NCBI RefSeq assembly: GCF_009856825.1
Contig: NZ_WVTD01000003.1
Coordinates: 1 to 64,000, forward strand
DNA length: 64,000 nt
Direction of reading: 5' to 3'
Source: Novosphingobium silvae
GTDB lineage: Bacteria > Pseudomonadota > Alphaproteobacteria > Sphingomonadales > Sphingomonadaceae
Position 1 is the stretch's first letter, and each line of letters starts with the position of its first letter. This document shows, piece after piece, positions 1-64,000 of this stretch. A model generated the notes under the pieces. That model was given only the letters and a program-made list of their open reading frames with translations. It had not been told where the DNA came from and did not search any database. The position numbers were made by a program, and so were the translations under genes.

Positions 1-382
1 GGACCCCGGCAAGCTCCGCGCCCGAGCACGAAAGCCGGCGCGGATCGCCCCCGGTCGCCCAGACCAGCTTGCCGTACGACAGCGTGGAGCCGTTCGAGAG
101 CGTCAGTTCATGTGCCTCGGCATCGACCTTGGTCACTTCGGTGCCGAGCAGGAACGTGACGTCCTTTTCCGCCCAGAACGTGGGAGGACGAATATAGAGC
201 CGGTCGAACGTCTTCTCGCGCGCGAAGTATTCCTTGGAGAGCGGGGGGCGCTCGTAAGGGTACTCAGGCTCGCGGCCGATGACGGTGATGGTTCCGGTGA
301 ACCCGTTCTGGCGCAAGGCAATGGCGCACTGCGCCCCGCCATGACCCGCTCCCACGATGACGACGTCTGCCCGATCCATCAT
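1..382 (-). CDS. NAD(P)H:ferredoxin reductase, FAD type (N-terminal part)
   Basis: The visible 127 residues are the N-terminal FAD-binding Rossmann fold of a glutathione-reductase-like ferredoxin/rubredoxin reductase: [20 protein letters not shown] carries the GxGxxG dinucleotide motif, followed by the [13 protein letters not shown] segment typical of reductases for aromatic-ring dioxygenases. The gene runs off the left edge, so the NAD-binding half is not seen. The start ATG at 382 overlaps the pcaF stop codon (TGATG), with a second ATG at 379. It is the last visible gene of the benzoate operon. With the ferredoxin at 2363-2692 it probably passes electrons from NADH to BenAB, replacing the fused BenC reductase found in Acinetobacter and Pseudomonas. 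The family assignment is firm; the partner is inferred from operon membership. Confidence 0.85.
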
Positions 383-1584
383 CAGACGCGCTCCATCAGC
401 ACGGCAAGACCTTGCCCGACACCGATGCACATAAAGGCCATCGCGTAGCGCCCACCTTGTCGCTGGAGTTCCTCCACCGCCGACATCGCAATGCGCGCGC
501 CCGACATGCCGAGCGGGTGACCCAGCGCGATGGCGCCGCCGTTGGGGTTCACGCGCGGGTCGAAAGGATCGATAGCGAGATCGCGCAAGGTGGCGATGGC
601 CTGGCTGGCGAAAGCTTCGTTCAGCTCGATGATGTCGAGTTGCTCCACGCTCATGCCGTTGCGGGCGAGAACCTTGCGCGCGGCCTCGATCGGGCCGGCG
701 CCCATCACGCGCGGGGCAATGCCCGCTGCGGCCATGCCGATAATGCGGGCACGCGGAGTGAGGCCGTGGCGCTTCGCCGCCTCCTCGCTGGCGACCAGCA
801 TGGCCGCCGCACCGTCGTTGAGACCGGAGGCGTTGCCCGCCGTCACCGTGCCGTCGGTCTTCACCACGGGCTTGAGCTTCGCCAGCGCCTCGATGCTGGT
901 CGCGCGAAGATGCTCGTCGGCGGCGAAGAGGATGGGATCGCCCTTCTTCTGCGGGATCGAGACCGGCACGATCTCTGCGGCGAAGCGGCCGCTTTCCTGC
1001 GCCGCCGCTGCCTTGTGCTGGCTGGTGAGCGCGAAGCGGTCCTGCTCCTCGCGGCTGACGTGCCACTGCTCGGCGACGTTCTCGCCGGTCTGCGGCATGG
1101 TGTCGATGCCGTAGGCCGCCTTCATCGCGGGATTGACGAAGCGCCAGCCCAGCGTCGTGTCCTCGATCTTCTGGCCGCGTCCGAAAGCACTGTCCGCCTT
1201 GCCCATGACATAAGGCGCGCGGGTCATGCTTTCGGCGCCTCCGGCGACTAGAAAGTCCGCATCACCGCTGCGGATCGCCTGCGCCGCCATGCCGACCGCG
1301 TTGAGGCCGGAGGAACACAGCCGGTTGACGGTCACGCCCGGCACGCCCTCCGGCAGCCCCGCCAGCAGCACGGCCATGCGCGCCAGGTTGCGGTTGTCCT
1401 CGCCTGCCTGATTGGCGCAGCCCAGGATCACATCGTCGAGCCCGGCCCAGTCGGCATTCGAGTTACGCTCCATCAGCGCCTTGAGCGGCAGGGCGGCCAG
1501 ATCGTCCGCGCGGACGGTGGCGAGCGAACCGTTCAGCTTGCCGATGGGGGTGCGGATGGCGTCGCAGATGAAGGCTTCGGTCAC
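382..1584 (-). CDS. pcaF: 3-oxoadipyl-CoA thiolase
   Basis: Thiolase that cleaves 3-oxoadipyl-CoA with CoA into succinyl-CoA and acetyl-CoA, the last step of the beta-ketoadipate pathway. The 400-residue length fits the PcaF family. The acyl-accepting cysteine is Cys90 in [12 protein letters not shown]; the ALGHPLG histidine and the C-terminal FMCIGVGQG cysteine motif are also present. I chose the GTG at 1584 ([16 protein letters not shown]): a longer open frame extends upstream, but it only overlaps pcaD, and thiolases of this family begin right at this segment. The stop codon overlaps the start of the ferredoxin reductase, so translation is probably coupled. Confidence 0.95.
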
Positions 1585-1588
1585 GGGA

Positions 1589-2359
1589 TCAGCTTTCGAG
1601 GAAGGAGGTAAGCGCGGCAGCCAGCGCCTGGGGGGCTTCGAGGGGGGCGAGATGAGCTGCTTCCAGCGCGATGTGGACCGCGTCAGGGATGCGGGAGACG
1701 AGATGCTCGCCGTGCCCTTCGTGCGGCGTCGATGTGTCGCGCGTGCCGGTGACGACCAGCACCGGGCAAGCGATGCCGAAGATGCGATCCGCAAGGTCCA
1801 TGTCACGGATCGCCGCACCGCAGCCCGCGTAGCCCTGCGCATCCATGGCCAGCAACTGGCGGCGCACCGTCTCGCGTATGGCAGGCTCTGCCCTGTCCGA
1901 GAGGAAGCGGCCCATCGCCAGATCGGCGATGGCGGCCATACCTTCCCCGCGCACCTTGACGATGCGATCCTGCCATGCCGCCCTGTCCATCGTCGCCGAG
2001 GTGCAGATCGGCGCCAGCTTCGTGACCCTCTCTGGCGCGCGCAGCGCCAGTTCCATGCCGATCATGCCGCCCAGCGACACGCCCGCCAGCGCGAAGGTCC
2101 CCAGCCCGGCATCGTCGGCTACGGCCAGTACATCGTCAGCGAGTCTGGCCAAGGAGAAGTCTCCCCCCTCGGCCGTCGAGGCGCCGTGGCCACGGGTATC
2201 GATCCGCAACAGGGCAAAACGTTCGCGCAGATGCGGCAGGGCATCGTCCCACAGATCCATGTCCGTGCCGATCGAGTTGAGCAGCACCAGCGCGGGGGCA
2301 TCGTCGCGGCCGTCGCGCTTCCAATACAGGCGGGCGCCGGGAACCTGGGTGAAAGGCAT
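1589..2359 (-). CDS. pcaD: 3-oxoadipate enol-lactonase
   Basis: Alpha/beta hydrolase of 256 residues that opens 3-oxoadipate enol-lactone to 3-oxoadipate. The nucleophile elbow is GVSLGG (Ser95), the acid is Asp208 in TGTRD and the base is His236 in EAAHLAPLEAP, a complete triad in family order. It lies 4 bases from pcaF and 3 bases from the ferredoxin. No carboxymuconolactone decarboxylase (PcaC) is fused or adjacent, as expected for the catechol branch, where CatC supplies the enol-lactone. Confidence 0.93.
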   Translation of the reverse strand: MPFTQVPGARLYWKRDGRDDAPALVLLNSIGTDMDLWDDALPHLRERFALLRIDTRGHGASTAEGGDFSLARLADDVLAVADDAGLGTFALAGVSLGGMIGMELALRAPERVTKLAPICTSATMDRAAWQDRIVKVRGEGMAAIADLAMGRFLSDRAEPAIRETVRRQLLAMDAQGYAGCGAAIRDMDLADRIFGIACPVLVVTGTRDTSTPHEGHGEHLVSRIPDAVHIALEAAHLAPLEAPQALAAALTSFLES

Positions 2360-2362
2360 GGT

Positions 2363-2692
2363 TCAATCCTCCGGGGCAATGGTGACGCGCAGGCCGTTCA
2401 GCGCTGGGGTGAGGGCGATCTGGCACGATAGGCGCGAGTGCGCGCCGCGATGGTCGGAGGAATCGAGCAGGTCGTTCTCGTCCTCTCCCGGTGCGCCGGC
2501 CGCGTCCGCCCAATCCTCGGCCACGAAGACATGGCAGGTGGCGCAGGAGCAGCAACCCCCGCAGAGCGCGAGCAATTCGTCGAAGCCATTGTCGCGGATC
2601 GCCTCCATCACGGTGGCGCCCTCTCTGGCCTCGATCGCGGTTTCGTGTCCCGAGCGGTCGACAACTATCAGCTTCGGCACCAGGCTATCCAC
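2363..2692 (-). CDS. [2Fe-2S] ferredoxin (adrenodoxin type)
   Basis: Small 109-residue electron carrier. The cluster ligands are Cys44, Cys50, Cys53 ([15 protein letters not shown]) and Cys90 (RLSCQI), the pattern of adrenodoxin/putidaredoxin-like ferredoxins rather than plant-type or Rieske ones. It sits between pcaJ and pcaD in the benzoate operon. Since no BenC fusion reductase is present, this protein plus the FAD reductase at 1-382 most likely forms the electron-transfer chain of the benzoate dioxygenase. That partnership is inferred from the operon, not proven by the sequence. An extra cysteine (Cys48) lies inside the cluster loop. Confidence 0.9.
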
Positions 2693-2695
2693 CTC

Positions 2696-3346
2696 CTACG
2701 CCATTTCCAGCCGATGGGCGAAAGGCGCGCCGGTTTTGGCGGCCACCTCGTCGAGCGTCACGCCGGGGGCGAGTTCGACGAGCGTGAGGCCGCCTTGCTT
2801 GCGGTCGATCGCGAAGACGGCAAGGTCGCTGACGATCATGTCGACCACGCGCTTGCCGGTCAGCGGCAGGGTGCAGGCGGGGAGGATCTTGGGATCGCCG
2901 TGCTTGGATACGTGGTCCATCACCACGATCACTTTCTTCACGCCGGCGACAAGGTCCATCGCCCCGCCCATGCCCTTCACCATCTTGCCCGGGATCGTCC
3001 AGTTGGCGAGGTCGCCCTCGGCCGAGACTTCCATCGCGCCCAGCACGGCCATGTCGATATGGCCGCCGCGGATCATCGCAAAGCTGTCCGCGCTGGAGAA
3101 GAAGCTGGAGGTGGGCAGCGCGGTGATCGTCTGCTTGCCCGCGTTGATGAGGTCGGGATCGACGTCCTCATCGTAAGGGAACGGGCCGATGCCGAGCATG
3201 CCGTTCTCGCTCTGCAGCGTGACCTTGATGCCTTCGGGCACATGGTTCGCGACCAGCGTGGGGATGCCGATGCCGAGGTTCACGTAGTACCCGTCGCGCA
3301 GTTCCTTCGCGGCGCGGGCGGCCATTTCGTCGCGGGTCCAGCTCAT
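2696..3346 (-). CDS. pcaJ: 3-oxoadipate CoA-transferase subunit B
   Basis: Beta subunit (216 residues) of the succinyl-CoA:3-oxoadipate CoA-transferase, which activates 3-oxoadipate with CoA taken from succinyl-CoA. The [12 protein letters not shown] segment carries the catalytic glutamate (Glu47) that forms the enzyme-CoA thioester in class I CoA-transferases. Its start overlaps the stop of pcaI by TGATG, as is usual for subunits made in equal amounts. The PcaJ assignment over the related acetoacetate transferase (ScoB) rests mainly on the catechol pathway context. Confidence 0.93.
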
Positions 3347-4053
3347 CAGACGGTCTCCCTCTCGCGGACAGTGCGCTTCTCGATGCGCTTCTCGTTGATG
3401 GTGGAGAGCACCACGCGATCGACATAGATGCCCGGCGTGTGGATGCAGTCAGGATCGAAGGTGCCGGCGGGGACGATCTCTTCCACCTCGGCCACTGTGA
3501 CCTTGCCCGCCGTCGCCATGTTCGGATTGAAGTTGCGCGCGGTCTTGCGGAACATCAGGTTGCCTTCCTCGTCCGCGCGCCAGGCCTTGATAATCGACAG
3601 GTCGGCCCGAAGCCAGGTTTCGCGCACGTATTCCTCGCCTTCGAACACTTCTACCGGCTTTCCTTCGGCAACCACGGTGCCGACGCCCGTCTTGGTGTAG
3701 AACGCCGGAATGCCCGCCCCGCCGGCGCGAATACGCTCGGCCAGCGTGCCCTGCGGGTTGAGTTCAAGTTCGAGTTCGCCCGAGAGGTACTGGCTTTCGA
3801 ACAGCTTGTTCTCGCCCACATAGGACGAGATCATCTTGCGCACCTGCCGGCTCTCCAGCAGCATCCACAGGCCGAACCCGTCTGCGCCCGCGTTGTTGGA
3901 GATAACCGTCAGGTCCCGCACACCCGCCGCGCGGATTTCGGGGATCAGGCTTTCGGGATTGCCCGAGAGGCCGAAGCCGCCCGACATGATCGTCATGCCG
4001 TCGAACAGCAGGCCTTCGAGGGCGACCCGTGGGCTGTCGTAAATCTTGGACAT
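3346..4053 (-). CDS. pcaI: 3-oxoadipate CoA-transferase subunit A
   Basis: Alpha subunit (235 residues) partnering PcaJ. The N-terminal [10 protein letters not shown] CoA-binding motif and the [12 protein letters not shown] segment are characteristic. The start is the ATG at 4053 ([14 protein letters not shown]); the frame stays open further upstream but runs into benD. It lies 14 bases downstream of benD. Together PcaIJ channel the ring-cleavage product into CoA metabolism before PcaF thiolysis. Confidence 0.93.
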
Positions 4054-4067
4054 CTTATGTCTCCGTC

Positions 4068-4859
4068 TTACCCGAGATCGCCGCCGGCAACGGGGAGTAC
4101 CGTTCCGGTCACGTAGCTGGCCTCGTCCGAGGCGAGGAACAGGATCGGGGCGATCTGCTCTTCGAGCGTTCCGTAGCGCTTGAAGAAGGCGGAGTCGGTG
4201 ACTTGCGCGACCGCCTCGGCCATCCATGCCTGCTCTGCCGCATTGTCGCCTTCGGCGTTCCGGGCAACACGGCGGGGCGGAGCGCTGGTGCCGCCCGGCG
4301 CCGTCGCGACGACACGAATGCCTGCCTCGGCATATTCCATGGCCAGGCTCTGCGTGAGGCCGTTGATCCCGCCCTTGGCCGCCGAATAAGGCACCCGGCG
4401 GATACCGCGCGTGGCATTGGATGACAGGTTCACGATCGTTCCCGCGCCTTGCTCCAGCATGGTCGGCAGCACCGCGTGGCAGCAGTAGAGGGTGGGCATC
4501 AGCGAGCGTCGGATTTCCGCATCGATCTGCGCCGGCTCGAACTCGGCATAGGGTCGCATCCGGATCGCGCCGCCCACATTGTTGATCAGGATATCGATGC
4601 GGCCGAAGGATGCGACGGCCCTGGCCATCGCCTCGGCCGCGCCTTCATAAGTCTCGAGATCGCAGCAGACGGACATTGCCTTTCCGCCTTCGGCGACGAT
4701 GGCCTGTTCCACCTCGCTCACGAACTCGGCGCGGTCGACCAGCACCACGATGGCACCTTCGGCAGCCGCACGGGTCGCGACACCCGCCCCGATGCCCTGC
4801 GCGGCGCCGGTCACGACCATGACTTTGCCTGCGAAACGTGCCTTGAAGATCATCCCCAC
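4068..4859 (-). CDS. benD: 1,6-dihydroxycyclohexa-2,4-diene-1-carboxylate dehydrogenase
   Basis: Short-chain dehydrogenase of 263 residues that oxidises and decarboxylates the benzoate cis-diol to catechol with NAD+. It shows the Rossmann motif TGAAQGIG (17-24), the NNVGG structural motif, Ser146/147 and the catalytic pair Tyr158-Lys162 in PYSAAKGG. The opening KVMVVTGAAQGIG is typical of BenD/XylL. It follows benB by 4 bases, the standard benABD order. Confidence 0.93.
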   Translation of the reverse strand: MGMIFKARFAGKVMVVTGAAQGIGAGVATRAAAEGAIVVLVDRAEFVSEVEQAIVAEGGKAMSVCCDLETYEGAAEAMARAVASFGRIDILINNVGGAIRMRPYAEFEPAQIDAEIRRSLMPTLYCCHAVLPTMLEQGAGTIVNLSSNATRGIRRVPYSAAKGGINGLTQSLAMEYAEAGIRVVATAPGGTSAPPRRVARNAEGDNAAEQAWMAEAVAQVTDSAFFKRYGTLEEQIAPILFLASDEASYVTGTVLPVAGGDLG

Positions 4860-4863
4860 CTCC

Positions 4864-5388
4864 TCAGACGTGGTAGATGTCGATGACCTGATGAATGTAG
4901 TCGTCCTTCAGGACGATCTTCTTCTTCAGGATCGTGGGCGCATCGCCAGAAGTATCCAGCGTCAGGAACGTGGTTCCGAAGAACTGCTGCGTCTGCTGGT
5001 AGCGGTGGCTGAGCGTGTGCCAGTTGTAGCGCAAGTCCACCTGCCCTTCCCGGCTCTCCAGCACTTCGACATTGCCGATGAAGTGCGCAGATCGCGGCTC
5101 GGGCGTAGAGGCGGAGGACCGCTCGGTGTTGAGGCGGTAGACGCGGTCTTCCAGCCCCTGCCGGTTGGCGTAGTAGATCAGCGAAATCTCGCTCTGCGGG
5201 TCGGTGCAGAGCTCGTCATCGTCGGTCCACGCGGGCATCCAGTATTCGACATTCTGGGAATAGCATTCCAGCCATTCGTCGAACCGCCGATCGTCCAGCA
5301 GGCGCGCCTCGCGGTAGAGGAAAGCGCAGATGTCGCGGTACGAGAGAGCCTCGGATCGGGCCTCGCGCGTTATGTCGAGCGTGCTCAT
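4864..5388 (-). CDS. benB: Benzoate 1,2-dioxygenase, small (beta) subunit
   Basis: Structural beta subunit of the ring-hydroxylating dioxygenase, 174 residues with the cystatin-like/SnoaL fold signature: FLYREARLLDDRRFDEWL near the N-terminus and the EPRSAHFIGNV and LRYNWHTLSHR strands. The start ATG at 5388 overlaps the benA stop (ATGA), so alpha and beta subunits are translationally coupled. It carries no metal; it stabilises the alpha3beta3 hexamer. Confidence 0.93.
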   Translation of the reverse strand: MSTLDITREARSEALSYRDICAFLYREARLLDDRRFDEWLECYSQNVEYWMPAWTDDDELCTDPQSEISLIYYANRQGLEDRVYRLNTERSSASTPEPRSAHFIGNVEVLESREGQVDLRYNWHTLSHRYQQTQQFFGTTFLTLDTSGDAPTILKKKIVLKDDYIHQVIDIYHV

Positions 5389-6743
5389 TCCGCCGCCTCC
5401 ATCATCGGCGGCTGATTGGCCGCGTCCTTGGCCAGCCCGTCGAGCATGATCTGCGCCCAGAACTCGTGCTGGCGCACGAACAGGCCCTCGTCCTCGCTGC
5501 GCTCGCTGGAGAGCAGCGGGTTCATGCCCATCGCTGAGGCATTGGCATCCGGGCCGTGGATCCAGCGCTTGGCGCCGCGGCTGAGGTCGTTCCACAGTTC
5601 GCCCGCGCCTTCGTAGGCCTTCTGGCAGGACCGGAACTCCTCCAGATCGTCGGGCGTGCCCATGCCGGTGACGTTGAAGAAATCCTCGTACTGGCGGATG
5701 CGGTGGGCGCGGTTCTCGGCGCTCTCGCCCCTCGGGGCGTAGCAGTAGATCGTCACCTCGGTGGTGTGCACGTCGATCGGGCGGACGACGCGAATCTGGG
5801 TGGAGAACTGGTCCATCAGGAACACGTTGGGGTAGAGCGCGAGGTTGCGCGTCTGCTCGATGATGAACCTGGCCCGGTCCTCGCCCAGCCGGGCGTCAAG
5901 GTCCGGCTTTTGATTCCAGATCGGCCGCACTTCGGGATTGATCACTTGCGTCCAGAGCAGGATGTGACCGTGCTCGAAGCCGTAGACGCCGCTGGCGGGC
6001 GCCTTGGACCAGCCGTTGGCGTCCACCGCCTTGGTGCCGCCTTCGGCGCGGCGGCCCATGGTGGATTGGTAGTTCTCATGAACGGAGCTGACGTGATAGC
6101 CGTCGCAGCCGTTCTCCATCTGCATCTTCCAGTTGCCGTCGAAGGTATAGGTGGAATTGCCGGTCAGCACTTCCAACCCCTCGGGCGCCTGATCGACCAT
6201 CTGGTCGATGATTACCCTGGTTTCGCCAAGATGCTCTTTCAGCGGCAGCACGTCGTGGTTCAGCGAACCAAACACGAAGCCGCGATAGCTCTCCACGCGA
6301 ACGCGGGTGAGGTCGTGCGAGCCTTCGTGGTCGAAGCTGTCCGGATAGGCGCCGGTGCTGGCGTCCTTGGCCTTGAGCAGCTTGCCGTCGGTCTTGAAGC
6401 TCCAACCGTGGAAGGGGCAGACGAACAGCGGCTGGTTGCCGCGCTTGCGACGGCACAGCTTGGCGCCGCGATGCGCGCAGGCATTTACGACGCAGTTGAA
6501 GCCGCCGTCCTTGGCACGGGTCAGGATCACGGGCGTGCGCCCGATCCAGGTCGTGAAGTAGTCGTTCTTCTTCGGAAGCTGGCTTTCGTGGGCAAGGTAC
6601 ACCCAGTTGCTTTCGAAGATGTACTTCATTTCCAGCTCGAACAGCGCCGGGTCGGTGAAGACGTCCCGGCGGCAGCGGAACTCTCCGGTTTCGACGTCAT
6701 CGACGACGGCCGTCGAGATCCGGTGCATGAGGCGTTCGTACAT
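5385..6743 (-). CDS. benA: Benzoate 1,2-dioxygenase, large (alpha) subunit
   Basis: Catalytic subunit that dihydroxylates benzoate to the 1,2-cis-diol. The Rieske cluster ligands are Cys89/His91 (NACAHRGAKLC) and Cys109/His112 (FVCPFHGW); the mononuclear iron site shows the D-x2-H-x4-H pattern as Asp214, His217 and His222 (CDGYHVSSVHENY). Length is 452 residues from the ATG at 6743, which I prefer to the ATG at 6761 because GGAGACAGG lies at a good distance before it. BenA is favoured over XylX (toluate) only by similarity as I recall it and by the ortho-cleavage genes around it. Confidence 0.93.
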   Translation of the reverse strand: MYERLMHRISTAVVDDVETGEFRCRRDVFTDPALFELEMKYIFESNWVYLAHESQLPKKNDYFTTWIGRTPVILTRAKDGGFNCVVNACAHRGAKLCRRKRGNQPLFVCPFHGWSFKTDGKLLKAKDASTGAYPDSFDHEGSHDLTRVRVESYRGFVFGSLNHDVLPLKEHLGETRVIIDQMVDQAPEGLEVLTGNSTYTFDGNWKMQMENGCDGYHVSSVHENYQSTMGRRAEGGTKAVDANGWSKAPASGVYGFEHGHILLWTQVINPEVRPIWNQKPDLDARLGEDRARFIIEQTRNLALYPNVFLMDQFSTQIRVVRPIDVHTTEVTIYCYAPRGESAENRAHRIRQYEDFFNVTGMGTPDDLEEFRSCQKAYEGAGELWNDLSRGAKRWIHGPDANASAMGMNPLLSSERSEDEGLFVRQHEFWAQIMLDGLAKDAANQPPMMEAAE

Positions 6744-6770
6744 GGTCCTGTCTCCCGTCATTGTTTGTGG

Positions 6771-7691
6771 TCAGGCCGTTTCTGTTTCGGGCTGCGGCTC
6801 GGCTTCGGCGCGGGCGCGCGAGGAGAATCGCTCGTCGCTATCGTCGGCGGCGCGCTGCATCTGGAAGTTGAACTGGATATAGGCGCTGTCGCCCTGGCGG
6901 CTGGGCACGGGCAGCAGACCCTCGCGGGTGCCGAAGGCGAAGTCGTCCTCGGCAAAGGGATCGTCGCCGAAGTTGATCTGCGTCGTCAGCGTGCGATAGC
7001 CCGGCGCCTCAATGAAGAAGTGGACGTGAGCCGGACGATTGCCATGGCGGCCCAGCGCCTGCATCAGCTGGTCGGTCGAACCGCCCGGCGGCACCGAATA
7101 GCCGCTCGGCTGCTTGGAATGGAACGCATAGCGCCCGTCCTTGCCAAGCTTGATGCGGCGGCGGTTGTTGAACGGGGTCTGCTCACCGGTGGGATCGAAG
7201 TGCGAATACCAGCCCTTCGAATTCGCATGCCAGACATGGACGATCGCCTGCTGAACCGCCTCGCCGTCGGGCCCGGTGACATGGCCGGTCATGTGCAGGA
7301 CCGTGGTGCCCTCGTCCTCATCGACGGAAAGGTTCACGTTGCCTTCCACCAGCGGCGCACCGGCGACGTAGAGCGGCCCTTCGATAGTGCGCGGGGTGCC
7401 TCCAGTGAGGCCGGCCTCGGCGTCCTTGGCATCCATGTAGAGGTCGAGGAAGTGCTCAAGGCCAATGCCCGGAACGATCAGCCCGATTTCGCCCGCGCTG
7501 TCCGACAGGTACTTCATGGCGAGCCAGAACTCGCTTTCGGAAATGTCGTGGCGGACGATCAGCTCCATCACCGATTCGGTAAGGTCGCGCATGATCGCCT
7601 TGAGGCGCGGGCTGCCGCCGCTCTCGTTCACGCCCGCGGCGCGGTCGAGCAGCTGCTGGATTTCCGGGGTCTTTACAAAGCTGACGTCCAT
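6771..7691 (-). CDS. catA: Catechol 1,2-dioxygenase (intradiol)
   Basis: Non-heme Fe(III) enzyme that opens catechol between its hydroxyls to cis,cis-muconate. The iron ligands align with the Acinetobacter enzyme: Tyr162 (GWYSHFDP), Tyr198 (PSGYSVPPGG), His222 and His224 (RPAHVHFFI). The 306 residues run from the ATG at 7691, preceded by CTGGGAGAG; 19 further in-frame upstream codons are unlikely to be used. An N-terminal helical dimerisation domain precedes the beta-sandwich. The acidic tail (AEAEPQPETETA) is a small local extension. Confidence 0.95.
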   Translation of the reverse strand: MDVSFVKTPEIQQLLDRAAGVNESGGSPRLKAIMRDLTESVMELIVRHDISESEFWLAMKYLSDSAGEIGLIVPGIGLEHFLDLYMDAKDAEAGLTGGTPRTIEGPLYVAGAPLVEGNVNLSVDEDEGTTVLHMTGHVTGPDGEAVQQAIVHVWHANSKGWYSHFDPTGEQTPFNNRRRIKLGKDGRYAFHSKQPSGYSVPPGGSTDQLMQALGRHGNRPAHVHFFIEAPGYRTLTTQINFGDDPFAEDDFAFGTREGLLPVPSRQGDSAYIQFNFQMQRAADDSDERFSSRARAEAEPQPETETA

Positions 7692-7731
7692 TTTGTTCTC
7701 TCCCAGGGACTGTATGCAGTGGCTCCGGCGA

Positions 7732-8022
7732 TCAGCGATCGTCGTCATGGATGGAGGATGGGTGCCGGCAGAGCGGCGTGACCTTCATGGTCATGAAGGG
7801 GTAGAGCGGCAGGCCCATGAGCGTGTCGTGCAGCGCCGCATTGCTCTCGACATCGAAGATCGAGACATTCGAATAGAGCCCCACCTTGCGCCAGATGTGC
7901 CGCCAGGTGCCTGCCTGCTGAAGCTTCTGAAAATAGGCCTTCTCGGCGGCCTTGATCTTCCCCGCCTCTTCGGCATCGAAGTCCAGTGGGATGTTGACGT
8001 CCATTTCGACCATGAACAGCAT
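7732..8022 (-). CDS. catC: Muconolactone delta-isomerase
   Basis: A 96-residue protein matching the CatC family: MLFMVEMDVNIPLDF at the start, then GTWRHIWRKVGLYSNVSIFDVE. It moves the double bond of muconolactone to give 3-oxoadipate enol-lactone, the PcaD substrate, probably as the homodecamer known for the family. It lies 3 bases after catB and 40 bases before catA, the compact catBCA order. Confidence 0.95.
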   Translation of the reverse strand: MLFMVEMDVNIPLDFDAEEAGKIKAAEKAYFQKLQQAGTWRHIWRKVGLYSNVSIFDVESNAALHDTLMGLPLYPFMTMKVTPLCRHPSSIHDDDR

Positions 8023-8025
8023 GGC

Positions 8026-9198
8026 TCAGGCTCCTGCGTTTACGGCGTGAAGGATGGGTGCGGCGGCCACGGTGGTCGAGCGGTCACGCCGGAAGAAGGC
8101 GATCTTGTCGGGATCGAGCGCGATGCCTAGGCCAGGGCCGGTGGGCACCTTCACCGCGAAATCGCCGTAGCCGAGCGGTGCGGTGAGAATTTCCTCGGTC
8201 TGCAGCAGCGGCCCGAACAGTTCGGTGCCCCACGCAAGTTCGGGAACGGTGGCGAAGACATGGGCCGAAGCTGCCGTGCCCACGCCGCCTTCCAGCATCG
8301 TGCCGCCATAAAGACCGATCCCCGCCGCCGTGCCGATGGCGGCGACTTCGGCGGTGGCGAACAAGCCGCCAGACTGCGCGATCTTCAGCGCGAAGACGCC
8401 CGCTGCCGCCGCCGAGGCAATGCGCAGCGCCGTGCGCGGGCCGTGCAGCGCCTCGTCGGCCATCAACGGCACGCCTCGCGTCGTGGCGAGGCGGGCCATC
8501 GCCGCAATATCGTCCCCGGCAATGGGCTGTTCGACGAGGTCGCAGCCCACGTCCTGCAGCATCGCCATGCCCCGCTTGGCCTGCGCCTCGCTCCAGTTCT
8601 GGTTCACGTCCACGCGCACGCTGGCACGGTCGCCCAGCGCCTTGCAGATCGCGCCCACATGGGCGACGTCGTCACGGACGTCGCGCTTGCCGATCTTCAG
8701 CTTGAAGATGCGGTGCCGGCGCAGCGAGAGCATTTCCTCACCCTCGGCAATGTCGCGCGCGGTGTCGCCGCTGGCGAGGGTCCAGGCGACGGGCATCTCA
8801 TCACGCACGCGGCCGCCGCCGATGAGGTCAGAGACCGGCACGCCCAGCCGCTTGCCGGCCATGTCCAGCAGTGCGGTTTCCACCGCGCACTTGGCGAAGT
8901 GATTGCCGCGCACGCACTTGGCGACTTTGACCATCGTCGCGCCGACACGGGCGATATCGCAGGTCTTCAGGACCGGGACGATATAGGTGTCGATGGCGGA
9001 CTTGATGCTCTCGGGGCTCTCCTCGCCATAGCTGAGGCCACCGATGGTGGTACCCTCGCCTATGCCTTCGACGCCATCACTGTCGGTAAGGCGCACGATC
9101 ACCATCGCCTGCGAATGCATCGTGGCCATAGCCAGAACATGCGGGCGGATCGTCGGCACATCGACGATCAAGGTATCAGCTTGGCTCAACAGGGCCAT
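8026..9198 (-). CDS. catB: Muconate cycloisomerase
   Basis: Enolase-superfamily enzyme (390 residues) that lactonises cis,cis-muconate to muconolactone. It shows the K-x-K base Lys166/Lys168 (IFKLKIGKRD), metal ligands Asp197 (RVDVNQNW), Glu223 (LVEQPI) and Asp248 (MADEAL), and the second base Lys272, matching muconate lactonising enzymes. A GGGAGAG ribosome site precedes the ATG at 9198. It is first in the catabolic operon and is transcribed away from the LysR gene. Confidence 0.95.
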   Translation of the reverse strand: MALLSQADTLIVDVPTIRPHVLAMATMHSQAMVIVRLTDSDGVEGIGEGTTIGGLSYGEESPESIKSAIDTYIVPVLKTCDIARVGATMVKVAKCVRGNHFAKCAVETALLDMAGKRLGVPVSDLIGGGRVRDEMPVAWTLASGDTARDIAEGEEMLSLRRHRIFKLKIGKRDVRDDVAHVGAICKALGDRASVRVDVNQNWSEAQAKRGMAMLQDVGCDLVEQPIAGDDIAAMARLATTRGVPLMADEALHGPRTALRIASAAAAGVFALKIAQSGGLFATAEVAAIGTAAGIGLYGGTMLEGGVGTAASAHVFATVPELAWGTELFGPLLQTEEILTAPLGYGDFAVKVPTGPGLGIALDPDKIAFFRRDRSTTVAAAPILHAVNAGA

Positions 9199-9235
9199 TG
9201 CAGCGACTCTCCCGAATGTTTAGCTTTCGAAGGGA

Positions 9236-9264
9236 AAGTTAGGCATCGGTCGCACCGGCCGCAA
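9236..9264 (-). promoter_or_regulatory. Possible weak promoter of the cat-ben-pca operon
   Basis: On the minus strand TTGCGG (9264-9259) and TAACTT (9241-9236) are 17 bases apart, a poor sigma70 match of 3/6 and 3/6. If used, transcription would begin near 9229 and the ATAC-N7-GTAT palindrome would be centred near -65, the usual recognition-site position for LysR-type activators. Weak hexamers are expected of an activator-dependent promoter. This is inference. Confidence 0.35.
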
Positions 9265-9286
9265 AGATCAATGCGGTCACAGGCCT

Positions 9287-9301
9287 ATACCTGAGAGGTA
9301 T
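9287..9301. promoter_or_regulatory. CatM/BenM-type operator ATAC-N7-GTAT (catB/regulator side)
   Basis: The sequence ATACCTGAGAGGTAT is a perfect match to the ATAC-N7-GTAT site bound by BenM and CatM. It lies about 90 bases upstream of catB and 10 bases before the regulator ATG. It covers the GAGAGG that would serve as that gene's ribosome site, so binding could both activate the catabolic operon and repress the regulator. Confidence 0.8.
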
Positions 9302-9310
9302 ACTATAGTG

Positions 9311-10234
9311 ATGGACGTGCGCCTTCTGCGCTATTTCGTGGCCGTGGCGGACGAAGGGAACTTCAACCGCGCCGCCGAGCGGCTGCACATCGCCCAGCCG
9401 CCGCTTTCGCGCGCGATCCAGCAGCTGGAGGCGCATGTCGGCGCGCCGCTGCTAGATCGCGGCGTGCGCCCGCTGCGGCTCACCGCCGTCGGCCGCCTGC
9501 TCCACGAACAGGCGCTGCAGGTGCTGGCGCGCATGGAGGACGTGGAGGCGATGGTAAGGGCCGCCGCCACCAGCAAGCGGCGGCGGCTGGTGATCGGCTT
9601 CGTCGCCTCCACCATCTATGCTCGCCTGCCCGAACTGATCCGCGAATTCCGCAAGGCGGCGGAGAACGTGGAACTGGTCATGGTGGAAGCCACCACGCTG
9701 GATCAGATCGCCGCGCTCAAGGACGGGCGCATCGATGTCGGGTTCGGGCGCATCCGCTTCGAGGATCCATCGGTTCGCCGCATCATCCTGCGCAACGAGA
9801 AACTGGTGGCTGCCTTCCCGGTCGATCATCCGCTGGCCAGCGGAAGCGGGCCGATCTCCCTGCGCGACTTGGCCGACGAGCCACAAATCATCTACCCGCG
9901 CGCGCCCCGCCCCAGCTATGCTGACCAGGTTATCTCGCTGTTTCGGGACCATTCGATAGAGCCGCGGATCGTTCACGAGGCGCGCGAACTGCAGATCGCC
10001 ATCGGCCTCGTGGCGGCGGAGGAAGGCATGGCCATCGTCCCGGAATCGGTGCGCCGCGCGCGCAGCCACGATGTCGCCTTTCGCGAACTGGTGGAGCCCG
10101 CCACCTCCCCCATCATCATGAGCCACCGCCCGGGAGACCGCTCTCCCGAACTGGCGCTCATGGCATCGGTGATCGCGCGGCAATATGCACAATGGGGCTA
10201 CGACGTGCCTGCCGCGCTTGGCGAGGAATTGTGA
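9311..10234 (+). CDS. LysR-family regulator of benzoate/catechol catabolism (CatM/BenM type)
   Basis: LTTR of 307 residues. It has an N-terminal winged helix-turn-helix (VRLLRYFVAVADEGNFNRAA followed by LHIAQPPLSRAIQQLE), a linker helix and a periplasmic-binding-protein-like effector domain. It is divergent from catB, and the palindrome next to it is the BenM/CatM site, so cis,cis-muconate and/or benzoate are the likely effectors. An in-frame GTG at 9308 directly precedes the chosen ATG. Whether it is CatR, CatM or BenM in the strict sense cannot be decided from sequence alone. Confidence 0.88.
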   Translation: MDVRLLRYFVAVADEGNFNRAAERLHIAQPPLSRAIQQLEAHVGAPLLDRGVRPLRLTAVGRLLHEQALQVLARMEDVEAMVRAAATSKRRRLVIGFVASTIYARLPELIREFRKAAENVELVMVEATTLDQIAALKDGRIDVGFGRIRFEDPSVRRIILRNEKLVAAFPVDHPLASGSGPISLRDLADEPQIIYPRAPRPSYADQVISLFRDHSIEPRIVHEARELQIAIGLVAAEEGMAIVPESVRRARSHDVAFRELVEPATSPIIMSHRPGDRSPELALMASVIARQYAQWGYDVPAALGEEL

Positions 10235-10251
10235 CCGGTACGTTTCCGGCG

Positions 10252-10266
10252 ATACCCGCTGCGTAT
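10252..10266. promoter_or_regulatory. Second CatM/BenM-type operator, upstream of benK
   Basis: ATACCCGCTGCGTAT is again a perfect ATAC-N7-GTAT palindrome, with a spacer unlike the first site. It lies 92 bases before the benK start in the 123-base gap after the regulator. A half-match, GGAC-N7-GTAT at 10274-10288, is 22 bases (two helical turns) downstream and could be the second, weaker site typical of BenM targets. It suggests that the transport genes share the control of the catabolic operon. Confidence 0.75.
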
Positions 10267-10357
10267 TCGCATCGGACTTAAACGGTATTTGTTGAACCTC
10301 TGCAGGTCATTCACTTTTCCGGAAAATCACACAATGTGAAATGGGAGAGGAATCGAT

Positions 10358-11686
10358 ATGCAAGGTATCGATGTAAATCGTCTTGTCGACGAATCCAGGT
10401 TCGGTAACCTTCACCTAAGGATAATCGTAGCCTGCGCATTGCTGCTCATAGTCGATGGATACGACGTATTCATTTACGGCGTCGTTCTTCCCAAGCTGAT
10501 GGAGCAGTGGCAACTTACCGCGCCACAAGCCGGTTCTTTGGCAAGCTGGGCGTTGTTTGGCATGATGTCCGGCGCGCTTCTCTTTGGTCCGCTGGGCGAC
10601 CGGATCGGCCGCAAAAAGTGCATCACCATCTGCTTCACCCTGTTCAGCGCTGCGACGTTCCTGAACGGCTTCGTGACGACGCCGACGATGTTCGGCGTGC
10701 TGCGCTTCGCGGCGGGCCTGGGCTGTGGCGGACTGATGCCCAATGCCGTTGCACTGACGAACGAATATGCTCCCAAGCGGATGCGCAGCACGCTCGTGGC
10801 GTTGATGTTCAGCGGTTATGCCGTGGGCGGGATGGTCGCGGCCGGGCTGGGCATCTGGCTGCTGCCCCGGTTCGGCTGGCAGGCGATGTTCCTGGCCGCC
10901 GCCGTGCCGCTGGCGCTGCTTCCGTTGATCCTGCGCGGCCTGCCGGAATCGGTCGGCTTCCTGGTGCGCAAAGGCGAACAGGACAAGGCCCGCGCGATCC
11001 TTCGCCAGCTTTCCCCGGAAGCTGCCTCCGGCGCGCCGCTGGTACTGCGCCAGGCCGACGCGGGCCGCGCCTCGGTCGGAGAACTCTTCCGGCATGACCG
11101 CACGCTGGGCACGCTGTCCATGTGGCTGTGCTTCTTCTGCTGCCTGCTGATGGTCTATGCGCTGGGTTCGTGGTTGCCGCAGTTGATGCGCAGTGCTGGA
11201 TACAGCCTCGGATCCAGCCTCTCGTTCCTGCTCGCGCTCAATTTCGGTGGCATGTTCGGAGCGATCATGGGCGGCCGTCTGGCCGATCGTTTCGGGCTTC
11301 CCCGCGTTGTCATGGCCTACTTCGCCCTTGGCGCGCTGTGCATCGCCCTGCTCGGCCTGAACGCCATCATGCCAGTGCTGTACCTGCTGATCTTCATTGC
11401 CGGCGCCGGCACCACCGGCACGCAAATCCTGCTCTATGCCAGCGTCGCGGAGTTCTACAGCCTCTCGGTGCGTTCCACCGGACTGGGCTGGGCCTCGGGT
11501 ATGGGCCGGGTCGGCGCGATCGTCGGACCGATGCTGGGCGGACTGCTGCTCGCGGCGGAACTTCCGATGGCGCTCAACTTTCTCGCCTTCTCCATTCCGG
11601 GCCTCGTCTCCGTCGCGGCGACCGGGCTCTACATGGTGAGCCGCCGCCAGCAGCAAAGCCGGGACGCCTACGCCCTTGCGGCGTGA
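10358..11686 (+). CDS. benK: Benzoate/aromatic acid:H+ symporter (AAHS family MFS)
   Basis: Twelve-helix major facilitator of 442 residues. The first helix carries the DGYDVFIYG motif typical of BenK/PcaK aromatic acid carriers, and the loop GPLGDRIGRKK is the MFS signature after helix 2, repeated as GGRLADRFGLPR in the second half. A GGGAGAGG ribosome site precedes the ATG. Its place beside a BenM-type site, before benE, argues for benzoate; cis,cis-muconate or another aromatic acid remains possible. Confidence 0.85.
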   Translation: MQGIDVNRLVDESRFGNLHLRIIVACALLLIVDGYDVFIYGVVLPKLMEQWQLTAPQAGSLASWALFGMMSGALLFGPLGDRIGRKKCITICFTLFSAATFLNGFVTTPTMFGVLRFAAGLGCGGLMPNAVALTNEYAPKRMRSTLVALMFSGYAVGGMVAAGLGIWLLPRFGWQAMFLAAAVPLALLPLILRGLPESVGFLVRKGEQDKARAILRQLSPEAASGAPLVLRQADAGRASVGELFRHDRTLGTLSMWLCFFCCLLMVYALGSWLPQLMRSAGYSLGSSLSFLLALNFGGMFGAIMGGRLADRFGLPRVVMAYFALGALCIALLGLNAIMPVLYLLIFIAGAGTTGTQILLYASVAEFYSLSVRSTGLGWASGMGRVGAIVGPMLGGLLLAAELPMALNFLAFSIPGLVSVAATGLYMVSRRQQQSRDAYALAA

Positions 11687-11696
11687 GCGGACGATC

Positions 11697-12908
11697 ATGA
11701 CCACCACCCTCGAGACTGTCCCGGCACAAGGCCAGACATCGTGGATCCCGGCGATCATCGCCGGGATCATCGCCACCACCATATCCTACGCCGGACCTCT
11801 GGTGATCGTGTTCCAGGCCGCGCAAGGGCTGGAGCCGGCGGTGGTTGCCTCGTGGATATGGGCGATCTCGATCGGCAGCGGGCTCCTTGGCATCGTGCTG
11901 AGCTGGCGCTGGCGCGTACCCATCGTCATAGCGTGGTCGGCGCCGGGTTCGGCGCTGCTGGTGACGATGCTGCCGCAAACCGACTTCGCCACGGCCGTGG
12001 GCGCCTATATCGTCGCCAACCTCGCCGTACTGGCCGTGGGCGCTTCGGGGGCGTTCGACCGGCTGATGAAGCGCCTGCCTGCCGCGATCACGGCGGCCAT
12101 GCTGGCGGGCATCCTGTTCCGCTTCGTGATCGACATGATCGCCGCCGTGCCTTCCGCGCCCGTCATGGTAATCGCGATGATCGCCGCGTTCTTCGCCGGA
12201 CGCGTGCTCGCCCCGCGCTATGCCGTCGTGGCCGTGCTGGTGACGGGCGTCGCGCTTACCATGTTTGACGGCGGCCTCTCGGGCACAGTGGGCATCCCTC
12301 GCCTGATGATGCCGGTCTGGACCACGCCCAGGTTCGACTGGGCCGCCACGGCAAGCATTGCCCTGCCGCTGGCCATCGTGGCGCTGACGGGGCAGTTCCT
12401 TCCCGGCATCGCCGTGCTGCGCGCCGCTGGCTACGACACACCATCCGCGCGCCCGATCGTCTCGGCCAGCGCCATCGGCTCGATCCTGCTGGCCCCGTTC
12501 GGCTGCCATGGCCTGAACCTGGCTGCATTCACCGCTGCGATCTGCCTCGGCCCGGACGCGCACCCAGATCCGGCGAAGCGCTATCTTGCGGGGATCGCGG
12601 GCGGCGTGACCTACCTGATCTTCGGCGCCTTCGCCGCGACCGTACTGGCCCTGTTCGCCACTTTGCCCAACACCCTGATTGCCGCGCTCGCCGGCCTGGC
12701 GCTGTTTCCGGTCGTCTCCGGCTCGCTGAGCACCGCCTTGCGCGCCGAGCAGGGCCGCGACGGAGCGCTCGTTACATTCGCGGTCAGCGCCTCGGGCATG
12801 ACGCTGGCGGGTCTCGGCTCCGCGTTCTGGGGCCTGATCTTCGGCCTCGCCGTGCACTTGCTCCAGACTTTCACGTCCAGATCCCGGCTCAAGGCGGCGA
12901 CGACATAG
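11697..12908 (+). CDS. benE: Benzoate transporter BenE
   Basis: Polytopic inner-membrane protein of 403 residues of the BenE family. The N-terminal ISYAGPLVIVFQAAQGL segment and APFGCHGLNLAAFTAAICLG are recognisable family motifs. It is 10 bases downstream of benK, so the two carriers are co-transcribed. I start at the ATG at 11697 (MTTTLETVPA) rather than 21 bases earlier inside the benK end. BenE is usually described as a proton symporter. Having both BenK and BenE suggests redundancy or different affinity ranges. Confidence 0.92.
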   Translation: MTTTLETVPAQGQTSWIPAIIAGIIATTISYAGPLVIVFQAAQGLEPAVVASWIWAISIGSGLLGIVLSWRWRVPIVIAWSAPGSALLVTMLPQTDFATAVGAYIVANLAVLAVGASGAFDRLMKRLPAAITAAMLAGILFRFVIDMIAAVPSAPVMVIAMIAAFFAGRVLAPRYAVVAVLVTGVALTMFDGGLSGTVGIPRLMMPVWTTPRFDWAATASIALPLAIVALTGQFLPGIAVLRAAGYDTPSARPIVSASAIGSILLAPFGCHGLNLAAFTAAICLGPDAHPDPAKRYLAGIAGGVTYLIFGAFAATVLALFATLPNTLIAALAGLALFPVVSGSLSTALRAEQGRDGALVTFAVSASGMTLAGLGSAFWGLIFGLAVHLLQTFTSRSRLKAATT

Positions 12909-12962
12909 CGGCTGCGAACGGAGCCGCTCCTTTCAGAAAAACGAAAAATCGGGAGAGTATCG

Positions 12963-14432
12963 ATGTTCCAGATCATGGCGCATGCCCTGACCGCAGCCAC
13001 TGCCCAGGTACCCGCACAATTCCCCACGCCGGTATCGGCGCAAGCTACCACCGAGACGCCCGGCACGGCGCAGCCCGCCTCGCCCACGGTGACCGAAATC
13101 GCAGCGCCGCAAAGTCCGAACGGCGCAAAGGCGCCAAAGCCGGCCTTCAAGCCAATCAACCATGATGAGGACTATTCCAGCTTCCGCGCCGTGCGGCGCG
13201 CCAACCTCTGGACGCGGATCAAGTACATCCCGCTGGCCGGCAACACATATGCCTCGCTCGGCGGAGAGCTGCGCCTGCGGCCCGAACTGCGCATCGGCGA
13301 GCGCTGGGGGCGCGGCCCGCAGGATGACGACGGCAACTTCCAGCAGCGCACCCGGGTCTGGGGCGACCTGCAGGTCGAGGGCCTGTTCCGCGCCTTCGTC
13401 GACCTGGAACACGCCACCAGCACCGGGCTGGACTCCGTGGTCGCGCCGATCGAGGAAGGCCGGCTGGACTTCAACCAGGCCTTTGTAGAGGCGCATGTGC
13501 CGGTCGGGCCCGCTCGGGTCACGGCGCGCTTCGGCCGCCAGGAAATCGGCATCGGCAACCAGACGGTGTTCGACATGCGCGAAGGCGCCAACACACGCCG
13601 CTCGCTGGACCTCCTGCGCGTCATGGGCACAATGGGACCCTGGGACGGCGGCTTCCTCACCGGCCATGCAGTGCTGGAAAAGCTGGGCACGTTCGACGAC
13701 GACACCAACCACGACTACGATCTGGCCGGGCTTCACGCCGGGCGCACTTTCGGAGCCGGAACCCATACCGGCCGGGCCGAAATGCTGTTTGTCTCGTCCG
13801 ACCGCGCCAGCGTGTCCTTCGCCACCGCGCCCGCCGCGCGCGACCGGCGCCGCACGCTCTCGCTGCGCTACGCCGGGAAAGCCGATGCCTGGAGCGTCGA
13901 TGTGGAGGGCATCAGGCAATGGGGTTCGTTCGGCAACCTCGACATCGATGCCTATTACGTCACCGGCACCCTCGCCCACGGCTGGCAGGGAGGGTGGAAG
14001 CCCAAGCTGGCACTGCGCGTCGACGTGGGTTCGGGCGACCGCAATCCGGGCGACGGAAAGCTCGGAACCTACGGCCCGCTTTTCCCCAAGCCCCTTACCT
14101 ACAACGGCGACCTCGGGCCTCACAACCTGACGATCTTCCAGCCGATGCTGACGCTCCAGCCGACAGCGAAACTGACGCTCGACTTCTCGGCGGCCGGTCT
14201 ATGGCGCACCTCGATCCGTGACGGCGTCTATTCACTGGGCGGGCAAGTGCTGCGCAGCGCGGAGGAGACCGATGCCCGGTTCTTCGGAAAGCGGGCCACG
14301 GCAGCCGGCCGCTATGCCCTCAACCCGTTCACCACAGTGGGCTTCTACACGATCTACGGCGACGTTTCCGAGAAGTTCAAACCGGGACGCGACTTGTTCT
14401 ATGCCGCCGCCTACCTGACGTTCCGCCTGTAA
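12963..14432 (+). CDS. Outer-membrane porin, alginate-export (AlgE-like) family
   Basis: A 489-residue beta-barrel protein ending in YLTFRL, a typical outer-membrane C-terminus. An Ala/Pro/Thr-rich stretch of roughly 60 residues follows the start, then repeated amphipathic strands such as YASLGGELRLRPELRIGERW. The signal peptide is weak by eye (MFQIMAHALTAATAQ), so cleavage is uncertain. GGGAGAG precedes the ATG. Third after benK and benE, it probably admits benzoate across the outer membrane, like the BenF/OpdK porins of pseudomonads, which belong to a different family. Substrate is inferred from context. Confidence 0.78.
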   Translation: MFQIMAHALTAATAQVPAQFPTPVSAQATTETPGTAQPASPTVTEIAAPQSPNGAKAPKPAFKPINHDEDYSSFRAVRRANLWTRIKYIPLAGNTYASLGGELRLRPELRIGERWGRGPQDDDGNFQQRTRVWGDLQVEGLFRAFVDLEHATSTGLDSVVAPIEEGRLDFNQAFVEAHVPVGPARVTARFGRQEIGIGNQTVFDMREGANTRRSLDLLRVMGTMGPWDGGFLTGHAVLEKLGTFDDDTNHDYDLAGLHAGRTFGAGTHTGRAEMLFVSSDRASVSFATAPAARDRRRTLSLRYAGKADAWSVDVEGIRQWGSFGNLDIDAYYVTGTLAHGWQGGWKPKLALRVDVGSGDRNPGDGKLGTYGPLFPKPLTYNGDLGPHNLTIFQPMLTLQPTAKLTLDFSAAGLWRTSIRDGVYSLGGQVLRSAEETDARFFGKRATAAGRYALNPFTTVGFYTIYGDVSEKFKPGRDLFYAAAYLTFRL

Positions 14433-14498
14433 CGGCGATCTTCAGGATGGCGGTCCTTGGGAGATGGAGTGCGCTTGAGAACTTGTGATGCGCGGACA

Positions 14499-15512
14499 TC
14501 AGGGCTGCGGCACCACAGCGTCCATGATCGTGAGGTGCTCCAGCGGTTCAGCGCCCACACGCGACGCCGTCACGAGGATGGTCGAGCCCACGCGCAACTG
14601 CGCCTTGACCAGTTGGTAGAACCGGCGCGGCATGCGCACGCGGTTGATCACCGCCTCATCTACTTCGCGCGCCTCGTCTTCCGCATGGCCGTTCATGCCG
14701 ACGTAGACCCACTGCTGCTTACCGTTCTTCATGGTCAGGGTAATGACGTGCGAGCCGGTGTCGTCGTCGTCGATCCGGGCGGCGCTGCGGCCGATCTCCA
14801 CCCCGCCCCGCACGACGACTATGCGCTGGTCCGTCTTGGACACGATGATGCTGAGCGGGCCGGTTGGTGCCAGTTGCGGAGTCCAGCGATACTCGGCCCC
14901 GTGAAGCGGCCCGGCGGCGTTCGCCTGGCCTTTGGCGTCGAACGGGGCGAGCAGGCTGTTGTCGCTCGTCCGCACGTGGCTGGCGGCGTCACCATCGACC
15001 ACAACCGTGACACCGAGGCTGGTAATCGCGAAAAGCTCTCGCGCGAACCCATAGGGCAAGTGGATGCATCCGTGAGTCTCGGGATAGCCCGGAAGGCCTC
15101 CGGCGTGCAGCGCGACACCGTCCCACGTCAGCCGCTGCTGGAACGGCATCAGCGCGTTGTTGTACGTGCTGGAACGGTGCTTCGCGTCCTTCTGGAGAAC
15201 CGTGAACACGCCGGTCGGCGTTTCATGGCCCGCTTTCCCGCTGGATATGGTCGTGGCCGCGATGCGCACTCCGTTGCGATAGATGAGCGCGATCTGGCGG
15301 GAGAGATCGACGTAGATGAGGACCGGGCCGCTGGGAGAGACCTCGGGTGCCCAGACCCATTCGCCGGGCTTGAGATGCTCTATCTTGCGCGCAAACTCCG
15401 GAGGCGAACTCGCCTTTGCGCCCTGCGCCAAGGCTGGAGGCGAGGCGATGAGTGCGAAGCCTGCTACGCACCATGGCAAATGCCGTAGTGCCGACAGGCT
15501 CAACGCGGGCAT
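14499..15512 (-). CDS. L,D-transpeptidase (YkuD domain), secreted
   Basis: Periplasmic peptidoglycan cross-linking enzyme family. A signal peptide (hydrophobic run ending ASPPALAQG) is followed by a YkuD domain with His-Gly-Cys-Ile-His (ETHGCIHLPYGF), Cys149 being the nucleophile counted from the ATG at 15512. That start has AAGGA about 10 bases upstream; an in-frame start at 15557 would lengthen the peptide by 15 residues. The second half (from about residue 190) is a further domain I do not recognise. It overlaps the end of the small upstream gene by 13 bases and is last of a four-gene minus-strand set. Confidence 0.85.
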   Translation of the reverse strand: MPALSLSALRHLPWCVAGFALIASPPALAQGAKASSPPEFARKIEHLKPGEWVWAPEVSPSGPVLIYVDLSRQIALIYRNGVRIAATTISSGKAGHETPTGVFTVLQKDAKHRSSTYNNALMPFQQRLTWDGVALHAGGLPGYPETHGCIHLPYGFARELFAITSLGVTVVVDGDAASHVRTSDNSLLAPFDAKGQANAAGPLHGAEYRWTPQLAPTGPLSIIVSKTDQRIVVVRGGVEIGRSAARIDDDDTGSHVITLTMKNGKQQWVYVGMNGHAEDEAREVDEAVINRVRMPRRFYQLVKAQLRVGSTILVTASRVGAEPLEHLTIMDAVVPQP

Positions 15513-15871
15513 CCCACCGGATCCTTGCGCCTGCAGGCCGGATTTGTGCGTTCCCATTCGGCCCTGGCTGCCTCGTAGGCCGCCACTTGTTCATCGTGCT
15601 GGCGCATCGCCTCAGCAAAGGCGGCATCGTCACGCGCTTTTCGGGCATTCATGGTGGCGATGGCAGCGGCGTGCGCAGCCACCTGCTGGCGGTGGTCCTC
15701 CACATCGCGGCGTGCGCGGGCAGCCTGTTCCTCGTTCAGAGCCTTGCGCCGGGCCTCGGGGTCGCCTGCCTCGGGCGCACTGCGCTGCGAGACTTCGTCC
15801 TCGGCACGGACAGTCGCAGGTATCGATGCCGCAAGAGCAGCCAGCGCGAGCAAGGTACGGATATCAGGCAT
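15500..15871 (-). CDS. Small secreted coiled-coil protein of unknown function
   Basis: A 123-residue protein with a clear signal peptide (MPDIRTLLALAALAASIPATVRA, cleavage expected before EDEV). A highly charged, Ala/Arg/Gln-rich helical stretch follows that should form a coiled coil (residues about 40-110), and it ends in a cysteine-containing tail (NPACRRKDPVGCPR). The two cysteines could form a disulfide. I do not recognise a family. AGGA precedes the ATG. It lies 27 bases after the stress-protein gene and overlaps the L,D-transpeptidase start, which suggests a cell-envelope job together with that enzyme. Confidence 0.7.
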   Translation of the reverse strand: MPDIRTLLALAALAASIPATVRAEDEVSQRSAPEAGDPEARRKALNEEQAARARRDVEDHRQQVAAHAAAIATMNARKARDDAAFAEAMRQHDEQVAAYEAARAEWERTNPACRRKDPVGCPR

Positions 15872-15898
15872 ATACGATCCTTTCAGGCAGTGAGACTA

Positions 15899-16723
15899 TC
15901 AGGCATTCAGGCCATCGCGCACGACGAGGATGTCGTGCGAGATGGCAGTCAGAAGGTCGGAGGCACGGCTGCCCAGCAGCACTTGGGCAATGCTGCCCCA
16001 GCCATGCGAGCCGACCACCGCGACAGGGCTGCGGTAGAGCTTGGCGAACTTCTCGATCGCACCTGCGGGATCGCTTTCCACGCTGTGGTGCGTGATGCGG
16101 CCCAGCCAGGGGGCGAGCGCCGGTGACGCCAGAAAACGCGCCATTTCCTCGTGCGACCACTGCTTGCCAAGTTCCAGGGATGCATCTTCGCCCAGCCGCC
16201 TCGGAAAAGGCCTGCCGAAGGCGTTGACCAGTGTGACCGGCACGTCGAACAGCTCCGCAGCGGCAATCACCGCTCGGGCCGATCGCTCGGAGAAATCCGT
16301 GCCGACAACGATACCATCGTAGGGCAGGCGCGGCCGCTCCTTCACCACCAGCACCGGTGCCTTTGCCCGCCGGACGAGATAGTCCACTGCCGTCCCGAGG
16401 AAGAAGTCGGACACGTGGTTGTAACGCGCCGCCCCGACGACGACGAGCGCGGCGTGCTGTGCCTCCACAACATCCGCCAATACCTGCGGCGCCGAACCAC
16501 GCTCGATCACCAGTTCGAAAGGCACGCTGAAGTCTTCGACCATCCCTTCGAGTGCCTCGCGTGCGCGCTGCATCTGTTTCCGGAGGTCCATATCGGCGCG
16601 CTCTTCCAATGCGTGGACGACGACGAGCCGCGTCCCGCGCTGCTCGGCCAGCATCACCGCGCGATCGAGCGGGCGGTCACTGCGGGCGGTCAGGTCGGTC
16701 GCTACGACAATCGGTGCGGTCAT
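15899..16723 (-). CDS. Universal stress protein, tandem Usp domains
   Basis: Two UspA-like alpha/beta domains in 274 residues. The first opens with IVVATDLTARSDRPLDRA and ends with VDYLVRRAKAPVLVV; the second opens with GIVVGTDFSERSARAVIAAA and ends with GSRASDLLTAISHDILVV. The ends resemble the G-x9-G-S-type nucleotide-binding loop of ATP-binding Usps, although the glycines are partly replaced. It is 37 bases after the P-type ATPase gene and co-directional. In related bacteria such tandem Usps accompany low-oxygen or stress regulons. Confidence 0.88.
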   Translation of the reverse strand: MTAPIVVATDLTARSDRPLDRAVMLAEQRGTRLVVVHALEERADMDLRKQMQRAREALEGMVEDFSVPFELVIERGSAPQVLADVVEAQHAALVVVGAARYNHVSDFFLGTAVDYLVRRAKAPVLVVKERPRLPYDGIVVGTDFSERSARAVIAAAELFDVPVTLVNAFGRPFPRRLGEDASLELGKQWSHEEMARFLASPALAPWLGRITHHSVESDPAGAIEKFAKLYRSPVAVVGSHGWGSIAQVLLGSRASDLLTAISHDILVVRDGLNA

Positions 16724-16760
16724 CTATCGATCCTTGTCTCTGCCCCGTCGGCGGCAGCGC

Positions 16761-19487
16761 TCAGGCATGCAGTTCCTCGAACCAGTCGAGGCGCTTCATT
16801 ACCCATTTCTCCAGTTCGAGTACGACGAAGAGCACCATGCCAAGAAGGATCAGGATGATCCCGTCCAGTAACGACACCGGCTGCGTACCGAAGATGTCGT
16901 GCATCACCGGCAGGTAAGTGAAAGCCAGTTGCGCGAGGAGCACTGCGCCCACGGCCAGCAGAACCGCTCTCGTACCCAGCGCACCGCGCAGGGTAAGCGA
17001 TCGCATGTGCAGATAGCGTACGTTGAAGAGGTAGAATATCTCCGCCACGACCAGCATGTTCACGACCAGCGTTCGCGCCGTCGCAATGTCCTCTCCACGT
17101 GCCTGCGCCACGAAGAAGACCGCCAGCATCAGCACCGTGAACAGGATCGATACGAAGATCACCCGCCACAGCAGGAAAGGCGATAGCAGCGAGGCGTTCG
17201 CCCGCCGCGGAGGGCGCTGCATCACTTCGCTCTCGGGCGGCTCGAAGGCGAGCACCAGCCCCAGCGTCACCGTGGTGACAAGGTTGATCCAGAGGATCTG
17301 CGTCGCCGTCATCGGCAGTGTGAAGCCCAGGAGGATGGCCAGCACCATCAGCATCGCCTCGCCGCCGTTGGTCGGCAGGGTCCAGGCGATCACCTTGCGC
17401 AGGTTGTCGTATACGGTGCGTCCTTCGTGCACGGCCGCGACGATCGAGGCGAAGTTGTCGTCCAGCAGCACCATCTGCGAGGCTTCGCGCGCCGCCTCGG
17501 TCCCTGCAAGGCCCATGGCGGTGCCTACATCCGCCTGCTTGAGTGAAGGGGCATCGTTCACCCCGTCACCGGTCATCGCCACGATCGCGCCGCGCGCCTG
17601 CAGCGCACGTACGATGCGCAGCTTGTGTTCCGGGCTTGCGCGGGCGAAGACGCTGACGCCGCCTACCACCTCCTCAAGTTCCGCGTCGCTCAGACTTTCA
17701 AGCTCCGCCCCGGTCATGGCCACCGGATCATCCGCAAGATCGAGCTGGCGAGCGATGGCGCGCGCTGTCTCGATGTGATCGCCGGTGATCATCTTCACAG
17801 CGATGCCGGCGCTGCGGCACTCGGCGATCGCCTGGCGAGCCTCGTCACGCGGAGGATCGATGAAGCCCATCAGGCCAAGCATCGTCAGCCCTTCAAGGTC
17901 CTCCACCCGCAGGCGTTCCCGGGGCTCCAGCCGCATCATGCCGAAGCCGAGCAGGCGCTCACCCAGCCGTGCTGCCTTGCCGGACAACATGTCCCAGCGC
18001 GCCGGATCGTCCTGCGGCCCGGCGAGTGCCAGCACCGCCTCGGGCGCTCCCTTCACGAAGACCACGTGCTCTCCGTCCGGCCCTCGGTGCAGCGTCGCCA
18101 TGTAGCGATAGGCCGCATCGAACGGGATCTCGTCCACCCTTGGCCATTCGACCGAAAGGTGGACGTGGTCCAGCCCCGCTTTCATGCCCAACGCGAGAAG
18201 CGCGCCTTCCATCGGATCGCCGGTGACCGACCATTCCCCCGCTTCCTCGGCCAGTCGAGCATCGTTGCAGAGCATGCCGCAACGCAGGATCGGAGCCGCC
18301 TCCATAATCGCAGCGGCGTCGTCGATGCCCTCCTCGGTGGCGCCCTCCTGAGTAATGGCGCCCTGCGGCGCATAGCCCGAGCCCGCGACCTCCAGCGAGC
18401 GACTGGCCGTAAAGACGTGCCGTACGGTCATCTCGTTGCGGGTGAGCGTGCCGGTCTTGTCGGTGCAGATGACCGAAGTTGCGCCCAGCGTTTCGACCGC
18501 AGGAAGCTTGCGGATGACCGCCTTGCGCGCCGCCATGCGCCTGACACCTATGGCCAGGGTGATGGTGATGACCGCAGGCAGACCCTCGGGGATGGCGCCC
18601 GCCGCCACGGCGACGACGGCGATTAGGGCATCATCCCAGACGAAGCCCCTGACCAGCACGGCAAAGGCGAACAGCAGGATCGAGGCACCCAGGATCGTGA
18701 AGGTTAACTGGTGCGAGAAGCGGTTGATCTGCCGGATCAGCGGAGTGACCAGCACCGGCACTGCCTGCAGCATTCCGCTGATACGACCGATCTCCGTTCC
18801 CGCACCCGTGGCGACAACCACGCCCGTCGCCTGTCCCTTGGCGACCAGCGTGCCCGAGAATGCGAGCGAGGTCCGGTCTCCCAGCGGTGCATCCGAGGCG
18901 ACGGCGTCTTCCTGCTTTTCGGCGGCGACGGATTCGCCGGTAAGCGCCGCTTCCTCTATCGCCAGTCCCCGTGCCCTCAGCAGCCTGAGGTCGGCCGGCA
19001 CCCGGTCGCCCGGCTCCAGCAGGACTATGTCGCCGGGGACAAGATCGGTCACATCCAGCGACTGCCTGCGCCCTTCACGCTGCACCACCGCATGGGCCGA
19101 GATCAGCGAGCGCATGCCGTTCAGCGATTCTTCCGCCTTTCCCTCCTGCACGAAGCCCACGATGGCGTTCACGATCACCACGGCGAGAATGACGATGGCA
19201 TCGACTGCGTGGGACAGTGCCACCGCCGCGATGGCGGCTGCCAGCAGGAAGTAGATCAGCGGGTTGTGGAACTGCGCCAGGAAGCGCCGCAAGGGGTGGA
19301 CCCGCGCTTCTTCAGGCAGCGCATTCGGCCCGTACCGTTCGAGCCTGCGGGCCGCTTCAGCGTCGGAAAGCCCTGCCTTCGTGACGGCCAGCGCGGCGAG
19401 AACCTCGGCCGATGAGATTGCATGCCAGGGAGTGTCCGCCGGCAATTCGGGCGATGACGACCGGGGGAGGTCGGCGGATCGGGTCAT
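16761..19487 (-). CDS. P-type cation-transporting ATPase (P2 class)
   Basis: Inner-membrane ATPase of 908 residues, complete. It has an N-terminal cation-ATPase segment, the actuator motif TGES (183-186), the membrane motif PEGLP (300-304), the phosphorylation site Asp343 in CTDKTGTLTR, the hinge MTGDGVNDAP and a C-terminal helical bundle. PEGLP and the overall plan place it with Ca2+/Na+/K+-type (P2) pumps rather than heavy-metal P1B pumps; no N-terminal metal-binding domain is present. The transported ion cannot be read from the sequence with confidence. It heads the set ATPase > Usp > small secreted protein > L,D-transpeptidase. Confidence 0.92.
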   Translation of the reverse strand: MTRSADLPRSSSPELPADTPWHAISSAEVLAALAVTKAGLSDAEAARRLERYGPNALPEEARVHPLRRFLAQFHNPLIYFLLAAAIAAVALSHAVDAIVILAVVIVNAIVGFVQEGKAEESLNGMRSLISAHAVVQREGRRQSLDVTDLVPGDIVLLEPGDRVPADLRLLRARGLAIEEAALTGESVAAEKQEDAVASDAPLGDRTSLAFSGTLVAKGQATGVVVATGAGTEIGRISGMLQAVPVLVTPLIRQINRFSHQLTFTILGASILLFAFAVLVRGFVWDDALIAVVAVAAGAIPEGLPAVITITLAIGVRRMAARKAVIRKLPAVETLGATSVICTDKTGTLTRNEMTVRHVFTASRSLEVAGSGYAPQGAITQEGATEEGIDDAAAIMEAAPILRCGMLCNDARLAEEAGEWSVTGDPMEGALLALGMKAGLDHVHLSVEWPRVDEIPFDAAYRYMATLHRGPDGEHVVFVKGAPEAVLALAGPQDDPARWDMLSGKAARLGERLLGFGMMRLEPRERLRVEDLEGLTMLGLMGFIDPPRDEARQAIAECRSAGIAVKMITGDHIETARAIARQLDLADDPVAMTGAELESLSDAELEEVVGGVSVFARASPEHKLRIVRALQARGAIVAMTGDGVNDAPSLKQADVGTAMGLAGTEAAREASQMVLLDDNFASIVAAVHEGRTVYDNLRKVIAWTLPTNGGEAMLMVLAILLGFTLPMTATQILWINLVTTVTLGLVLAFEPPESEVMQRPPRRANASLLSPFLLWRVIFVSILFTVLMLAVFFVAQARGEDIATARTLVVNMLVVAEIFYLFNVRYLHMRSLTLRGALGTRAVLLAVGAVLLAQLAFTYLPVMHDIFGTQPVSLLDGIILILLGMVLFVVLELEKWVMKRLDWFEELHA

Positions 19488-19967
19488 ATGCCTTTCCTTC
19501 GAAACTGCCGTGACGCCACTTCCGGCATCGAGGGTGGATCTTGCAGGGAAAGTTACGGGTCGATGACAGAGCGCATCGCCACGCCGAACGTTGTAATCGC
19601 AGGATATTGCACCGCAAAATGAGACAAGTGCAAGACACGATTTCGAGTTTATTGGCTTACTTCTCGATTAACTAGCCCGCTTGGCGCGATTTCTCAGGCT
19701 CTGGAGGTACACGACACACCAGGACGCCCTGCTGAACACAAGATCGATGCAACCGCTCTCGGCAATTCTCTTTGACCCAGGCCCGAAAGGGATTGTCGTC
19801 TTTTGTCACATCACTTACGCTCCTGATCGCATAGTCTCTCAAACCCAGCCCTGAAGCTCGGCCCAGCGCTCTTCGCCCGACCATGCCCTCTGCACCGGAT
19901 CACCCACGATGACCCTGACGGAAACCATGCCTTCCGCCCGCTCCAATCGGACCGAAGCACCCGCCGC
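19488..19967. other. 480-base stretch with no confident gene
   Basis: This divergent gap separates the ATPase (leftward) from the phosphotransacetylase remnant (rightward). I see no FNR-type palindrome and no strong sigma70 hexamer pair here. The only coding candidate is the 45-codon minus-strand frame at 19672-19809. The AT-richer part, roughly 19590-19680, is the likeliest place for the two divergent promoters. Confidence 0.5.
19672..19809 (-). CDS. Possible 45-residue hypothetical protein
   Basis: A short minus-strand frame starts with GTG at 19809, with AGGAG 10 bases upstream, and ends in TAG. Its product would be charged at the N-terminus (TKDDNPFRAWVKENCRERLH) with three cysteines. 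I recognise no family. In its favour are the ribosome site and protein-like composition; against it are the length and the rare start. A longer reading of the same frame starts at 19884. Confidence 0.3.
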   Translation of the reverse strand: MTKDDNPFRAWVKENCRERLHRSCVQQGVLVCRVPPEPEKSRQAG

Positions 19968-20832
19968 ATGACCGAGGCGACCGACCATCTGCTTGCGCGG
20001 TGCAGCCGGATTTCGCCGGTATCCACCGCCGTCGTACATCCCGTCACCGCCATCGCCATGGAAGCCGCCGCCGATGCGACCGCGCGCGGGCTGATCGATC
20101 CCGTACTGATCGGGCCGCGTCGGCGGATCGAGGATGCGATCGATCAGGCGGTGCTTGCCGTCACTCAATGGAACATCATCGACACCGAGCACAGCCACGA
20201 AGCTGCCGCGCATGCCGCAATGCTGGCCGGTACGGGCAAAGTTGGCGCGATCATGAAGGGGTCGCTTCATAGCGACGAACTGCTCGGCGCTATCCTCAAG
20301 CCCGAAGCCCTTCATCATCACCGACGCCGCCGTCAACATCGCGCCCGACCTTTCCGCCAAGGCGGACATCGTCCAAAGCGCGGTGAACCTGTGGCGCGTG
20401 CTGTTCGGCGGCGAAGAGATGCCCAAGGTCGCCGTGCTCGCCGCCGTGGAGACGGTGAACCCGCGCATGCAGGCGACGCTCGATGCCGCCGCGCTGTGCA
20501 AGATGGCCGACCGGGGGCAGATCACCGGCTGCGTGATCGACGGCCCGCTCGCCTTCGACAACGCGGTGTCCAGCGAGGCTGCGCGCGAAAAGGGGATCGT
20601 CTCTTCCGTTGCCGGTAACGCCGACATCCTCCTGGTGCCCGACATCGAGGCGGGCAACATGCTGGCCAAGCAACTGAGCTTCCTCGGCGGGGCGGAAGCT
20701 GCCGGGATCGTGCTGGGCGCGCGGGTACCGGTCCTACTGACCAGCCGCGCCGACAGCGAACGGGCGCGGCTGCTGTCCTGCGCCATCGCCGCGCTCATGG
20801 CGCAGGCGCGCGCTTCGGGGGAAATTCTTTGA
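19968..20832 (+). pseudogene. pta: Phosphate acetyltransferase, broken by deletion and frameshift
   Basis: The reading frame from ATG 19968 encodes a normal N-terminal half of a PTA/PTB-family enzyme (VHPVTAIAMEAA, LIDPVLIGP, MKGSLHSDELLGAIL). It leaves frame near 20305, after which the family sequence continues one frame over (KPFIITDAAVNIAPDLSAK, then LCKMADRGQITG and LEAGNMLAKQLSFLGGAEAA) to the TGA at 20832. The conserved block of about 20 residues expected between the halves (GLRT..RRISHVF...PGYP in homologs as I recall them) is absent. Two copies of AAGCCC (20298-20303 and 20305-20310) mark the junction, as a slippage deletion would leave. The frame-1 product would end at 20618 as a 216-residue chimera. 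An assembly error is possible, but a simple base-call error would not remove the conserved block. Confidence 0.75.
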
Positions 20833-21959
20833 CCGCAACTCCGGCAATCGCCACACTCAACACCGGATCTTCCAGCCTCAAATTCCGCGTCTTCGCCCGC
20901 GACGGACTCGAGAGGCTGATGGCAGGCAAGGTCACCGGCATCGGCACCGACTGCCGCCTTGAGGCCAGGGTCATCGAAACCGGGGCGACCATATCCCTTC
21001 CCCTGTCCGGTGCCGACCAGGAGGCCGCGCTCGCCGCCGTCATCGCCTGCATCGACGATCATGACGACGGATGGCGGATCGACGCGTTCGCTCACCGCAT
21101 AGTCCACGGCGGCGCCAGCTTTACCGGGCCGGTAATAGTAACGCCCGAGACCCTTGCCGAGCTCGATGCGCTCTGCCCATTGGCGCCGCTGCACCAACCC
21201 TACAACCTTGCCGGCATCGCCGCATCACGCCGCCTTGCCCCACGCGCGATCGACGTCGCCTGCTTCGACACCGCATTCCACGCCGGGCACTCCGAACTGG
21301 TCCACAGCTTCGCCCTGCCCGCAGCCATGCGGAAGGCCGGCGTGCGGCGCTACGGCTTCCACGGCATTTCCTATGAATGGATCGCCCGCGTGCTGGCTGA
21401 ACAGCGCCCCGATCTTGCGCAGGGGCGGGTCGTCGCCGCGCACCTCGGCAACGGCGCCAGCCTCTGCGCGCTGCAGCATGGCCGCAGCATCGACACGACG
21501 ATGGGGATGAGCGCGCTCGACGGACTGCCGATGGGCAGCCGCAGCGGTGCGCTGGATGCGGGCGCCGTCACCTACATGATGCGCCGCTTCGGTTTCGACG
21601 CCGATGCGCTCGACCGCATGCTTTACGAGGAATCTGGCTTGAAGGGCCTGTCCGGCCTCACCAACGATGTCGCAACGCTGGTCGCCAGCGAAGATCCACA
21701 GGCCGCCTTCGCGCTAGACTACTTCACGTACCACGTCGCCCAGTATGTCGGCGCGATGGCGGTGGCGATGGGCGGGATCGACGCTCTCGTCTTCACTGGC
21801 GGCATCGGTGAGAATGCCCCCGGCCTGCGCATCGCCATCCGCGACCGGCTGGGCTTCCTCGGCTCGGTAGAGAGCCTTGTCATCCCTGCCAACGAAGAGC
21901 GCATGATGGCGATCCATGCCTGCGCCTTGCTGGAAGCGCGAACGGAGGCGGCGGCATGA
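20829..21959 (+). CDS. ackA: Acetate kinase
   Basis: ASKHA-fold kinase of 376 residues interconverting acetyl phosphate + ADP and acetate + ATP. The opening TLNTGSSSLKFRVF carries the catalytic Asn; HRIVHGGASFTGP, FHGISYEWIA, HLGNGASLCA and FTGGIGENAP are the further signatures. The start is a TTG at 20829 overlapping the pta stop (TTGA), with GGGGGAAA upstream, so it depends on translation of the preceding frame. The gene is intact although its partner pta is broken, so acetyl phosphate would have to come from another Pta or another route. Confidence 0.93.
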   Translation: MTATPAIATLNTGSSSLKFRVFARDGLERLMAGKVTGIGTDCRLEARVIETGATISLPLSGADQEAALAAVIACIDDHDDGWRIDAFAHRIVHGGASFTGPVIVTPETLAELDALCPLAPLHQPYNLAGIAASRRLAPRAIDVACFDTAFHAGHSELVHSFALPAAMRKAGVRRYGFHGISYEWIARVLAEQRPDLAQGRVVAAHLGNGASLCALQHGRSIDTTMGMSALDGLPMGSRSGALDAGAVTYMMRRFGFDADALDRMLYEESGLKGLSGLTNDVATLVASEDPQAAFALDYFTYHVAQYVGAMAVAMGGIDALVFTGGIGENAPGLRIAIRDRLGFLGSVESLVIPANEERMMAIHACALLEARTEAAA

Positions 21960-22702
21960 AGGGCCTCATCGTCGGCGTCGCAAACGACCAGTCCTTGGCT
22001 TGGGGCTGTGCCCGCGCGCTGCGCGATCAAGGCGCCGCGCTGGCGCTGACCTATCTTGGCGACAAGGCCCGTCCGCACGTGGAGCCGCTGGCCCGCGCGG
22101 TAGAGGCGCCGATCTTCCTTCCGCTCGACGTGACGCGGCCCGAACAGATCGACACCCTGTTCGATACCGTTGCGCGCGAGTGGGGCAGCCTCGATTTCCT
22201 GCTCCATTCCATCGCCTTCGCGCCGAAGGAGGATCTGCACGGCCGCGTGCTGGACTCATCCGCACAGGGCTTCGCGACTGCCATGGACGTCTCGTGCCAT
22301 TCGCTGATCCGGCTTGCTGCACGGGCGGCGCCGCTGATGAAGAACGGCGGGTCGATCCTGACGCTCAGCTTCTATGGCTCGGAAAAGGTCGTTCCCGGGT
22401 ATGGGATCATGGGGCCGGTCAAGGCCGCGCTGGAGGCGAGCGTACGCTACCTCGCGGCCGACCTCGGCCCTTCGAGGATACGGGTGAATGCGCTGTCCAC
22501 CGGGCCGGTACGCACCCGCGCGGCCTCGGGCCTGTCGCACTTCGATGCTCTCATGATGAGAGCGGTGGAAACCGCGCCGCTGCACCAACTGGTCACCATC
22601 GAACAGGTCGGCGACATGGCAGCCTTCCTCCTCTCCCCCCGGGCGCCGACGATCACCGGCCAGACGATTTACGTCGATGCGGGGTACAACGTCACGGGCT
22701 GA
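21956..22702 (+). CDS. Enoyl-[acyl-carrier-protein] reductase, FabI type
   Basis: A 248-residue FabI-like SDR. The N-terminus GLIVGVANDQSLAWGCARAL is the FabI cofactor motif; LLHSIAFAPKEDL and the catalytic Tyr149-x6-Lys156 (PGYGIMGPVKAALE) follow, and the end RAPTITGQTIYVDAGYNVTG is typical. It reduces trans-2-enoyl-ACP with NAD(P)H. It overlaps the ackA stop by ATGA and is therefore part of the acetate-kinase operon, so it is more likely an accessory copy than the main fatty-acid enzyme. Its 3' end overlaps the convergent gene by 11 bases. Confidence 0.88.
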   Translation: MKGLIVGVANDQSLAWGCARALRDQGAALALTYLGDKARPHVEPLARAVEAPIFLPLDVTRPEQIDTLFDTVAREWGSLDFLLHSIAFAPKEDLHGRVLDSSAQGFATAMDVSCHSLIRLAARAAPLMKNGGSILTLSFYGSEKVVPGYGIMGPVKAALEASVRYLAADLGPSRIRVNALSTGPVRTRAASGLSHFDALMMRAVETAPLHQLVTIEQVGDMAAFLLSPRAPTITGQTIYVDAGYNVTG

Positions 22703-23801
22703 TGGCTGAAGATCCGCCCCAGCTTAGCTGGTAGATCACCCGGAAGCCGTCATGGTCCGACAGTTGCGGGCTACCGGGCGATCCGTCGAACATCGCCTCG
22801 ACCCGCCGGGGCACCACCTGCACGCGCGCGCCGGATGCGTAGAACTGCAAGTCCTGCGTATCCATCCAGGGCTCGTCCCCGTCCCACGACATGCGCACGT
22901 CGCACCGCTTGGATACGGCGCAGTATTCGTGGACCAGCGTGAACGGAATGCGGGACTTGAACTCCGCAAAGCGCGCGTCGGAATGGCGCATGTTGAAATC
23001 ACCGCCCAGCACCAGCGGCACTCCGGCGGTGTGATAGTGATTGATGAAAAGTCCCAGTTCCTCGCTCTGGTAGCGGTGCGCTGCCAAGTGACGCTCCAGC
23101 CGCACTTTCGAGGCCTTCTGCGAATTCATGTGAGTGTCGATGATGTCGATCGGCTCCGGCACCCCGGGTATGGCGACGCGCACCATCACCACGCCCTTGT
23201 TGGAAAGGCAGTCGAACCCGGCGCAGGTCTTGCGCGAATAGGCGTCTCTTCGGGTCAGCGTGATTGGCCAGCGGCTGGCGACTACGAGGCCCGAGCCGAC
23301 GAACCGGAAGCCGATCTCGCCCTTGGTCGGGCGGACGCGACCTTCCCGGTGCGCGTCGGCGGCCCGGTCCACGCTCGAAAAAGTACGTCCGGGGCCGCCT
23401 ACCATGTACGGATAGCCGCTTGCCTTCACCGCCCGTATCGCAGCGGCCGAGAACACTTCCTGGAACAGCACGACGTCGGGCGCCTGACCGCGGGCGCCGA
23501 GATCGTGCAGTACCCGGCCGATCTGAGCCAAGTGCGGCGCGCGTCCACTGCGAGCGGGCCATTGCAGGCCCTCCACGTTGAAGGTCAGCACGTCCAGGGT
23601 CGCGCTGCCCCTTGCCGCATCACCGGTCACCGGAGCAGCAGCGTGCGGTACATTGCCCGGTCCGGACGAGTAGGACGCCGGAAATCCCGCGCAACCGGCC
23701 AACGCCGGAAGCATGGTCAGGCCCGCAAGGGCCGGAACCATGCTCCGCCAAATCACGCGTGTTCCCTGCAGCGAGACCGGCATCGCGCTGCTGTCCCTCA
23801 C
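22692..23801 (-). CDS. Endonuclease/exonuclease/phosphatase-family lipoprotein
   Basis: Secreted protein with the EEP (DNase I-like/sphingomyelinase) fold: VLTFNVEGLQWP (Asn), VVLFQEVFSA (metal-binding Glu), DIIDTHMNSQ (His), LVLGGDFNMRHSD (Asp/Asn) and PQLSDHDGFRV (catalytic Asp-His). The N-terminus ends in a lipobox, TMLPALAGC, so it should be anchored to a membrane. I keep the GTG at 23801, which overlaps the dehydrogenase stop (GTGA); ATG 23783 is an alternative. Whether it acts on lipids, inositol phosphates or nucleic acid cannot be told. Confidence 0.82.
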   Translation of the reverse strand: MRDSSAMPVSLQGTRVIWRSMVPALAGLTMLPALAGCAGFPASYSSGPGNVPHAAAPVTGDAARGSATLDVLTFNVEGLQWPARSGRAPHLAQIGRVLHDLGARGQAPDVVLFQEVFSAAAIRAVKASGYPYMVGGPGRTFSSVDRAADAHREGRVRPTKGEIGFRFVGSGLVVASRWPITLTRRDAYSRKTCAGFDCLSNKGVVMVRVAIPGVPEPIDIIDTHMNSQKASKVRLERHLAAHRYQSEELGLFINHYHTAGVPLVLGGDFNMRHSDARFAEFKSRIPFTLVHEYCAVSKRCDVRMSWDGDEPWMDTQDLQFYASGARVQVVPRRVEAMFDGSPGSPQLSDHDGFRVIYQLSWGGSSAISP

Positions 23802-24820
23802 ATTGTCAGGGCGACGCGGCCCTCGATCCTGCCGGCGCGCAAGTCGTCCAGTACATCGTTGACTTCGTCGAGCGGGCGCGAGGCGACTTGTGCCTTGACC
23901 TTGCCCTGCGCCGCAAACGCGATCGCCTCGCTCAGGTCGCGGCGAGTGCCGACGATGGAACCGCGGATGGTAATCCGCTTGAGCACCACGTCGAAGATCG
24001 GGGCGGGGAAGTCACCCGGTGGCAGACCAACGAGGCTCACCGTCGCACGGCGGCGGGCACAGGAAATGGCCTGCCCGAAAGCGGCCGGAGACACGGCGGT
24101 GACCAGTACGCCATGCGCGCCGCCACCGGTCTCGCGCTGGACAGTCTGGACAAGGTCGGGGTCCGTGGCGTCGAGGGCGATGTCGGCGCCAAGCGACCTT
24201 GCCAGTTCCAGCTTTGGCGCACCGATGTCGATCCCGATAACCTGCAGGCCCATAGCCTTGGCGTACTGGACCGCGACATGTCCGAGCCCGCCCATGCCCG
24301 AGATCACCACCCATTCGCCCGCACGCGCCTCGGTCTCCTTGAGGCCCTTGTAGACGGTGACCCCGGCGCACAGGATCGGCGCCATCGACACGAAGTCGGT
24401 CTGCGCGGGCAGATGGCCGACGAACGGCGCGCTGGCGATCACGTATTCGGCATAGCCGCCATTGACGCTGTAGCCGGTGTTCGCTTGCTTTTCGCACAGC
24501 GTCTCCCAGCCGCTCTCACAGTATTCGCACGCCCGGCAGGCGTGGTGCAGCCACGGCACACCGACCGCGTCGCCTTCCTTCAACCCTTCCACACCCGGCC
24601 CGATGGCGACGACATGGCCCACGCCCTCGTGCCCCGGGATCAGCGGCAGGGCGGGCTTGACCGGCCAGTCGCCGTCGATCGCATGCAGATCTGTATGGCA
24701 GACGCCGCTCGCGACGACTTTGACAAGAACCTCCCCCCAGCCCGGCACTGGTATGGGAGCTTCTTCTATAGACAGCGGAGCTTTAAATTGCCGCGCAATG
24801 GCGACTTTCATGGTCTGCAT
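23798..24820 (-). CDS. Zinc-dependent alcohol dehydrogenase (AdhP type)
   Basis: Medium-chain dehydrogenase of 340 residues. Catalytic zinc ligands are Cys41 and His64 (GHEGVG); structural zinc ligands are Cys95, Cys98, Cys101 and Cys109 (ACRACEYCESGWETLC). The NAD site is ISGMGGLGHVAVQYAKAMG. I start at ATG 24820 (MQTMKVAIAR) because GGAG lies 6 bases before it; the frame is open to 24862. It resembles ethanol/propanol-preferring AdhP. Next to acetate kinase it fits a fermentative or overflow role. Confidence 0.88.
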   Translation of the reverse strand: MQTMKVAIARQFKAPLSIEEAPIPVPGWGEVLVKVVASGVCHTDLHAIDGDWPVKPALPLIPGHEGVGHVVAIGPGVEGLKEGDAVGVPWLHHACRACEYCESGWETLCEKQANTGYSVNGGYAEYVIASAPFVGHLPAQTDFVSMAPILCAGVTVYKGLKETEARAGEWVVISGMGGLGHVAVQYAKAMGLQVIGIDIGAPKLELARSLGADIALDATDPDLVQTVQRETGGGAHGVLVTAVSPAAFGQAISCARRRATVSLVGLPPGDFPAPIFDVVLKRITIRGSIVGTRRDLSEAIAFAAQGKVKAQVASRPLDEVNDVLDDLRAGRIEGRVALTM

Positions 24821-24992
24821 GGTGAACTCCATTCGAAAAGAATTGTACGAATAGCGATCCATGAACCGCTCGGACGCCCCGAAGGTTCGGTACTCCGCAA
24901 TACTACACTGCGCGATACTGTCTCAGTTTACACCTGCGTCGTCATACCAATGTATCCGGGTGGCTTCTGCTGACCATTCCCGGGGCCGACTC

Positions 24993-26219
24993 TCACTCGG
25001 TTCCCGCACCTAGCGCGACCGTAATCTTGCGCCTCTCCCCGGCCCGCAGCAGGGTGAGTTCGACCGCCTCTCCGATGCGGTAGTCGTCGAGGCGGGCCTG
25101 CAGGTCACCGAAGCGTGAAACCGGCTTCCCGGCGAGCGCCACCACCACATCACCCGGCACTACACCGCGAACAGTGCGGGCGGCCGCCTTCAACCCTGCC
25201 CGCTCCGCGCCCGAGCCGGGCTCCACGCGCAGGACGAATACGCCATCGACGCCGAAGGTGCGTTTCAGGCTGTCGTTGATCTCGTCGTCGCTGTCGATGC
25301 CCAGCGCCGGGCGAGCGTAGCGGCCGGTGGCGATCAGCTGCGGCACCACGCGCATCACGGTATCGACCGGCACCGCGAAGCCGATCCCTGCCGATGCACC
25401 GGACGGGCTGTAGATCGCGGTGTTGACCCCGATCAGCCGCCCCGCTGAATCCAGAAGCGGCCCGCCGGAGTTGCCCGGATTGATCGCCGCGTCAGTCTGG
25501 ATCAGATGGCGGATGTCCGGACCGCTCTCGTTCGGGAGCGAGCGATCGAGAGCCGAGACGATGCCTTTCGTCAGGGTCCAGTCAAGGCCGAAAGGGTTGC
25601 CGATGGCGAACACGTTCTGCCCCACCTGTAGATCGCGGCTCGTCCCGATCGGCACCCGGCGCGGGATGGCGAAGCCTGCCCCGCCGATCCGCAGCACCGC
25701 AAGGTCGTGCTGCGGACTGACCCCGACCAGCCGGGCACTGGCCTGGCGGCCGTCGGCCAACTGGATCGTCGCTTCGGAGGCGCCTTCGATGACATGAAAA
25801 TTGGTGACGATATGCCCGGCCTCGTCCCACACGAAGCCCGAGCCGCCGCCGCGCGGCACGGTGTAGACGTTGCGCGTCCAGAAGTCCGCCACCCGCTGGC
25901 GCGTGGTGATGAATACCACTGAATCGCGCGCATTGCGGAACAGCTCGATGGTCGCGCGCTCGTCCGCCGCAAGGTCGCCGCGCGGAGTTACGACGCGCGG
26001 CTCGGCAGTTGCGCTGCGCAGTGCCGCTGGCGCGGACTGCATGAGGAAGAGGAAGGCGACGGCCGCAGCAAGCATGACGTTCACCACAAGCAGAAGGATG
26101 ATCAGGTTGCGCAGCTTGCGCCACGCAGAACGAGACGGGGCGGAAGAGACGATGACGACGTAGCCTCGGCTGTTTGCAATGCAGCAAGCTAGCACTTGGC
26201 GACCATCGTTCAATGCCAA
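24993..26219 (-). CDS. Membrane-anchored HtrA/DegP-type serine protease
   Basis: Trypsin-like quality-control protease with one N-terminal membrane helix (about residues 38-60) and a catalytic domain containing His142 (VTNFHVIEG), Asp172 (QHDLAVL) and Ser251 (NPGNSGGPLLD), then a single PDZ domain (about 290-400). That plan is DegS-like rather than DegP-like, which has two PDZ domains. The 5' end is uncertain: the longest frame begins with TTG at 26219 and a GTG at 26195 is also in frame; no ATG occurs before codon 49. An FNR/FixK-like box lies 31-44 bases upstream of 26219. Confidence 0.85.
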   Translation of the reverse strand: MALNDGRQVLACCIANSRGYVVIVSSAPSRSAWRKLRNLIILLLVVNVMLAAAVAFLFLMQSAPAALRSATAEPRVVTPRGDLAADERATIELFRNARDSVVFITTRQRVADFWTRNVYTVPRGGGSGFVWDEAGHIVTNFHVIEGASEATIQLADGRQASARLVGVSPQHDLAVLRIGGAGFAIPRRVPIGTSRDLQVGQNVFAIGNPFGLDWTLTKGIVSALDRSLPNESGPDIRHLIQTDAAINPGNSGGPLLDSAGRLIGVNTAIYSPSGASAGIGFAVPVDTVMRVVPQLIATGRYARPALGIDSDDEINDSLKRTFGVDGVFVLRVEPGSGAERAGLKAAARTVRGVVPGDVVVALAGKPVSRFGDLQARLDDYRIGEAVELTLLRAGERRKITVALGAGTE

Positions 26220-26249
26220 ACCGCGCCTGGCGCTAAAGATAGAGAAACG

Positions 26250-26263
26250 TTGACTTTGATCAA
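26250..26263. promoter_or_regulatory. FNR/FixK-like box
   Basis: TTGACTTTGATCAA matches the FNR/FixK consensus TTGAT-N4-ATCAA at 9 of 10 defined positions. It lies in the divergent gap between the HtrA-like protease (31 bases upstream of its outermost start) and the NodT exporter gene (124 bases upstream). Activation from a centre at -41.5 would place a start near 26215 (leftward) or 26298 (rightward), so either gene could be the target. Confidence 0.6.
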
Positions 26264-26386
26264 CCGGGAATCGATAGTGTCCCAGTAAAGGCGCTTAGAC
26301 ACCTCTTGCCCCATTTCGCGGCGCACACCAAAATTGAGCATATAGCTTTTCAGCAAACCCGACTTTCCTCTAATCGGATTTTCTGG

Positions 26387-27820
26387 ATGAAAGCCTCACG
26401 CCGGCCCACTACAAGGCAACTTTGTCATATAACTGCAGCTACCATACTGCTCGGTATATCCGGGTGTTCGTTCGCTCCGCCATACGAACGGCCGGGGCTG
26501 CCCGTTCCCCAAACTTACGCCGACGCAGTCGAGGGCACCTCGATTGCCAATTATGACTGGCGCACCTTCTTTCGCGACGCGCAGCTGCAGCGGCTGATTA
26601 CCGATGCGCTTGCCAACAACCGCGACATCCGCCTCGCCGCCGCGCGCGTGGCCGAGGCGCGGGGCGCATGGCGGATCGAAGGTGCTGCGCTTTACCCCCA
26701 GCTTGACGGTGTGGCCACCGGCACCCGTGGCCGTACGCTTATCGCCGGGACCGAGCAGTCTGTCGACATCAGGCAGATCACCGCCCAGCTAAGCGCCAGC
26801 TGGGATATCGACTTCTGGGGGCGCCTGCGCAATCTCCGCGAAGCCGCGCGGGAACGCTACCTTGCCAGCGAGGAATCGCGCCGTGCCGTCGCCACCGACC
26901 TGATAGGTCAAATCGCGCTCGGCTATCTTCTTGAACGCGAGTACGAGGAACGCGCCGCGCTGGCCCGCCAGTCGCTGACCACGCGTGAAGATTCGCTGCG
27001 CATCATGCGCAGGCGCTACGAGGTGGGATCGGGTACCCGGCTTGACATGGCTCAGGCCGAAATCCTGATGAACCAGGCCCAGTTGACGCTGCAGGCAATG
27101 GATCAGGACCGTGCGGTCAACCGCAATGCCCTGGCACTGCTGGTCGGCAGCCCAGTCGATATCGCGCCCGGCACGCTGGGCCTTGCCGGCGATGCCCTGC
27201 CCGACTTCACCCCGCCGCCGGGCCTGCCGTCGGAGCTGCTGGTCAACCGGCCCGACGTGGTCGCAGCGGAATACCAGCTGCGCGCCGCCAATGCCGACAT
27301 CGGCGCCGCGCGCGCCGCGTTCTTCCCCAACATCAGCCTGACCGGCGCTTTCGGCACGTCCAGCTCCGACCTCGACGGTCTGTTCGCCAGCGGCACCGAT
27401 GCTTGGACTTTCACGCCCACGGTTTCCCTGCCGATCTTCAATGCCGGGCGGCTTGCGGGTAACCTCGATGTCGCCCGCGCACGGCGCGAACAGGCGGTGG
27501 CGACGTATGAGAGAACGATCCAGTCCGCGTTCCGCGACGTTGCCGACGCTCTCGTCCGCCGCCGGCAGCTGGCGCTTCAGATCGACACCACCCGGCGGCT
27601 GGTCTCGGCCCAGCGCGAGCGAGGCCGCCTGGCACAGCTGCGCTTCGACAACGGCCGCTCCGCCTATCTTGAAGTGCTCGACGCGCAGCGCGACCTGTTT
27701 GACGCCGAACAGACGCTGGTGCAACTGCGCCGAGCCGAACTCGCCAGCATCGTGGCGCTCTATTCCGCTCTCGGCGGCGGCTTTCCGGTGAATACTCGCG
27801 CAATCACAGAGGGGCAGTGA
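26387..27820 (+). CDS. NodT-family outer-membrane efflux lipoprotein
   Basis: TolC-like channel subunit of 477 residues. The ATG at 26387 gives a basic N-terminus, a hydrophobic stretch and a lipobox with Cys27 (LLGISGC); an earlier in-frame ATG at 26306 would bury that signal. The two OEP repeats are seen, including EAAYQLRAANADIGAARAAFF-like text at about residues 285-305 and the FRDVADALVRRRQL helix later. It opens the exporter operon with the HlyD adaptor and ABC genes, so this channel probably works with them. Confidence 0.88.
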   Translation: MKASRRPTTRQLCHITAATILLGISGCSFAPPYERPGLPVPQTYADAVEGTSIANYDWRTFFRDAQLQRLITDALANNRDIRLAAARVAEARGAWRIEGAALYPQLDGVATGTRGRTLIAGTEQSVDIRQITAQLSASWDIDFWGRLRNLREAARERYLASEESRRAVATDLIGQIALGYLLEREYEERAALARQSLTTREDSLRIMRRRYEVGSGTRLDMAQAEILMNQAQLTLQAMDQDRAVNRNALALLVGSPVDIAPGTLGLAGDALPDFTPPPGLPSELLVNRPDVVAAEYQLRAANADIGAARAAFFPNISLTGAFGTSSSDLDGLFASGTDAWTFTPTVSLPIFNAGRLAGNLDVARARREQAVATYERTIQSAFRDVADALVRRRQLALQIDTTRRLVSAQRERGRLAQLRFDNGRSAYLEVLDAQRDLFDAEQTLVQLRRAELASIVALYSALGGGFPVNTRAITEGQ

Positions 27821-27822
27821 CG

Positions 27823-28911
27823 ATGAGCAGGACCTGGATCACGAGGGGGTTGATCGTGGCCGCGGTGGCCGTGGCGGCCTTCGCGCTCTATACCCTGCTC
27901 AAGCCGTCCGGCCTGCCTGACGGTATCGCCGGTGGCAACGGCAGGCTTGAAGCGGTGGAGATCGACGTCGCCTCCAAATCTCCCGGCCGCATCCGCGATA
28001 TCGTCGTCAATGACGGGCAGATGGTGAAGGCCGGCGATCCGATCGCCCACATGGACCAAGATGTGCTCAACGCCCAGAAGGCGGAAGCCGAGGCCCAGCT
28101 GGCCGAGGCTCGCAACGCGGTGCTGGTGGCGCAAACCCAGGTCGCCCAGCGCGAGGCAGAGAAGGCCGCCGCCGAAGCCACCGTCCGCCAGCGGCTGGCC
28201 GAACTCAATGCTTCTCGCAAGCGGCTCGGGAGATCCGACACTCTCGCACGGGAAGGCGCCACTTCCACGCAGGAGCGCGACGACGACGCCGCTCAGGTCG
28301 AAGGCTCGTCCGCCGCGGTCGAGGCCGCGCGTGCGCAAGTCGCGTCCGCACAAGTCGCGGTCACCAACGCGCGCAACCAGGTCATTGGCTCCAGCTCGCG
28401 CGTCGCCGCCACGCAGGCGACCATCCAGCGGATCGAAGCCGACATCAAAGACAGCACTCTGCGCTCCCCGCGAGACGGACGGGTCCAGTATCGCATCGCC
28501 CAGCCCGGCGAAGTGGTCAGCGCCGGAGGCCGCGTCGTCAGCCTGGTAGATCTCACCGACGTGACGATGACCTTCTTCCTGCCCGCAACGGCGGCCGGAC
28601 GGCTTGGCATCGGCAGCGAGGCGCGCATCGTGCTCGATGCGCTCCCCGACAACCCTATTCCCGCCAAGGTCAGCTTTGTGGCCGATGTCGCGCAGTTCAC
28701 GCCCAAGACGGTCGAGACCCAGAGCGAGCGCGAGAAGATGATGTTTCGCGTCAAGGTGCGCATCGATCCGGTGCTGCTGCGCCGCTACATCACGCTGGTG
28801 AAGACCGGGCTGCCCGGCATGGCCTACGTCAAGACCGACCCGGGCGTCGCATGGCCCGCCTCGCTCGACCTCAAGGGAGCGCCGGCCGGACCCAGGCAGC
28901 AGCCGCGTTGA
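27823..28911 (+). CDS. HlyD-family membrane-fusion protein (YhiI-like)
   Basis: Periplasmic adaptor of 362 residues with an N-terminal membrane anchor ([20 protein letters not shown]), a lipoyl/barrel-sandwich segment ([20 protein letters not shown]), a long alanine- and glutamine-rich coiled-coil hairpin (about residues 75-210) and the second lipoyl half [20 protein letters not shown]. The start is ATG 27823 with AGAGGGG 9 bases upstream. It links the inner-membrane ABC transporter to the NodT channel, as YhiI is thought to do beside RbbA in E. coli. Confidence 0.88.
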
Positions 28912-28921
28912 GACGCGGAGC

Positions 28922-31681
28922 GTGACTTCGCCCGAGGCTCCCGCCGTCCCGGCCAACCCCGTCGTCCGGTTATCGGGAGTTCGCCTGCGCTACGGCAAGA
29001 CCGAGGCGCTGCGCGGGATCGACCTCGACATTCCAGCCGGGCTGATGATCGGCATGATCGGCCCCGATGGGGTTGGTAAGTCCAGCCTCCTCTCCCTCGT
29101 CTCGGGCGCCCGGCAGGTGCAGGAGGGCGAAGTCCGGGTGCTCGGCGGCGATATGCGTGACAAGGCGCACCGCCTCGCCGTGTGTCCCCGCATCGCCTAC
29201 ATGCCGCAGGGGCTAGGCAAGAACCTCTACCCCACCCTTTCCGTCGAGGAGAACCTGCAGTTCTTCGGCCGCCTGTTCGGCCATGACGGCCCCGAGCGCC
29301 GCCGCCGCATCGACGAGCTGACCCGCGCGACCGGGCTCGATCCCTTTCTGTTGCGTCCGGCGGGCAAGCTCTCGGGCGGCATGAAGCAGAAGCTCGGGCT
29401 GTGCTGCGCGCTGATCCACGACCCGGACCTGCTCATCCTTGACGAGCCCACCACCGGCGTCGATCCGCTCGCCCGCGCGCAGTTCTGGGATCTCATCGCC
29501 GACATCCGCAAGACGCAAGGCGCCATGAGCGTCGTCGTGGCGACCGCCTACATGGACGAGGCCCAGCGCTTCGACTGGCTGGTGGCGATGGACGACGGCA
29601 ACGTGCTGGATACCGGAACCCCGCAGGAAATCTTCGCGCGCACCGGCACGACATCGCTGGAAGACGCCTTCATCGCGCTGCTGCCGGAAGAGAAGAAGCG
29701 CGGGCACACGGCTGTGGTGATCCCGCCTCTTCAGGCAGACGAGGATGACATCGCCATCGAGGCGCAGGGCTTGACGATGCGCTTCGGGGACTTCACCGCC
29801 GTCGATCACGTCAGCTTCCGGATTCGCCGGGGGGAGATCTTCGGCTTCCTCGGCTCCAACGGCTGCGGCAAGTCGACCACGATGAAGATGCTCACCGGCC
29901 TGCTGCCCGCGACGGAGGGCAAGGCTTGGCTGTTCGGCAAGGAAGTCGACTCCAGCGATATCTCCACCCGCAGCCGCGTCGGCTACATGAGCCAGGCGTT
30001 CTCGCTCTACGGCGAACTGACGGTGCGGCAGAACCTGGAACTCCACGCGCGGCTGTTCCACGTCCCGGCGGCCGACATTCCGGCACGCGTGGAGGAGATG
30101 GCCGAACGTTTCGATCTCATCCATGTGATGGAGGAACTGCCCGACAGCCTGCCGCTCGGCATGCGCCAGCGCCTCAGCCTTGCCGTTGCGATGGTTCACC
30201 GCCCCGAGCTGTTGATCCTCGACGAGCCGACATCGGGCGTCGATCCTGTCGCGCGCGACGGGTTCTGGCGCTTGCTCGTGAGCCTTTCACGGCGCGACAA
30301 GGTGACGATCTTCATCTCCACCCACTTCATGAACGAGGCGATGCGCTGCGATCGCATGTCGATGATGCATGCCGGACACGTGCTCGACAGCGACGCGCCG
30401 CAGAACCTCATCGACAAGCGCGGAGCCGCCGACCTTGAGGAGGCGTTCATCGGCTATCTCGTCGATGCGGGCGGCGACACGCGGCAGGCGGACGGTGCGC
30501 TTCCTGCATCCGGAGACGCGGCATCCGGGCACACGAGCGCTCATCCCCAGACCGGGGGCGGGTTCAGCTTCCAGCGCTGCCTGACTTACGCCTGGCGCGA
30601 ATCGCTGGAACTGCAGCGCGACCCCGTCCGCGCAACACTGGCGCTGGTCGGATCGCTGATCCTGATGCTGGTGATCGGCTTCGGGATGACGACGGATATC
30701 AACGAACTGTCCTACGCCGTGCTCGACCGGGACGGCACCGCGCTCAGCGAAAACTACGCGCTCGACATCTCCGGCTCCACCTACTTCCGAGAACACGCGC
30801 CGATCCTCAGCTATGACGATCTCGAATTGCGACTGCAGAACGGCGAACTGTCGCTGGCGATAGAAATTCCGCCCGGTTTCGGACGCGATGTCGCCGCCGG
30901 AAGGCCGACAGCGATCGGCGCCTGGTTCGACGGCGCCAACCCCCAGCGCGCCGAGACGGTGCAGGGCTATATACAGGGGCTGCACCAGCACTGGCTGGCC
31001 GAGCAGGCGCGCCGACGATCAGGCTCGAGCGTCGGCACGTTCACGCTGGAGAACCGCTATCGCTACAACCCGGACGTGCAGAGCCTGCCCGCGATGGTGC
31101 CCCTCGTGATCCCGCTGCTGCTGCTGATGCTGCCCGCGATGCTGACCGCGCTGGCTGTTGTGCGGGAAAAGGAAATCGGTTCCATCATCAACCTCTACGT
31201 AACGCCCGTCACCCGCACCGAGTTCATGCTCGGCAAGCAAGCACCTTACGTAGCGCTGGCGCTCATCAACTTCCTGCTCATGGTGATGATGGCGTTATTC
31301 GTGTTCGGAGTGCCGGTGAAAGGCAGCTTTCTGACGCTGCTGCTTGCAGCGACGATCTACTGCGTCTCCGCCACAGGCATGGGGCTGCTCGCTTCGGCGC
31401 TGACGCGCAGCCAAATCGCGGCGATGTTCCTTGCGATGATCGGCACGATGATCCCGGCGACGACCTTTGGCGGCATGACCGACCCGGTCTCGTCGATGGA
31501 GGGCGGGGCGCGGATCATGGGTGAAATCTACCCAGCGAGCCACATGTTCACCATCAGCCGCGGCATCTTCGCAAAGGCGCTGGGCTTTTCCGACGTTGCC
31601 GGATCGCTGGTGCCGCTGGCGATCTCTGCCCCGGTGATCGTCGGGCTCGCCATCCTGCTCCTGAAGAAACAGGACGCCTGA
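28922..31681 (+). CDS. RbbA-like ABC transporter: two ATPase domains fused to a permease
   Basis: A 919-residue fusion. ATPase 1 has Walker A GPDGVGKS (47-54), signature LSGGMKQKL and Walker [14 protein letters not shown]; ATPase 2 has Walker A GSNGCGKS (311-318), a changed signature LPLGMRQRL (410-418) and Walker [15 protein letters not shown] linker (about 490-540) leads into an ABC-2 type permease with a large periplasmic loop and six C-terminal helices. The start is a GTG at 28922. The layout matches E. coli RbbA, which lies between yhiI and yhhJ as here. The substrate is unknown; the ribosome link reported for E. coli RbbA cannot be assumed. Confidence 0.88.
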
Positions 31682-31682
31682 C

Positions 31683-32813
31683 ATGCCGGCTCCCATGCTC
31701 TCCAACATCTATCGGCTCGGCGTGAAGGAGCTGTGGAGCCTGTGGCGCGATCCTATCATGCTGGTGCTGATCGTCTTCACGTTCACGGTATCGGTCTACA
31801 CCTCCGCCAACTCGACGCCAGAGACGCTGCACAACGCCGCCATCGCCATCGTGGACGAGGACGAGTCCCCATTGTCGCTGCGGATTGTCTCTGCCTTCTA
31901 TCCACCGCAATTCGTGCCGCCCAGGATGATCAGCCCGCAAGAGGTCGACCCCGGCATGGATGCAGGCGACTTCACTTTCGTGCTGCATATCCCCCATGGC
32001 TTTCAGCGCGACGTGCTCGCAGGCCGGGGCGCCGAAGTCCAGCTCAACACCGACGCCACGCGAATGAGCCAGGCCTTCACCGGTAGCGGCTATATCCAGC
32101 AGATCGTCAACGGCGAGGTGAACGAGTTCGTCAACCGCATGCGCACCAACACGGTGCCACAGGTGGACCTTGCGATCAGAGCCCGCTTCAACCCTACGCT
32201 CAACCGGTCGTGGTTCGGGGCGCTGGCGCAGATCATCAACCAGATCGCCATGCTCTCGATCATTCTCACCGGCGCCGCGCTGATCCGCGAGCGTGAGCAC
32301 GGCACGATCGAGCATCTGCTGGTGATGCCGGTGACCCCGTTCGAAATCATGATGTCCAAGGTCTGGTCGATGGCGCTCGTCGTGCTGCTCGCGTCGGCCC
32401 TGTCGATCAACCTCGTCGTCCAGGCGCTGATGCACGTGCCCATCGCGGGATCGCTGCCGCTCTTTTTCACAGGCGCGGCGCTGGTGCTGTTCTCCACCAC
32501 CTCGATGGACATCTTCCTCGCGACGATTGCGCGCAACATGCCGCAGTTCGGCATGCTCATGATCCTTGTTCTGCTGCCGCTGCAGATGCTTTCCGGCGGA
32601 AGCACGCCGCGCGAATCGATGCCGCAGCTGGTGCAGGACGTCATGCTGGTGGCGCCGACCACTCACTTCGTGAAGCTGGGCCAGGCGATCCTCTTCCGCG
32701 GCGCCGGGCTAGACGTCGTCTGGCCCGAGTTCGCCGCCACTATCGCCATCGGCGTAGCCTTCTTCCTCATCGCTCTCGCCCGCTTCAGATCGACGATCAG
32801 TTCCATGGCCTGA
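31683..32813 (+). CDS. ABC-2 type permease (YhhJ-like)
   Basis: Integral membrane protein of 376 residues. A first helix (REPI-like start, MLVLIVFTFTVSVYT), a large periplasmic domain (about 45-170) and five to six C-terminal helices including IINQIAMLSIILTGAALIRE and EHGTIEHLLVMPVTPFEIM are typical of drug-export ABC-2 permeases. Its ATG is one base after the RbbA-like stop. It most likely pairs with the permease half of that protein to complete the channel. Confidence 0.88.
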   Translation: MPAPMLSNIYRLGVKELWSLWRDPIMLVLIVFTFTVSVYTSANSTPETLHNAAIAIVDEDESPLSLRIVSAFYPPQFVPPRMISPQEVDPGMDAGDFTFVLHIPHGFQRDVLAGRGAEVQLNTDATRMSQAFTGSGYIQQIVNGEVNEFVNRMRTNTVPQVDLAIRARFNPTLNRSWFGALAQIINQIAMLSIILTGAALIREREHGTIEHLLVMPVTPFEIMMSKVWSMALVVLLASALSINLVVQALMHVPIAGSLPLFFTGAALVLFSTTSMDIFLATIARNMPQFGMLMILVLLPLQMLSGGSTPRESMPQLVQDVMLVAPTTHFVKLGQAILFRGAGLDVVWPEFAATIAIGVAFFLIALARFRSTISSMA

Positions 32814-32831
32814 CGCTGCAAGGAGGTAACG

Positions 32832-33626
32832 ATGACTGACAGCAATGCGCTTTCTACCGTTCCGTCGCCCGTTTCCACTCGGGGCATCACACCATCTGAC
32901 GCCTGCGACTGCGGGCCCTCGCGACGCCAGGTGCTTGGCGCGCTTGCCGCGACCGGCATCGTCGCTCCCCTCGCGTTTTCGGGCATGGACGCCGCCGCCG
33001 CCGGGGCAGAGGCGAACGCCGCCATCACCCCGGAACAGGCCATGGCTGAGATCATGGCCGGCAATACCCGCTTCGTCGCGGGCGCACCCACCGCGCACAC
33101 CAAGGACCTCGCTATCATCCGCGCCCGCGCGGCGGAGGGCCAGTGGCCGAGCGTCGGGGTGCTGTCCTGCGCGGATTCGCGGGTGCCCGTGGAGATGGTC
33201 TTCGATGAACCCATCGGCCGCCTGTTCGTCACGCGGGTGGCGGGCAACATCACCACGCCAGAGATCATCGCCAGCCTCGAATACGGCGTTGCGGTGCTGG
33301 GCATCAAGGCTATCGTCGTGATGGGCCATTCCAACTGCGGCGCGATCAAGGCGGCCATGCAGAATCCGGAGGTGCCGGGACAGGTCAGCGCCCTGTTCCC
33401 TTCAATCCTGCCGGCGATCTACATGAGCCAGCGCGACGACCCGATGGCCGTGACCCGCCAGAACGCGGTGATCCACGCCGCCACGCTGATTAATTCCTCC
33501 ACCGTGATCGAAACCGCCGTAAAGGACGGCAAGCTGACGGTGGTGCCCGCCGTCTACGATGTCGCGACCAGTAAGGTGGAACTCCTGCCCATCCCCGCAG
33601 CGCTGCGTCAGAAGACGCCACGATGA
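32832..33626 (+). CDS. Beta-class carbonic anhydrase, Tat-exported
   Basis: Zinc enzyme interconverting CO2 and bicarbonate, 264 residues. Zinc ligands are Cys113 (SCADSRVP, with the Asp115/Arg117 dyad), His166 and Cys169 (MGHSNCGAI). The N-terminus carries a twin-arginine signal (PSRRQVLGALAATGIVAP), so the enzyme should be folded before export to the periplasm. A GGAGG ribosome site lies 8 bases before the ATG. It follows the ABC permease by 18 bases and may be co-transcribed, though a functional link is not evident. Confidence 0.9.
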   Translation: MTDSNALSTVPSPVSTRGITPSDACDCGPSRRQVLGALAATGIVAPLAFSGMDAAAAGAEANAAITPEQAMAEIMAGNTRFVAGAPTAHTKDLAIIRARAAEGQWPSVGVLSCADSRVPVEMVFDEPIGRLFVTRVAGNITTPEIIASLEYGVAVLGIKAIVVMGHSNCGAIKAAMQNPEVPGQVSALFPSILPAIYMSQRDDPMAVTRQNAVIHAATLINSSTVIETAVKDGKLTVVPAVYDVATSKVELLPIPAALRQKTPR

Positions 33627-33804
33627 TCTCCTGTCAAACGCGCAACAATCGCATGTGATAGGCGGCGCCTGAGGGGCGGCAGTATAGCGAGATCGCAAGA
33701 TCACGTGACATCAGTCGAGCGCTCGGCTTGTCACGCCTGAAGCTTGTTTTCGCTACTGTCGCCATTCTCGCGATCATTGCCCCCGTAACTCGGAACCGCG
33801 GCGC

Positions 33805-33839
33805 GGCGCCGGCCGGCGCCTCTGGGAAACCGGCCGGCC
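33805..33839. terminator. GC-rich hairpin between converging genes
   Basis: GGCGCCGGCCGGCGCC (33805-33820) is a perfect palindrome, and CCGGCCGGCC at 33830-33839 can also pair with its GGCCGG, so a strong stem can form in either transcript. It lies 12 bases after the phoD stop and about 180 after the carbonic anhydrase stop. No U-run follows, so intrinsic termination is only possible, not shown. Confidence 0.35.
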
Positions 33840-33850
33840 TTCATCCTGAG

Positions 33851-35521
33851 TCAGGCTTTCGACTGGACCCGTTCCAGTTGAAGGGTCCGTCCGCCAGCAG
33901 GCACCGTCACCCGCGCGATGGTGCGGGCGGTGGCTTTCGGCTCGAAAATGCTGGACATCGCTACGTATTCGCCCTGCGCACCCTCGTGTGTGAGGGTGAG
34001 GCGGATGTAGCCCTTGGCCCGCTGGTCGCAGAAGCGGACTTCCGGGCTGACCTTCTCGAGCAGGTCGCCAAGCGGCAGAGCCGGAATGGCGTCGCCCACC
34101 GAGGGGCTGCTGATCGCTGACGTGCCGAACTCCACTCCCACCGGAGCGCCGGCGTCGTCCTTCAGTTCGTTGGCCCAAAAGGCATGACTGTCGCCCGCAA
34201 GAACGAGCGGCGTCGCGCCGGTCTTGCGGATGCTGCGATACAGCCGCTCGCGAGCCGCGGGATACCCGTCCCAGGCGTCGAGGTTGTAGGGCAGACCGGC
34301 GCGAAAGCCGACTTGCGAGGCTTCGACCTGCGCACGTGTTGCCGGATCGAGGGTACCGATCATCGCCGCGGCCTTTTCGGCTCCGAAAAGCTTTGCCATG
34401 TCGGGTCCGTTGACGCGCGCCATGACAACCTGGTTGCCTAGCACCTGCCAGCGCTTGCCCGCGGCGACGGAAGCGGCAAGCTCTTTTTCGAGCCAGGCGC
34501 GCTGAGGCTCGCCCAGCATCTCGCGGTCCGCCCGGTTCCGCTCGGCAAGAACGCCTGCGATCTGCGAGGCGCCGGGCGTCTCGCCTTTGAAGCCGGCCTG
34601 CTCGGACCGGGCGAGAAGCCGCGTCTCGACCATCATGAGGCTTGCGAGATCGCCGAAGTCGAAGCTGCGGTTGATCGCCTCCCACGGATCGCCGCCGCGT
34701 GGGTCGCGGATGGGCATCCACTCGAAATAGGCCTGCATCGCGGCAGCCTTGCGCGCAGACCAGTCCCCCTCGGTAGCGGGCTGGTGGTTCTCGCCGCCGC
34801 CCGTCCAAGCATCGTTGGCCGTCTCGTGATCGTCCCAAACGCAGATGAACGCAGCCCTGGCATGAGCGGCCTGCAAGCTCGCGTCGCGCTTGTACTGCGC
34901 GTGGCGGATGCGATAGTCGGCCAGCGTGACGATTTCGTGCGCAGGCTCCACCACGCGGCCGAGTTTCTGCCCGATGCCTGCGCCATAGCCATCCGCGCCA
35001 TATTCATAGATGTAGTCGCCCAGATGCACGACCGCGTCGAGGCTCTCCTGCCGCGCTATGTCATCGTAGGCGGTGAAAAAGCCGCCCGGGTAGAGCTGGC
35101 AGGACACGACCGCCAGCACGACCTTTTCCGCGTGTCCGCGCGCAAGCGTGCGGAAGCGGCCCGTAGGCGAGCGCGTGCCGTCGGCAAGTTCGAACCAGTA
35201 GCGATACTCCAACCCGGGCTTCAATCCCTGCGGCTCGACCTTGACGGTGAAGTCACGCGCGGCGCGCGCGTGGGCCGTGCCGCTCTCCACCGGTTTGCCG
35301 CCCTCTCCTGCAGTCACGTGCCAGCGCACGGGTATGGCATCGCTGCCCGTCCCGTCCGCCGGTGTGACGCGGGTCCAGAGCACGGCACCCGCGGAGTGCG
35401 GGTCGCCGCTGGCAACTCCGTGGTCGAAGGTGCCGCCCGCCTGCCGCGCGGCCGAAGCCATCTGCGGCAGGACTGCGCCTGCACCAAGAGCGGCGAGCGC
35501 CGCGCGCCGGTTCACCCTCAC
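33851..35521 (-). CDS. phoD: Alkaline phosphatase D family protein, Tat-exported
   Basis: PhoD-type metallophosphoesterase of 556 residues. The N-terminus MRVNRRAALAALGAGAVLPQ has a twin-arginine-like signal; a PhoD N-terminal beta domain (FDHGVASGDP, AVLWTRVTP) follows, then the catalytic domain with VVSCQLYPGGF, VVHLGDYIYEYG, CVWDDHETANDAW and LAGDSHAFWANEL carrying the metal ligands. It should hydrolyse phosphomono- or diesters in the periplasm. The start is GTG at 35521, overlapping the receptor stop (GTGA), so the phosphatase is coupled to the TonB receptor. Confidence 0.9.
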   Translation of the reverse strand: MRVNRRAALAALGAGAVLPQMASAARQAGGTFDHGVASGDPHSAGAVLWTRVTPADGTGSDAIPVRWHVTAGEGGKPVESGTAHARAARDFTVKVEPQGLKPGLEYRYWFELADGTRSPTGRFRTLARGHAEKVVLAVVSCQLYPGGFFTAYDDIARQESLDAVVHLGDYIYEYGADGYGAGIGQKLGRVVEPAHEIVTLADYRIRHAQYKRDASLQAAHARAAFICVWDDHETANDAWTGGGENHQPATEGDWSARKAAAMQAYFEWMPIRDPRGGDPWEAINRSFDFGDLASLMMVETRLLARSEQAGFKGETPGASQIAGVLAERNRADREMLGEPQRAWLEKELAASVAAGKRWQVLGNQVVMARVNGPDMAKLFGAEKAAAMIGTLDPATRAQVEASQVGFRAGLPYNLDAWDGYPAARERLYRSIRKTGATPLVLAGDSHAFWANELKDDAGAPVGVEFGTSAISSPSVGDAIPALPLGDLLEKVSPEVRFCDQRAKGYIRLTLTHEGAQGEYVAMSSIFEPKATARTIARVTVPAGGRTLQLERVQSKA

Positions 35522-38058
35522 TTGTCGGCTCCGAAGCGGAAGCTTGCCGAGATGCCATAGAAGCGCGGCGCACCGGCGATGAAGGTGGGCAGGCCAAGGC
35601 TGTCGCCGGTATTGCCCGCGTCCATGATGTACTTCTTGTCGAAAGCGTTCTCGATGAAGCCTTCCACCCGCCAGCCGCCGTCGGCCGCCTCGTAGCCAAG
35701 GCGTGCGTTGACAAGGGCGTATCCACCCTGGACCTCGTCCTGAAGATTGTCGGCCACCAGCGCGGCGGGCGGTTGCTGCAGGTCCGGCCGATCGTTGTCG
35801 TCGTCGAAGAAGACCTTGGACTGCCAGGTGACGCTGGGCGTGAAGACCACGCGTCCCGGTCCTGCAGGAAGCGAGGCCATGGCACCGAACGAGGCGCTGT
35901 GGTCGGGCGAGAGGCGGAAGCGATTGCCCTCGCGCACCCCTGCCTTGAAGCGGCTGTGGTTCCAGGCATAGTTCGCAAAGAGGGTCAGCGCGTCGCTCGG
36001 CACCCAGCGCACCTGGCCTTCGAAGCCGTAGCTTTCCGCCTTGCCCGCGTTGGTCAGCACGAACTGCGTGCCCTGCTGCACGGTGGTCTGGAAGTTGTCG
36101 TACTGGTAGAAGAACGCCGCCCCGTCCAGGAACAGGGTGCGGTTCATCAGCGCGGTCTTGGCGCCCAGTTCGAAGCTGTCGACCGTTTCGGGATCAAGCA
36201 CCGAGAAGCGAGTGGGTCCGGTCGGCGTCGAGGGAGCGCTGGCGGACAGGACCGCCGGGCGGCGTCCGCGCGCGTAAGTCGCATAGATGCTGCTGTCCGC
36301 GCCCGGAGCATAGCGGGCGCTGAGACGCCACGAGAAACCGCCGTTCTTCAGGCTGTCCTCGTCCACGCCGCCGTTGCCGGCGGTTGGCTGGGTGCCGAGG
36401 CCGAACAGCGGCACGGGGTAGGCGGCGGAAGGCGGGATCGAGGCCGCGCCCGGCACCGCAAGCGCCTGCAGCAGAGCGGTTCGCACAGCGGCGGGCTGGC
36501 TCAACGCGCCGATCAATCCACCCAGAACCGAGCGGCCGTTGACCACTGCCGAACTGAACGTACTGGTCTTGTCGTCATGCGAATAGCGCAAGCCGCCGTC
36601 GATCTCGAAGGAATCGGTGACGCGGATAGTCACGTCGCCGAAGACGTCGAAGGCGCGCGTGGTGGCGCCGTTCGTCGAGGTTTCCAGGTGAGTGGGCTTC
36701 AGGTTCGCACCGATGGCCTGCGCCTGCGCTGCCGAAAGCGGCACGCCGTAGCTTGCGGCCACGCCCTGCAGGAGTGCGCCGGTGAAAGCAGGGCTGGAGA
36801 ACAGCGCGGCGGGAGCCGGGTCAGTGGCCGGGCGCCCGGGAATGACGCCGCCGCCGTTCAGCACGCCAGCCAGGCGGCCAAGCACCATGCGCTCGTCGAA
36901 CTGCGCGGGAGTGCGCTGCGTTCCGGTCTCATGGAAATAGCTGCCGCCCAGGACGGCGGTGATCGGGCCGTCCTCGAAAGTCAGGCGGAAGTCCTGGCTG
37001 GTCTGCTGACCCCGTGCATCCTCGCCCGCAGTCAGGATCGGCAGCGAGAGGCCGTCTGCATCGAAGATCTCGAGCGCGTCGAAGCGGCGGTATGCGGTAG
37101 TGGAAGTCAGCGTGAAGCGATCGCTGATCTCCAGATTCGCAATGCCGGTCACGCCCCAGACCTGGCGGTCCAGGCCAAGGCCCTTGCCACCCTCGAAGCC
37201 GGCGCCGGGAGCGAGCGCCGCCGCACTGTTGCGGCCGCGCGTGCCGATCACCGCACCTGTCGCAGGATCGGTCGGGCTGTAGGCGATGGACTTGAAGGCG
37301 GTGCCGTTCGGCGTGTCCTTCTGGTAGTTGCCGATGAGGTCGAAAGTCAGGCCGCCGCTGCGTCCATGGAAGCTACCGCGCACAGCACGGGTATCGACCG
37401 AATTGAAGTCAGCACCTCCCAGCAGGTTCTCGACGTAGCCGTCGCGCTTGCGGATCCGACCGGCGACGCGGACCGCCATGTCATCGTTCAGCGGGGCATT
37501 GGCCATGCCTTCCACCGACCATGCGTCGTAGTTGCCGTAGGACGCTTCGCCTGCAACCTCGTAGCGGTCGAGCCGCGCCTTGTTCTGGATCACGTTCACG
37601 GCGCCGATGAGCGCGCCGCGGCCATAGAGCGTCGACTGCGGTCCCTTGGCGATCTCCACGCGTTCGATGTCGAACAGTTCGACGTAGGAGCCGCGCGACT
37701 TCGAGATCGACACACCGTCCTGGAAGACGGAGACGCGCGGCTCGTTGAACGCCGTGCCGCTGTCCGAAGTGATGCCACGCATCACGAAGCCCGGATTGTT
37801 CGGCGACTGGTTCTGCACCTTGAACCCGGGCACGTAGCGCGAAAGTTCGTCGAACTCGTCGATACCGAGGCGGTCGAGGTCCCGTTCGCCTACCATGCTC
37901 AGCGTGATCGGCACCTCGATCGGATCCTGCTCGCGCAGCTGGGCGGTGACGATGATGTCGCTGCCACCGCCCCCGGTGCTCGCCGCCTGTGCCTGCGCCA
38001 TGGCGGGAAGCAGCGCCGGCAGGCTGACCGCCGCGAGTGCGAATGCGCGAGTTTTCAT
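35518..38058 (-). CDS. TonB-dependent outer-membrane receptor
   Basis: An 846-residue receptor with signal peptide (MKTRAFALAAVSLPALLPAM...AQA), a TonB-box-like segment (SDIIVTAQLREQD), a plug domain (NPGFVMRGITSD, VSVFQDGVSISKSRGSY, GPQSTLYGRGALIGAVNVI) and a 22-strand barrel ending in FYGISASFRFGAD. The substrate is unknown. Coupling to PhoD suggests a phosphorylated or phosphate-releasing ligand, which is inference. A long Ala/Pro-rich loop (about residues 400-440 and 520-560) is a notable extracellular insertion. Confidence 0.9.
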   Translation of the reverse strand: MKTRAFALAAVSLPALLPAMAQAQAASTGGGGSDIIVTAQLREQDPIEVPITLSMVGERDLDRLGIDEFDELSRYVPGFKVQNQSPNNPGFVMRGITSDSGTAFNEPRVSVFQDGVSISKSRGSYVELFDIERVEIAKGPQSTLYGRGALIGAVNVIQNKARLDRYEVAGEASYGNYDAWSVEGMANAPLNDDMAVRVAGRIRKRDGYVENLLGGADFNSVDTRAVRGSFHGRSGGLTFDLIGNYQKDTPNGTAFKSIAYSPTDPATGAVIGTRGRNSAAALAPGAGFEGGKGLGLDRQVWGVTGIANLEISDRFTLTSTTAYRRFDALEIFDADGLSLPILTAGEDARGQQTSQDFRLTFEDGPITAVLGGSYFHETGTQRTPAQFDERMVLGRLAGVLNGGGVIPGRPATDPAPAALFSSPAFTGALLQGVAASYGVPLSAAQAQAIGANLKPTHLETSTNGATTRAFDVFGDVTIRVTDSFEIDGGLRYSHDDKTSTFSSAVVNGRSVLGGLIGALSQPAAVRTALLQALAVPGAASIPPSAAYPVPLFGLGTQPTAGNGGVDEDSLKNGGFSWRLSARYAPGADSSIYATYARGRRPAVLSASAPSTPTGPTRFSVLDPETVDSFELGAKTALMNRTLFLDGAAFFYQYDNFQTTVQQGTQFVLTNAGKAESYGFEGQVRWVPSDALTLFANYAWNHSRFKAGVREGNRFRLSPDHSASFGAMASLPAGPGRVVFTPSVTWQSKVFFDDDNDRPDLQQPPAALVADNLQDEVQGGYALVNARLGYEAADGGWRVEGFIENAFDKKYIMDAGNTGDSLGLPTFIAGAPRFYGISASFRFGADK

Positions 38059-38068
38059 GATGTTGAGT

Positions 38069-38080
38069 CCCCTTTCGGGG
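38069..38080 (-). promoter_or_regulatory. Hairpin covering the ribosome site of the TonB receptor
   Basis: On the minus strand CCCC-GAAA-GGGG forms a 4-bp stem closed by a GNRA-type tetraloop. The AGGGGA of the 3' arm is the only good ribosome site for the receptor ATG, 10 bases further on. The structure would hide that site, so it may limit translation or be opened by a regulator. Short stem; function is inferred. Confidence 0.4.
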
Positions 38081-38132
38081 GCCCAACTAGGTGCCGGTCA
38101 TGAACATGCAATGACAGATTTCGAGTATGCCG

Positions 38133-38984
38133 TCAGCCGTTTACGATGATGCCGCCATTGGGATGGAGGACCTGACCGGTCATGTAGCTGGCATCCTCGC
38201 AGGCGAGGAACAGGAACGAAGGCGCCACCTCGTTCGGCTGGCCGGGACGACCGATGGGCGTATCCTCGCCGAAAGTCGCCAGCTTCTCCTCGCTCGCGCC
38301 GCCGCAGGGGTTCAGCGGCGTCCAGATCGGACCGGGCGCCACCGCGTTCACGCGGATGCCATGCTCGATAAGGTTTTCCGAAAGCGAGCGCGTGAACGCC
38401 GTGATGGCTCCCTTGGTGGAGCTGTAATCCAGGAGTTCCCTGCTGCCCTTGTACATCGTGACGCTGGTGCAGTTCACGATCGCCGCGCCCGACTTCAGGT
38501 GCGGACGCACGGCCTGGACCATGTAGAACATGCCGAAGATGTTGGTCTGGAAGGTGCGCAGCAACTGCTCCTCGGTGATGTCGGTGATCTCCTTGTCGGG
38601 GTGCTGCTCGCCCGCGTTGTTGACGAGGATGTCGACCTTGCCGAACGCCGTGAGCGTCTCCTCCACGATCCGGCTGCACATCTTGCGTGAGCCGACGTCA
38701 GCTTTGATGGTGATGGCTCGGCGCCCCTCGCTTTCAACGATGCGCTTGGTTTCGGCCGCATCGTCGTCCTCGAGAATGTACACGATCGCGATGTCGGCAC
38801 CTTCGCGCGCGTAAAGCGCAGCGACAGCACGCCCGATGCCGCTGTCCGCCCCGGTGATGATCGCGACCTTGCCGGCCAGCCGCCCCGAGCCAGAATAGCG
38901 CGGCTGCCACTCGGGCTTGGGTTCAAGCTGGCTCTCGTGCCCGGGCAGGCCATCCTCATGGATCATTTCGGCATTGTCGGTCAT
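38133..38984 (-). CDS. Short-chain dehydrogenase/reductase (YghA-like, stress type)
   Basis: SDR of 283 residues with a 45-residue N-terminal extension (HESQLEPKPEWQPRYSGSGRL) characteristic of the YghA/GsiB-associated glucose-dehydrogenase-like group. NAD(P) motif TGADSGIG, NNAGEQ, active Ser/Tyr/Lys in NCTSVTMYKG and LLDYSSTKGAI. The start is ATG 38984 with AAGGAGA upstream; the frame is open to 39080. Substrate not known. Members are often under general stress control in sphingomonads and rhizobia, but no EcfG-type promoter was identified here. Confidence 0.87.
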   Translation of the reverse strand: MTDNAEMIHEDGLPGHESQLEPKPEWQPRYSGSGRLAGKVAIITGADSGIGRAVAALYAREGADIAIVYILEDDDAAETKRIVESEGRRAITIKADVGSRKMCSRIVEETLTAFGKVDILVNNAGEQHPDKEITDITEEQLLRTFQTNIFGMFYMVQAVRPHLKSGAAIVNCTSVTMYKGSRELLDYSSTKGAITAFTRSLSENLIEHGIRVNAVAPGPIWTPLNPCGGASEEKLATFGEDTPIGRPGQPNEVAPSFLFLACEDASYMTGQVLHPNGGIIVNG

Positions 38985-39151
38985 CGTGCATCTCCTTCGC
39001 GCAAAGCAACGAAGGGAGCATCGGAGAGTTTCGGCCCGCCCGACGGTTCGTCGCCGCTGCGCAACGAGACGAAGGCCCATGGAAGGGCTTCACGCGAAAA
39101 GGCGCCGCCCGGCTTTCGCCGGACAGCGCCCTTCACCCCGCGATCAATGGA

Positions 39152-41911
39152 TCAGACGAGAGCGCCGTGACAGTGCTTGTACTTGTTGCCCGAGCCGCAG
39201 GGGCAAGGCGCGTTGCGGCTGATTTCAAGGCCGGCGAAAGGGTCGCCGTCGGGGCCTGCGCCATCGGCTGCGGCGGGTACGCCGTCAGTCACACCTTGCG
39301 GACTGCCGGCGAAGCTGCCGAACAGCTCCGGGTTGAGGGCCGAACCATCGCCGTCGTTCGAGTTGTCGAGGCCGGTGAAGGGATCGATGTGACCGGTCAG
39401 GAAATCGGGCAGTTCGGGCAGCTGCACAGGCTCGGGCATGCGCAGTTCGCTGACGGAGATGATGCGCGTCACGTCCTCGCGGATGGTATCGAGCATGCGC
39501 TCGAACAGGCTGAACGCTTCCTGCTTGTACTCGTTGATCGGCGTCTTCTGGGCGTAGGCGCGCAGGAAGACCACCTGGCGCAGCGCGTCGAGCGTTGCGA
39601 GGTGCTCCTTCCAGTAGTGGTCGAGCCGGTCGAGCAGGATGGACTTCTCGATCTGGCGCCAGATTGCCGGATCGTCCTTCGCCATCTTCTCGTTCATGTG
39701 CGCGTCCGCCATCGCCGAGATGCGCTCCTCGATCTCGTCGGGTTCGAGGCCGTCTTCCTCGATCCAGGCGTCGAGCGGAATGTCGATGCCGAGCACGTCC
39801 TTCGCGCGCTCCTTGAGTTCGTCCACCTTCCAGTGCTCGGGATAGGAGCCCTGCGGGCAGGCATCGGCGACGATCGCGTTCACCGTGTCATGACGCATGT
39901 CGAGGACGACATCGTCCACCGTCTCGGCGTCCATGATGTCGGCGCGCTGCTCGTAGATGACCTTGCGCTGGTCGTTCATCACGTCGTCGTACTCGACGAC
40001 CTGCTTGCGCACCTCGTAGTTGCGCGCCTCTACCTTCTTCTGCGCGGTTTCGATGGCCTTGGACAGCCACTTCGAGCCGATCGCCTCACCATCGGCGAGG
40101 TTGTTGTTCATCATCTTCGAAAACAGCGTGTCCGGCCCGAAGATGCGCAGCAGGTCGTCCTCAAGGCAGAGGTAGAACTTCGACATGCCCGGATCGCCCT
40201 GGCGGCCCGAACGGCCGCGCAGCTGGTTATCGATGCGGCGGCTTTCGTGACGCTCGGTACCGATAACGCACAGGCCGCCGGCCTCGAGGACGAGGCGCTT
40301 CTGCTCGGCGACTTCGGCCTTGATCTTCGCCAGGGCGGCGTCGCGTTCCGGCCCCTCGGCCATGTCGCGAAGCTCGTCCTCGACCCGGAATTCGATGTTG
40401 CCGCCAAGCTGGATGTCGGTGCCGCGGCCCGCCATGTTGGTGGCGATGGTCACGGCGCCGAGCGAGCCTGCCTGCGCGACGATGTGCGCTTCCATCTCGT
40501 GGAAGCGCGCATTCAGGACCGAGTGCTTGACGCCTTCCTTGTTGAGGAAGTCCGACAGCAGTTCCGACTTCTCGATCGAAACGGTGCCCACCAGCACAGG
40601 CTGGCCCTTCTCGTTCTTCTCGCGGATCAGCTTGGCGATGGCGGCAAATTTGTCGAGCGTGTTCTTGTAGAACTCGTCCTCCTCGTCGATGCGCTGCACC
40701 GGCACGTTCGTGGGGATGGTGACGACGTTCATCTTGTAGATGTCGTAGAACTCGCCCGCTTCGGTCGCGGCGGTGCCGGTCATGCCCGAAAGCTTGGGAT
40801 ACATGCGGAAGTAGTTCTGGAACGTGATCGAGGCGAGCGTCTGGTTCTCGGGCTCGATGCGCACGCCTTCCTTGGCCTCGACCGCCTGATGGAGGCCGTT
40901 GGACCAGCGGCGGCCGTCCATCATGCGCCCTGTGAACTCATCGATGATGACGACCTTGTCGTCCTTCACGATGTAGTCGGTGTCGCGCTTGAACATGACC
41001 ACCGCCTTGAGCGCCTGGTCGAGATGGTGGACCACCTGCGTGTTCTCGACGTCGTAGAGGTTCGACCCTTCGAGCAGGCCGGCGGCTTCGAGCATGCGCT
41101 CTGCCTTCTCGACGCCGTCCTCGGTGAGCGAGATGTTCTTGGTCTTCTCGTCCGCCTCGTAGTCCTCCGGGACCAGCTGCTTCACGATCGCATCGACCTG
41201 GACGTAAAGCTCGCTCTTGTCGTCGGTCGGGCCCGAGATGATGAGCGGCGTGCGCGCCTCGTCGATGAGGATGGAGTCCACCTCGTCGACGATCGCGAAG
41301 TTGAAAGGGCGCTGCACCATCTGGCTGCGCTCGTGCTTCATGTTGTCGCGCAGGTAGTCGAAACCGAACTCGTTGTTGGTGCCGTACGTGATGTCGGCGG
41401 CATAGGCCTCGCGGCGTTCCCACTCGTTGAGGTTGGGCACGATCACGCCCACGGTGAGACCGAGGAAGCCATGCAGCTTCTCCATCTGCTCCGCGTCGCG
41501 GCGGGCGAGATAGTCGTTCACGGTGACGACGTGGACGCCCTTGCCTTCCAGCGCGTTGAGATAAGTGGCGGTGGTGGCCACCAGCGTCTTGCCCTCGCCC
41601 GTGCGCATTTCTGCGATTTCACCGCGATGGAGCACCATGCCGCCGATCAGCTGCACGTCGAAGTGGCGCATGCCGAACACGCGCTTCGATGTCTCGCGCA
41701 CGGTTGCGAAGGCTTCGGGCAGCAGGTCGTCGAGCGTGGAGCCGTTCGCCAGCATCTCGCGGAACTTGGGGGTCTGAGCCGCAAGTTCCTCGTCGCTCAT
41801 GGCTTCAAGGACGGGCTCGAAAGCATTGATCTGCCCGACGATCTTGTCGAGCGACTTGACGTATCGCTCGTTGGACGAGCCGAAGATGGACTTGACGAGT
41901 GCGCCGAGCAT
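39152..41911 (-). CDS. secA: Protein translocase subunit SecA
   Basis: Motor ATPase of the Sec secretion pathway, 919 residues, full length. Walker A is in [15 protein letters not shown]-box-like Walker B in [15 protein letters not shown], helicase C motif in [14 protein letters not shown] and [13 protein letters not shown] preprotein cross-linking domain lies between, and the C-terminus ends in the zinc-binding SEC-C motif [18 protein letters not shown]. An AGGGG ribosome site precedes the ATG. Confidence 0.98.
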
Positions 41912-41955
41912 GGCGGTGAACCCCTGTGTTTTCGTGATTGCGTATGATCGAAGTG

Positions 41956-41979
41956 CGCGCCCCGAAACAGCCGGGCGCG
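41956..41979. repeat. Inverted repeat upstream of secA
   Basis: CGCGCCC (41956-41962) pairs with GGGCGCG (41973-41979) around a 10-base loop, in the 108-base gap between the small secreted-protein gene and secA. No U-run follows on the minus strand, so it is not a clear terminator. It could be a leader structure in the secA mRNA or just part of a promoter region. Confidence 0.4.
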
Positions 41980-42019
41980 TCGAGAAGCTCGCGAGGAGGC
42001 GAAGTGTAGCGGCTGCGCC

Positions 42020-42295
42020 TTATTCGCGCGCGCGGTCGATCCCGGTGAACACCGTCGCCACTGCAACCGGCACACGGGCCACAGGCAAGGGAGCATGAAG
42101 ACGCGAGGTGCGCGATCCCGGTCCCGGCAACCGCGCCAGACCGGCCGGAGCGCGCGGCGCCTTGGTCGTCGCCAGTTCGTGCGGAGCAACGAGCTGCATG
42201 TCCGCCACGTGCGATGCACGTGCCTCGGCCGGGCCGATCTGTGCGGCCAGGCCCGTAAGCAGGGCAAGCAGGGTCAGAAGCAGGCGGTGGGCCAT
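42020..42295 (-). CDS. Small secreted hypothetical protein
   Basis: A 91-residue frame with a convincing signal peptide (MAHRLLLTLLALLTGLAAQI, cleavage near AEA-RA). The mature part is short, Pro/Arg/Ala-rich and without a recognisable domain. It lies upstream of secA in the same direction and diverges from the acyltransferase gene. The signal peptide is the main evidence that it is real. SecM, which senses secretion before secA in E. coli, is an analogy only; I see no arrest motif. Confidence 0.45.
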   Translation of the reverse strand: MAHRLLLTLLALLTGLAAQIGPAEARASHVADMQLVAPHELATTKAPRAPAGLARLPGPGSRTSRLHAPLPVARVPVAVATVFTGIDRARE

Positions 42296-42444
42296 GCCGG
42301 ATCAGATAGGGGCGCCGCCTGCCGCTGTCCACCGCGAACCGTGCGGGGACGCAAATGGATGCCTAGGGAACCGCAACATCGCCATCGCCGAGGCCGGGTG
42401 CAATACCACCGCGGCTAACCTGGTCTTTACCTTGTGGGGTTAGC

Positions 42445-43482
42445 ATGCGGGCGATGCGACAGGCCGCGACCGACACCCACTATCATTCTCGGCGGCTCGT
42501 CCTGCTTGACGGCCTGCGCGGGCTTGCCGCAGTGGGCGTGATCCTTTTCCATGCCGACCTCGGCGGCCTTGGCCTTGCATTCCCGCGCGGCTACCTGCTG
42601 GTCGACCTGTTCTTCCTGCTCTCCGGCTTCGTGCTTGCGCTTGCCCTGGAGCAGCGCTTCGCCGCTGGCCTTGGAGCCGGTCCCTTCGTGCGCCAGCGCT
42701 TGCGCCGCTTCTTCCCGATGGTCGCTGCCGGGACGGTGCTGGGCTTTGCCGCAATCCTGGGACGTGACTATCCGGTTCTCGCCTGCGTGCTGACGCTGGT
42801 GGTTTCGCTCGCCATGATCCCGCTGCCGATGGCAACGATGTTCCCGCTCAATCCGCCGCAGTGGTCGCTGATGGTTGAGCTTATCGCCAACGCCGTCCAC
42901 GCGCGCTGGCTCCACCGTGTCTCCACAGCCGGGCTTGCCGCCCTGGCCGGCGCTTGCGCGATCGGCCTGGCCGCCGCGTTCGCATGGGAGGGCTCCGGCG
43001 ATCTCGGCTCGGGTATCCTGCAGCTGCCGGCGGGCCTGCTGCGTGCGGGCTGGTCCTATGTGCTGGGCATCGTGCTCGCCCGCGTCTGGAAAGTCCGCCG
43101 ACCCGTGCCCCTCGCGGACTGGCGCATAGCGCTGGCGGCGCCGGTCGTTGCGATCGCCGTGCTTCCCCTCGCACCCGTGCCGACGTGGCTTGGCGATGCG
43201 TTCGTCATCCTGGCGGTATTCCCCGCCCTCTTCTGGGTCGCCGCGAGCGCCACGCCCTCGCAGGCCGGAGAGCGGCCGCTCGCAGCGTTGGGGAGCATTT
43301 CCTTTCCCCTCTACGCCGTCCACTTCCCGATCCTTAATGCGGCAGACCAGCTTGGCGGCGCAACGGGGAGACTGGCGGGAGTAGCGATGGCCATCCTGAT
43401 CGCCGCCGCCCTTGCCGCAGCGACGTCGGGCCGCCTGAGTGCGGTGTTCAATAACCGCCGTAGGGTCGCCGAGGGCGCCTGA
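42445..43482 (+). CDS. Acyltransferase 3 family membrane protein
   Basis: Integral membrane acyltransferase (OafA/YrhL-like) of 345 residues. The N-terminal LVLLDGLRGLAAVGVILFHA motif contains the family's catalytic His; GYLLVDLFFLLSGFVLALA and FVRQRLRRFFPM follow, and about ten helices end in SISFPLYAVHFPIL. It probably transfers acetyl or another acyl group to an envelope sugar. The acceptor is not identifiable. A TGGGG ribosome site precedes the ATG. Confidence 0.87.
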   Translation: MRAMRQAATDTHYHSRRLVLLDGLRGLAAVGVILFHADLGGLGLAFPRGYLLVDLFFLLSGFVLALALEQRFAAGLGAGPFVRQRLRRFFPMVAAGTVLGFAAILGRDYPVLACVLTLVVSLAMIPLPMATMFPLNPPQWSLMVELIANAVHARWLHRVSTAGLAALAGACAIGLAAAFAWEGSGDLGSGILQLPAGLLRAGWSYVLGIVLARVWKVRRPVPLADWRIALAAPVVAIAVLPLAPVPTWLGDAFVILAVFPALFWVAASATPSQAGERPLAALGSISFPLYAVHFPILNAADQLGGATGRLAGVAMAILIAAALAAATSGRLSAVFNNRRRVAEGA

Positions 43483-43640
43483 GCGCAATGGCAAATGATG
43501 TTCTCCTGCGGGAACGAGCGGGCACGCGCCACGCTCGCACTCACCAGCGCGCGAACACTTGGCAGGCTTGGCAGACCCCTGAGCGATCGCCGCCGCCAAG
43601 CTCCCTTGACCTGCCGTATCCAGCCGTTAGGCACCCCGCC

Positions 43641-44867
43641 ATGGCCCATCCCGTTTCCCCGCTCGCCTCGCCCTTCCCCGCCCTTCCCGACATCGCGGGC
43701 GTCACGCCTCGCATTGTCCGCGCCGGGTACAAGGACTGGGGCCGCTGCGACCTGACCTATGTCGAACTGGCCGAGGGCACGTCGGTCGCCGGGGTCTTCA
43801 CCAGGAACCTGTGCTGTTCGAGCGAGGTGGAGCTTGGCCGCGCGAACGTGGCGTTCGGCCGCGCGCGCGCGCTGGTGGTGAACGCGGGCAATTCCAATGC
43901 CTTCACCGGTTATCGCGGCCGTGAGGCGGTGGAGCAGATCATGGACCAGGTTGCCGGGCACCTCGGTTGCGAGCGGACGCAGGTCTTCGTCTCGTCCACC
44001 GGTGTGATCGGCGTGCCGCTGCCCAAGGACAAGGCGCGCGAAGGCGTCGCCCGGGCGCTCGAAGCGGAGCGCTGCAACTGGGAGGAAGCGGCGAACACCA
44101 TCGCCACAACCGATACCTTCCCTAAGGGTGCGACGGCGACGGCGATGATCGGCGACATCGAGGTCACCATCAGCGCGATCATCAAGGGATCGGGCATGAT
44201 CGCCCCGGACATGGCGACGATGCTGGGCTACCTGTTCACCGACGCCGCAGTGGAACCCGGGTTCCTGCAGGCCTGCCTCTCGGCCGCGAACGAGCGCACC
44301 TTCTCGTGCATCACGGTCGATTCGGACACCTCGACAAGCGACACCGTGCTCGCTTTCGCCACCGGCCGCGCCGGCAACGCGCCCCTCGCCTCGTTCCAGA
44401 GCCCGGGAGCCCACGCCTTCGCTGCGGCCGTGCATGACGTTTGCAGGCAGCTTGCCCACCTCGTCGTGCGCGATGGCGAGGGCGCGCAGAAATTCATCGC
44501 CGTCACCGTCACGGGCGCGGTAACCGACGAGAGTGCACGCAAGGTCGCGCTGGCCATCGCCAATTCGCCTCTCGTCAAGACCGCCATCGCAGGGGAAGAT
44601 GCCAACTGGGGCCGCGTCGTCATGGCGGTGGGCAAGGCGGGTGAACCCGCCGACCGCGACCGGCTGTCCATCGGCTTTGGTGGTACGTGGGCCGCGCGCG
44701 AGGGGGTGCCGCTCGCCGACTATGACGAAGCGCCCGTCGCCGAGCATCTGCGGGGACAGGACATCTCCATCGAGGTCGATCTCGGCCTTGGAGACGGAAG
44801 CGCGACTGTCTGGACCTGCGACCTGACCCACGGCTACATCTCGATCAACGCGGACTACCGGAGTTGA
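43641..44867 (+). CDS. argJ: Bifunctional glutamate N-acetyltransferase/amino-acid acetyltransferase
   Basis: ArgJ of 408 residues: it makes N-acetylglutamate and recycles the acetyl group from N-acetylornithine in arginine biosynthesis. It is an Ntn-fold proenzyme; the autocleavage site is Ala192|Thr193 within KGSGMIAPDMATMLGY, and Thr193 becomes the nucleophile. NAGNSNAFTG and GEDANWGRVVMAVGKAG are further family motifs. The start is ATG 43641; the frame is open 51 codons further but that part is not ArgJ-like. It is followed after 2 bases by the GST gene. Confidence 0.95.
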   Translation: MAHPVSPLASPFPALPDIAGVTPRIVRAGYKDWGRCDLTYVELAEGTSVAGVFTRNLCCSSEVELGRANVAFGRARALVVNAGNSNAFTGYRGREAVEQIMDQVAGHLGCERTQVFVSSTGVIGVPLPKDKAREGVARALEAERCNWEEAANTIATTDTFPKGATATAMIGDIEVTISAIIKGSGMIAPDMATMLGYLFTDAAVEPGFLQACLSAANERTFSCITVDSDTSTSDTVLAFATGRAGNAPLASFQSPGAHAFAAAVHDVCRQLAHLVVRDGEGAQKFIAVTVTGAVTDESARKVALAIANSPLVKTAIAGEDANWGRVVMAVGKAGEPADRDRLSIGFGGTWAAREGVPLADYDEAPVAEHLRGQDISIEVDLGLGDGSATVWTCDLTHGYISINADYRS

Positions 44868-44869
44868 GA

Positions 44870-45493
44870 ATGGCGGCGCCTTCGTTCACCATCTGGGGGC
44901 GTCTGAACTCCCATAACGTCAAGAAGATCGCCTGGTTCGCCGAGGAGCTTGGGCTGAACTACGTGCGCCACGATATTGGAGGCAAGTTCGGCTACACCGA
45001 CGATTACCTCGCCAGGAACCCCAACCGGCTCGTGCCGATGATCGAGGACGGCAAGGTGGCCTTGTGGGAATCGAACACGATCCTGCGCTACATGGCCGCC
45101 GAATATGGCGGTGAGCGCTGGTTCCCCCGCGACCCCATCGATCGGGCGATGGCCGACCGGTGGATGGATTGGCAGTTCGGCTATGCCGAGGCGCAGCGCA
45201 CGCCGTTCCTCAGCTTCGCCCGTACGGCCAGGGAAAATTGGGACCACGCGGCGATCGCAGCCGGAATGTCTGAATGCGCCCGCCATCTTGCGGTACTTGA
45301 AAAGTACCTCGGTGAGACGCCGTGGCTGTCGGGCGGGCAGTTCGGCATCGGCGATATCCCGATGGGCGTCTATGCCTACACCTGGTTCAGCCTACCGTTC
45401 GATAAGCCGGAGTTTCCGGCCGTGACTGAATGGTACGCCCGCATCCGCGACCGCCCGGGCTTTGCCCGGCAAGTCATGATCCCCCTCACATGA
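44870..45493 (+). CDS. Glutathione S-transferase family protein
   Basis: A 207-residue GST with an N-terminal thioredoxin-fold domain (FTIWGRLNSHNVKKIAWFAE, NRLVPMIEDGKVALWESNTI containing the cis-Pro and the Glu-Ser glutathione-gamma-glutamyl contact) and an all-helical C-terminal domain (LSGGQFGIGDIPMG). CCGGAG precedes the ATG at 44870. The active residue is probably the Ser/Asn after the first strand, as in bacterial theta- or Nu-like classes. Substrate unknown. Confidence 0.88.
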   Translation: MAAPSFTIWGRLNSHNVKKIAWFAEELGLNYVRHDIGGKFGYTDDYLARNPNRLVPMIEDGKVALWESNTILRYMAAEYGGERWFPRDPIDRAMADRWMDWQFGYAEAQRTPFLSFARTARENWDHAAIAAGMSECARHLAVLEKYLGETPWLSGGQFGIGDIPMGVYAYTWFSLPFDKPEFPAVTEWYARIRDRPGFARQVMIPLT

Positions 45494-45503
45494 AGAACCC
45501 GGC

Positions 45504-46316
45504 ATGACCACCCCGGCCCTGAACACCGCCGTAGAGGCGATCATGCGCGAAGCGAGCGAGCGGGCGATCGTACCGCGATACCGCACGCTGGCTGCCTGCG
45601 ACATCGACAACAAGGCGGCCGACGATGTCGTCACGGTCGCCGACCGCGACGCCGAAGCGATGCTGACGGAGCGCCTTGCCGCGCTCCTGCCGGAAGCCGC
45701 CGTCGTCGGCGAGGAAGCGGTATTCGCCGATCCTTCGGTGATGGAGCGCCTGAAGCAGGGGCTTTGCTGGATCGTCGATCCGCTGGATGGCACCAACAAC
45801 TTCGCGGCAGGCAAACCTCCTTTCGGGGTGCTGGTCGCGCTGGCCGATCGCGGCGATATCCTGGGGGGCTGGATCCTTGACTGCCTCACAGGACGCTTCT
45901 GCCGGGCGGCACCCAAGGGTGGCGCCTGGATCGACGGGACGCGTGTTGTCGCTCGCACGACGGGGGAAGATCCCCCAGTCGCCGCCATCTCCACAGTCTT
46001 CCTCGACGAGGCAGCCCGCGCAAAGGTCTGCACGCACATTGCCCCGCACTACCGCCTCGTCGACATTCCGCGCTGCGCGGCCGAGCAGTACCCTCGGCTG
46101 GTGCTGGGCACGAACGACATATCGGTGTTCAACCGCACGCTTCCCTGGGACCACGCGGCGGGAGTGCTCTTCCTGAACGAGGCCGGAGGCAAGGCCGCCC
46201 GCCCGGACGGCAGTCCGTACCGGGTGGATGAATACGAACGCCGCGATCTGATCGGTGCATCCAGCCCCGCCTTGTGGGACCAGTTCGCCGAGCTTGTCGC
46301 GAACATGCCTGGCTGA
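45504..46316 (+). CDS. Inositol monophosphatase family protein
   Basis: Mg2+-dependent, Li+-sensitive-type phosphatase of 270 residues. Metal ligands: Glu70/Glu71 (VVGEEAVF), Asp92, Asp95 (WIVDPLDGTNNF) and Asp216 (LPWDHAAGVLFLNEAGG). The family covers inositol-1-phosphatase, histidinol-phosphatase (HisN) and CysQ; substrate cannot be fixed from the motifs. It lies 10 bases after the GST gene in the argJ operon; HisN activity would fit amino-acid synthesis but is only a suggestion. Confidence 0.87.
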   Translation: MTTPALNTAVEAIMREASERAIVPRYRTLAACDIDNKAADDVVTVADRDAEAMLTERLAALLPEAAVVGEEAVFADPSVMERLKQGLCWIVDPLDGTNNFAAGKPPFGVLVALADRGDILGGWILDCLTGRFCRAAPKGGAWIDGTRVVARTTGEDPPVAAISTVFLDEAARAKVCTHIAPHYRLVDIPRCAAEQYPRLVLGTNDISVFNRTLPWDHAAGVLFLNEAGGKAARPDGSPYRVDEYERRDLIGASSPALWDQFAELVANMPG

Positions 46317-46330
46317 GCCTGAACGAAAAA

Positions 46331-46356
46331 GCCCCCGGCGCTTTAGCGACGGGGGC
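46331..46356. terminator. Bidirectional intrinsic terminator
   Basis: GCCCCCG (46331-46337) pairs with CGGGGGC (46350-46356) around a 12-base loop. AAAAA before the stem gives a U-run for the leftward trxA transcript (stop 46387); CCTTCC after it is weaker for the rightward inositol phosphatase transcript. It lies between two converging genes, where such an element is expected. Confidence 0.8.
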
Positions 46357-46386
46357 CTTCCCGATAGCCGATAAAGGCTCAGGCGA

Positions 46387-46707
46387 TTACAGTTCGCCTT
46401 CGAGCCAGCCCTTCAGCGCATTCTTGGGCGCTGCGCCGAGCTTCTGGGCTACGGGCTTGCCGTCCTTGAAGAGTACCAGCAGCGGGATCGACTTTACACC
46501 GATCTCCGCCGGAATGCCCGTGTTCGCCATGATGTCCATCTTGGCGATGGTCACCTTGTCCGCCAGTTCCTCGCCAATCTCCTCAAGCGCGGGAGCGATC
46601 ATCTTGCACGGACCGCACCAGTCCGCCCAGAAGTCGACGAGGACGGGCTTGTCGGACTTGAGGACGTCATCCTCGAAGCTGGCGTCGGTAACGGCAATGG
46701 TGGACAT
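46387..46707 (-). CDS. trxA: Thioredoxin
   Basis: Classical thioredoxin of 106 residues: VLVDFWADWCGPCKMIAPAL with redox Cys31/Cys34, and cis-Pro in VKSIPLLVLFKDG. Cytoplasmic disulfide reductant for many enzymes. The start is ATG 46707 with AGGAGTG upstream; the frame is open 19 codons further. It lies about 100 bases downstream of addA, in the order known from other alphaproteobacteria. Confidence 0.96.
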   Translation of the reverse strand: MSTIAVTDASFEDDVLKSDKPVLVDFWADWCGPCKMIAPALEEIGEELADKVTIAKMDIMANTGIPAEIGVKSIPLLVLFKDGKPVAQKLGAAPKNALKGWLEGEL

Positions 46708-46808
46708 CGAAATCACTCCTGGGAGACGGCCCGAAGCGGGGCCGGAATACGAGTTGGTCTGCAATCTAGGAACGAAACAGCGGGACGCAACGCCAACGAG
46801 GCAAAGCT

Positions 46809-49800
46809 TTACTCACCCGCCGTCAAGCGCGGCTTGTGAAGCGCCAGAACCTCGCCCGGCACTTCGATCAGGCGCGGGACAGCGGTATAGAGCAGCGCCA
46901 CTTCCACCGAACGGCCGGGGAATGTGGCTTCCAGCGCGGCGGCGTAGGCTCCCATCTGGCGCAGCACGGCTGCAGGAACCGCATCGATGGAAGCAGGCGG
47001 CCGCCGTGCGCTTTTGTAGTCGATCAGGCGCACGCGGCTGGGCTCCACCACCAAGCGGTCGATCGTTCCAGCCACCACCTGTCCGCCGACAACGGCGGCG
47101 ACAGGCACTTCGGCAAGGCTGGTGGGCGTGAACAGGTCCGCCCACTCCGGGTTGGCAAGCACTGCAAGCGCGCTTTCGAGCAGGGCATTGCGCTCAGAAA
47201 ACGGGAGATCGGCCGCGTGCCGTTCCAACCATGCCGCTCCCGCCTTGCCGCGCCGGTCCGTCTCCACGTCGGGCAGGCGCTCCAACAGCTTGTGGACGAG
47301 AGTACCGCGGCGCGCTGCGTCCGTGCCTGCGCCTGGTGGGAACGGTGGATCGGGCGCATCTTCCTCGCCGAGGGAAGATGGCGCCAGCGGGCGCGGCGGG
47401 CGCGGCTCGGCAGGCGCCGTGCGGGCAAGCCATGTGGGCAGCGGATCGCGCAAGTCAAGCTGGGGCGCCCCCGCCACCGCCATGACCGGGGCCGCCCTGT
47501 CGCCCTCCTCGAAGCGCCCGCCCCAGATCGGATCGGGGATCTCCGCCTCAGGCTCGAACAGTGAACGCAGGCGGGCATACCAGCTCTTGGGACTGGGCTC
47601 GCCGTGATCGCGCGAACTCAGGGCGCCGCCCACGAACAGCGCCTCCTCGGCGCGGGTCATAGCGACATAGAGCAGACGCCAGTGCTCCTGCTCATCGGCA
47701 GCGCGCGCCTCCTCGATCCGCTCGGCGATGCGGCCCTGCTTCTCCCCCTTCGAGAGCGGCGGCAGCGGGACGGCCCGGCTCTCGTTGGCCGGATCGGTCA
47801 ACTCGATGCCGCGTTCACGCGCGTTGTCGGGATTGCTCGTCGCATCGGCCAGGATGACGATCGGCGCCTGCAGGCCTTTCGAGCCGTGGACGGTCATGAC
47901 CCTGACGAGCCCCGAAGCATTGTCCGCCTCGCGCTTCAGTTCGCCGTCTCCCGCATCGAACCAGGCCAGGAAGCCGGCAAGGCTTGGCGTGCCGGTCACC
48001 GCATAGGCACGAGCGGCGTTGACGAGTTCGTCGATCGGATCGTTCGCTTCGGTGCCGAGCCGAGCCACAAGGCGGCGGCGCGCCTGCCATGGTCCGACAA
48101 GCAGCCAGTGCAGCAGGTCCTGCGGAGGATCGTAGTCCGCCTTGGCAAGAAGTTCGCCAAGCTGGGCCATGGCGGCCGCAACTTCCGGCTCGCGCGAGCG
48201 GCGCATGTGATCCCAAAGGCGGGTATGCGGCGGCCGCCAGGCATGGGCCAGCAACTGCTCCTGCGTCCAGCCCACCAGCGGCGAGACAAGCAGCGCGGCA
48301 AGATTGAGGTCATCGAACGGCTGCACCGCGAAGCGAAGCGCGGCTACGAGGTCCTTGACCGCGAGAGGCGCACCGAGGCGCAGGCGATCCACACCCGCCA
48401 CCGGCACGCCGGCGGCGTGCAACCGCGCAACGATCAGCCCCGCCAGTTCCTTGCGCTGGCGAACCAGGACCATGATGTCGCCGGCCTCGGCGCGTCGCCT
48501 GCCGCCCTTCACCAGCGTGAAGCCGGGCCCTTGAGCGTCAAGCCATTCCCGCACCTGCAGCGCGATGCGTTCTGCCATCTGGCGATCGGGGCGCGACAGC
48601 CAGTTGGGCGCAGTCCCGTCCTCGCTTTCGCCCGCGTCATCATCCGCTTCTTCGTCGACGCCCTCGCCTACCTGGCGCCAGAGAGCGACGTAACCGCTCC
48701 GGTCCTGGCCCTGGTGCGGTTCGGCGGGTCGGTCGAGGCCGAAGTTCGCATGTCCGATCCCGGCGATCGCCCGGTCCACGAAATCAAGCACAGGCTGCGC
48801 GGTACGGAACGAGCGGTCCAAGCCATACTCCCGCAGTTCGCGAGGAGCGAGATTGCTGCGCAGCATGCCCGCATTCTGTGCAGCCTCGCCCATTTCGCGC
48901 CGAACTCTGGCGGCTGCCCGGCGGAAGTTCTCGGGTGACGTGCCCTGGAAGCGGAAGATCGCCTGCTTGTAGTCGCCCACCACGAACAGCGTGCGCATCA
49001 ATTCGCCGGGGCGGTCATCGTACTGGCCAAGGCCCGCCCAGAACTCGCCCGCCATGGCGAAGATGATGTCCCACTGCGCGGCGTTGGTATCCTGCGCTTC
49101 GTCCACGAGAATGTGGTCGAAGCGCCGGTCGAGCTTGTAGCGGATCCAGTCGGCCTGCGCGCGGTTTCCCAGCAGGTCGGCCGCGCGCCGGATCTGGTCG
49201 TCGAAGTCGATCAATCCCTCGCGCTGCTTGGCCTCGTCCCAGGCGATCGCGAAGGCGCGGCCAAGGCGTAGAGCCGGCACGAGCCGGTCGGCAAGATCGA
49301 GCAGCGCACGGGTGGTGCGGATCGCGGCGATGCAGGCGACAACGCGCGAGCAGTAGCCCGGATAGTCCGGGTCGAGCTTGTCCTGCGACTTGCTGGACCG
49401 CGGCTCACCCTTGTCGGTCAGGAAAGCCTTGGCCAGCGTGTCGAGGCTGGAAAGCCTTTGCGCGGCATCGCCCAGCAGCCACTCGCTCATCGTATCGACC
49501 GCGGCGAGGCCGGTCTTCGTACCCCATTGATGGTTCACCTCCATGCAGCGGCGCAGGGAGGCGACATCGAAGTCAGCGTCGGCGCACTGAGCGGCGAGCG
49601 CTTCCCTGTCGGCATTGGCTGGCAGGCCAAGAAGGCGCAGCACGTTCGCCCGCATGTCGCCGGCCTGCCAGCCACCGGGACCGAACCACGCGCTGCGCGC
49701 CGAGGCGCAGCGCAGGAGGAATTCCAGCACCGCATCGGGCCCATGCCGCAGCGACAGTTGCTCCACCGCGCGCAGCAGTTCCGGATCGCCCAGCGGATCG

Positions 49801-50318
49801 CCTTCCGCATCGACCAGCAGATCGGACAGCACCTGCCGCGCCAGCAGATCACGCTCGCGCTCGTCCGTCGGGCGGCTTCCGGGGATGAGGTCGGCTTCCT
49901 GAGGGAAAGTCGCCAGCAGCCACTGCGAGAAGGCGTGGATCGTGTCTATCCGAAGCCCTCCCCCCGGGCTGTCGAGCACCGCCGCGAACAGCGTGCGCGC
50001 GCGCGCCTTGTTGGCGTCGGTGCCATCGGCTCCGATAGCGGCAAGGCGCATGCCGAGATCGACGTCGTTAAGACGAACCCATTCCGCCAGCGTGCCGTTG
50101 ATGCGAGCCGCCATCTCGGTCGCACCGGCCTTGGTGAAGGTGAGGCACAGGACCTGCGAAGGCTCGACGCCCGGCTGCAACAGCAGCCGCAGCACCCGCG
50201 AGGAAAGCACCTGCGTCTTGCCCGTTCCCGCCGAGGCGGACAGCCAGACCGTTTCCTGCGGATCGACTGCACGCATCTGGTTGCCATGCAGGGGATGGAC
50301 GGTGGCCGGCCCGCTCAT
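46809..50318 (-). CDS. addA: Double-strand break repair helicase-nuclease AddA
   Basis: UvrD-like helicase with C-terminal RecB-family nuclease, 1169 residues. Walker A in LSASAGTGKTQV (about 27-38), FDHILVDEAQDTN motif II, VHGSKGLQAPIVILAD motif V, and the nuclease motif RVRLIDYKSARRPP near the C-terminus. With AddB it resects broken DNA ends for RecA loading. The start ATG 50318 overlaps the addB stop by ATGA, giving coupled synthesis of the heterodimer. Confidence 0.95.
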   Translation of the reverse strand: MSGPATVHPLHGNQMRAVDPQETVWLSASAGTGKTQVLSSRVLRLLLQPGVEPSQVLCLTFTKAGATEMAARINGTLAEWVRLNDVDLGMRLAAIGADGTDANKARARTLFAAVLDSPGGGLRIDTIHAFSQWLLATFPQEADLIPGSRPTDERERDLLARQVLSDLLVDAEGDPLGDPELLRAVEQLSLRHGPDAVLEFLLRCASARSAWFGPGGWQAGDMRANVLRLLGLPANADREALAAQCADADFDVASLRRCMEVNHQWGTKTGLAAVDTMSEWLLGDAAQRLSSLDTLAKAFLTDKGEPRSSKSQDKLDPDYPGYCSRVVACIAAIRTTRALLDLADRLVPALRLGRAFAIAWDEAKQREGLIDFDDQIRRAADLLGNRAQADWIRYKLDRRFDHILVDEAQDTNAAQWDIIFAMAGEFWAGLGQYDDRPGELMRTLFVVGDYKQAIFRFQGTSPENFRRAAARVRREMGEAAQNAGMLRSNLAPRELREYGLDRSFRTAQPVLDFVDRAIAGIGHANFGLDRPAEPHQGQDRSGYVALWRQVGEGVDEEADDDAGESEDGTAPNWLSRPDRQMAERIALQVREWLDAQGPGFTLVKGGRRRAEAGDIMVLVRQRKELAGLIVARLHAAGVPVAGVDRLRLGAPLAVKDLVAALRFAVQPFDDLNLAALLVSPLVGWTQEQLLAHAWRPPHTRLWDHMRRSREPEVAAAMAQLGELLAKADYDPPQDLLHWLLVGPWQARRRLVARLGTEANDPIDELVNAARAYAVTGTPSLAGFLAWFDAGDGELKREADNASGLVRVMTVHGSKGLQAPIVILADATSNPDNARERGIELTDPANESRAVPLPPLSKGEKQGRIAERIEEARAADEQEHWRLLYVAMTRAEEALFVGGALSSRDHGEPSPKSWYARLRSLFEPEAEIPDPIWGGRFEEGDRAAPVMAVAGAPQLDLRDPLPTWLARTAPAEPRPPRPLAPSSLGEEDAPDPPFPPGAGTDAARRGTLVHKLLERLPDVETDRRGKAGAAWLERHAADLPFSERNALLESALAVLANPEWADLFTPTSLAEVPVAAVVGGQVVAGTIDRLVVEPSRVRLIDYKSARRPPASIDAVPAAVLRQMGAYAAALEATFPGRSVEVALLYTAVPRLIEVPGEVLALHKPRLTAGE

Positions 50319-53300
50319 GCCCGATCCTCGTTGTCCAGGGCGGTTCGCGCAGCCTCGGAACTGCCGAGCGAGGTGATCCATTCGTCGAGCCGCATCAGTT
50401 GATCGTAATCGGCATAGCTGCCGAGTTCCGGATTGAGGCGCGCGGTGAATGGCTCGGCGCCCAGGATCCAGCGGTCCAGCGCATCATCGAGATACCGCCG
50501 TGTCTCCGGCAGGAAATCCTCGCGAGGGATGCCCGACTTCTTCTTTCCCTCAAGCACGGGTTCGAACATGTAGCCCATGTCGCCCGCCTTTGCCTTGGCC
50601 ATGGACCAGTATTCGAACGCCTCGGCAGCACCGTGGACGCCCTCGAACCCGCCCGCCTCTGCGATCAGGCCCACAAGCCCGAGTTGCAACGCGAAGCCTT
50701 CCTGCACGCGGGTTCCGCTAGGCGGCTGGCCGGTCTTGTAGTCCACCACGGCAAGCCCGCCATCGGCCAGCCTGTCGAGCCGGTCTGCGCGGCCATGGAT
50801 GCGAACGCCCCGGTGCAGCATGTCACCCTTCGCTTCCACGGACAGCACCGTTCGACCAAGGGCCTTGGCCTCCAGCACCATGCTCTCGAACGTCTTCAGA
50901 GCTGCACCCAGCCGAGGCCACCAGAGCGCGCGCATGAGCGGGTGGGCGTTCTTCTCGACCAGCACTTCCTGCGCGATGGCATGAAGGCCGCCTGCAGGCT
51001 CGCCCGCCTCGTGCCAGCGCTGCATGATGAGGTGCGCAACATCGCCCTTCCACGCAGCGCTCGGCTCGGCATCGAGCGCATCGATGCTGCGCAGCGCGAG
51101 AATGGCGCTTGCGTAGAACTGATAAGGATCTCCCCGCAGCCGGTCGAGGCCGGTGACCGACAGGTCGACGAGCCGCTGCTCGGCAGTCGGCATCGGCTGG
51201 GGCCTGGGACTGGGCGGCAGCGGCGCAGCATCGTCGATGAGCCGTGCCAGGCGGACCGCTCCGATGCCCGCGTTCTTCTCCAGATGGCGCGGAAGCTGGT
51301 CGCCCAGCATGGCGCGGACGCGAAGGACGAAACGCGAGGGGATGACCGGACCGCCCTCGTCCCGCTGCGCCCAGCTCAGCACGACTTCGGGCGCGCCAAG
51401 CGCAGCGGCCAGGTCGTGCGCCGCGAGCCCGATGCGGAAGTCGGCACCGGGAACGCCCAGCGCGCGCAGCACGGCGGGAGGGAGCAGCGAATCCTGTGCA
51501 GGGCTCGCCGGCCAGACGCCCTCCACGAGACCGCCGCAGATGACGAGGTCCGCGCGGCTCATGCGGGCTTCCAGCAGACCATAGATGGAAACGCGTGGGT
51601 GGCCGCCCCAGGGCGGACGAACGGACACGCGGTCCATCGCATCGCGCAGCACGGCGTGAAGCTCGCGCGGATCGAGCATGGTCCCGGCCGCACCGGCTGC
51701 GGCGCGAAGGTCCTCGACGAAAGCACTCAGCGCCCGGCCATCCGGGCCGCTCCACAAGGTTTCGCCGCAAAGCGCTTCCGCCGCATCCGCCAGCAGCCCC
51801 AATTGCGCCTCCAGCGGCGCGGCATCGCCAAGGTTCATCACGGGGGCGAGTATGGCCTCCACCTGCACCCACCATTCGCCCAGGTGCGCCTTCGCAGCCA
51901 CATCGCTCAAGGTGGACAGGCCCACTCCCGGGCGGGGCCCGCGCAGAGCGAGATCAAGCTTGCGGGCATTCTCCAGCCAGCTCGCTCGCGATTCCCCGCC
52001 TGCCAAGGGATGCACGAGGAGGGCGATGAGAGGTACCGGCGCCGCCTGCTCCGACATGACCTCGGCCAGCAGCAACATGAGCCTGCCGGCTGCCGTCTGC
52101 GGCAGTGGGCGACCGGCCGTATCGTCCGCCTCGATACCCCACCGCTTCAGGTGCGCCACGACCCGGGCCGCCAGTCCGCGGTCGGGCGACATCAGCGCCA
52201 CGCGCCGCTCGGGCGTTTCCAGCGCCTGACGGATGAGCACGGCTATCGCCTGCGCCTCCTCTCCGGGATGCGCACTTTCCATCAGCCGCACGTTCGCAAG
52301 CCGCCTGTGTTCCGCCGGAAGGCTTACCCAAGAAGCGGAGGCACGGGGTGGCAGGAACAGGTTCGAGATCGCACGGCTGCGCTCTGGCGGCGCGGCTGCC
52401 AGCCCCGAGCGATGCCAGGGCTGCACTTCCGCGCGCGAAATGCCCATGCGATTGAGCAGGAGCTTGAGATGGTACTGCGGGTGCGTCACCGCATCGCCAC
52501 GTGCGAACGGCGGATCGTCGTGCTGCAGCGGCTTGCCTGCCGTGCCCAGTTCGTTCCACACCTCGTCGGCGAGCGATAGATCGAGATCGGGCAGGACAAC
52601 GCTGCCCCGTTCCATCTCGCTGACCACCCGCAGCAGCCGCGCAAGGGCGGGCGAGGCGCCGGTCACGCCCGCAGCCACGACGGGACTGGCAGGCGGGTTC
52701 TCGCTCCAACGCAGGGCTGCGTGATCGAACAGGCGGTTGCGCCGCTCGGGCGCGTCAACCTCTCCTCGACCGGCCAGTTCCGCGATCCAGTGCTGCTGCA
52801 CCATCAGGAACGTGCGGGTGTTGTCGGTCCAGTGGCCGGCCATTTCGCCGACGATGCCGATCACCCGGTCCGAGAGCAGATCGATCGGCGCGATGCCTTC
52901 GGCGATAAGGCGATCCATCGTCTGCCCGATCTCCCAGGCACGGCGGAGCAGGGCAGCCCCTTTACCGGCGCCAGGCCCTTCCACCTCGCGCAGATAATGG
53001 GCAAGCCTGAGCCAGCGACGCATGGGATCGGCGGCAGGTGGTATATCCGCGGCGCCAAGCGGATCGAGCAAGGGCCCGAGTGTCTCGTCCAGATCCAGAT
53101 CGCCCACGACCGTCATGCGCGGCAGCAACATGCCGGTGCCTGAAAGGCGGACGAAAGCCTCCGTCACTGTGCGCACCGTTCGGCGGCTCGGCAGAAGCAA
53201 GGTCAGCCGCGCGAGGCCAAGTTCGCCTTCGGAGTAGCGCGGCACAAGTCCGGCCACCAGCGCATCGGCGAAACCGCGGTGAGCAGCGATGGAGTAGACG

Positions 53301-53323
53301 CTGGGCCCCGCCCGTTCAGGCAC
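50315..53323 (-). CDS. addB: Double-strand break repair subunit AddB
   Basis: Second subunit of the AddAB helicase-nuclease, 1002 residues from GTG 53323. The helicase-like N-terminus lacks a standard Walker A, as usual for alphaproteobacterial AddB; the C-terminal nuclease motif is GGLAVVDYKTGQPPSG. I see no four-cysteine iron-sulfur motif of the Bacillus AddB kind in the C-terminal part. The GTG overlaps the end of the nucleotidyltransferase gene by 8 bases and has GAGGAG about 10 bases upstream; the frame is open to 53365. Confidence 0.92.
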   Translation of the reverse strand: MPERAGPSVYSIAAHRGFADALVAGLVPRYSEGELGLARLTLLLPSRRTVRTVTEAFVRLSGTGMLLPRMTVVGDLDLDETLGPLLDPLGAADIPPAADPMRRWLRLAHYLREVEGPGAGKGAALLRRAWEIGQTMDRLIAEGIAPIDLLSDRVIGIVGEMAGHWTDNTRTFLMVQQHWIAELAGRGEVDAPERRNRLFDHAALRWSENPPASPVVAAGVTGASPALARLLRVVSEMERGSVVLPDLDLSLADEVWNELGTAGKPLQHDDPPFARGDAVTHPQYHLKLLLNRMGISRAEVQPWHRSGLAAAPPERSRAISNLFLPPRASASWVSLPAEHRRLANVRLMESAHPGEEAQAIAVLIRQALETPERRVALMSPDRGLAARVVAHLKRWGIEADDTAGRPLPQTAAGRLMLLLAEVMSEQAAPVPLIALLVHPLAGGESRASWLENARKLDLALRGPRPGVGLSTLSDVAAKAHLGEWWVQVEAILAPVMNLGDAAPLEAQLGLLADAAEALCGETLWSGPDGRALSAFVEDLRAAAGAAGTMLDPRELHAVLRDAMDRVSVRPPWGGHPRVSIYGLLEARMSRADLVICGGLVEGVWPASPAQDSLLPPAVLRALGVPGADFRIGLAAHDLAAALGAPEVVLSWAQRDEGGPVIPSRFVLRVRAMLGDQLPRHLEKNAGIGAVRLARLIDDAAPLPPSPRPQPMPTAEQRLVDLSVTGLDRLRGDPYQFYASAILALRSIDALDAEPSAAWKGDVAHLIMQRWHEAGEPAGGLHAIAQEVLVEKNAHPLMRALWWPRLGAALKTFESMVLEAKALGRTVLSVEAKGDMLHRGVRIHGRADRLDRLADGGLAVVDYKTGQPPSGTRVQEGFALQLGLVGLIAEAGGFEGVHGAAEAFEYWSMAKAKAGDMGYMFEPVLEGKKKSGIPREDFLPETRRYLDDALDRWILGAEPFTARLNPELGSYADYDQLMRLDEWITSLGSSEAARTALDNEDRA

Positions 53324-54041
53324 GCGCCATCCACTCCTCAGTCGGCCTGATCGCGGAAGGTTCACCCACTTCGAACCACAGGCCCATGTGCGAGATGCCG
53401 TAGAGACGGCCCTCCTCGATGGCGCGGCTCCACAGTACGTTGGTGGAGAAGGCGCCTTGCGGCGCGTCCCGCAGAAGGCGATGGGAGACGAGCTGGATGC
53501 CGGTGAAGATGAAAGGCGCGACCCGGCCTGGTCGTCGCCGCGTGACCCGTCCTTCGGGGTCGAGGTGGAAGTCCCCCTCCCCGCGGTAGTTCATCGCCCG
53601 GGTATGCGGCACCATCAGCAGAAGCGCGTCCATCCTTTCGGGATCCCAACCCTGCGAAAGCTCGGCGAAGACGTCGGACGGCCCGTCCAGCCAAAGATTG
53701 TCGCTGTTGAGGCAGAAGAACGGATCGGGCAGCAACGGCGCGGCTTTCACCATCCCGCCGCCGGTCTCGAGCAGCAGATCGCGCTCATCCGAGATCACGA
53801 CCTGAGGCGCCACCTTGCGCAGCTCGAGGTGCCCTTCCAGCGCATCGGCCATGTAGTGCGCGTTCACCACCGCGCGGCTCACGCCTGCGCTGCCGAGCTT
53901 GTCCAGCGCGTGATCAATCATGGACTTGCCCGCGACCCTTACGAGGGGCTTGGGCTGGGTGGCGGTGAGCGGACGCATCCGCTTGCCAAGGCCCGCAGCC
54001 AGGATCATCGCGGTATCGCTTGCCAGAGATTTCGCGCTCAT
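53316..54041 (-). CDS. murU: N-acetylmuramate-1-phosphate uridylyltransferase
   Basis: Nucleotidyltransferase of 241 residues with the sugar-nucleotide signature AMILAAGLGKRMRPLTATQPKPL and the metal-binding FFCLNSDNLW. Directly downstream of an AmgK-like sugar kinase with an ATGA overlap, it matches MurU, which makes UDP-MurNAc in the peptidoglycan recycling bypass described in Pseudomonas. That bypass gives natural fosfomycin tolerance by avoiding MurA. A generic NTP_transferase role remains possible. Confidence 0.88.
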   Translation of the reverse strand: MSAKSLASDTAMILAAGLGKRMRPLTATQPKPLVRVAGKSMIDHALDKLGSAGVSRAVVNAHYMADALEGHLELRKVAPQVVISDERDLLLETGGGMVKAAPLLPDPFFCLNSDNLWLDGPSDVFAELSQGWDPERMDALLLMVPHTRAMNYRGEGDFHLDPEGRVTRRRPGRVAPFIFTGIQLVSHRLLRDAPQGAFSTNVLWSRAIEEGRLYGISHMGLWFEVGEPSAIRPTEEWMARA

Positions 54042-55048
54042 CGCTGGAACGTGCCTCCGTCGGCGTCCCGAAGGGCCGCAGGAATGTTGGCATCGAACCA
54101 GACCGCGACGGGCGCCAGCGCCGGATGCGCGAGATCACGCTCAAGAAGGGCCCAGACACGCGGGATGAGATCGAGGTAGCGCGGTTTCCCGTCGCGCTGC
54201 CACAGCCGCACGAAGATGCCGACGATCTTTGTGTTCCGCTGCGCCCCCAGCCGCGCATAGTCTGCGAGCAATGTGTCGGGGTCGGCCCCGGAACGCTGCA
54301 CATAATGGTCGAACATCGCCGCCTCGAGTTCGGGCGTCACATCGCGGCGAGCGTCCTGCAGCAACGAGACCAGATCGTAGGCAGGGTGGCCGACAAGCGC
54401 ATCCTGGAAATCGAGCAGTCCCTGCTTTTCCAGGCTGCCGAGCAGCATGATGTTCTCGGCGTGATAGTCGCGCAGCACGGTCACTCCCGGTCGCTGGCGC
54501 GGCAGGAGATCGCCGAGCGTCTGCTCCCACGCGCGGGCGAAGCCGTCGGCGTCCACCTGCAGGTCCTGCGCCCGGCAGTACCAGTCGATGAAGAGACGCA
54601 CCTCGCGCAGGTACTCGCCCAGCGAATAGTCGAGGAAGGGACCGGGCGGCAGCTGGTGCAACCTGGCGAGTTCGCCAACCGCAGCTGCGTAGACGGCGCT
54701 TTCATCGTCCGGCCACTGGTCGAGGTAATCGCGCATGCGCGCCTCGCCGAAGTCCTCCAGCAGGACCAGACCGGCGGCGCCATCCTCTGCCAGGATGCGT
54801 GGAGCGCGCATGCCATTTTCGTCAAGCCAGCGCGCAGCGCGCAGGAACGGCCCCGGATCCTCATTGGGCGGCGGAGCGTCCATAAGCATGGCCGTCTCTC
54901 CGCCGGGCTTGCGCAGGCGGAAGTACCGGCGGAACGATGCGTCGCCGGCAAGCGCTTCGATCTCGGCGTGCGCCCACCCGGCGGCGGCAAGGAACGGCTC
55001 CAGACCGGCTGGCAGGGTCATGGGATTTGTGGCTTGGTTTTGCGTCAT
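54038..55048 (-). CDS. amgK: Anomeric MurNAc/GlcNAc kinase
   Basis: Aminoglycoside-phosphotransferase-fold kinase of 336 residues. Catalytic loop VTVLRDYHAENIML (Asp and Asn) and metal-binding LLDFQDALVGHPAYDL are those of AmgK, which phosphorylates recovered N-acetylmuramate at the anomeric carbon for MurU. I start at ATG 55048, overlapping the tsaE stop by ATGA; alternatives at 55069 and 55021 exist. AmgK-MurU next to tsaE is a common proteobacterial pairing. Confidence 0.88.
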   Translation of the reverse strand: MTQNQATNPMTLPAGLEPFLAAAGWAHAEIEALAGDASFRRYFRLRKPGGETAMLMDAPPPNEDPGPFLRAARWLDENGMRAPRILAEDGAAGLVLLEDFGEARMRDYLDQWPDDESAVYAAAVGELARLHQLPPGPFLDYSLGEYLREVRLFIDWYCRAQDLQVDADGFARAWEQTLGDLLPRQRPGVTVLRDYHAENIMLLGSLEKQGLLDFQDALVGHPAYDLVSLLQDARRDVTPELEAAMFDHYVQRSGADPDTLLADYARLGAQRNTKIVGIFVRLWQRDGKPRYLDLIPRVWALLERDLAHPALAPVAVWFDANIPAALRDADGGTFQR

Positions 55049-55488
55049 TTCGGAATCCGCCCTAACCAATCGGCACCGCCTTCGACAATGGCGATCCTGC
55101 CTCCTTCCGCAACTTCCAGCGCGATGGAGAGGCAGCCCGGCTCATGATCGAAGCCGCCTGCGTGATCCGGCCACTCGGCGATGAGCGCCGCACCTTCGCG
55201 ATAGTCGTCGAGACCGATCTCCTGCGCTTCCGAAGGGCTCTCGAGCCGATAGAAGTCGGCGTGGACAAGGGGTATGCGAACGCCCGGCGGATCGTAAGGC
55301 TCGATGATGGAAAAGCTGGGAGAGGGCACTTCGCCTTCGTGGCCCAGCCCGGCAATGATGGCCCTGGCAAGCGTGGTCTTGCCCGCGCCGAGTCCACCGG
55401 TGAGCGCGACGACGTCGCCCGGCCGCAGCACATCTGCGATGTCACGCCCAAGCCTGTCCATTGCGGCGAGATCGGGCAGCGCGATCAT
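55045..55488 (-). CDS. tsaE: tRNA threonylcarbamoyladenosine biosynthesis ATPase TsaE
   Basis: P-loop protein of 147 residues (GGLGAGKTTLARAI at 31-44; HADFYRLESPSEAQEIGLDD is the other family signature). It powers the TsaBDE complex that installs t6A37 on ANN-decoding tRNAs. Both ends overlap neighbours by ATGA (DivL-like gene upstream, amgK downstream), so these genes form one translation-coupled run. Confidence 0.94.
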   Translation of the reverse strand: MIALPDLAAMDRLGRDIADVLRPGDVVALTGGLGAGKTTLARAIIAGLGHEGEVPSPSFSIIEPYDPPGVRIPLVHADFYRLESPSEAQEIGLDDYREGAALIAEWPDHAGGFDHEPGCLSIALEVAEGGRIAIVEGGADWLGRIPK

Positions 55489-57845
55489 GGCAGCTCGATC
55501 ACAGCGCTGGTGCCTTTCCCCGGCTCCGATGCAAGGCGAAGATATCCGCCGTGCGCTTCGACCAACTGGCGGGCTAGCGGCAGCCCCAGACCTTGTCGGC
55601 GGTCCATCGTCTTGCCGTCGGCGTTCACTTTCATCCCGTCGAGAGCGCGGGCCAGACTGCGGCTGTCCATCCCCGCGCCCTGGTCCTGCACGAGTATCTG
55701 CAAGGCGTCACCCTCGCCGCTCGCCGACTTGCGGCGCGTCAGGCGTACGAGGATGCGGCTTCCCCTTGGCGATGCAGCAATGGCATTGTCGACGATGTGG
55801 CCGACTGCGCGCGCAAGACGCCGCCGGTCCGCCACCAGTGGGCGCATCAGCCCGTTTGCCTGCAGATCGAGTGTCAATCCGGCCTTCTGGAGCCGTCCTG
55901 CCCGCTCTTCCACCACACTGCGCACCAGAGGCATCGGATCGAGCTCCTCCAGCTTCAGGGGAAGCAGCCCGGCTTCGCTTTGCGAAAGGTCGAGCAGGCT
56001 GTCGATGTGCTCGCCAAGCTTGGCCGAGGCATCAATGATGGAACGGACGTAATCCTTCCCGGCCTCGCTGAGTTCACCGCCGAGGCCGAAGTCCAGCATT
56101 TCAGCGAAGCCGCCGATGGATGTCAGCGGCGTGCGCAATTCCTTGCTCATGTTGGCAAGGAAGCGGGTCTTGATCGCATCCGCTTCGATCAGTGCGGCGT
56201 TGCTTTCCCGCAGCGCATCTTCCGCCTTCTGCGAATCCGTGATGTCGAGCACTGCAAGAAGCCCGTTGCCGTCCGGGAGCGGAACGCCCGCGAACTCCAG
56301 CATTCGCCCATCCGCAAGCGCGATCCGCCCCCCTTTCTGGGAGCGGTCGAGCGTGGCCGCCCGCATCACGTTGCCCACCGTCTCCGCTTCCGCGGGGCGC
56401 TTCAGGCGCGCGGCGATCTTGCGGAGCAGTGCTTCGATGTGCGGGTGCGTATCGAGGAAATCGCTTTCGAGCCCCCAATCGGCTGCAAAGCGCCGGTTCC
56501 ATATTTGCATCCGGCCGTCCGGCGCGAACACGGCGATCGATTCGAACAGGCTGTCGAATGTCGCCGTTCGGGTGCGCAGGAGAGTATCGCGCACGGCCGA
56601 AAGGCGCAATTGCTCGGTGCGGTCTTCCGCAATCAGCAGCAGGCCGCCATCGGGCACGGGCTGGGCAACGATGCGAAGGTGCGTGCCGTTCGCCAGAGCC
56701 CAGGCCTCTTCCTGCGTGGTGCCGGACGCGAACCAAGCCGCCTTTTCACGCCGCCATGCCGGAAAGTCCCGCGCTTCGGGGACGCGCCCTGCATCGCGAG
56801 CGGCATCCAGCAGGCGTTCGAACGCCGGAGGGTCCTGCAGGACACGCGCGTCGAGCTTGAACAGGCGCTGGAACGGCTGGTTCGCGAAGGTCAGCCGCTT
56901 CTTCGCGTCGAACTGCGCAACACCGGCGGAGAGCTGGTCGAGCATGGCGCGCTGTGCTTCGCGGAAGGCGCGGAAGGAGCGCGACATCTCCTCAAGGTCT
57001 TCGATGTCGACTGCATAACCGGCGACGCCATCTTCGCCGAGCGGGAGGTCGCTGACCCTCAGCGCGCGGCGCTGCCCGCCGATCGTGGTGGAGACGATAC
57101 GCTCGATCGGAACGCCCTTTTCCATCGCCTGACGCGCCACATGCCCGGGCGACAGACCTTCCACCGATTCGATCAGCTCCGTGCCTTTGGCGACCACCGC
57201 TTCGGCGCTGTCGGCGCCAACCGCCGCGACGTAGGCATGATTGACGAGTTGCAGCTCGCCGTAAGGGCGACGGAACCACATCGGCATCGGCGCGGCTTCG
57301 ATCAGCGATACCAGAGCATGGAAATCGCCACGCGCCCGCGCCGCTTCGTCTCGCAGGCGCGAAAGTTCCGTTTCGCTGTCGCTGAAATCGAAGATCCAGA
57401 CCATGGCCGCTCCGCCGGGCGAGACCTGCGGATCGGCGAGGTGCCCGCGCAGCGCCAGACTGCGGCTCGACCCATGCGGCGTCGCCACCATCCGGAACGG
57501 TGCCGCCGTCTTCTGGCAGCGACGTACCGCCTCGGTCAGTTCCGCGAGCTTGTCCGCAGGCAGGCCCCGGCCGTTTCCATCGAGCTCGGACAGGAACTGC
57601 GGCATCCCCTCAAGCCCCAGCCATTGCGCCAGTCGAGGGCTCGCCTCGATCCGGCCGTCGGTCCGCACGAGCAACGGCAATGCTGGCGATTCCTCGACCA
57701 TCTTGCCCAGGCGGCGGGCTGAGCGCAGCTGCCCCTCAGCCCGCTTCTGCCGCGCGCGCGCCGCCAGCACGGCCCAAGCCGCGGCCATGGTCCATATGCC
57801 AAGCAGCAGTCCGATCAGAAGCGGCAGGAAGCGCGATAATTCCAT
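55485..57845 (-). CDS. divL: DivL-like multi-PAS protein with histidine-kinase fold; Lys at the phospho-acceptor site
   Basis: A 786-residue protein: one N-terminal membrane helix (about 7-29), several PAS-type segments (about 45-550; for example VEESPALPLLVRTDGRIEAS, LIEAAPMPMWFRRPYGELQL, FDSLFESIAVFAPDGRMQIW), a dimerisation/H-box region and a HATPase domain. The H-box reads LANMSKELRTPL: Lys568 (codon AAG, 56142-56144) replaces the histidine. The ATP site is kept: N-box GHIVDNAIAAS, G1 QDQGAGMD, G2 RQGLGLPLARQLVEAHGG. Caulobacter DivL, which likewise has a non-histidine residue (Tyr) there and controls the CckA-CtrA cell-cycle pathway, has this length and plan, and as I recall lies in the same gene order. 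Orthology is inferred. Confidence 0.82.
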   Translation of the reverse strand: MELSRFLPLLIGLLLGIWTMAAAWAVLAARARQKRAEGQLRSARRLGKMVEESPALPLLVRTDGRIEASPRLAQWLGLEGMPQFLSELDGNGRGLPADKLAELTEAVRRCQKTAAPFRMVATPHGSSRSLALRGHLADPQVSPGGAAMVWIFDFSDSETELSRLRDEAARARGDFHALVSLIEAAPMPMWFRRPYGELQLVNHAYVAAVGADSAEAVVAKGTELIESVEGLSPGHVARQAMEKGVPIERIVSTTIGGQRRALRVSDLPLGEDGVAGYAVDIEDLEEMSRSFRAFREAQRAMLDQLSAGVAQFDAKKRLTFANQPFQRLFKLDARVLQDPPAFERLLDAARDAGRVPEARDFPAWRREKAAWFASGTTQEEAWALANGTHLRIVAQPVPDGGLLLIAEDRTEQLRLSAVRDTLLRTRTATFDSLFESIAVFAPDGRMQIWNRRFAADWGLESDFLDTHPHIEALLRKIAARLKRPAEAETVGNVMRAATLDRSQKGGRIALADGRMLEFAGVPLPDGNGLLAVLDITDSQKAEDALRESNAALIEADAIKTRFLANMSKELRTPLTSIGGFAEMLDFGLGGELSEAGKDYVRSIIDASAKLGEHIDSLLDLSQSEAGLLPLKLEELDPMPLVRSVVEERAGRLQKAGLTLDLQANGLMRPLVADRRRLARAVGHIVDNAIAASPRGSRILVRLTRRKSASGEGDALQILVQDQGAGMDSRSLARALDGMKVNADGKTMDRRQGLGLPLARQLVEAHGGYLRLASEPGKGTSAVIELP

Positions 57846-58082
57846 CGTGCGCAGCTATGCTGTGCAGGACTTGCGCTGACAATGGGGGATGGCGCGAAAC
57901 TGGTAGATACGCGCGCCCGCGCAAGCTTTCCCGGCGAAGAGGTTACCTTCCGCTGCCCGGCTCGCGACATCACAGCGCGGCATGAGCCTTCTTTGTCGCC
58001 CGCTATCGCGCCTCGAAAAGGACCGCTTACGCCGCCAGTACGCGCCGGACCGCCTGTGATGGAGGGGCATCCGCCACAGGTC

Positions 58083-58115
58083 ACCTGCCCATGCCCGGTA
58101 GACCGGCAGGCAGGT
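58083..58115 (-). terminator. Hairpin after the complex I subunit gene
   Basis: ACCTGCC (58083-58089) pairs with GGCAGGT (58109-58115), and a nested CCGG/CCGG pair (58095-58098 with 58103-58106) extends the structure. It begins 8 bases downstream of the stop of the NDUFS4-like gene on the minus strand. No U-run follows, so termination is only likely. The rest of the 277-base gap (57846-58122) shows no gene and should hold the promoter of the DivL-tsaE-amgK-murU-addBA run. Confidence 0.4.
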
Positions 58116-58122
58116 AGAGCGA

Positions 58123-58401
58123 TTAACGGAAGTTGTCGGCGTAGGCCTGAATCTTGAGCCGGCGCGGAGGAGTGGAATGAACTTCCGCCTCGATCCCGTA
58201 CCGCTCGGCATAGGCCTTCGCATCTTCGCTCGTCGGGAAGCGCAGAACGACCTGCTGCTGCGTGTCGCCAGAGCCGGACCAACCCATCAGCGGGTCAGCC
58301 TTCTTCGCCTCGGCCGGGACAAACTCCAGAACCCATTGGTCAAGCAGCGCCTTGCCGGACTGCATGGCGTTCTTCGGGCGTTGATAGATGCGTGCGCTCA
58401 T
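58123..58401 (-). CDS. NADH:ubiquinone oxidoreductase accessory subunit, NDUFS4-like
   Basis: A 92-residue protein of the ETC complex I conserved-region family: MSARIYQRPKNAMQSGKAL, then WVLEFVPAEAKKADPLMGW, QVVLRFPTSEDAKAYAERYG and the C-terminal YADNF. It corresponds to the mitochondrial 18-kDa subunit and is kept in alphaproteobacteria, where it sits on the peripheral arm of complex I. It is encoded away from the nuo operon, as usual. Confidence 0.9.
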   Translation of the reverse strand: MSARIYQRPKNAMQSGKALLDQWVLEFVPAEAKKADPLMGWSGSGDTQQQVVLRFPTSEDAKAYAERYGIEAEVHSTPPRRLKIQAYADNFR

Positions 58402-58455
58402 GGGCGAATGCCTTGCCCTCGAATCAGCTCAAAAATCAAGACGCAATCAGCCGGA

Positions 58456-60906
58456 TCACGCATTCCTGCCACGCTCGAACGCGTTGCGGGTCTTGAGGCT
58501 CGGGTCCTCGTTCCAGGGCTCGTCAGGCCAGCGATGCCGGGGATAGCGCCCCTTCATTTCGCGTTGAACGTCTCGCCACGATCCGCGCCAGAAGCCGGGC
58601 AGATCGCGCGTAGTCTGTATTGGACGCCCCGCAGGAGAAGTGAGCTTGAGAAGAAGCGGCCGCTGCGGCTGACCGAAACCGGGATGCCGGTCCAACCCGA
58701 ACAGCGCCTGCACCCTGACCTCGACGGATGGGCCTCCCTCGTCCTCGTAGTCGATGGCATGGGTGCTGCCTGCCGGACTGCGAAACTCCGCCGGAGCCAG
58801 TCGTTCGAGTGCCTGCTGCGCTTCCCAGTCGAGACGATTCCTCAGCGCCTGGTGCACTGCGCCGCTATCAATGCCGTCGAGACGGCGCCCGAGCAAAGGC
58901 CCCAGCCACTCTTCCAGGTCGGCGAGCAGGGACTCCTCGGATAGGGCGGCGATGCCGGCGTAGCGGGCACGGCGCAGAAGCGCCTCGCTACCCTTGCCCA
59001 TAGGCATCTGCGCAAGGCCCCGAGTGCGGATACGCTCGAGCAGGAAAGCGCGGATGGCCTCCGGATCGGGCGCCGGATCAGGACCGCTGGCGAGCGTTAT
59101 CGCCCCCAGCCGTCGTTCGAGCCGCGCCTCGACCCGCCCCTCGTCCTCATTCCACCGCAGCACGGCTCGACGCTCGACCATATCGGAGAGCCATGCCTCA
59201 ACCTCCTGTGGTTCCAGCGAAATGCCCGAGAGAATGCGGGCGCCGCGAGCCTGCCCCTGAGCATCGCCGATCACCATCCACTCGCGCGTGGCAAGCGGGG
59301 ATACCGGGTCGAGAACATAGCCCCGTCCTCCCGCACTGAGCCAGTTCTCGCCCGAGCTATCCCGTCGGCGCGCCAGCATGTCCGGTCGCCCGAGCGCCAG
59401 CAGGATGCCCGGCGGCACGTCATCGCTGCCCACCGCATTCTCGGCCAAGGCCTGCGCCCGCCGTGCCCAGCCCGAGGCCAGCTTGCGCGAAGCCTCGGCG
59501 CGGGGCGAGCGATCGGCATTCCACCGCGCCAGGCGCTGCACCAGATCCTCGCTGCGCCCTCCAAGGCCGCGTTCTTGCAACAGCAGCGCAAGCCGCGCGG
59601 CCCCTTGGCCCGCCCCAAGCTGCGCGCCCCGCAGGATCATCGCCGCCTGCGCCGGATCCATCGGCAGGCTCGCGACCTTGCGGCCGAACGGAGTTATGCG
59701 TCCCTGCGGGTCGAGAGCGCCCAGCCCAGCAAGGCCTTTTCGCGCCGCTTCCAGAGCAACGAGCGGGGGCGGGTCGAGCCATGCCATAGCTGCCGGGTCG
59801 CCCGCACCCCACTGCGCCAGCGTCAATGTCAGGGGCGCAAGATCGCTAGTCAGCATCTCTGGCGGGTCGAACTCGGGGCGGCCGGCATGTGCGGCCTCTT
59901 CCCAGAGGCGGTAGGCGATACCGGGCCCCTGCCGCGCCGCGCGGCCGGCGCGCTGCGCGGCGGAAGCCCGGCTCGCACGGTGAGTGACGAGCCGGGTGAC
60001 CCCGGCAGCCTTGTCGAACTCCGCGCGCCGGGACAGGCCTGCATCAACGACCACCGAAACGCCGTCGAGCGTCAGGGAAGTTTCGGCAATGGCTGTCGCC
60101 AGCACGATCCTGCGACGTCCGTCGGGATCGCGTCGGATCGCGGCTCGCTGTGCGGAAGGTTCGCATTGGCCGTGCAGCGGGAGGACGAGTGCGGAGGGAA
60201 GCTTCTGTGCCAGCCCTTCACTCACCCTCTCGATCTCGCGCACGCCGGGAAGGAAGGCGAGGACGTCGCCCTCGGTGTCCCGCCAAGCGGTGAGCACTGC
60301 CGAGGTGGCGGCATCCTCGATCCGGCGATCCGGGGCGTGCCCGAGCCAGCGCAGTTCCAGCGGCCACGCCTTGCCCGCGCTCTCTATCACCGGCGCGGCG
60401 TCTCCCAGCAGGCGAGCGAAGCGTGTTCCGTCGATCGTGGCGGACATCACCAGTATGCGCAGATCCTCTCGCACCACCGCCCTGCTCTCGATTGCGAGCG
60501 CAAGAGCCAGGTCGCTGTCGAGATGGCGCTCGTGGGCTTCGTCGAACAGGACGGCCGAGATGCCCGCCAGTTCGGGATCCGACAGGATTGTGGAAACGAA
60601 GATCGCCTCGGTCATCACCAGCACCCGCGTGCGGGCGGACCGCTTCACGTCGAGGCGGGTGACGTAGCCGATAGTCTCACCGGCAGGCTCGCCAAGCTGC
60701 TCGGCCATGCGTTCAGCGGCGGCACGGGCCGCAACCCGGCGCGGGCTGAGCAGCACCACGGTCCCGGTGCACCAGGACTGGTCCAGCAGGGCGGGCGCGA
60801 CGACGGTCGTCTTGCCAGCGCCGGGCGGAGCGATGAGCACAGCACCGGTCGTTTTGCGGAGCGCATGGAGCAGTTCAGGCAGAGCAGCATGGATCGGAAG
60901 CATCAC
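58456..60906 (-). CDS. hrpB: ATP-dependent RNA helicase HrpB
   Basis: DEAH-box helicase of 816 residues: Walker A APPGAGKTTV (27-36), motif II LFDEAHERH (DEAH 122-125), motif III VMSATIDGTRFA, motif VI QRAGRAARQGPGIAYRLW, then the HA2 and HrpB-specific C-terminal domains. The precise RNA substrate in bacteria is poorly defined. The start has tandem ATGs at 60906 and 60903. Gap to the next gene downstream is 54 bases. Confidence 0.94.
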   Translation of the reverse strand: MMLPIHAALPELLHALRKTTGAVLIAPPGAGKTTVVAPALLDQSWCTGTVVLLSPRRVAARAAAERMAEQLGEPAGETIGYVTRLDVKRSARTRVLVMTEAIFVSTILSDPELAGISAVLFDEAHERHLDSDLALALAIESRAVVREDLRILVMSATIDGTRFARLLGDAAPVIESAGKAWPLELRWLGHAPDRRIEDAATSAVLTAWRDTEGDVLAFLPGVREIERVSEGLAQKLPSALVLPLHGQCEPSAQRAAIRRDPDGRRRIVLATAIAETSLTLDGVSVVVDAGLSRRAEFDKAAGVTRLVTHRASRASAAQRAGRAARQGPGIAYRLWEEAAHAGRPEFDPPEMLTSDLAPLTLTLAQWGAGDPAAMAWLDPPPLVALEAARKGLAGLGALDPQGRITPFGRKVASLPMDPAQAAMILRGAQLGAGQGAARLALLLQERGLGGRSEDLVQRLARWNADRSPRAEASRKLASGWARRAQALAENAVGSDDVPPGILLALGRPDMLARRRDSSGENWLSAGGRGYVLDPVSPLATREWMVIGDAQGQARGARILSGISLEPQEVEAWLSDMVERRAVLRWNEDEGRVEARLERRLGAITLASGPDPAPDPEAIRAFLLERIRTRGLAQMPMGKGSEALLRRARYAGIAALSEESLLADLEEWLGPLLGRRLDGIDSGAVHQALRNRLDWEAQQALERLAPAEFRSPAGSTHAIDYEDEGGPSVEVRVQALFGLDRHPGFGQPQRPLLLKLTSPAGRPIQTTRDLPGFWRGSWRDVQREMKGRYPRHRWPDEPWNEDPSLKTRNAFERGRNA

Positions 60907-61104
60907 TTCCTGCCTAGAGCGCTAGCCGGGCCAAGGAAAGCGCCGTCAGGCACGAGTCCATCGCACCGGTTCGGCTGTAATTACAGTCTGTTCATGTTCG
61001 GAACGGATCAAACTGTCCCGGGCATCCACTCTTCCTAAAGACTTGTCATCAATATGACACCCACTCCGCGCTGTTTCGTCAACAATACGCAGAATGCTTT
61101 CATA

Positions 61105-63030
61105 ATGCATCGAGCCGGCCAATACCCCCTCAGCATCGCGCAGTATCTGCGGCTGCGCGCGCACATACCGCCAATGTACGGGCTGCTTTCCATCAATGCC
61201 GCCGTTCTTGCGTTCACCCATCGCGCGGTCGCGCCCACAGGACTGGTCTACACTTTCCCGGCGATCCTGATCACGGCATGCATGATCCGCATGCTGACGT
61301 GGATGCGGCCGGTCAATCCCGCCGAACTCGACCCCGAGAAGGCGAGGCGAAGCATGTCTCGCACGGTCATCGTTGCCGTGCTCATGGCTCCCGCTTTCGT
61401 TGCGTGGGCGCTCTGGCTGGACCAGTACGGAGGGCCGTACGAGCGTGGCCATGTCGCCGTTTTCGTCTCCGTGACGTTGCTCGGCTGCGTGTTCTGCCTC
61501 AGCTTCCTGCCGCTCGCGGCGCTGGCGGTCAGCGTCATCGTACTCGGCACGTTCCTGGCCTATTCGGTCTGGATCGGCACCGAGGTCCTGATCGCCATTG
61601 CCTGCAACATCGTGCTCGTCGCCATGGTGATCCTGAATATCCTACGGGATTCCTATAGGGCTTTCGTAGAGCTGGAGGCATCGCAGCGCGATCTTCATAT
61701 CGAGCGCCGGCAGGCCCAGGTGCTGGGCGAGGAAAACGCGCGCCTCGCGCAGACCGATGCGCTCACGGGGATGCCCAACCGCCGCTTCTTCTTCGCCACT
61801 CTCGAAAACCTGCTCCAGCGCTCGGGCGAAGGAGACACCTTCACTGTCGGTCTTATCGACCTCGACCGCTTCAAGCCCGTCAACGACACTCACGGCCACG
61901 CTCATGGAGACCGGCTGCTGCAGGTTCTGGGCGGACGCATGATGGGGCAATGCCCCGATGACACGATCGTGGCGCGGCTCGGCGGGGACGAGTTCGGGCT
62001 GATCGTGATGGGCGGTGCCCAGAAGGCGGAACATGTCGCCAACGAACTGTGCAAGGCCATCCGCGAGCCCGCCCGCATCGGCGAGGCGCTGGTGTCTGTC
62101 GGTTGTTCGGCAGGGCTGGCTGTCTACCCCGAGACCGCTTCGAGTGCCGACCTCCTGTTCGACCGCGCGGACTTCGCCCTCTACCATGCGAAGAACCACA
62201 AGCGCGGCCAGTGCGTGCTGTTCTCCGAAAAGCTGGAGCGGCTCATCCGCACCGAGCAGGCGATCGATGCGGCCTTGCAGGGAGCAGACCTCGAGGAAGA
62301 GCTTTCCCTGGTCTTCCAGCCCATCGTGGCGACGGAGGATCTGGAGTTGATCGGCGTGGAGTGCCTCGCCCGGTGGCACTCGCCTCGTCTGGGCGAGATC
62401 GCACCAGAAGACCTCATCGCCTCTTCCGAGCGCCTGGGCCGCGCCCGCGAAGTCACGATGACCCTGTTCGACAAGGCGCTGACCGGTCTGGCCCGCCTGC
62501 CCGCTCCGCTGCGCGTCTCCTTCAACCTCTCTGGCAACGACATCGGCAATCCCGGAACGATCGATGCCGTGCTGGCGCGCGTCGCCGAATCCGGGTGCGA
62601 TCCCCGGCGCTTGCTGATCGAAATCACCGAATCCTCCCTGATAGCCGAGATGGACAAGGCCAGCGCGGCCCTGGAACGCCTGCGCGAAATCGGCATCCGC
62701 ATTGCGTTGGACGATTTCGGCACAGGCTACTCCAGCCTCTCGTCACTCCATCAGTTGCCTCTCGACATGGTGAAGATCGACCGCAGCTTCTCCCGCCGGC
62801 TTGACGAGGCCGCCGGGCGCAGGCTCATCACGGCAATCCGGCACCTTGCCCGCTCGCTCTCGCTGGAATGCGTCATCGAAGGCATCGAGACCGAGAACCA
62901 GCTTGTCAGCGCAAGGCTGGCGGGCTTCTCGCTTGCCCAAGGCTTCTTCATATCGCGCCCGAAAGCGATCGAGGACGTGCTGCGTGGGCTGTCGGAAGCG
63001 AAACCGCTTCAGGTGAGTACGGCTCGTTAG
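61105..63030 (+). CDS. Membrane GGDEF-EAL cyclic-di-GMP signalling protein
   Basis: Five or six N-terminal helices (sensor part) lead through a short coiled coil (QRDLHIERRQAQVLGEENAR) to a GGDEF domain with intact ARLGGDEFGL and an EAL domain. Counting from the upstream ATG 61054, GGDEF is at 310-314 and the EAL position reads ECL (GVECLARW, Glu436). Other EAL residues are kept (NLSGNDI, ITESSL, LDDFGTGYSSL, KIDRSFSRR, EGIETENQ). The RxxD inhibitory site before GGDEF is absent (QCPDDTIVAR). It could therefore make, degrade or do both with c-di-GMP. ATG 61054 would add 17 residues; no strong ribosome site decides. Confidence 0.85.
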   Translation: MHRAGQYPLSIAQYLRLRAHIPPMYGLLSINAAVLAFTHRAVAPTGLVYTFPAILITACMIRMLTWMRPVNPAELDPEKARRSMSRTVIVAVLMAPAFVAWALWLDQYGGPYERGHVAVFVSVTLLGCVFCLSFLPLAALAVSVIVLGTFLAYSVWIGTEVLIAIACNIVLVAMVILNILRDSYRAFVELEASQRDLHIERRQAQVLGEENARLAQTDALTGMPNRRFFFATLENLLQRSGEGDTFTVGLIDLDRFKPVNDTHGHAHGDRLLQVLGGRMMGQCPDDTIVARLGGDEFGLIVMGGAQKAEHVANELCKAIREPARIGEALVSVGCSAGLAVYPETASSADLLFDRADFALYHAKNHKRGQCVLFSEKLERLIRTEQAIDAALQGADLEEELSLVFQPIVATEDLELIGVECLARWHSPRLGEIAPEDLIASSERLGRAREVTMTLFDKALTGLARLPAPLRVSFNLSGNDIGNPGTIDAVLARVAESGCDPRRLLIEITESSLIAEMDKASAALERLREIGIRIALDDFGTGYSSLSSLHQLPLDMVKIDRSFSRRLDEAAGRRLITAIRHLARSLSLECVIEGIETENQLVSARLAGFSLAQGFFISRPKAIEDVLRGLSEAKPLQVSTAR

Positions 63031-63033
63031 CCC

Positions 63034-63798
63034 TCAACCCGCGCCGCGTGCACCGTAGTCTATGCGGATGCGCACCCACTCGCCGACCTGTGGCTTGCCG
63101 TTGATGCGTGGTGGCAGCACCTGGAACTGCCAGGCGGCATTGAGCACCGCGCGCCCGAAGCCGGAGCCGCGCGGCGATTCTCCGAGGATCTGGCAGTTCT
63201 CGACGCGGTAATGGTCGATCGTCTGGCAAGCGATCATGCCCCAGCCGCGTGGCGGGACGTTCGCCGGAAGGTAGCCGCCAAGCTGCGCGTCCGTGGGCTC
63301 CTTGAACCAGTCCGCGTTGTAGAGCACTGCGCCGCCGGGTCCCTCCCCCGGGCCGTAGGTGGAACCGCTGCTTCCTCCGCCCGGTGCGGCAGCGCCGCTG
63401 CCCGCGCGCTTCATGGCACCGATGTCCGCCGCCGCCATGTCAGCGCGGGACACCTTGAGGAACGAGAAAGCAGGCTTTTCCGCAGGGGTCGGGACCTCGA
63501 CAGGAGGCACCGGTGCTTCAACCCGGACCTCCTCCTGTGGAGGCTGCTCGTCCTCTCGCTTCTCACTACGGGGAGCCTTTTCCGCCGCCTTCCGGCCGCT
63601 GTCCGCATCGGCTCCGGGAATGTCGAAAGTGACCGGATTGCTGGCCTTCTTCCGGAGCTCGGGAGCGACCGTGGTCTGGTAGATCGCGATCAGCAGCGCC
63701 AGCACGACGATGCCTGCCGCAAGCAGCGTGGAAATCAGGCGTTGGCGGGGCGAGCCGGGCTGGTAGCCCGTGACTGCCCGATCGGCGTCGGAGGGCAT
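63034..63798 (-). CDS. TonB-like membrane-anchored proline-rich protein
   Basis: A 254-residue protein with one N-terminal helix (LISTLLAAGIVVLALLIAIY), a long charged and proline-rich spacer (about 55-115, with PPQEEVRVEAPVPPVEVPTP) and a Gly/Ser-rich link to a C-terminal domain (from about 150; YRVENCQILGESPRGSGFGR, then AAWQFQVLPPRINGKP and VGEWVRIRIDYG) that resembles the TonB C-terminal fold. It is probably an energy-transducer paralog or periplasm-spanning scaffold. No exbB/exbD lies nearby. Its stop is 3 bases from the convergent GGDEF-EAL stop. Confidence 0.68.
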   Translation of the reverse strand: MPSDADRAVTGYQPGSPRQRLISTLLAAGIVVLALLIAIYQTTVAPELRKKASNPVTFDIPGADADSGRKAAEKAPRSEKREDEQPPQEEVRVEAPVPPVEVPTPAEKPAFSFLKVSRADMAAADIGAMKRAGSGAAAPGGGSSGSTYGPGEGPGGAVLYNADWFKEPTDAQLGGYLPANVPPRGWGMIACQTIDHYRVENCQILGESPRGSGFGRAVLNAAWQFQVLPPRINGKPQVGEWVRIRIDYGARGAG

Positions 63799-63889
63799 GG
63801 CGGCGCTTCATTAGTCGAGCCGGGCTCGCGCCGCAATTACGGCAATGTTTCAGACTGTCGCAAACGCAAGCGGCCGCGCATGCAGGCGG

Positions 63890-64000
63890 TCAATACCGGC
63901 GGGCGACCGCGAATTCGACGGCTTCTGCCATGGCAGAGCGGGCTTCTCCCGCAGGGAAGCCGGCGATGGCATCGATCGCGCGCTGGGCATAGAGCCGGGC
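63890..64000 (-). CDS. Polyprenyl diphosphate synthase (C-terminal end)
   Basis: Only the last 36 codons are inside the window: ARLYAQRAIDAIAGFPAGEA followed by RSAMAEAVEFAVARRY. This matches the C-terminal helix of octaprenyl/decaprenyl-type trans-prenyl synthases (IspB/DdsA), which make the ubiquinone side chain. The catalytic Asp-rich motifs lie beyond the edge, so the call rests on the tail alone. Confidence 0.6.
   Translation of the reverse strand, partial: ARLYAQRAIDAIAGFPAGEARSAMAEAVEFAVARRY

Follow-up and report, generated by a model that had tools for sequence, protein, structure and literature searches.

Phosphotransacetylase (Pta) and acetate kinase (AckA) are the two enzymes by which acetate and acetyl-CoA are converted into one another. 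In Pta of M. thermophila, S309, R310 and D316 are given as catalytic residues in PMC10194888. The PTA_PTB domain of Pta is shared with hybrid malic enzymes (MaeB), two of which are encoded in the window genome and which differ from Pta by the missing Ser-Arg pair. The PTA-like domain of MaeB is described in PMC7902834 as a sensor of acetyl-CoA in which critical catalytic residues appear to be missing.

The nearest counterpart of the locus studied here is the pta-ackA-fabI operon of Novosphingobium resinovorum VKM B-1172 (locus L025; the same place is L132 in genome G028, which has the same Pta protein). Its gene order and overlapping ackA start recur in the window, i.e. the whole 64,000-nucleotide stretch of DNA analysed here, and its AckA and FabI are 85% and 87.5% identical to the window proteins. 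By contrast, its pta is intact, and an alpha/beta-hydrolase-type gene (DUF3141, PHB_depo_C) lies upstream where the window has a divergent P-type ATPase. The window pta belongs to the PTA_PTB family (PF01515; NF008852/NF006045 type), as both of its halves match and the C-terminal half keeps the Ser-Arg pair, but it differs by the loss of 65 bp, its two frames and a missing block around GLRTERRxSH.

The broken pta gene and its neighbours

Translation of the window placed pta at 19968–20832, split over two frames (Table 1). Over positions 10–114 of 315, the N-terminal half matched NF008852 (E 1.6e-32, 112.8 bits against a cut-off of 413); across roughly this half it is 72–75% identical to the closest intact Pta. 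The C-terminal half matched positions 137–308 of the same model (291.2 bits), exceeded the NF006045 cut-off on its own (307.1 vs 282) and was 86% identical to N. resinovorum Pta. Positions 115–136 of NF008852 were covered by neither half, and the block of type GLRTxxRxSHxxxM (variants allowed) that lies between the Pta halves was absent. The frame of the ATG holds to about 20297; from about 20298 on, and as far as 20832, the +1 frame takes over, bearing out the original observation that the halves are in different frames. No continuous frame spans the whole PTA_PTB domain: frame 1 stays open to the TAA at 20616–20618 and gives a 216-aa ORF that is out of frame after residue 110, with a wrong C-terminus. 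The catalytic Ser-Arg pair is kept in the C-terminal half, according to an alignment comparison covering the Ser-Arg column.

Table 1. Features of the pta-ackA-fabI region and its upstream neighbours (window coordinates)
Feature	Position	Strand	Evidence and remarks
L,D-transpeptidase (YkuD); counterpart adjoins ackA in G107	14499..15557	-	PF03734; G107 DNA match
Universal stress protein (usp)	15899..16723	-	PF00582
Cation-transporting P-type ATPase, divergent neighbour	16761..19487	-	PF00122, PF00689, PF00690
pta N-terminal half, read from ATG 19968	19968..20297	+	Translation, ends ...DELLGAIL; NF008852 match
65-bp deletion junction, AAGCCC at 20298 and 20305	20298..20310	+	One 65-base gap vs L025 and L005
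pta C-terminal half, +1 frame, own stop	20305..20832 (+1 frame from about 20298)	+	Translation; PF01515 positions 153–319
Premature TAA for a ribosome from the pta ATG	20616..20618	+	ORF 19968–20618, 216 aa; the ackA start follows about 210 nt later
ackA, acetate kinase, 376 aa, TTG start	20829..21959	+	PF00871, E 6.8e-90
fabI-type enoyl-ACP reductase, 248 aa, overlaps ackA end	21956..22702	+	NF005717, E 1.1e-121, 405.5 bits vs cut-off 337

Alignment with the closest intact homologue (L025) and with L005, from G028, revealed a single gap at about 20300–20305 of exactly 65 bases (21 codons plus 2 bases), close to the 60 or so guessed beforehand; this size was measured against another species, about 17% different in DNA, in place of the strain's own undeleted sequence. 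The junction had been described as a deletion between two AAGCCC repeats. Both copies do exist, at 20298 and 20305, and among the 19 plus-strand copies in the window they form the only pair within 10 bases. When slippage deletes the DNA between two repeats, a single copy stays behind; since both survive here, the visible copies cannot be taken simply as the recombining pair. In the sequence of N. resinovorum, the deletion ends have one base in common for certain. If the Glu codon that was lost read GAA here (N. resinovorum has GAG), five bases, AAGCC, would be common to both ends, and the copy at 20305 would be the merged one. A microhomology deletion is therefore a plausible origin of the 65-bp loss, though not simply in the way first described, and these bases inside pta would most likely have been lost through an ordinary short-deletion event.

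We surveyed the best 80 loci of 169 ackA relatives. Some pta match was found by tblastn in 67 of them, of the same type (>50% identity) in 53, and 13 had no match. The 14 weaker matches, one of which (L088) carries an internal stop, represent other Pta types and were left out of the count. The 53 comparable genes, which include some near-duplicates (e.g. L048, L050 and L051) and three genes cut by a contig start (L071, L072 and L074), all lie beside ackA in one stretch with no stop, and all keep the block, with some residues varying. The relatives thus do not lack the block in frame, and the reported disappearance of a conserved stretch of some 20 residues holds, with about 21 residues absent from the window gene. 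In a genus-wide search with an intact Pta query, 56 strong single-stretch matches were obtained in 45 of 194 other genomes (E up to 1.5e-69), and the window genome was the only one with a Pta match in two separate pieces. An intact orthologue in relatives and a disabling lesion in the window gene are therefore both present.

Several side observations emerged from this search. One of the 56 matches (G114:C11:34406-35305) contains one TAG and is possibly broken. Some are MaoC-Pta fusions, as scanned in one case (L007 940-2427, G014) where MaoC precedes PTA_PTB, and many genus Ptas lie in open frames of about 460–590 aa, against 347 for N. resinovorum. Unlike the fusion scanned in L007, the Pta of the window lineage is a stand-alone protein.

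Downstream of the break, ackA and fabI are both full-length open frames, as had been claimed. AckA carries a full-length acetate kinase domain (PF00871, positions 4–351 of 392, 301.9 bits vs a cut-off of 22), the only match to this family in the genome; against TIGR00016 (E 1.1e-86) it scored 291.1 bits, marginally below the cut-off of 293.4. The ackA TTG overlaps the pta stop as TTGA at 20829–20832, in agreement with the earlier reading. In 44 of the 53 relatives, too, an in-frame start codon lies at -4 to the pta stop, so that the overlap is not peculiar to this strain. A start codon at -4 to the upstream stop is the usual pattern for coupled translation. An effect of the pta break on ackA translation is plausible: ackA would lose its coupling with pta, leading either to less translation or to independent initiation. 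Some initiation independent of the pta start is possible, because in-frame starts occur within the C-terminal half itself (e.g. ATG 20419 behind GGCGAAGAG) and GGGGGA precedes the ackA TTG.

Age of the break

Substitution rates were compared in codon alignments of the window and N. resinovorum genes against four outgroups (L026, L029, L027 and L030). Among outgroup-invariant columns, the window gene had changed at 11 of 55 in the N-terminal half and 3 of 129 in the C-terminal half, and N. resinovorum at 10 of 55 and 5 of 129. Counting against the majority of outgroups gave 5 changes in the window vs 3 in N. resinovorum for the N-terminal half, and 4 vs 6 for the C-terminal half. For the N-terminal half, dN to the four outgroups was 0.343, 0.340, 0.389 and 0.434 in the window and 0.335, 0.282, 0.370 and 0.395 in N. 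resinovorum, i.e. slightly higher in the window in all four comparisons, a pattern that would be consistent with an earlier break in this half. For the C-terminal half, the window values (0.128, 0.112, 0.122 and 0.124) exceeded those of N. resinovorum (0.139, 0.127, 0.127 and 0.116) in one comparison out of four. Between the two species, dS reached 0.46 in the C-terminal half and 0.85 in the N-terminal half. The translations of the two halves showed neither a further stop nor another frame break.

As the halves show little or no excess amino-acid change and no further lesion, the break appears to be recent, that is, young relative to the split from N. resinovorum. Three alternatives had been proposed for an acetate kinase operon deprived of its own Pta, namely another Pta, acetyl phosphate from another route, or very recent decay; the relative rates, which display no clear excess, fit the last of these best. 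The window ackA and fabI bear no sign of decay (dN/dS to N. resinovorum of about 0.15 and 0.10).

Replacement enzymes and acetate kinase partners across the genus

Profile searches located PF01515 at three places in the window genome, the broken pta and two malic enzymes (malic domains by Pfam). Both malic-enzyme domains were considered as a second Pta and rejected: at the column where the aligned Ptas carry Ser-Arg, Mae1 has Thr-Pro and Mae2 has Pro-Met (G107_Mae1 and G028_Mae1, antisense frames, were left out). The suggestion of another Pta was thus not supported, and the claim that the operon has lost its own Pta stands, with no other Pta in the genome outside the malic enzymes. The proposal of another route to acetyl phosphate likewise found no support among the enzymes covered: neither phosphoketolase (XFP_N) nor PduL (PTAC) was found in the window genome, and Xsc did not exceed its cut-off in any of the five genomes searched, the window genome included. 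Weaker Xsc matches occurred in all five (best in the window genome, 286.9 bits vs a cut-off of 676.4) and are probably other thiamine-diphosphate enzymes. This search covered phosphoketolase, Xsc and, in the window genome, PduL.

Across the genus, ackA (PF00871) was detected in 53 of 195 genomes. By hand comparison, 43 of these had a strong unsplit Pta match and nine had none; the one remaining is the window genome. Seven of the nine encode a phosphoketolase (Xfp), six by XFP_N and the seventh (G161) counted as such since the first gene on its contig, next to ackA, is a truncated phosphoketolase gene, although the XFP_N search was negative. The other two, G107 (100% complete) and G152 (78% complete; its ackA contains a single TAG), had neither Pta nor phosphoketolase in the available sequence. 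The Xfp-ackA pair resembles the window genome in having an acetate kinase without Pta, but no phosphoketolase was found in the latter.

Phosphoketolase seems to be swapped in as the partner of acetate kinase at Pta-less ackA loci of several genus members, as at L130 (2-937), and of Rhizobium sp. RM (L036), where Xfp (2417-4834) lies directly upstream of ackA (5001-6092); the latter was for this reason not counted as a further partnerless ackA. At the same locus, a short ORF (1907-2416) looks by eye like the start of a P-type ATPase fused to its end, with a weak ATPase C-terminal match, as if the neighbouring gene had undergone an in-frame internal deletion. Croceicoccus mobilis (L037), whose ackA-fabI has no adjoining pta, was likewise not counted as a third loss, as a second PTA_PTB match (475-aa open frame) lies elsewhere in its genome. 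Other irregular genes were an ackA in two pieces (G198:C626:6818-7937) and one with a single TAG (G152:C267:2778-3704), both possibly broken, and a phosphoketolase match in two neighbouring pieces (G143:C1:3029099-3030156) beside other single-stretch matches there.

G107 provides a second ackA-fabI pair of the same ackA type (AckA 80% and FabI 85% identical to the window proteins) which, like that of the window, has neither a working Pta nor Xfp. Its DNA matches the window at 14499-15428 and 15506-15667, then at 20842-22706, the last of these being preceded by about 45 bases that have no match; since only those bases separate the L,D-transpeptidase gene from ackA, usp, the ATPase and pta are absent altogether, whereas the window pta is present and broken. 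The fabI of G107 (L126, G107:C1, 5236-5979, minus strand) also differs, its codon 211 being an in-frame TAG. Of the two PTA_PTB matches in G107, one falls in an open frame of 762 aa and the other in one of 1068 aa, lengths as malic enzymes would have. The G107 ackA exhibits no surplus of changes (12 among 166 outgroup-invariant columns vs 12 and 13 in the two others). The AckA of N. resinovorum, with its intact pta, is nearer to the window (dN 0.100) than that of G107 (0.146), which makes two separate pta losses the simplest history suggested by these sequences. The operon thus seems to be decaying independently in two species.

Fate of the operon and possible role of a lone acetate kinase

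Taken together, the locus is very probably a recently formed pta pseudogene in an accessory pta-ackA-fabI operon of Novosphingobium. Frameshifting could not restore the missing block, which is deleted from the sequence, and no active Pta would be made. That the two halves might be translated separately and then combine into an active split enzyme is hardly credible: both stay open and the C-terminal one has in-frame starts, but the residues absent from both include a block kept in every comparable gene and also, by alignment, in the solved phosphate butyryltransferase 7vg9, and the N-terminal fragment runs out of frame. An artefact, with 65 bases dropped from the draft of a strain whose pta is whole, is improbable. 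The assembly is indeed a draft (4.57 Mb in 64 contigs), the junction holds a 7-base near-tandem AAGCCCG AAGCCC, and both halves otherwise look selected. However, 65 bases are far beyond a base-calling error, adjoining ackA and fabI contain no frame break, and an assembly made with usual word lengths does not collapse at repeats as short as 5–6 bases.

A further proposal concerns the consequence of the break and is compatible with a pseudogene: AckA would be kept on purpose, free of Pta, to make acetyl phosphate (as a phosphate or acetyl donor) from acetate and ATP, pta being unneeded and hence lost. Two species of one ackA lineage devoid of a working Pta keep an open ackA, with no Xfp and no relaxed change in either. 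Against this, the nonsense codon in the G107 fabI looks like operon decay, ackA may simply have had too little time to decay, and the frequency of phosphoketolase in the other Pta-less genomes indicates that AckA is normally partnered. We regard deliberate retention as unlikely, although a Pta-independent role is possible and AckA could, from its sequences, still be under selection without Pta. With the pseudogene reading, the operon would be dispensable and on its way out, as apparently in G107, and AckA would now do either little or form acetyl phosphate from acetate and ATP.

The broader idea that one Novosphingobium lineage uses AckA independently of both Pta and phosphoketolase, with pta lost twice and a constrained ackA as the acetyl phosphate source, is doubtful on present evidence. 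If true, a lone AckA fed by acetate and ATP would supply acetyl phosphate for signalling or protein acetylation. Our literature search joining acetate kinase, phosphotransacetylase and phosphoketolase with Novosphingobium returned nothing.

As gene decay, the case is ordinary, its small surprise being that the searches turned up nothing to replace the lost Pta. For annotation, it cautions that ackA alone does not amount to a working Pta-AckA pathway, and that the PTA domains of malic enzymes should not be counted as Pta. It also offers a natural experiment, as no partner was found for the acetate kinase of two related species, and most of the relatives with ackA encode Pta or phosphoketolase. 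Should these two species express ackA, the strains would be a clean test of the effect of a lone acetate kinase on acetyl phosphate.
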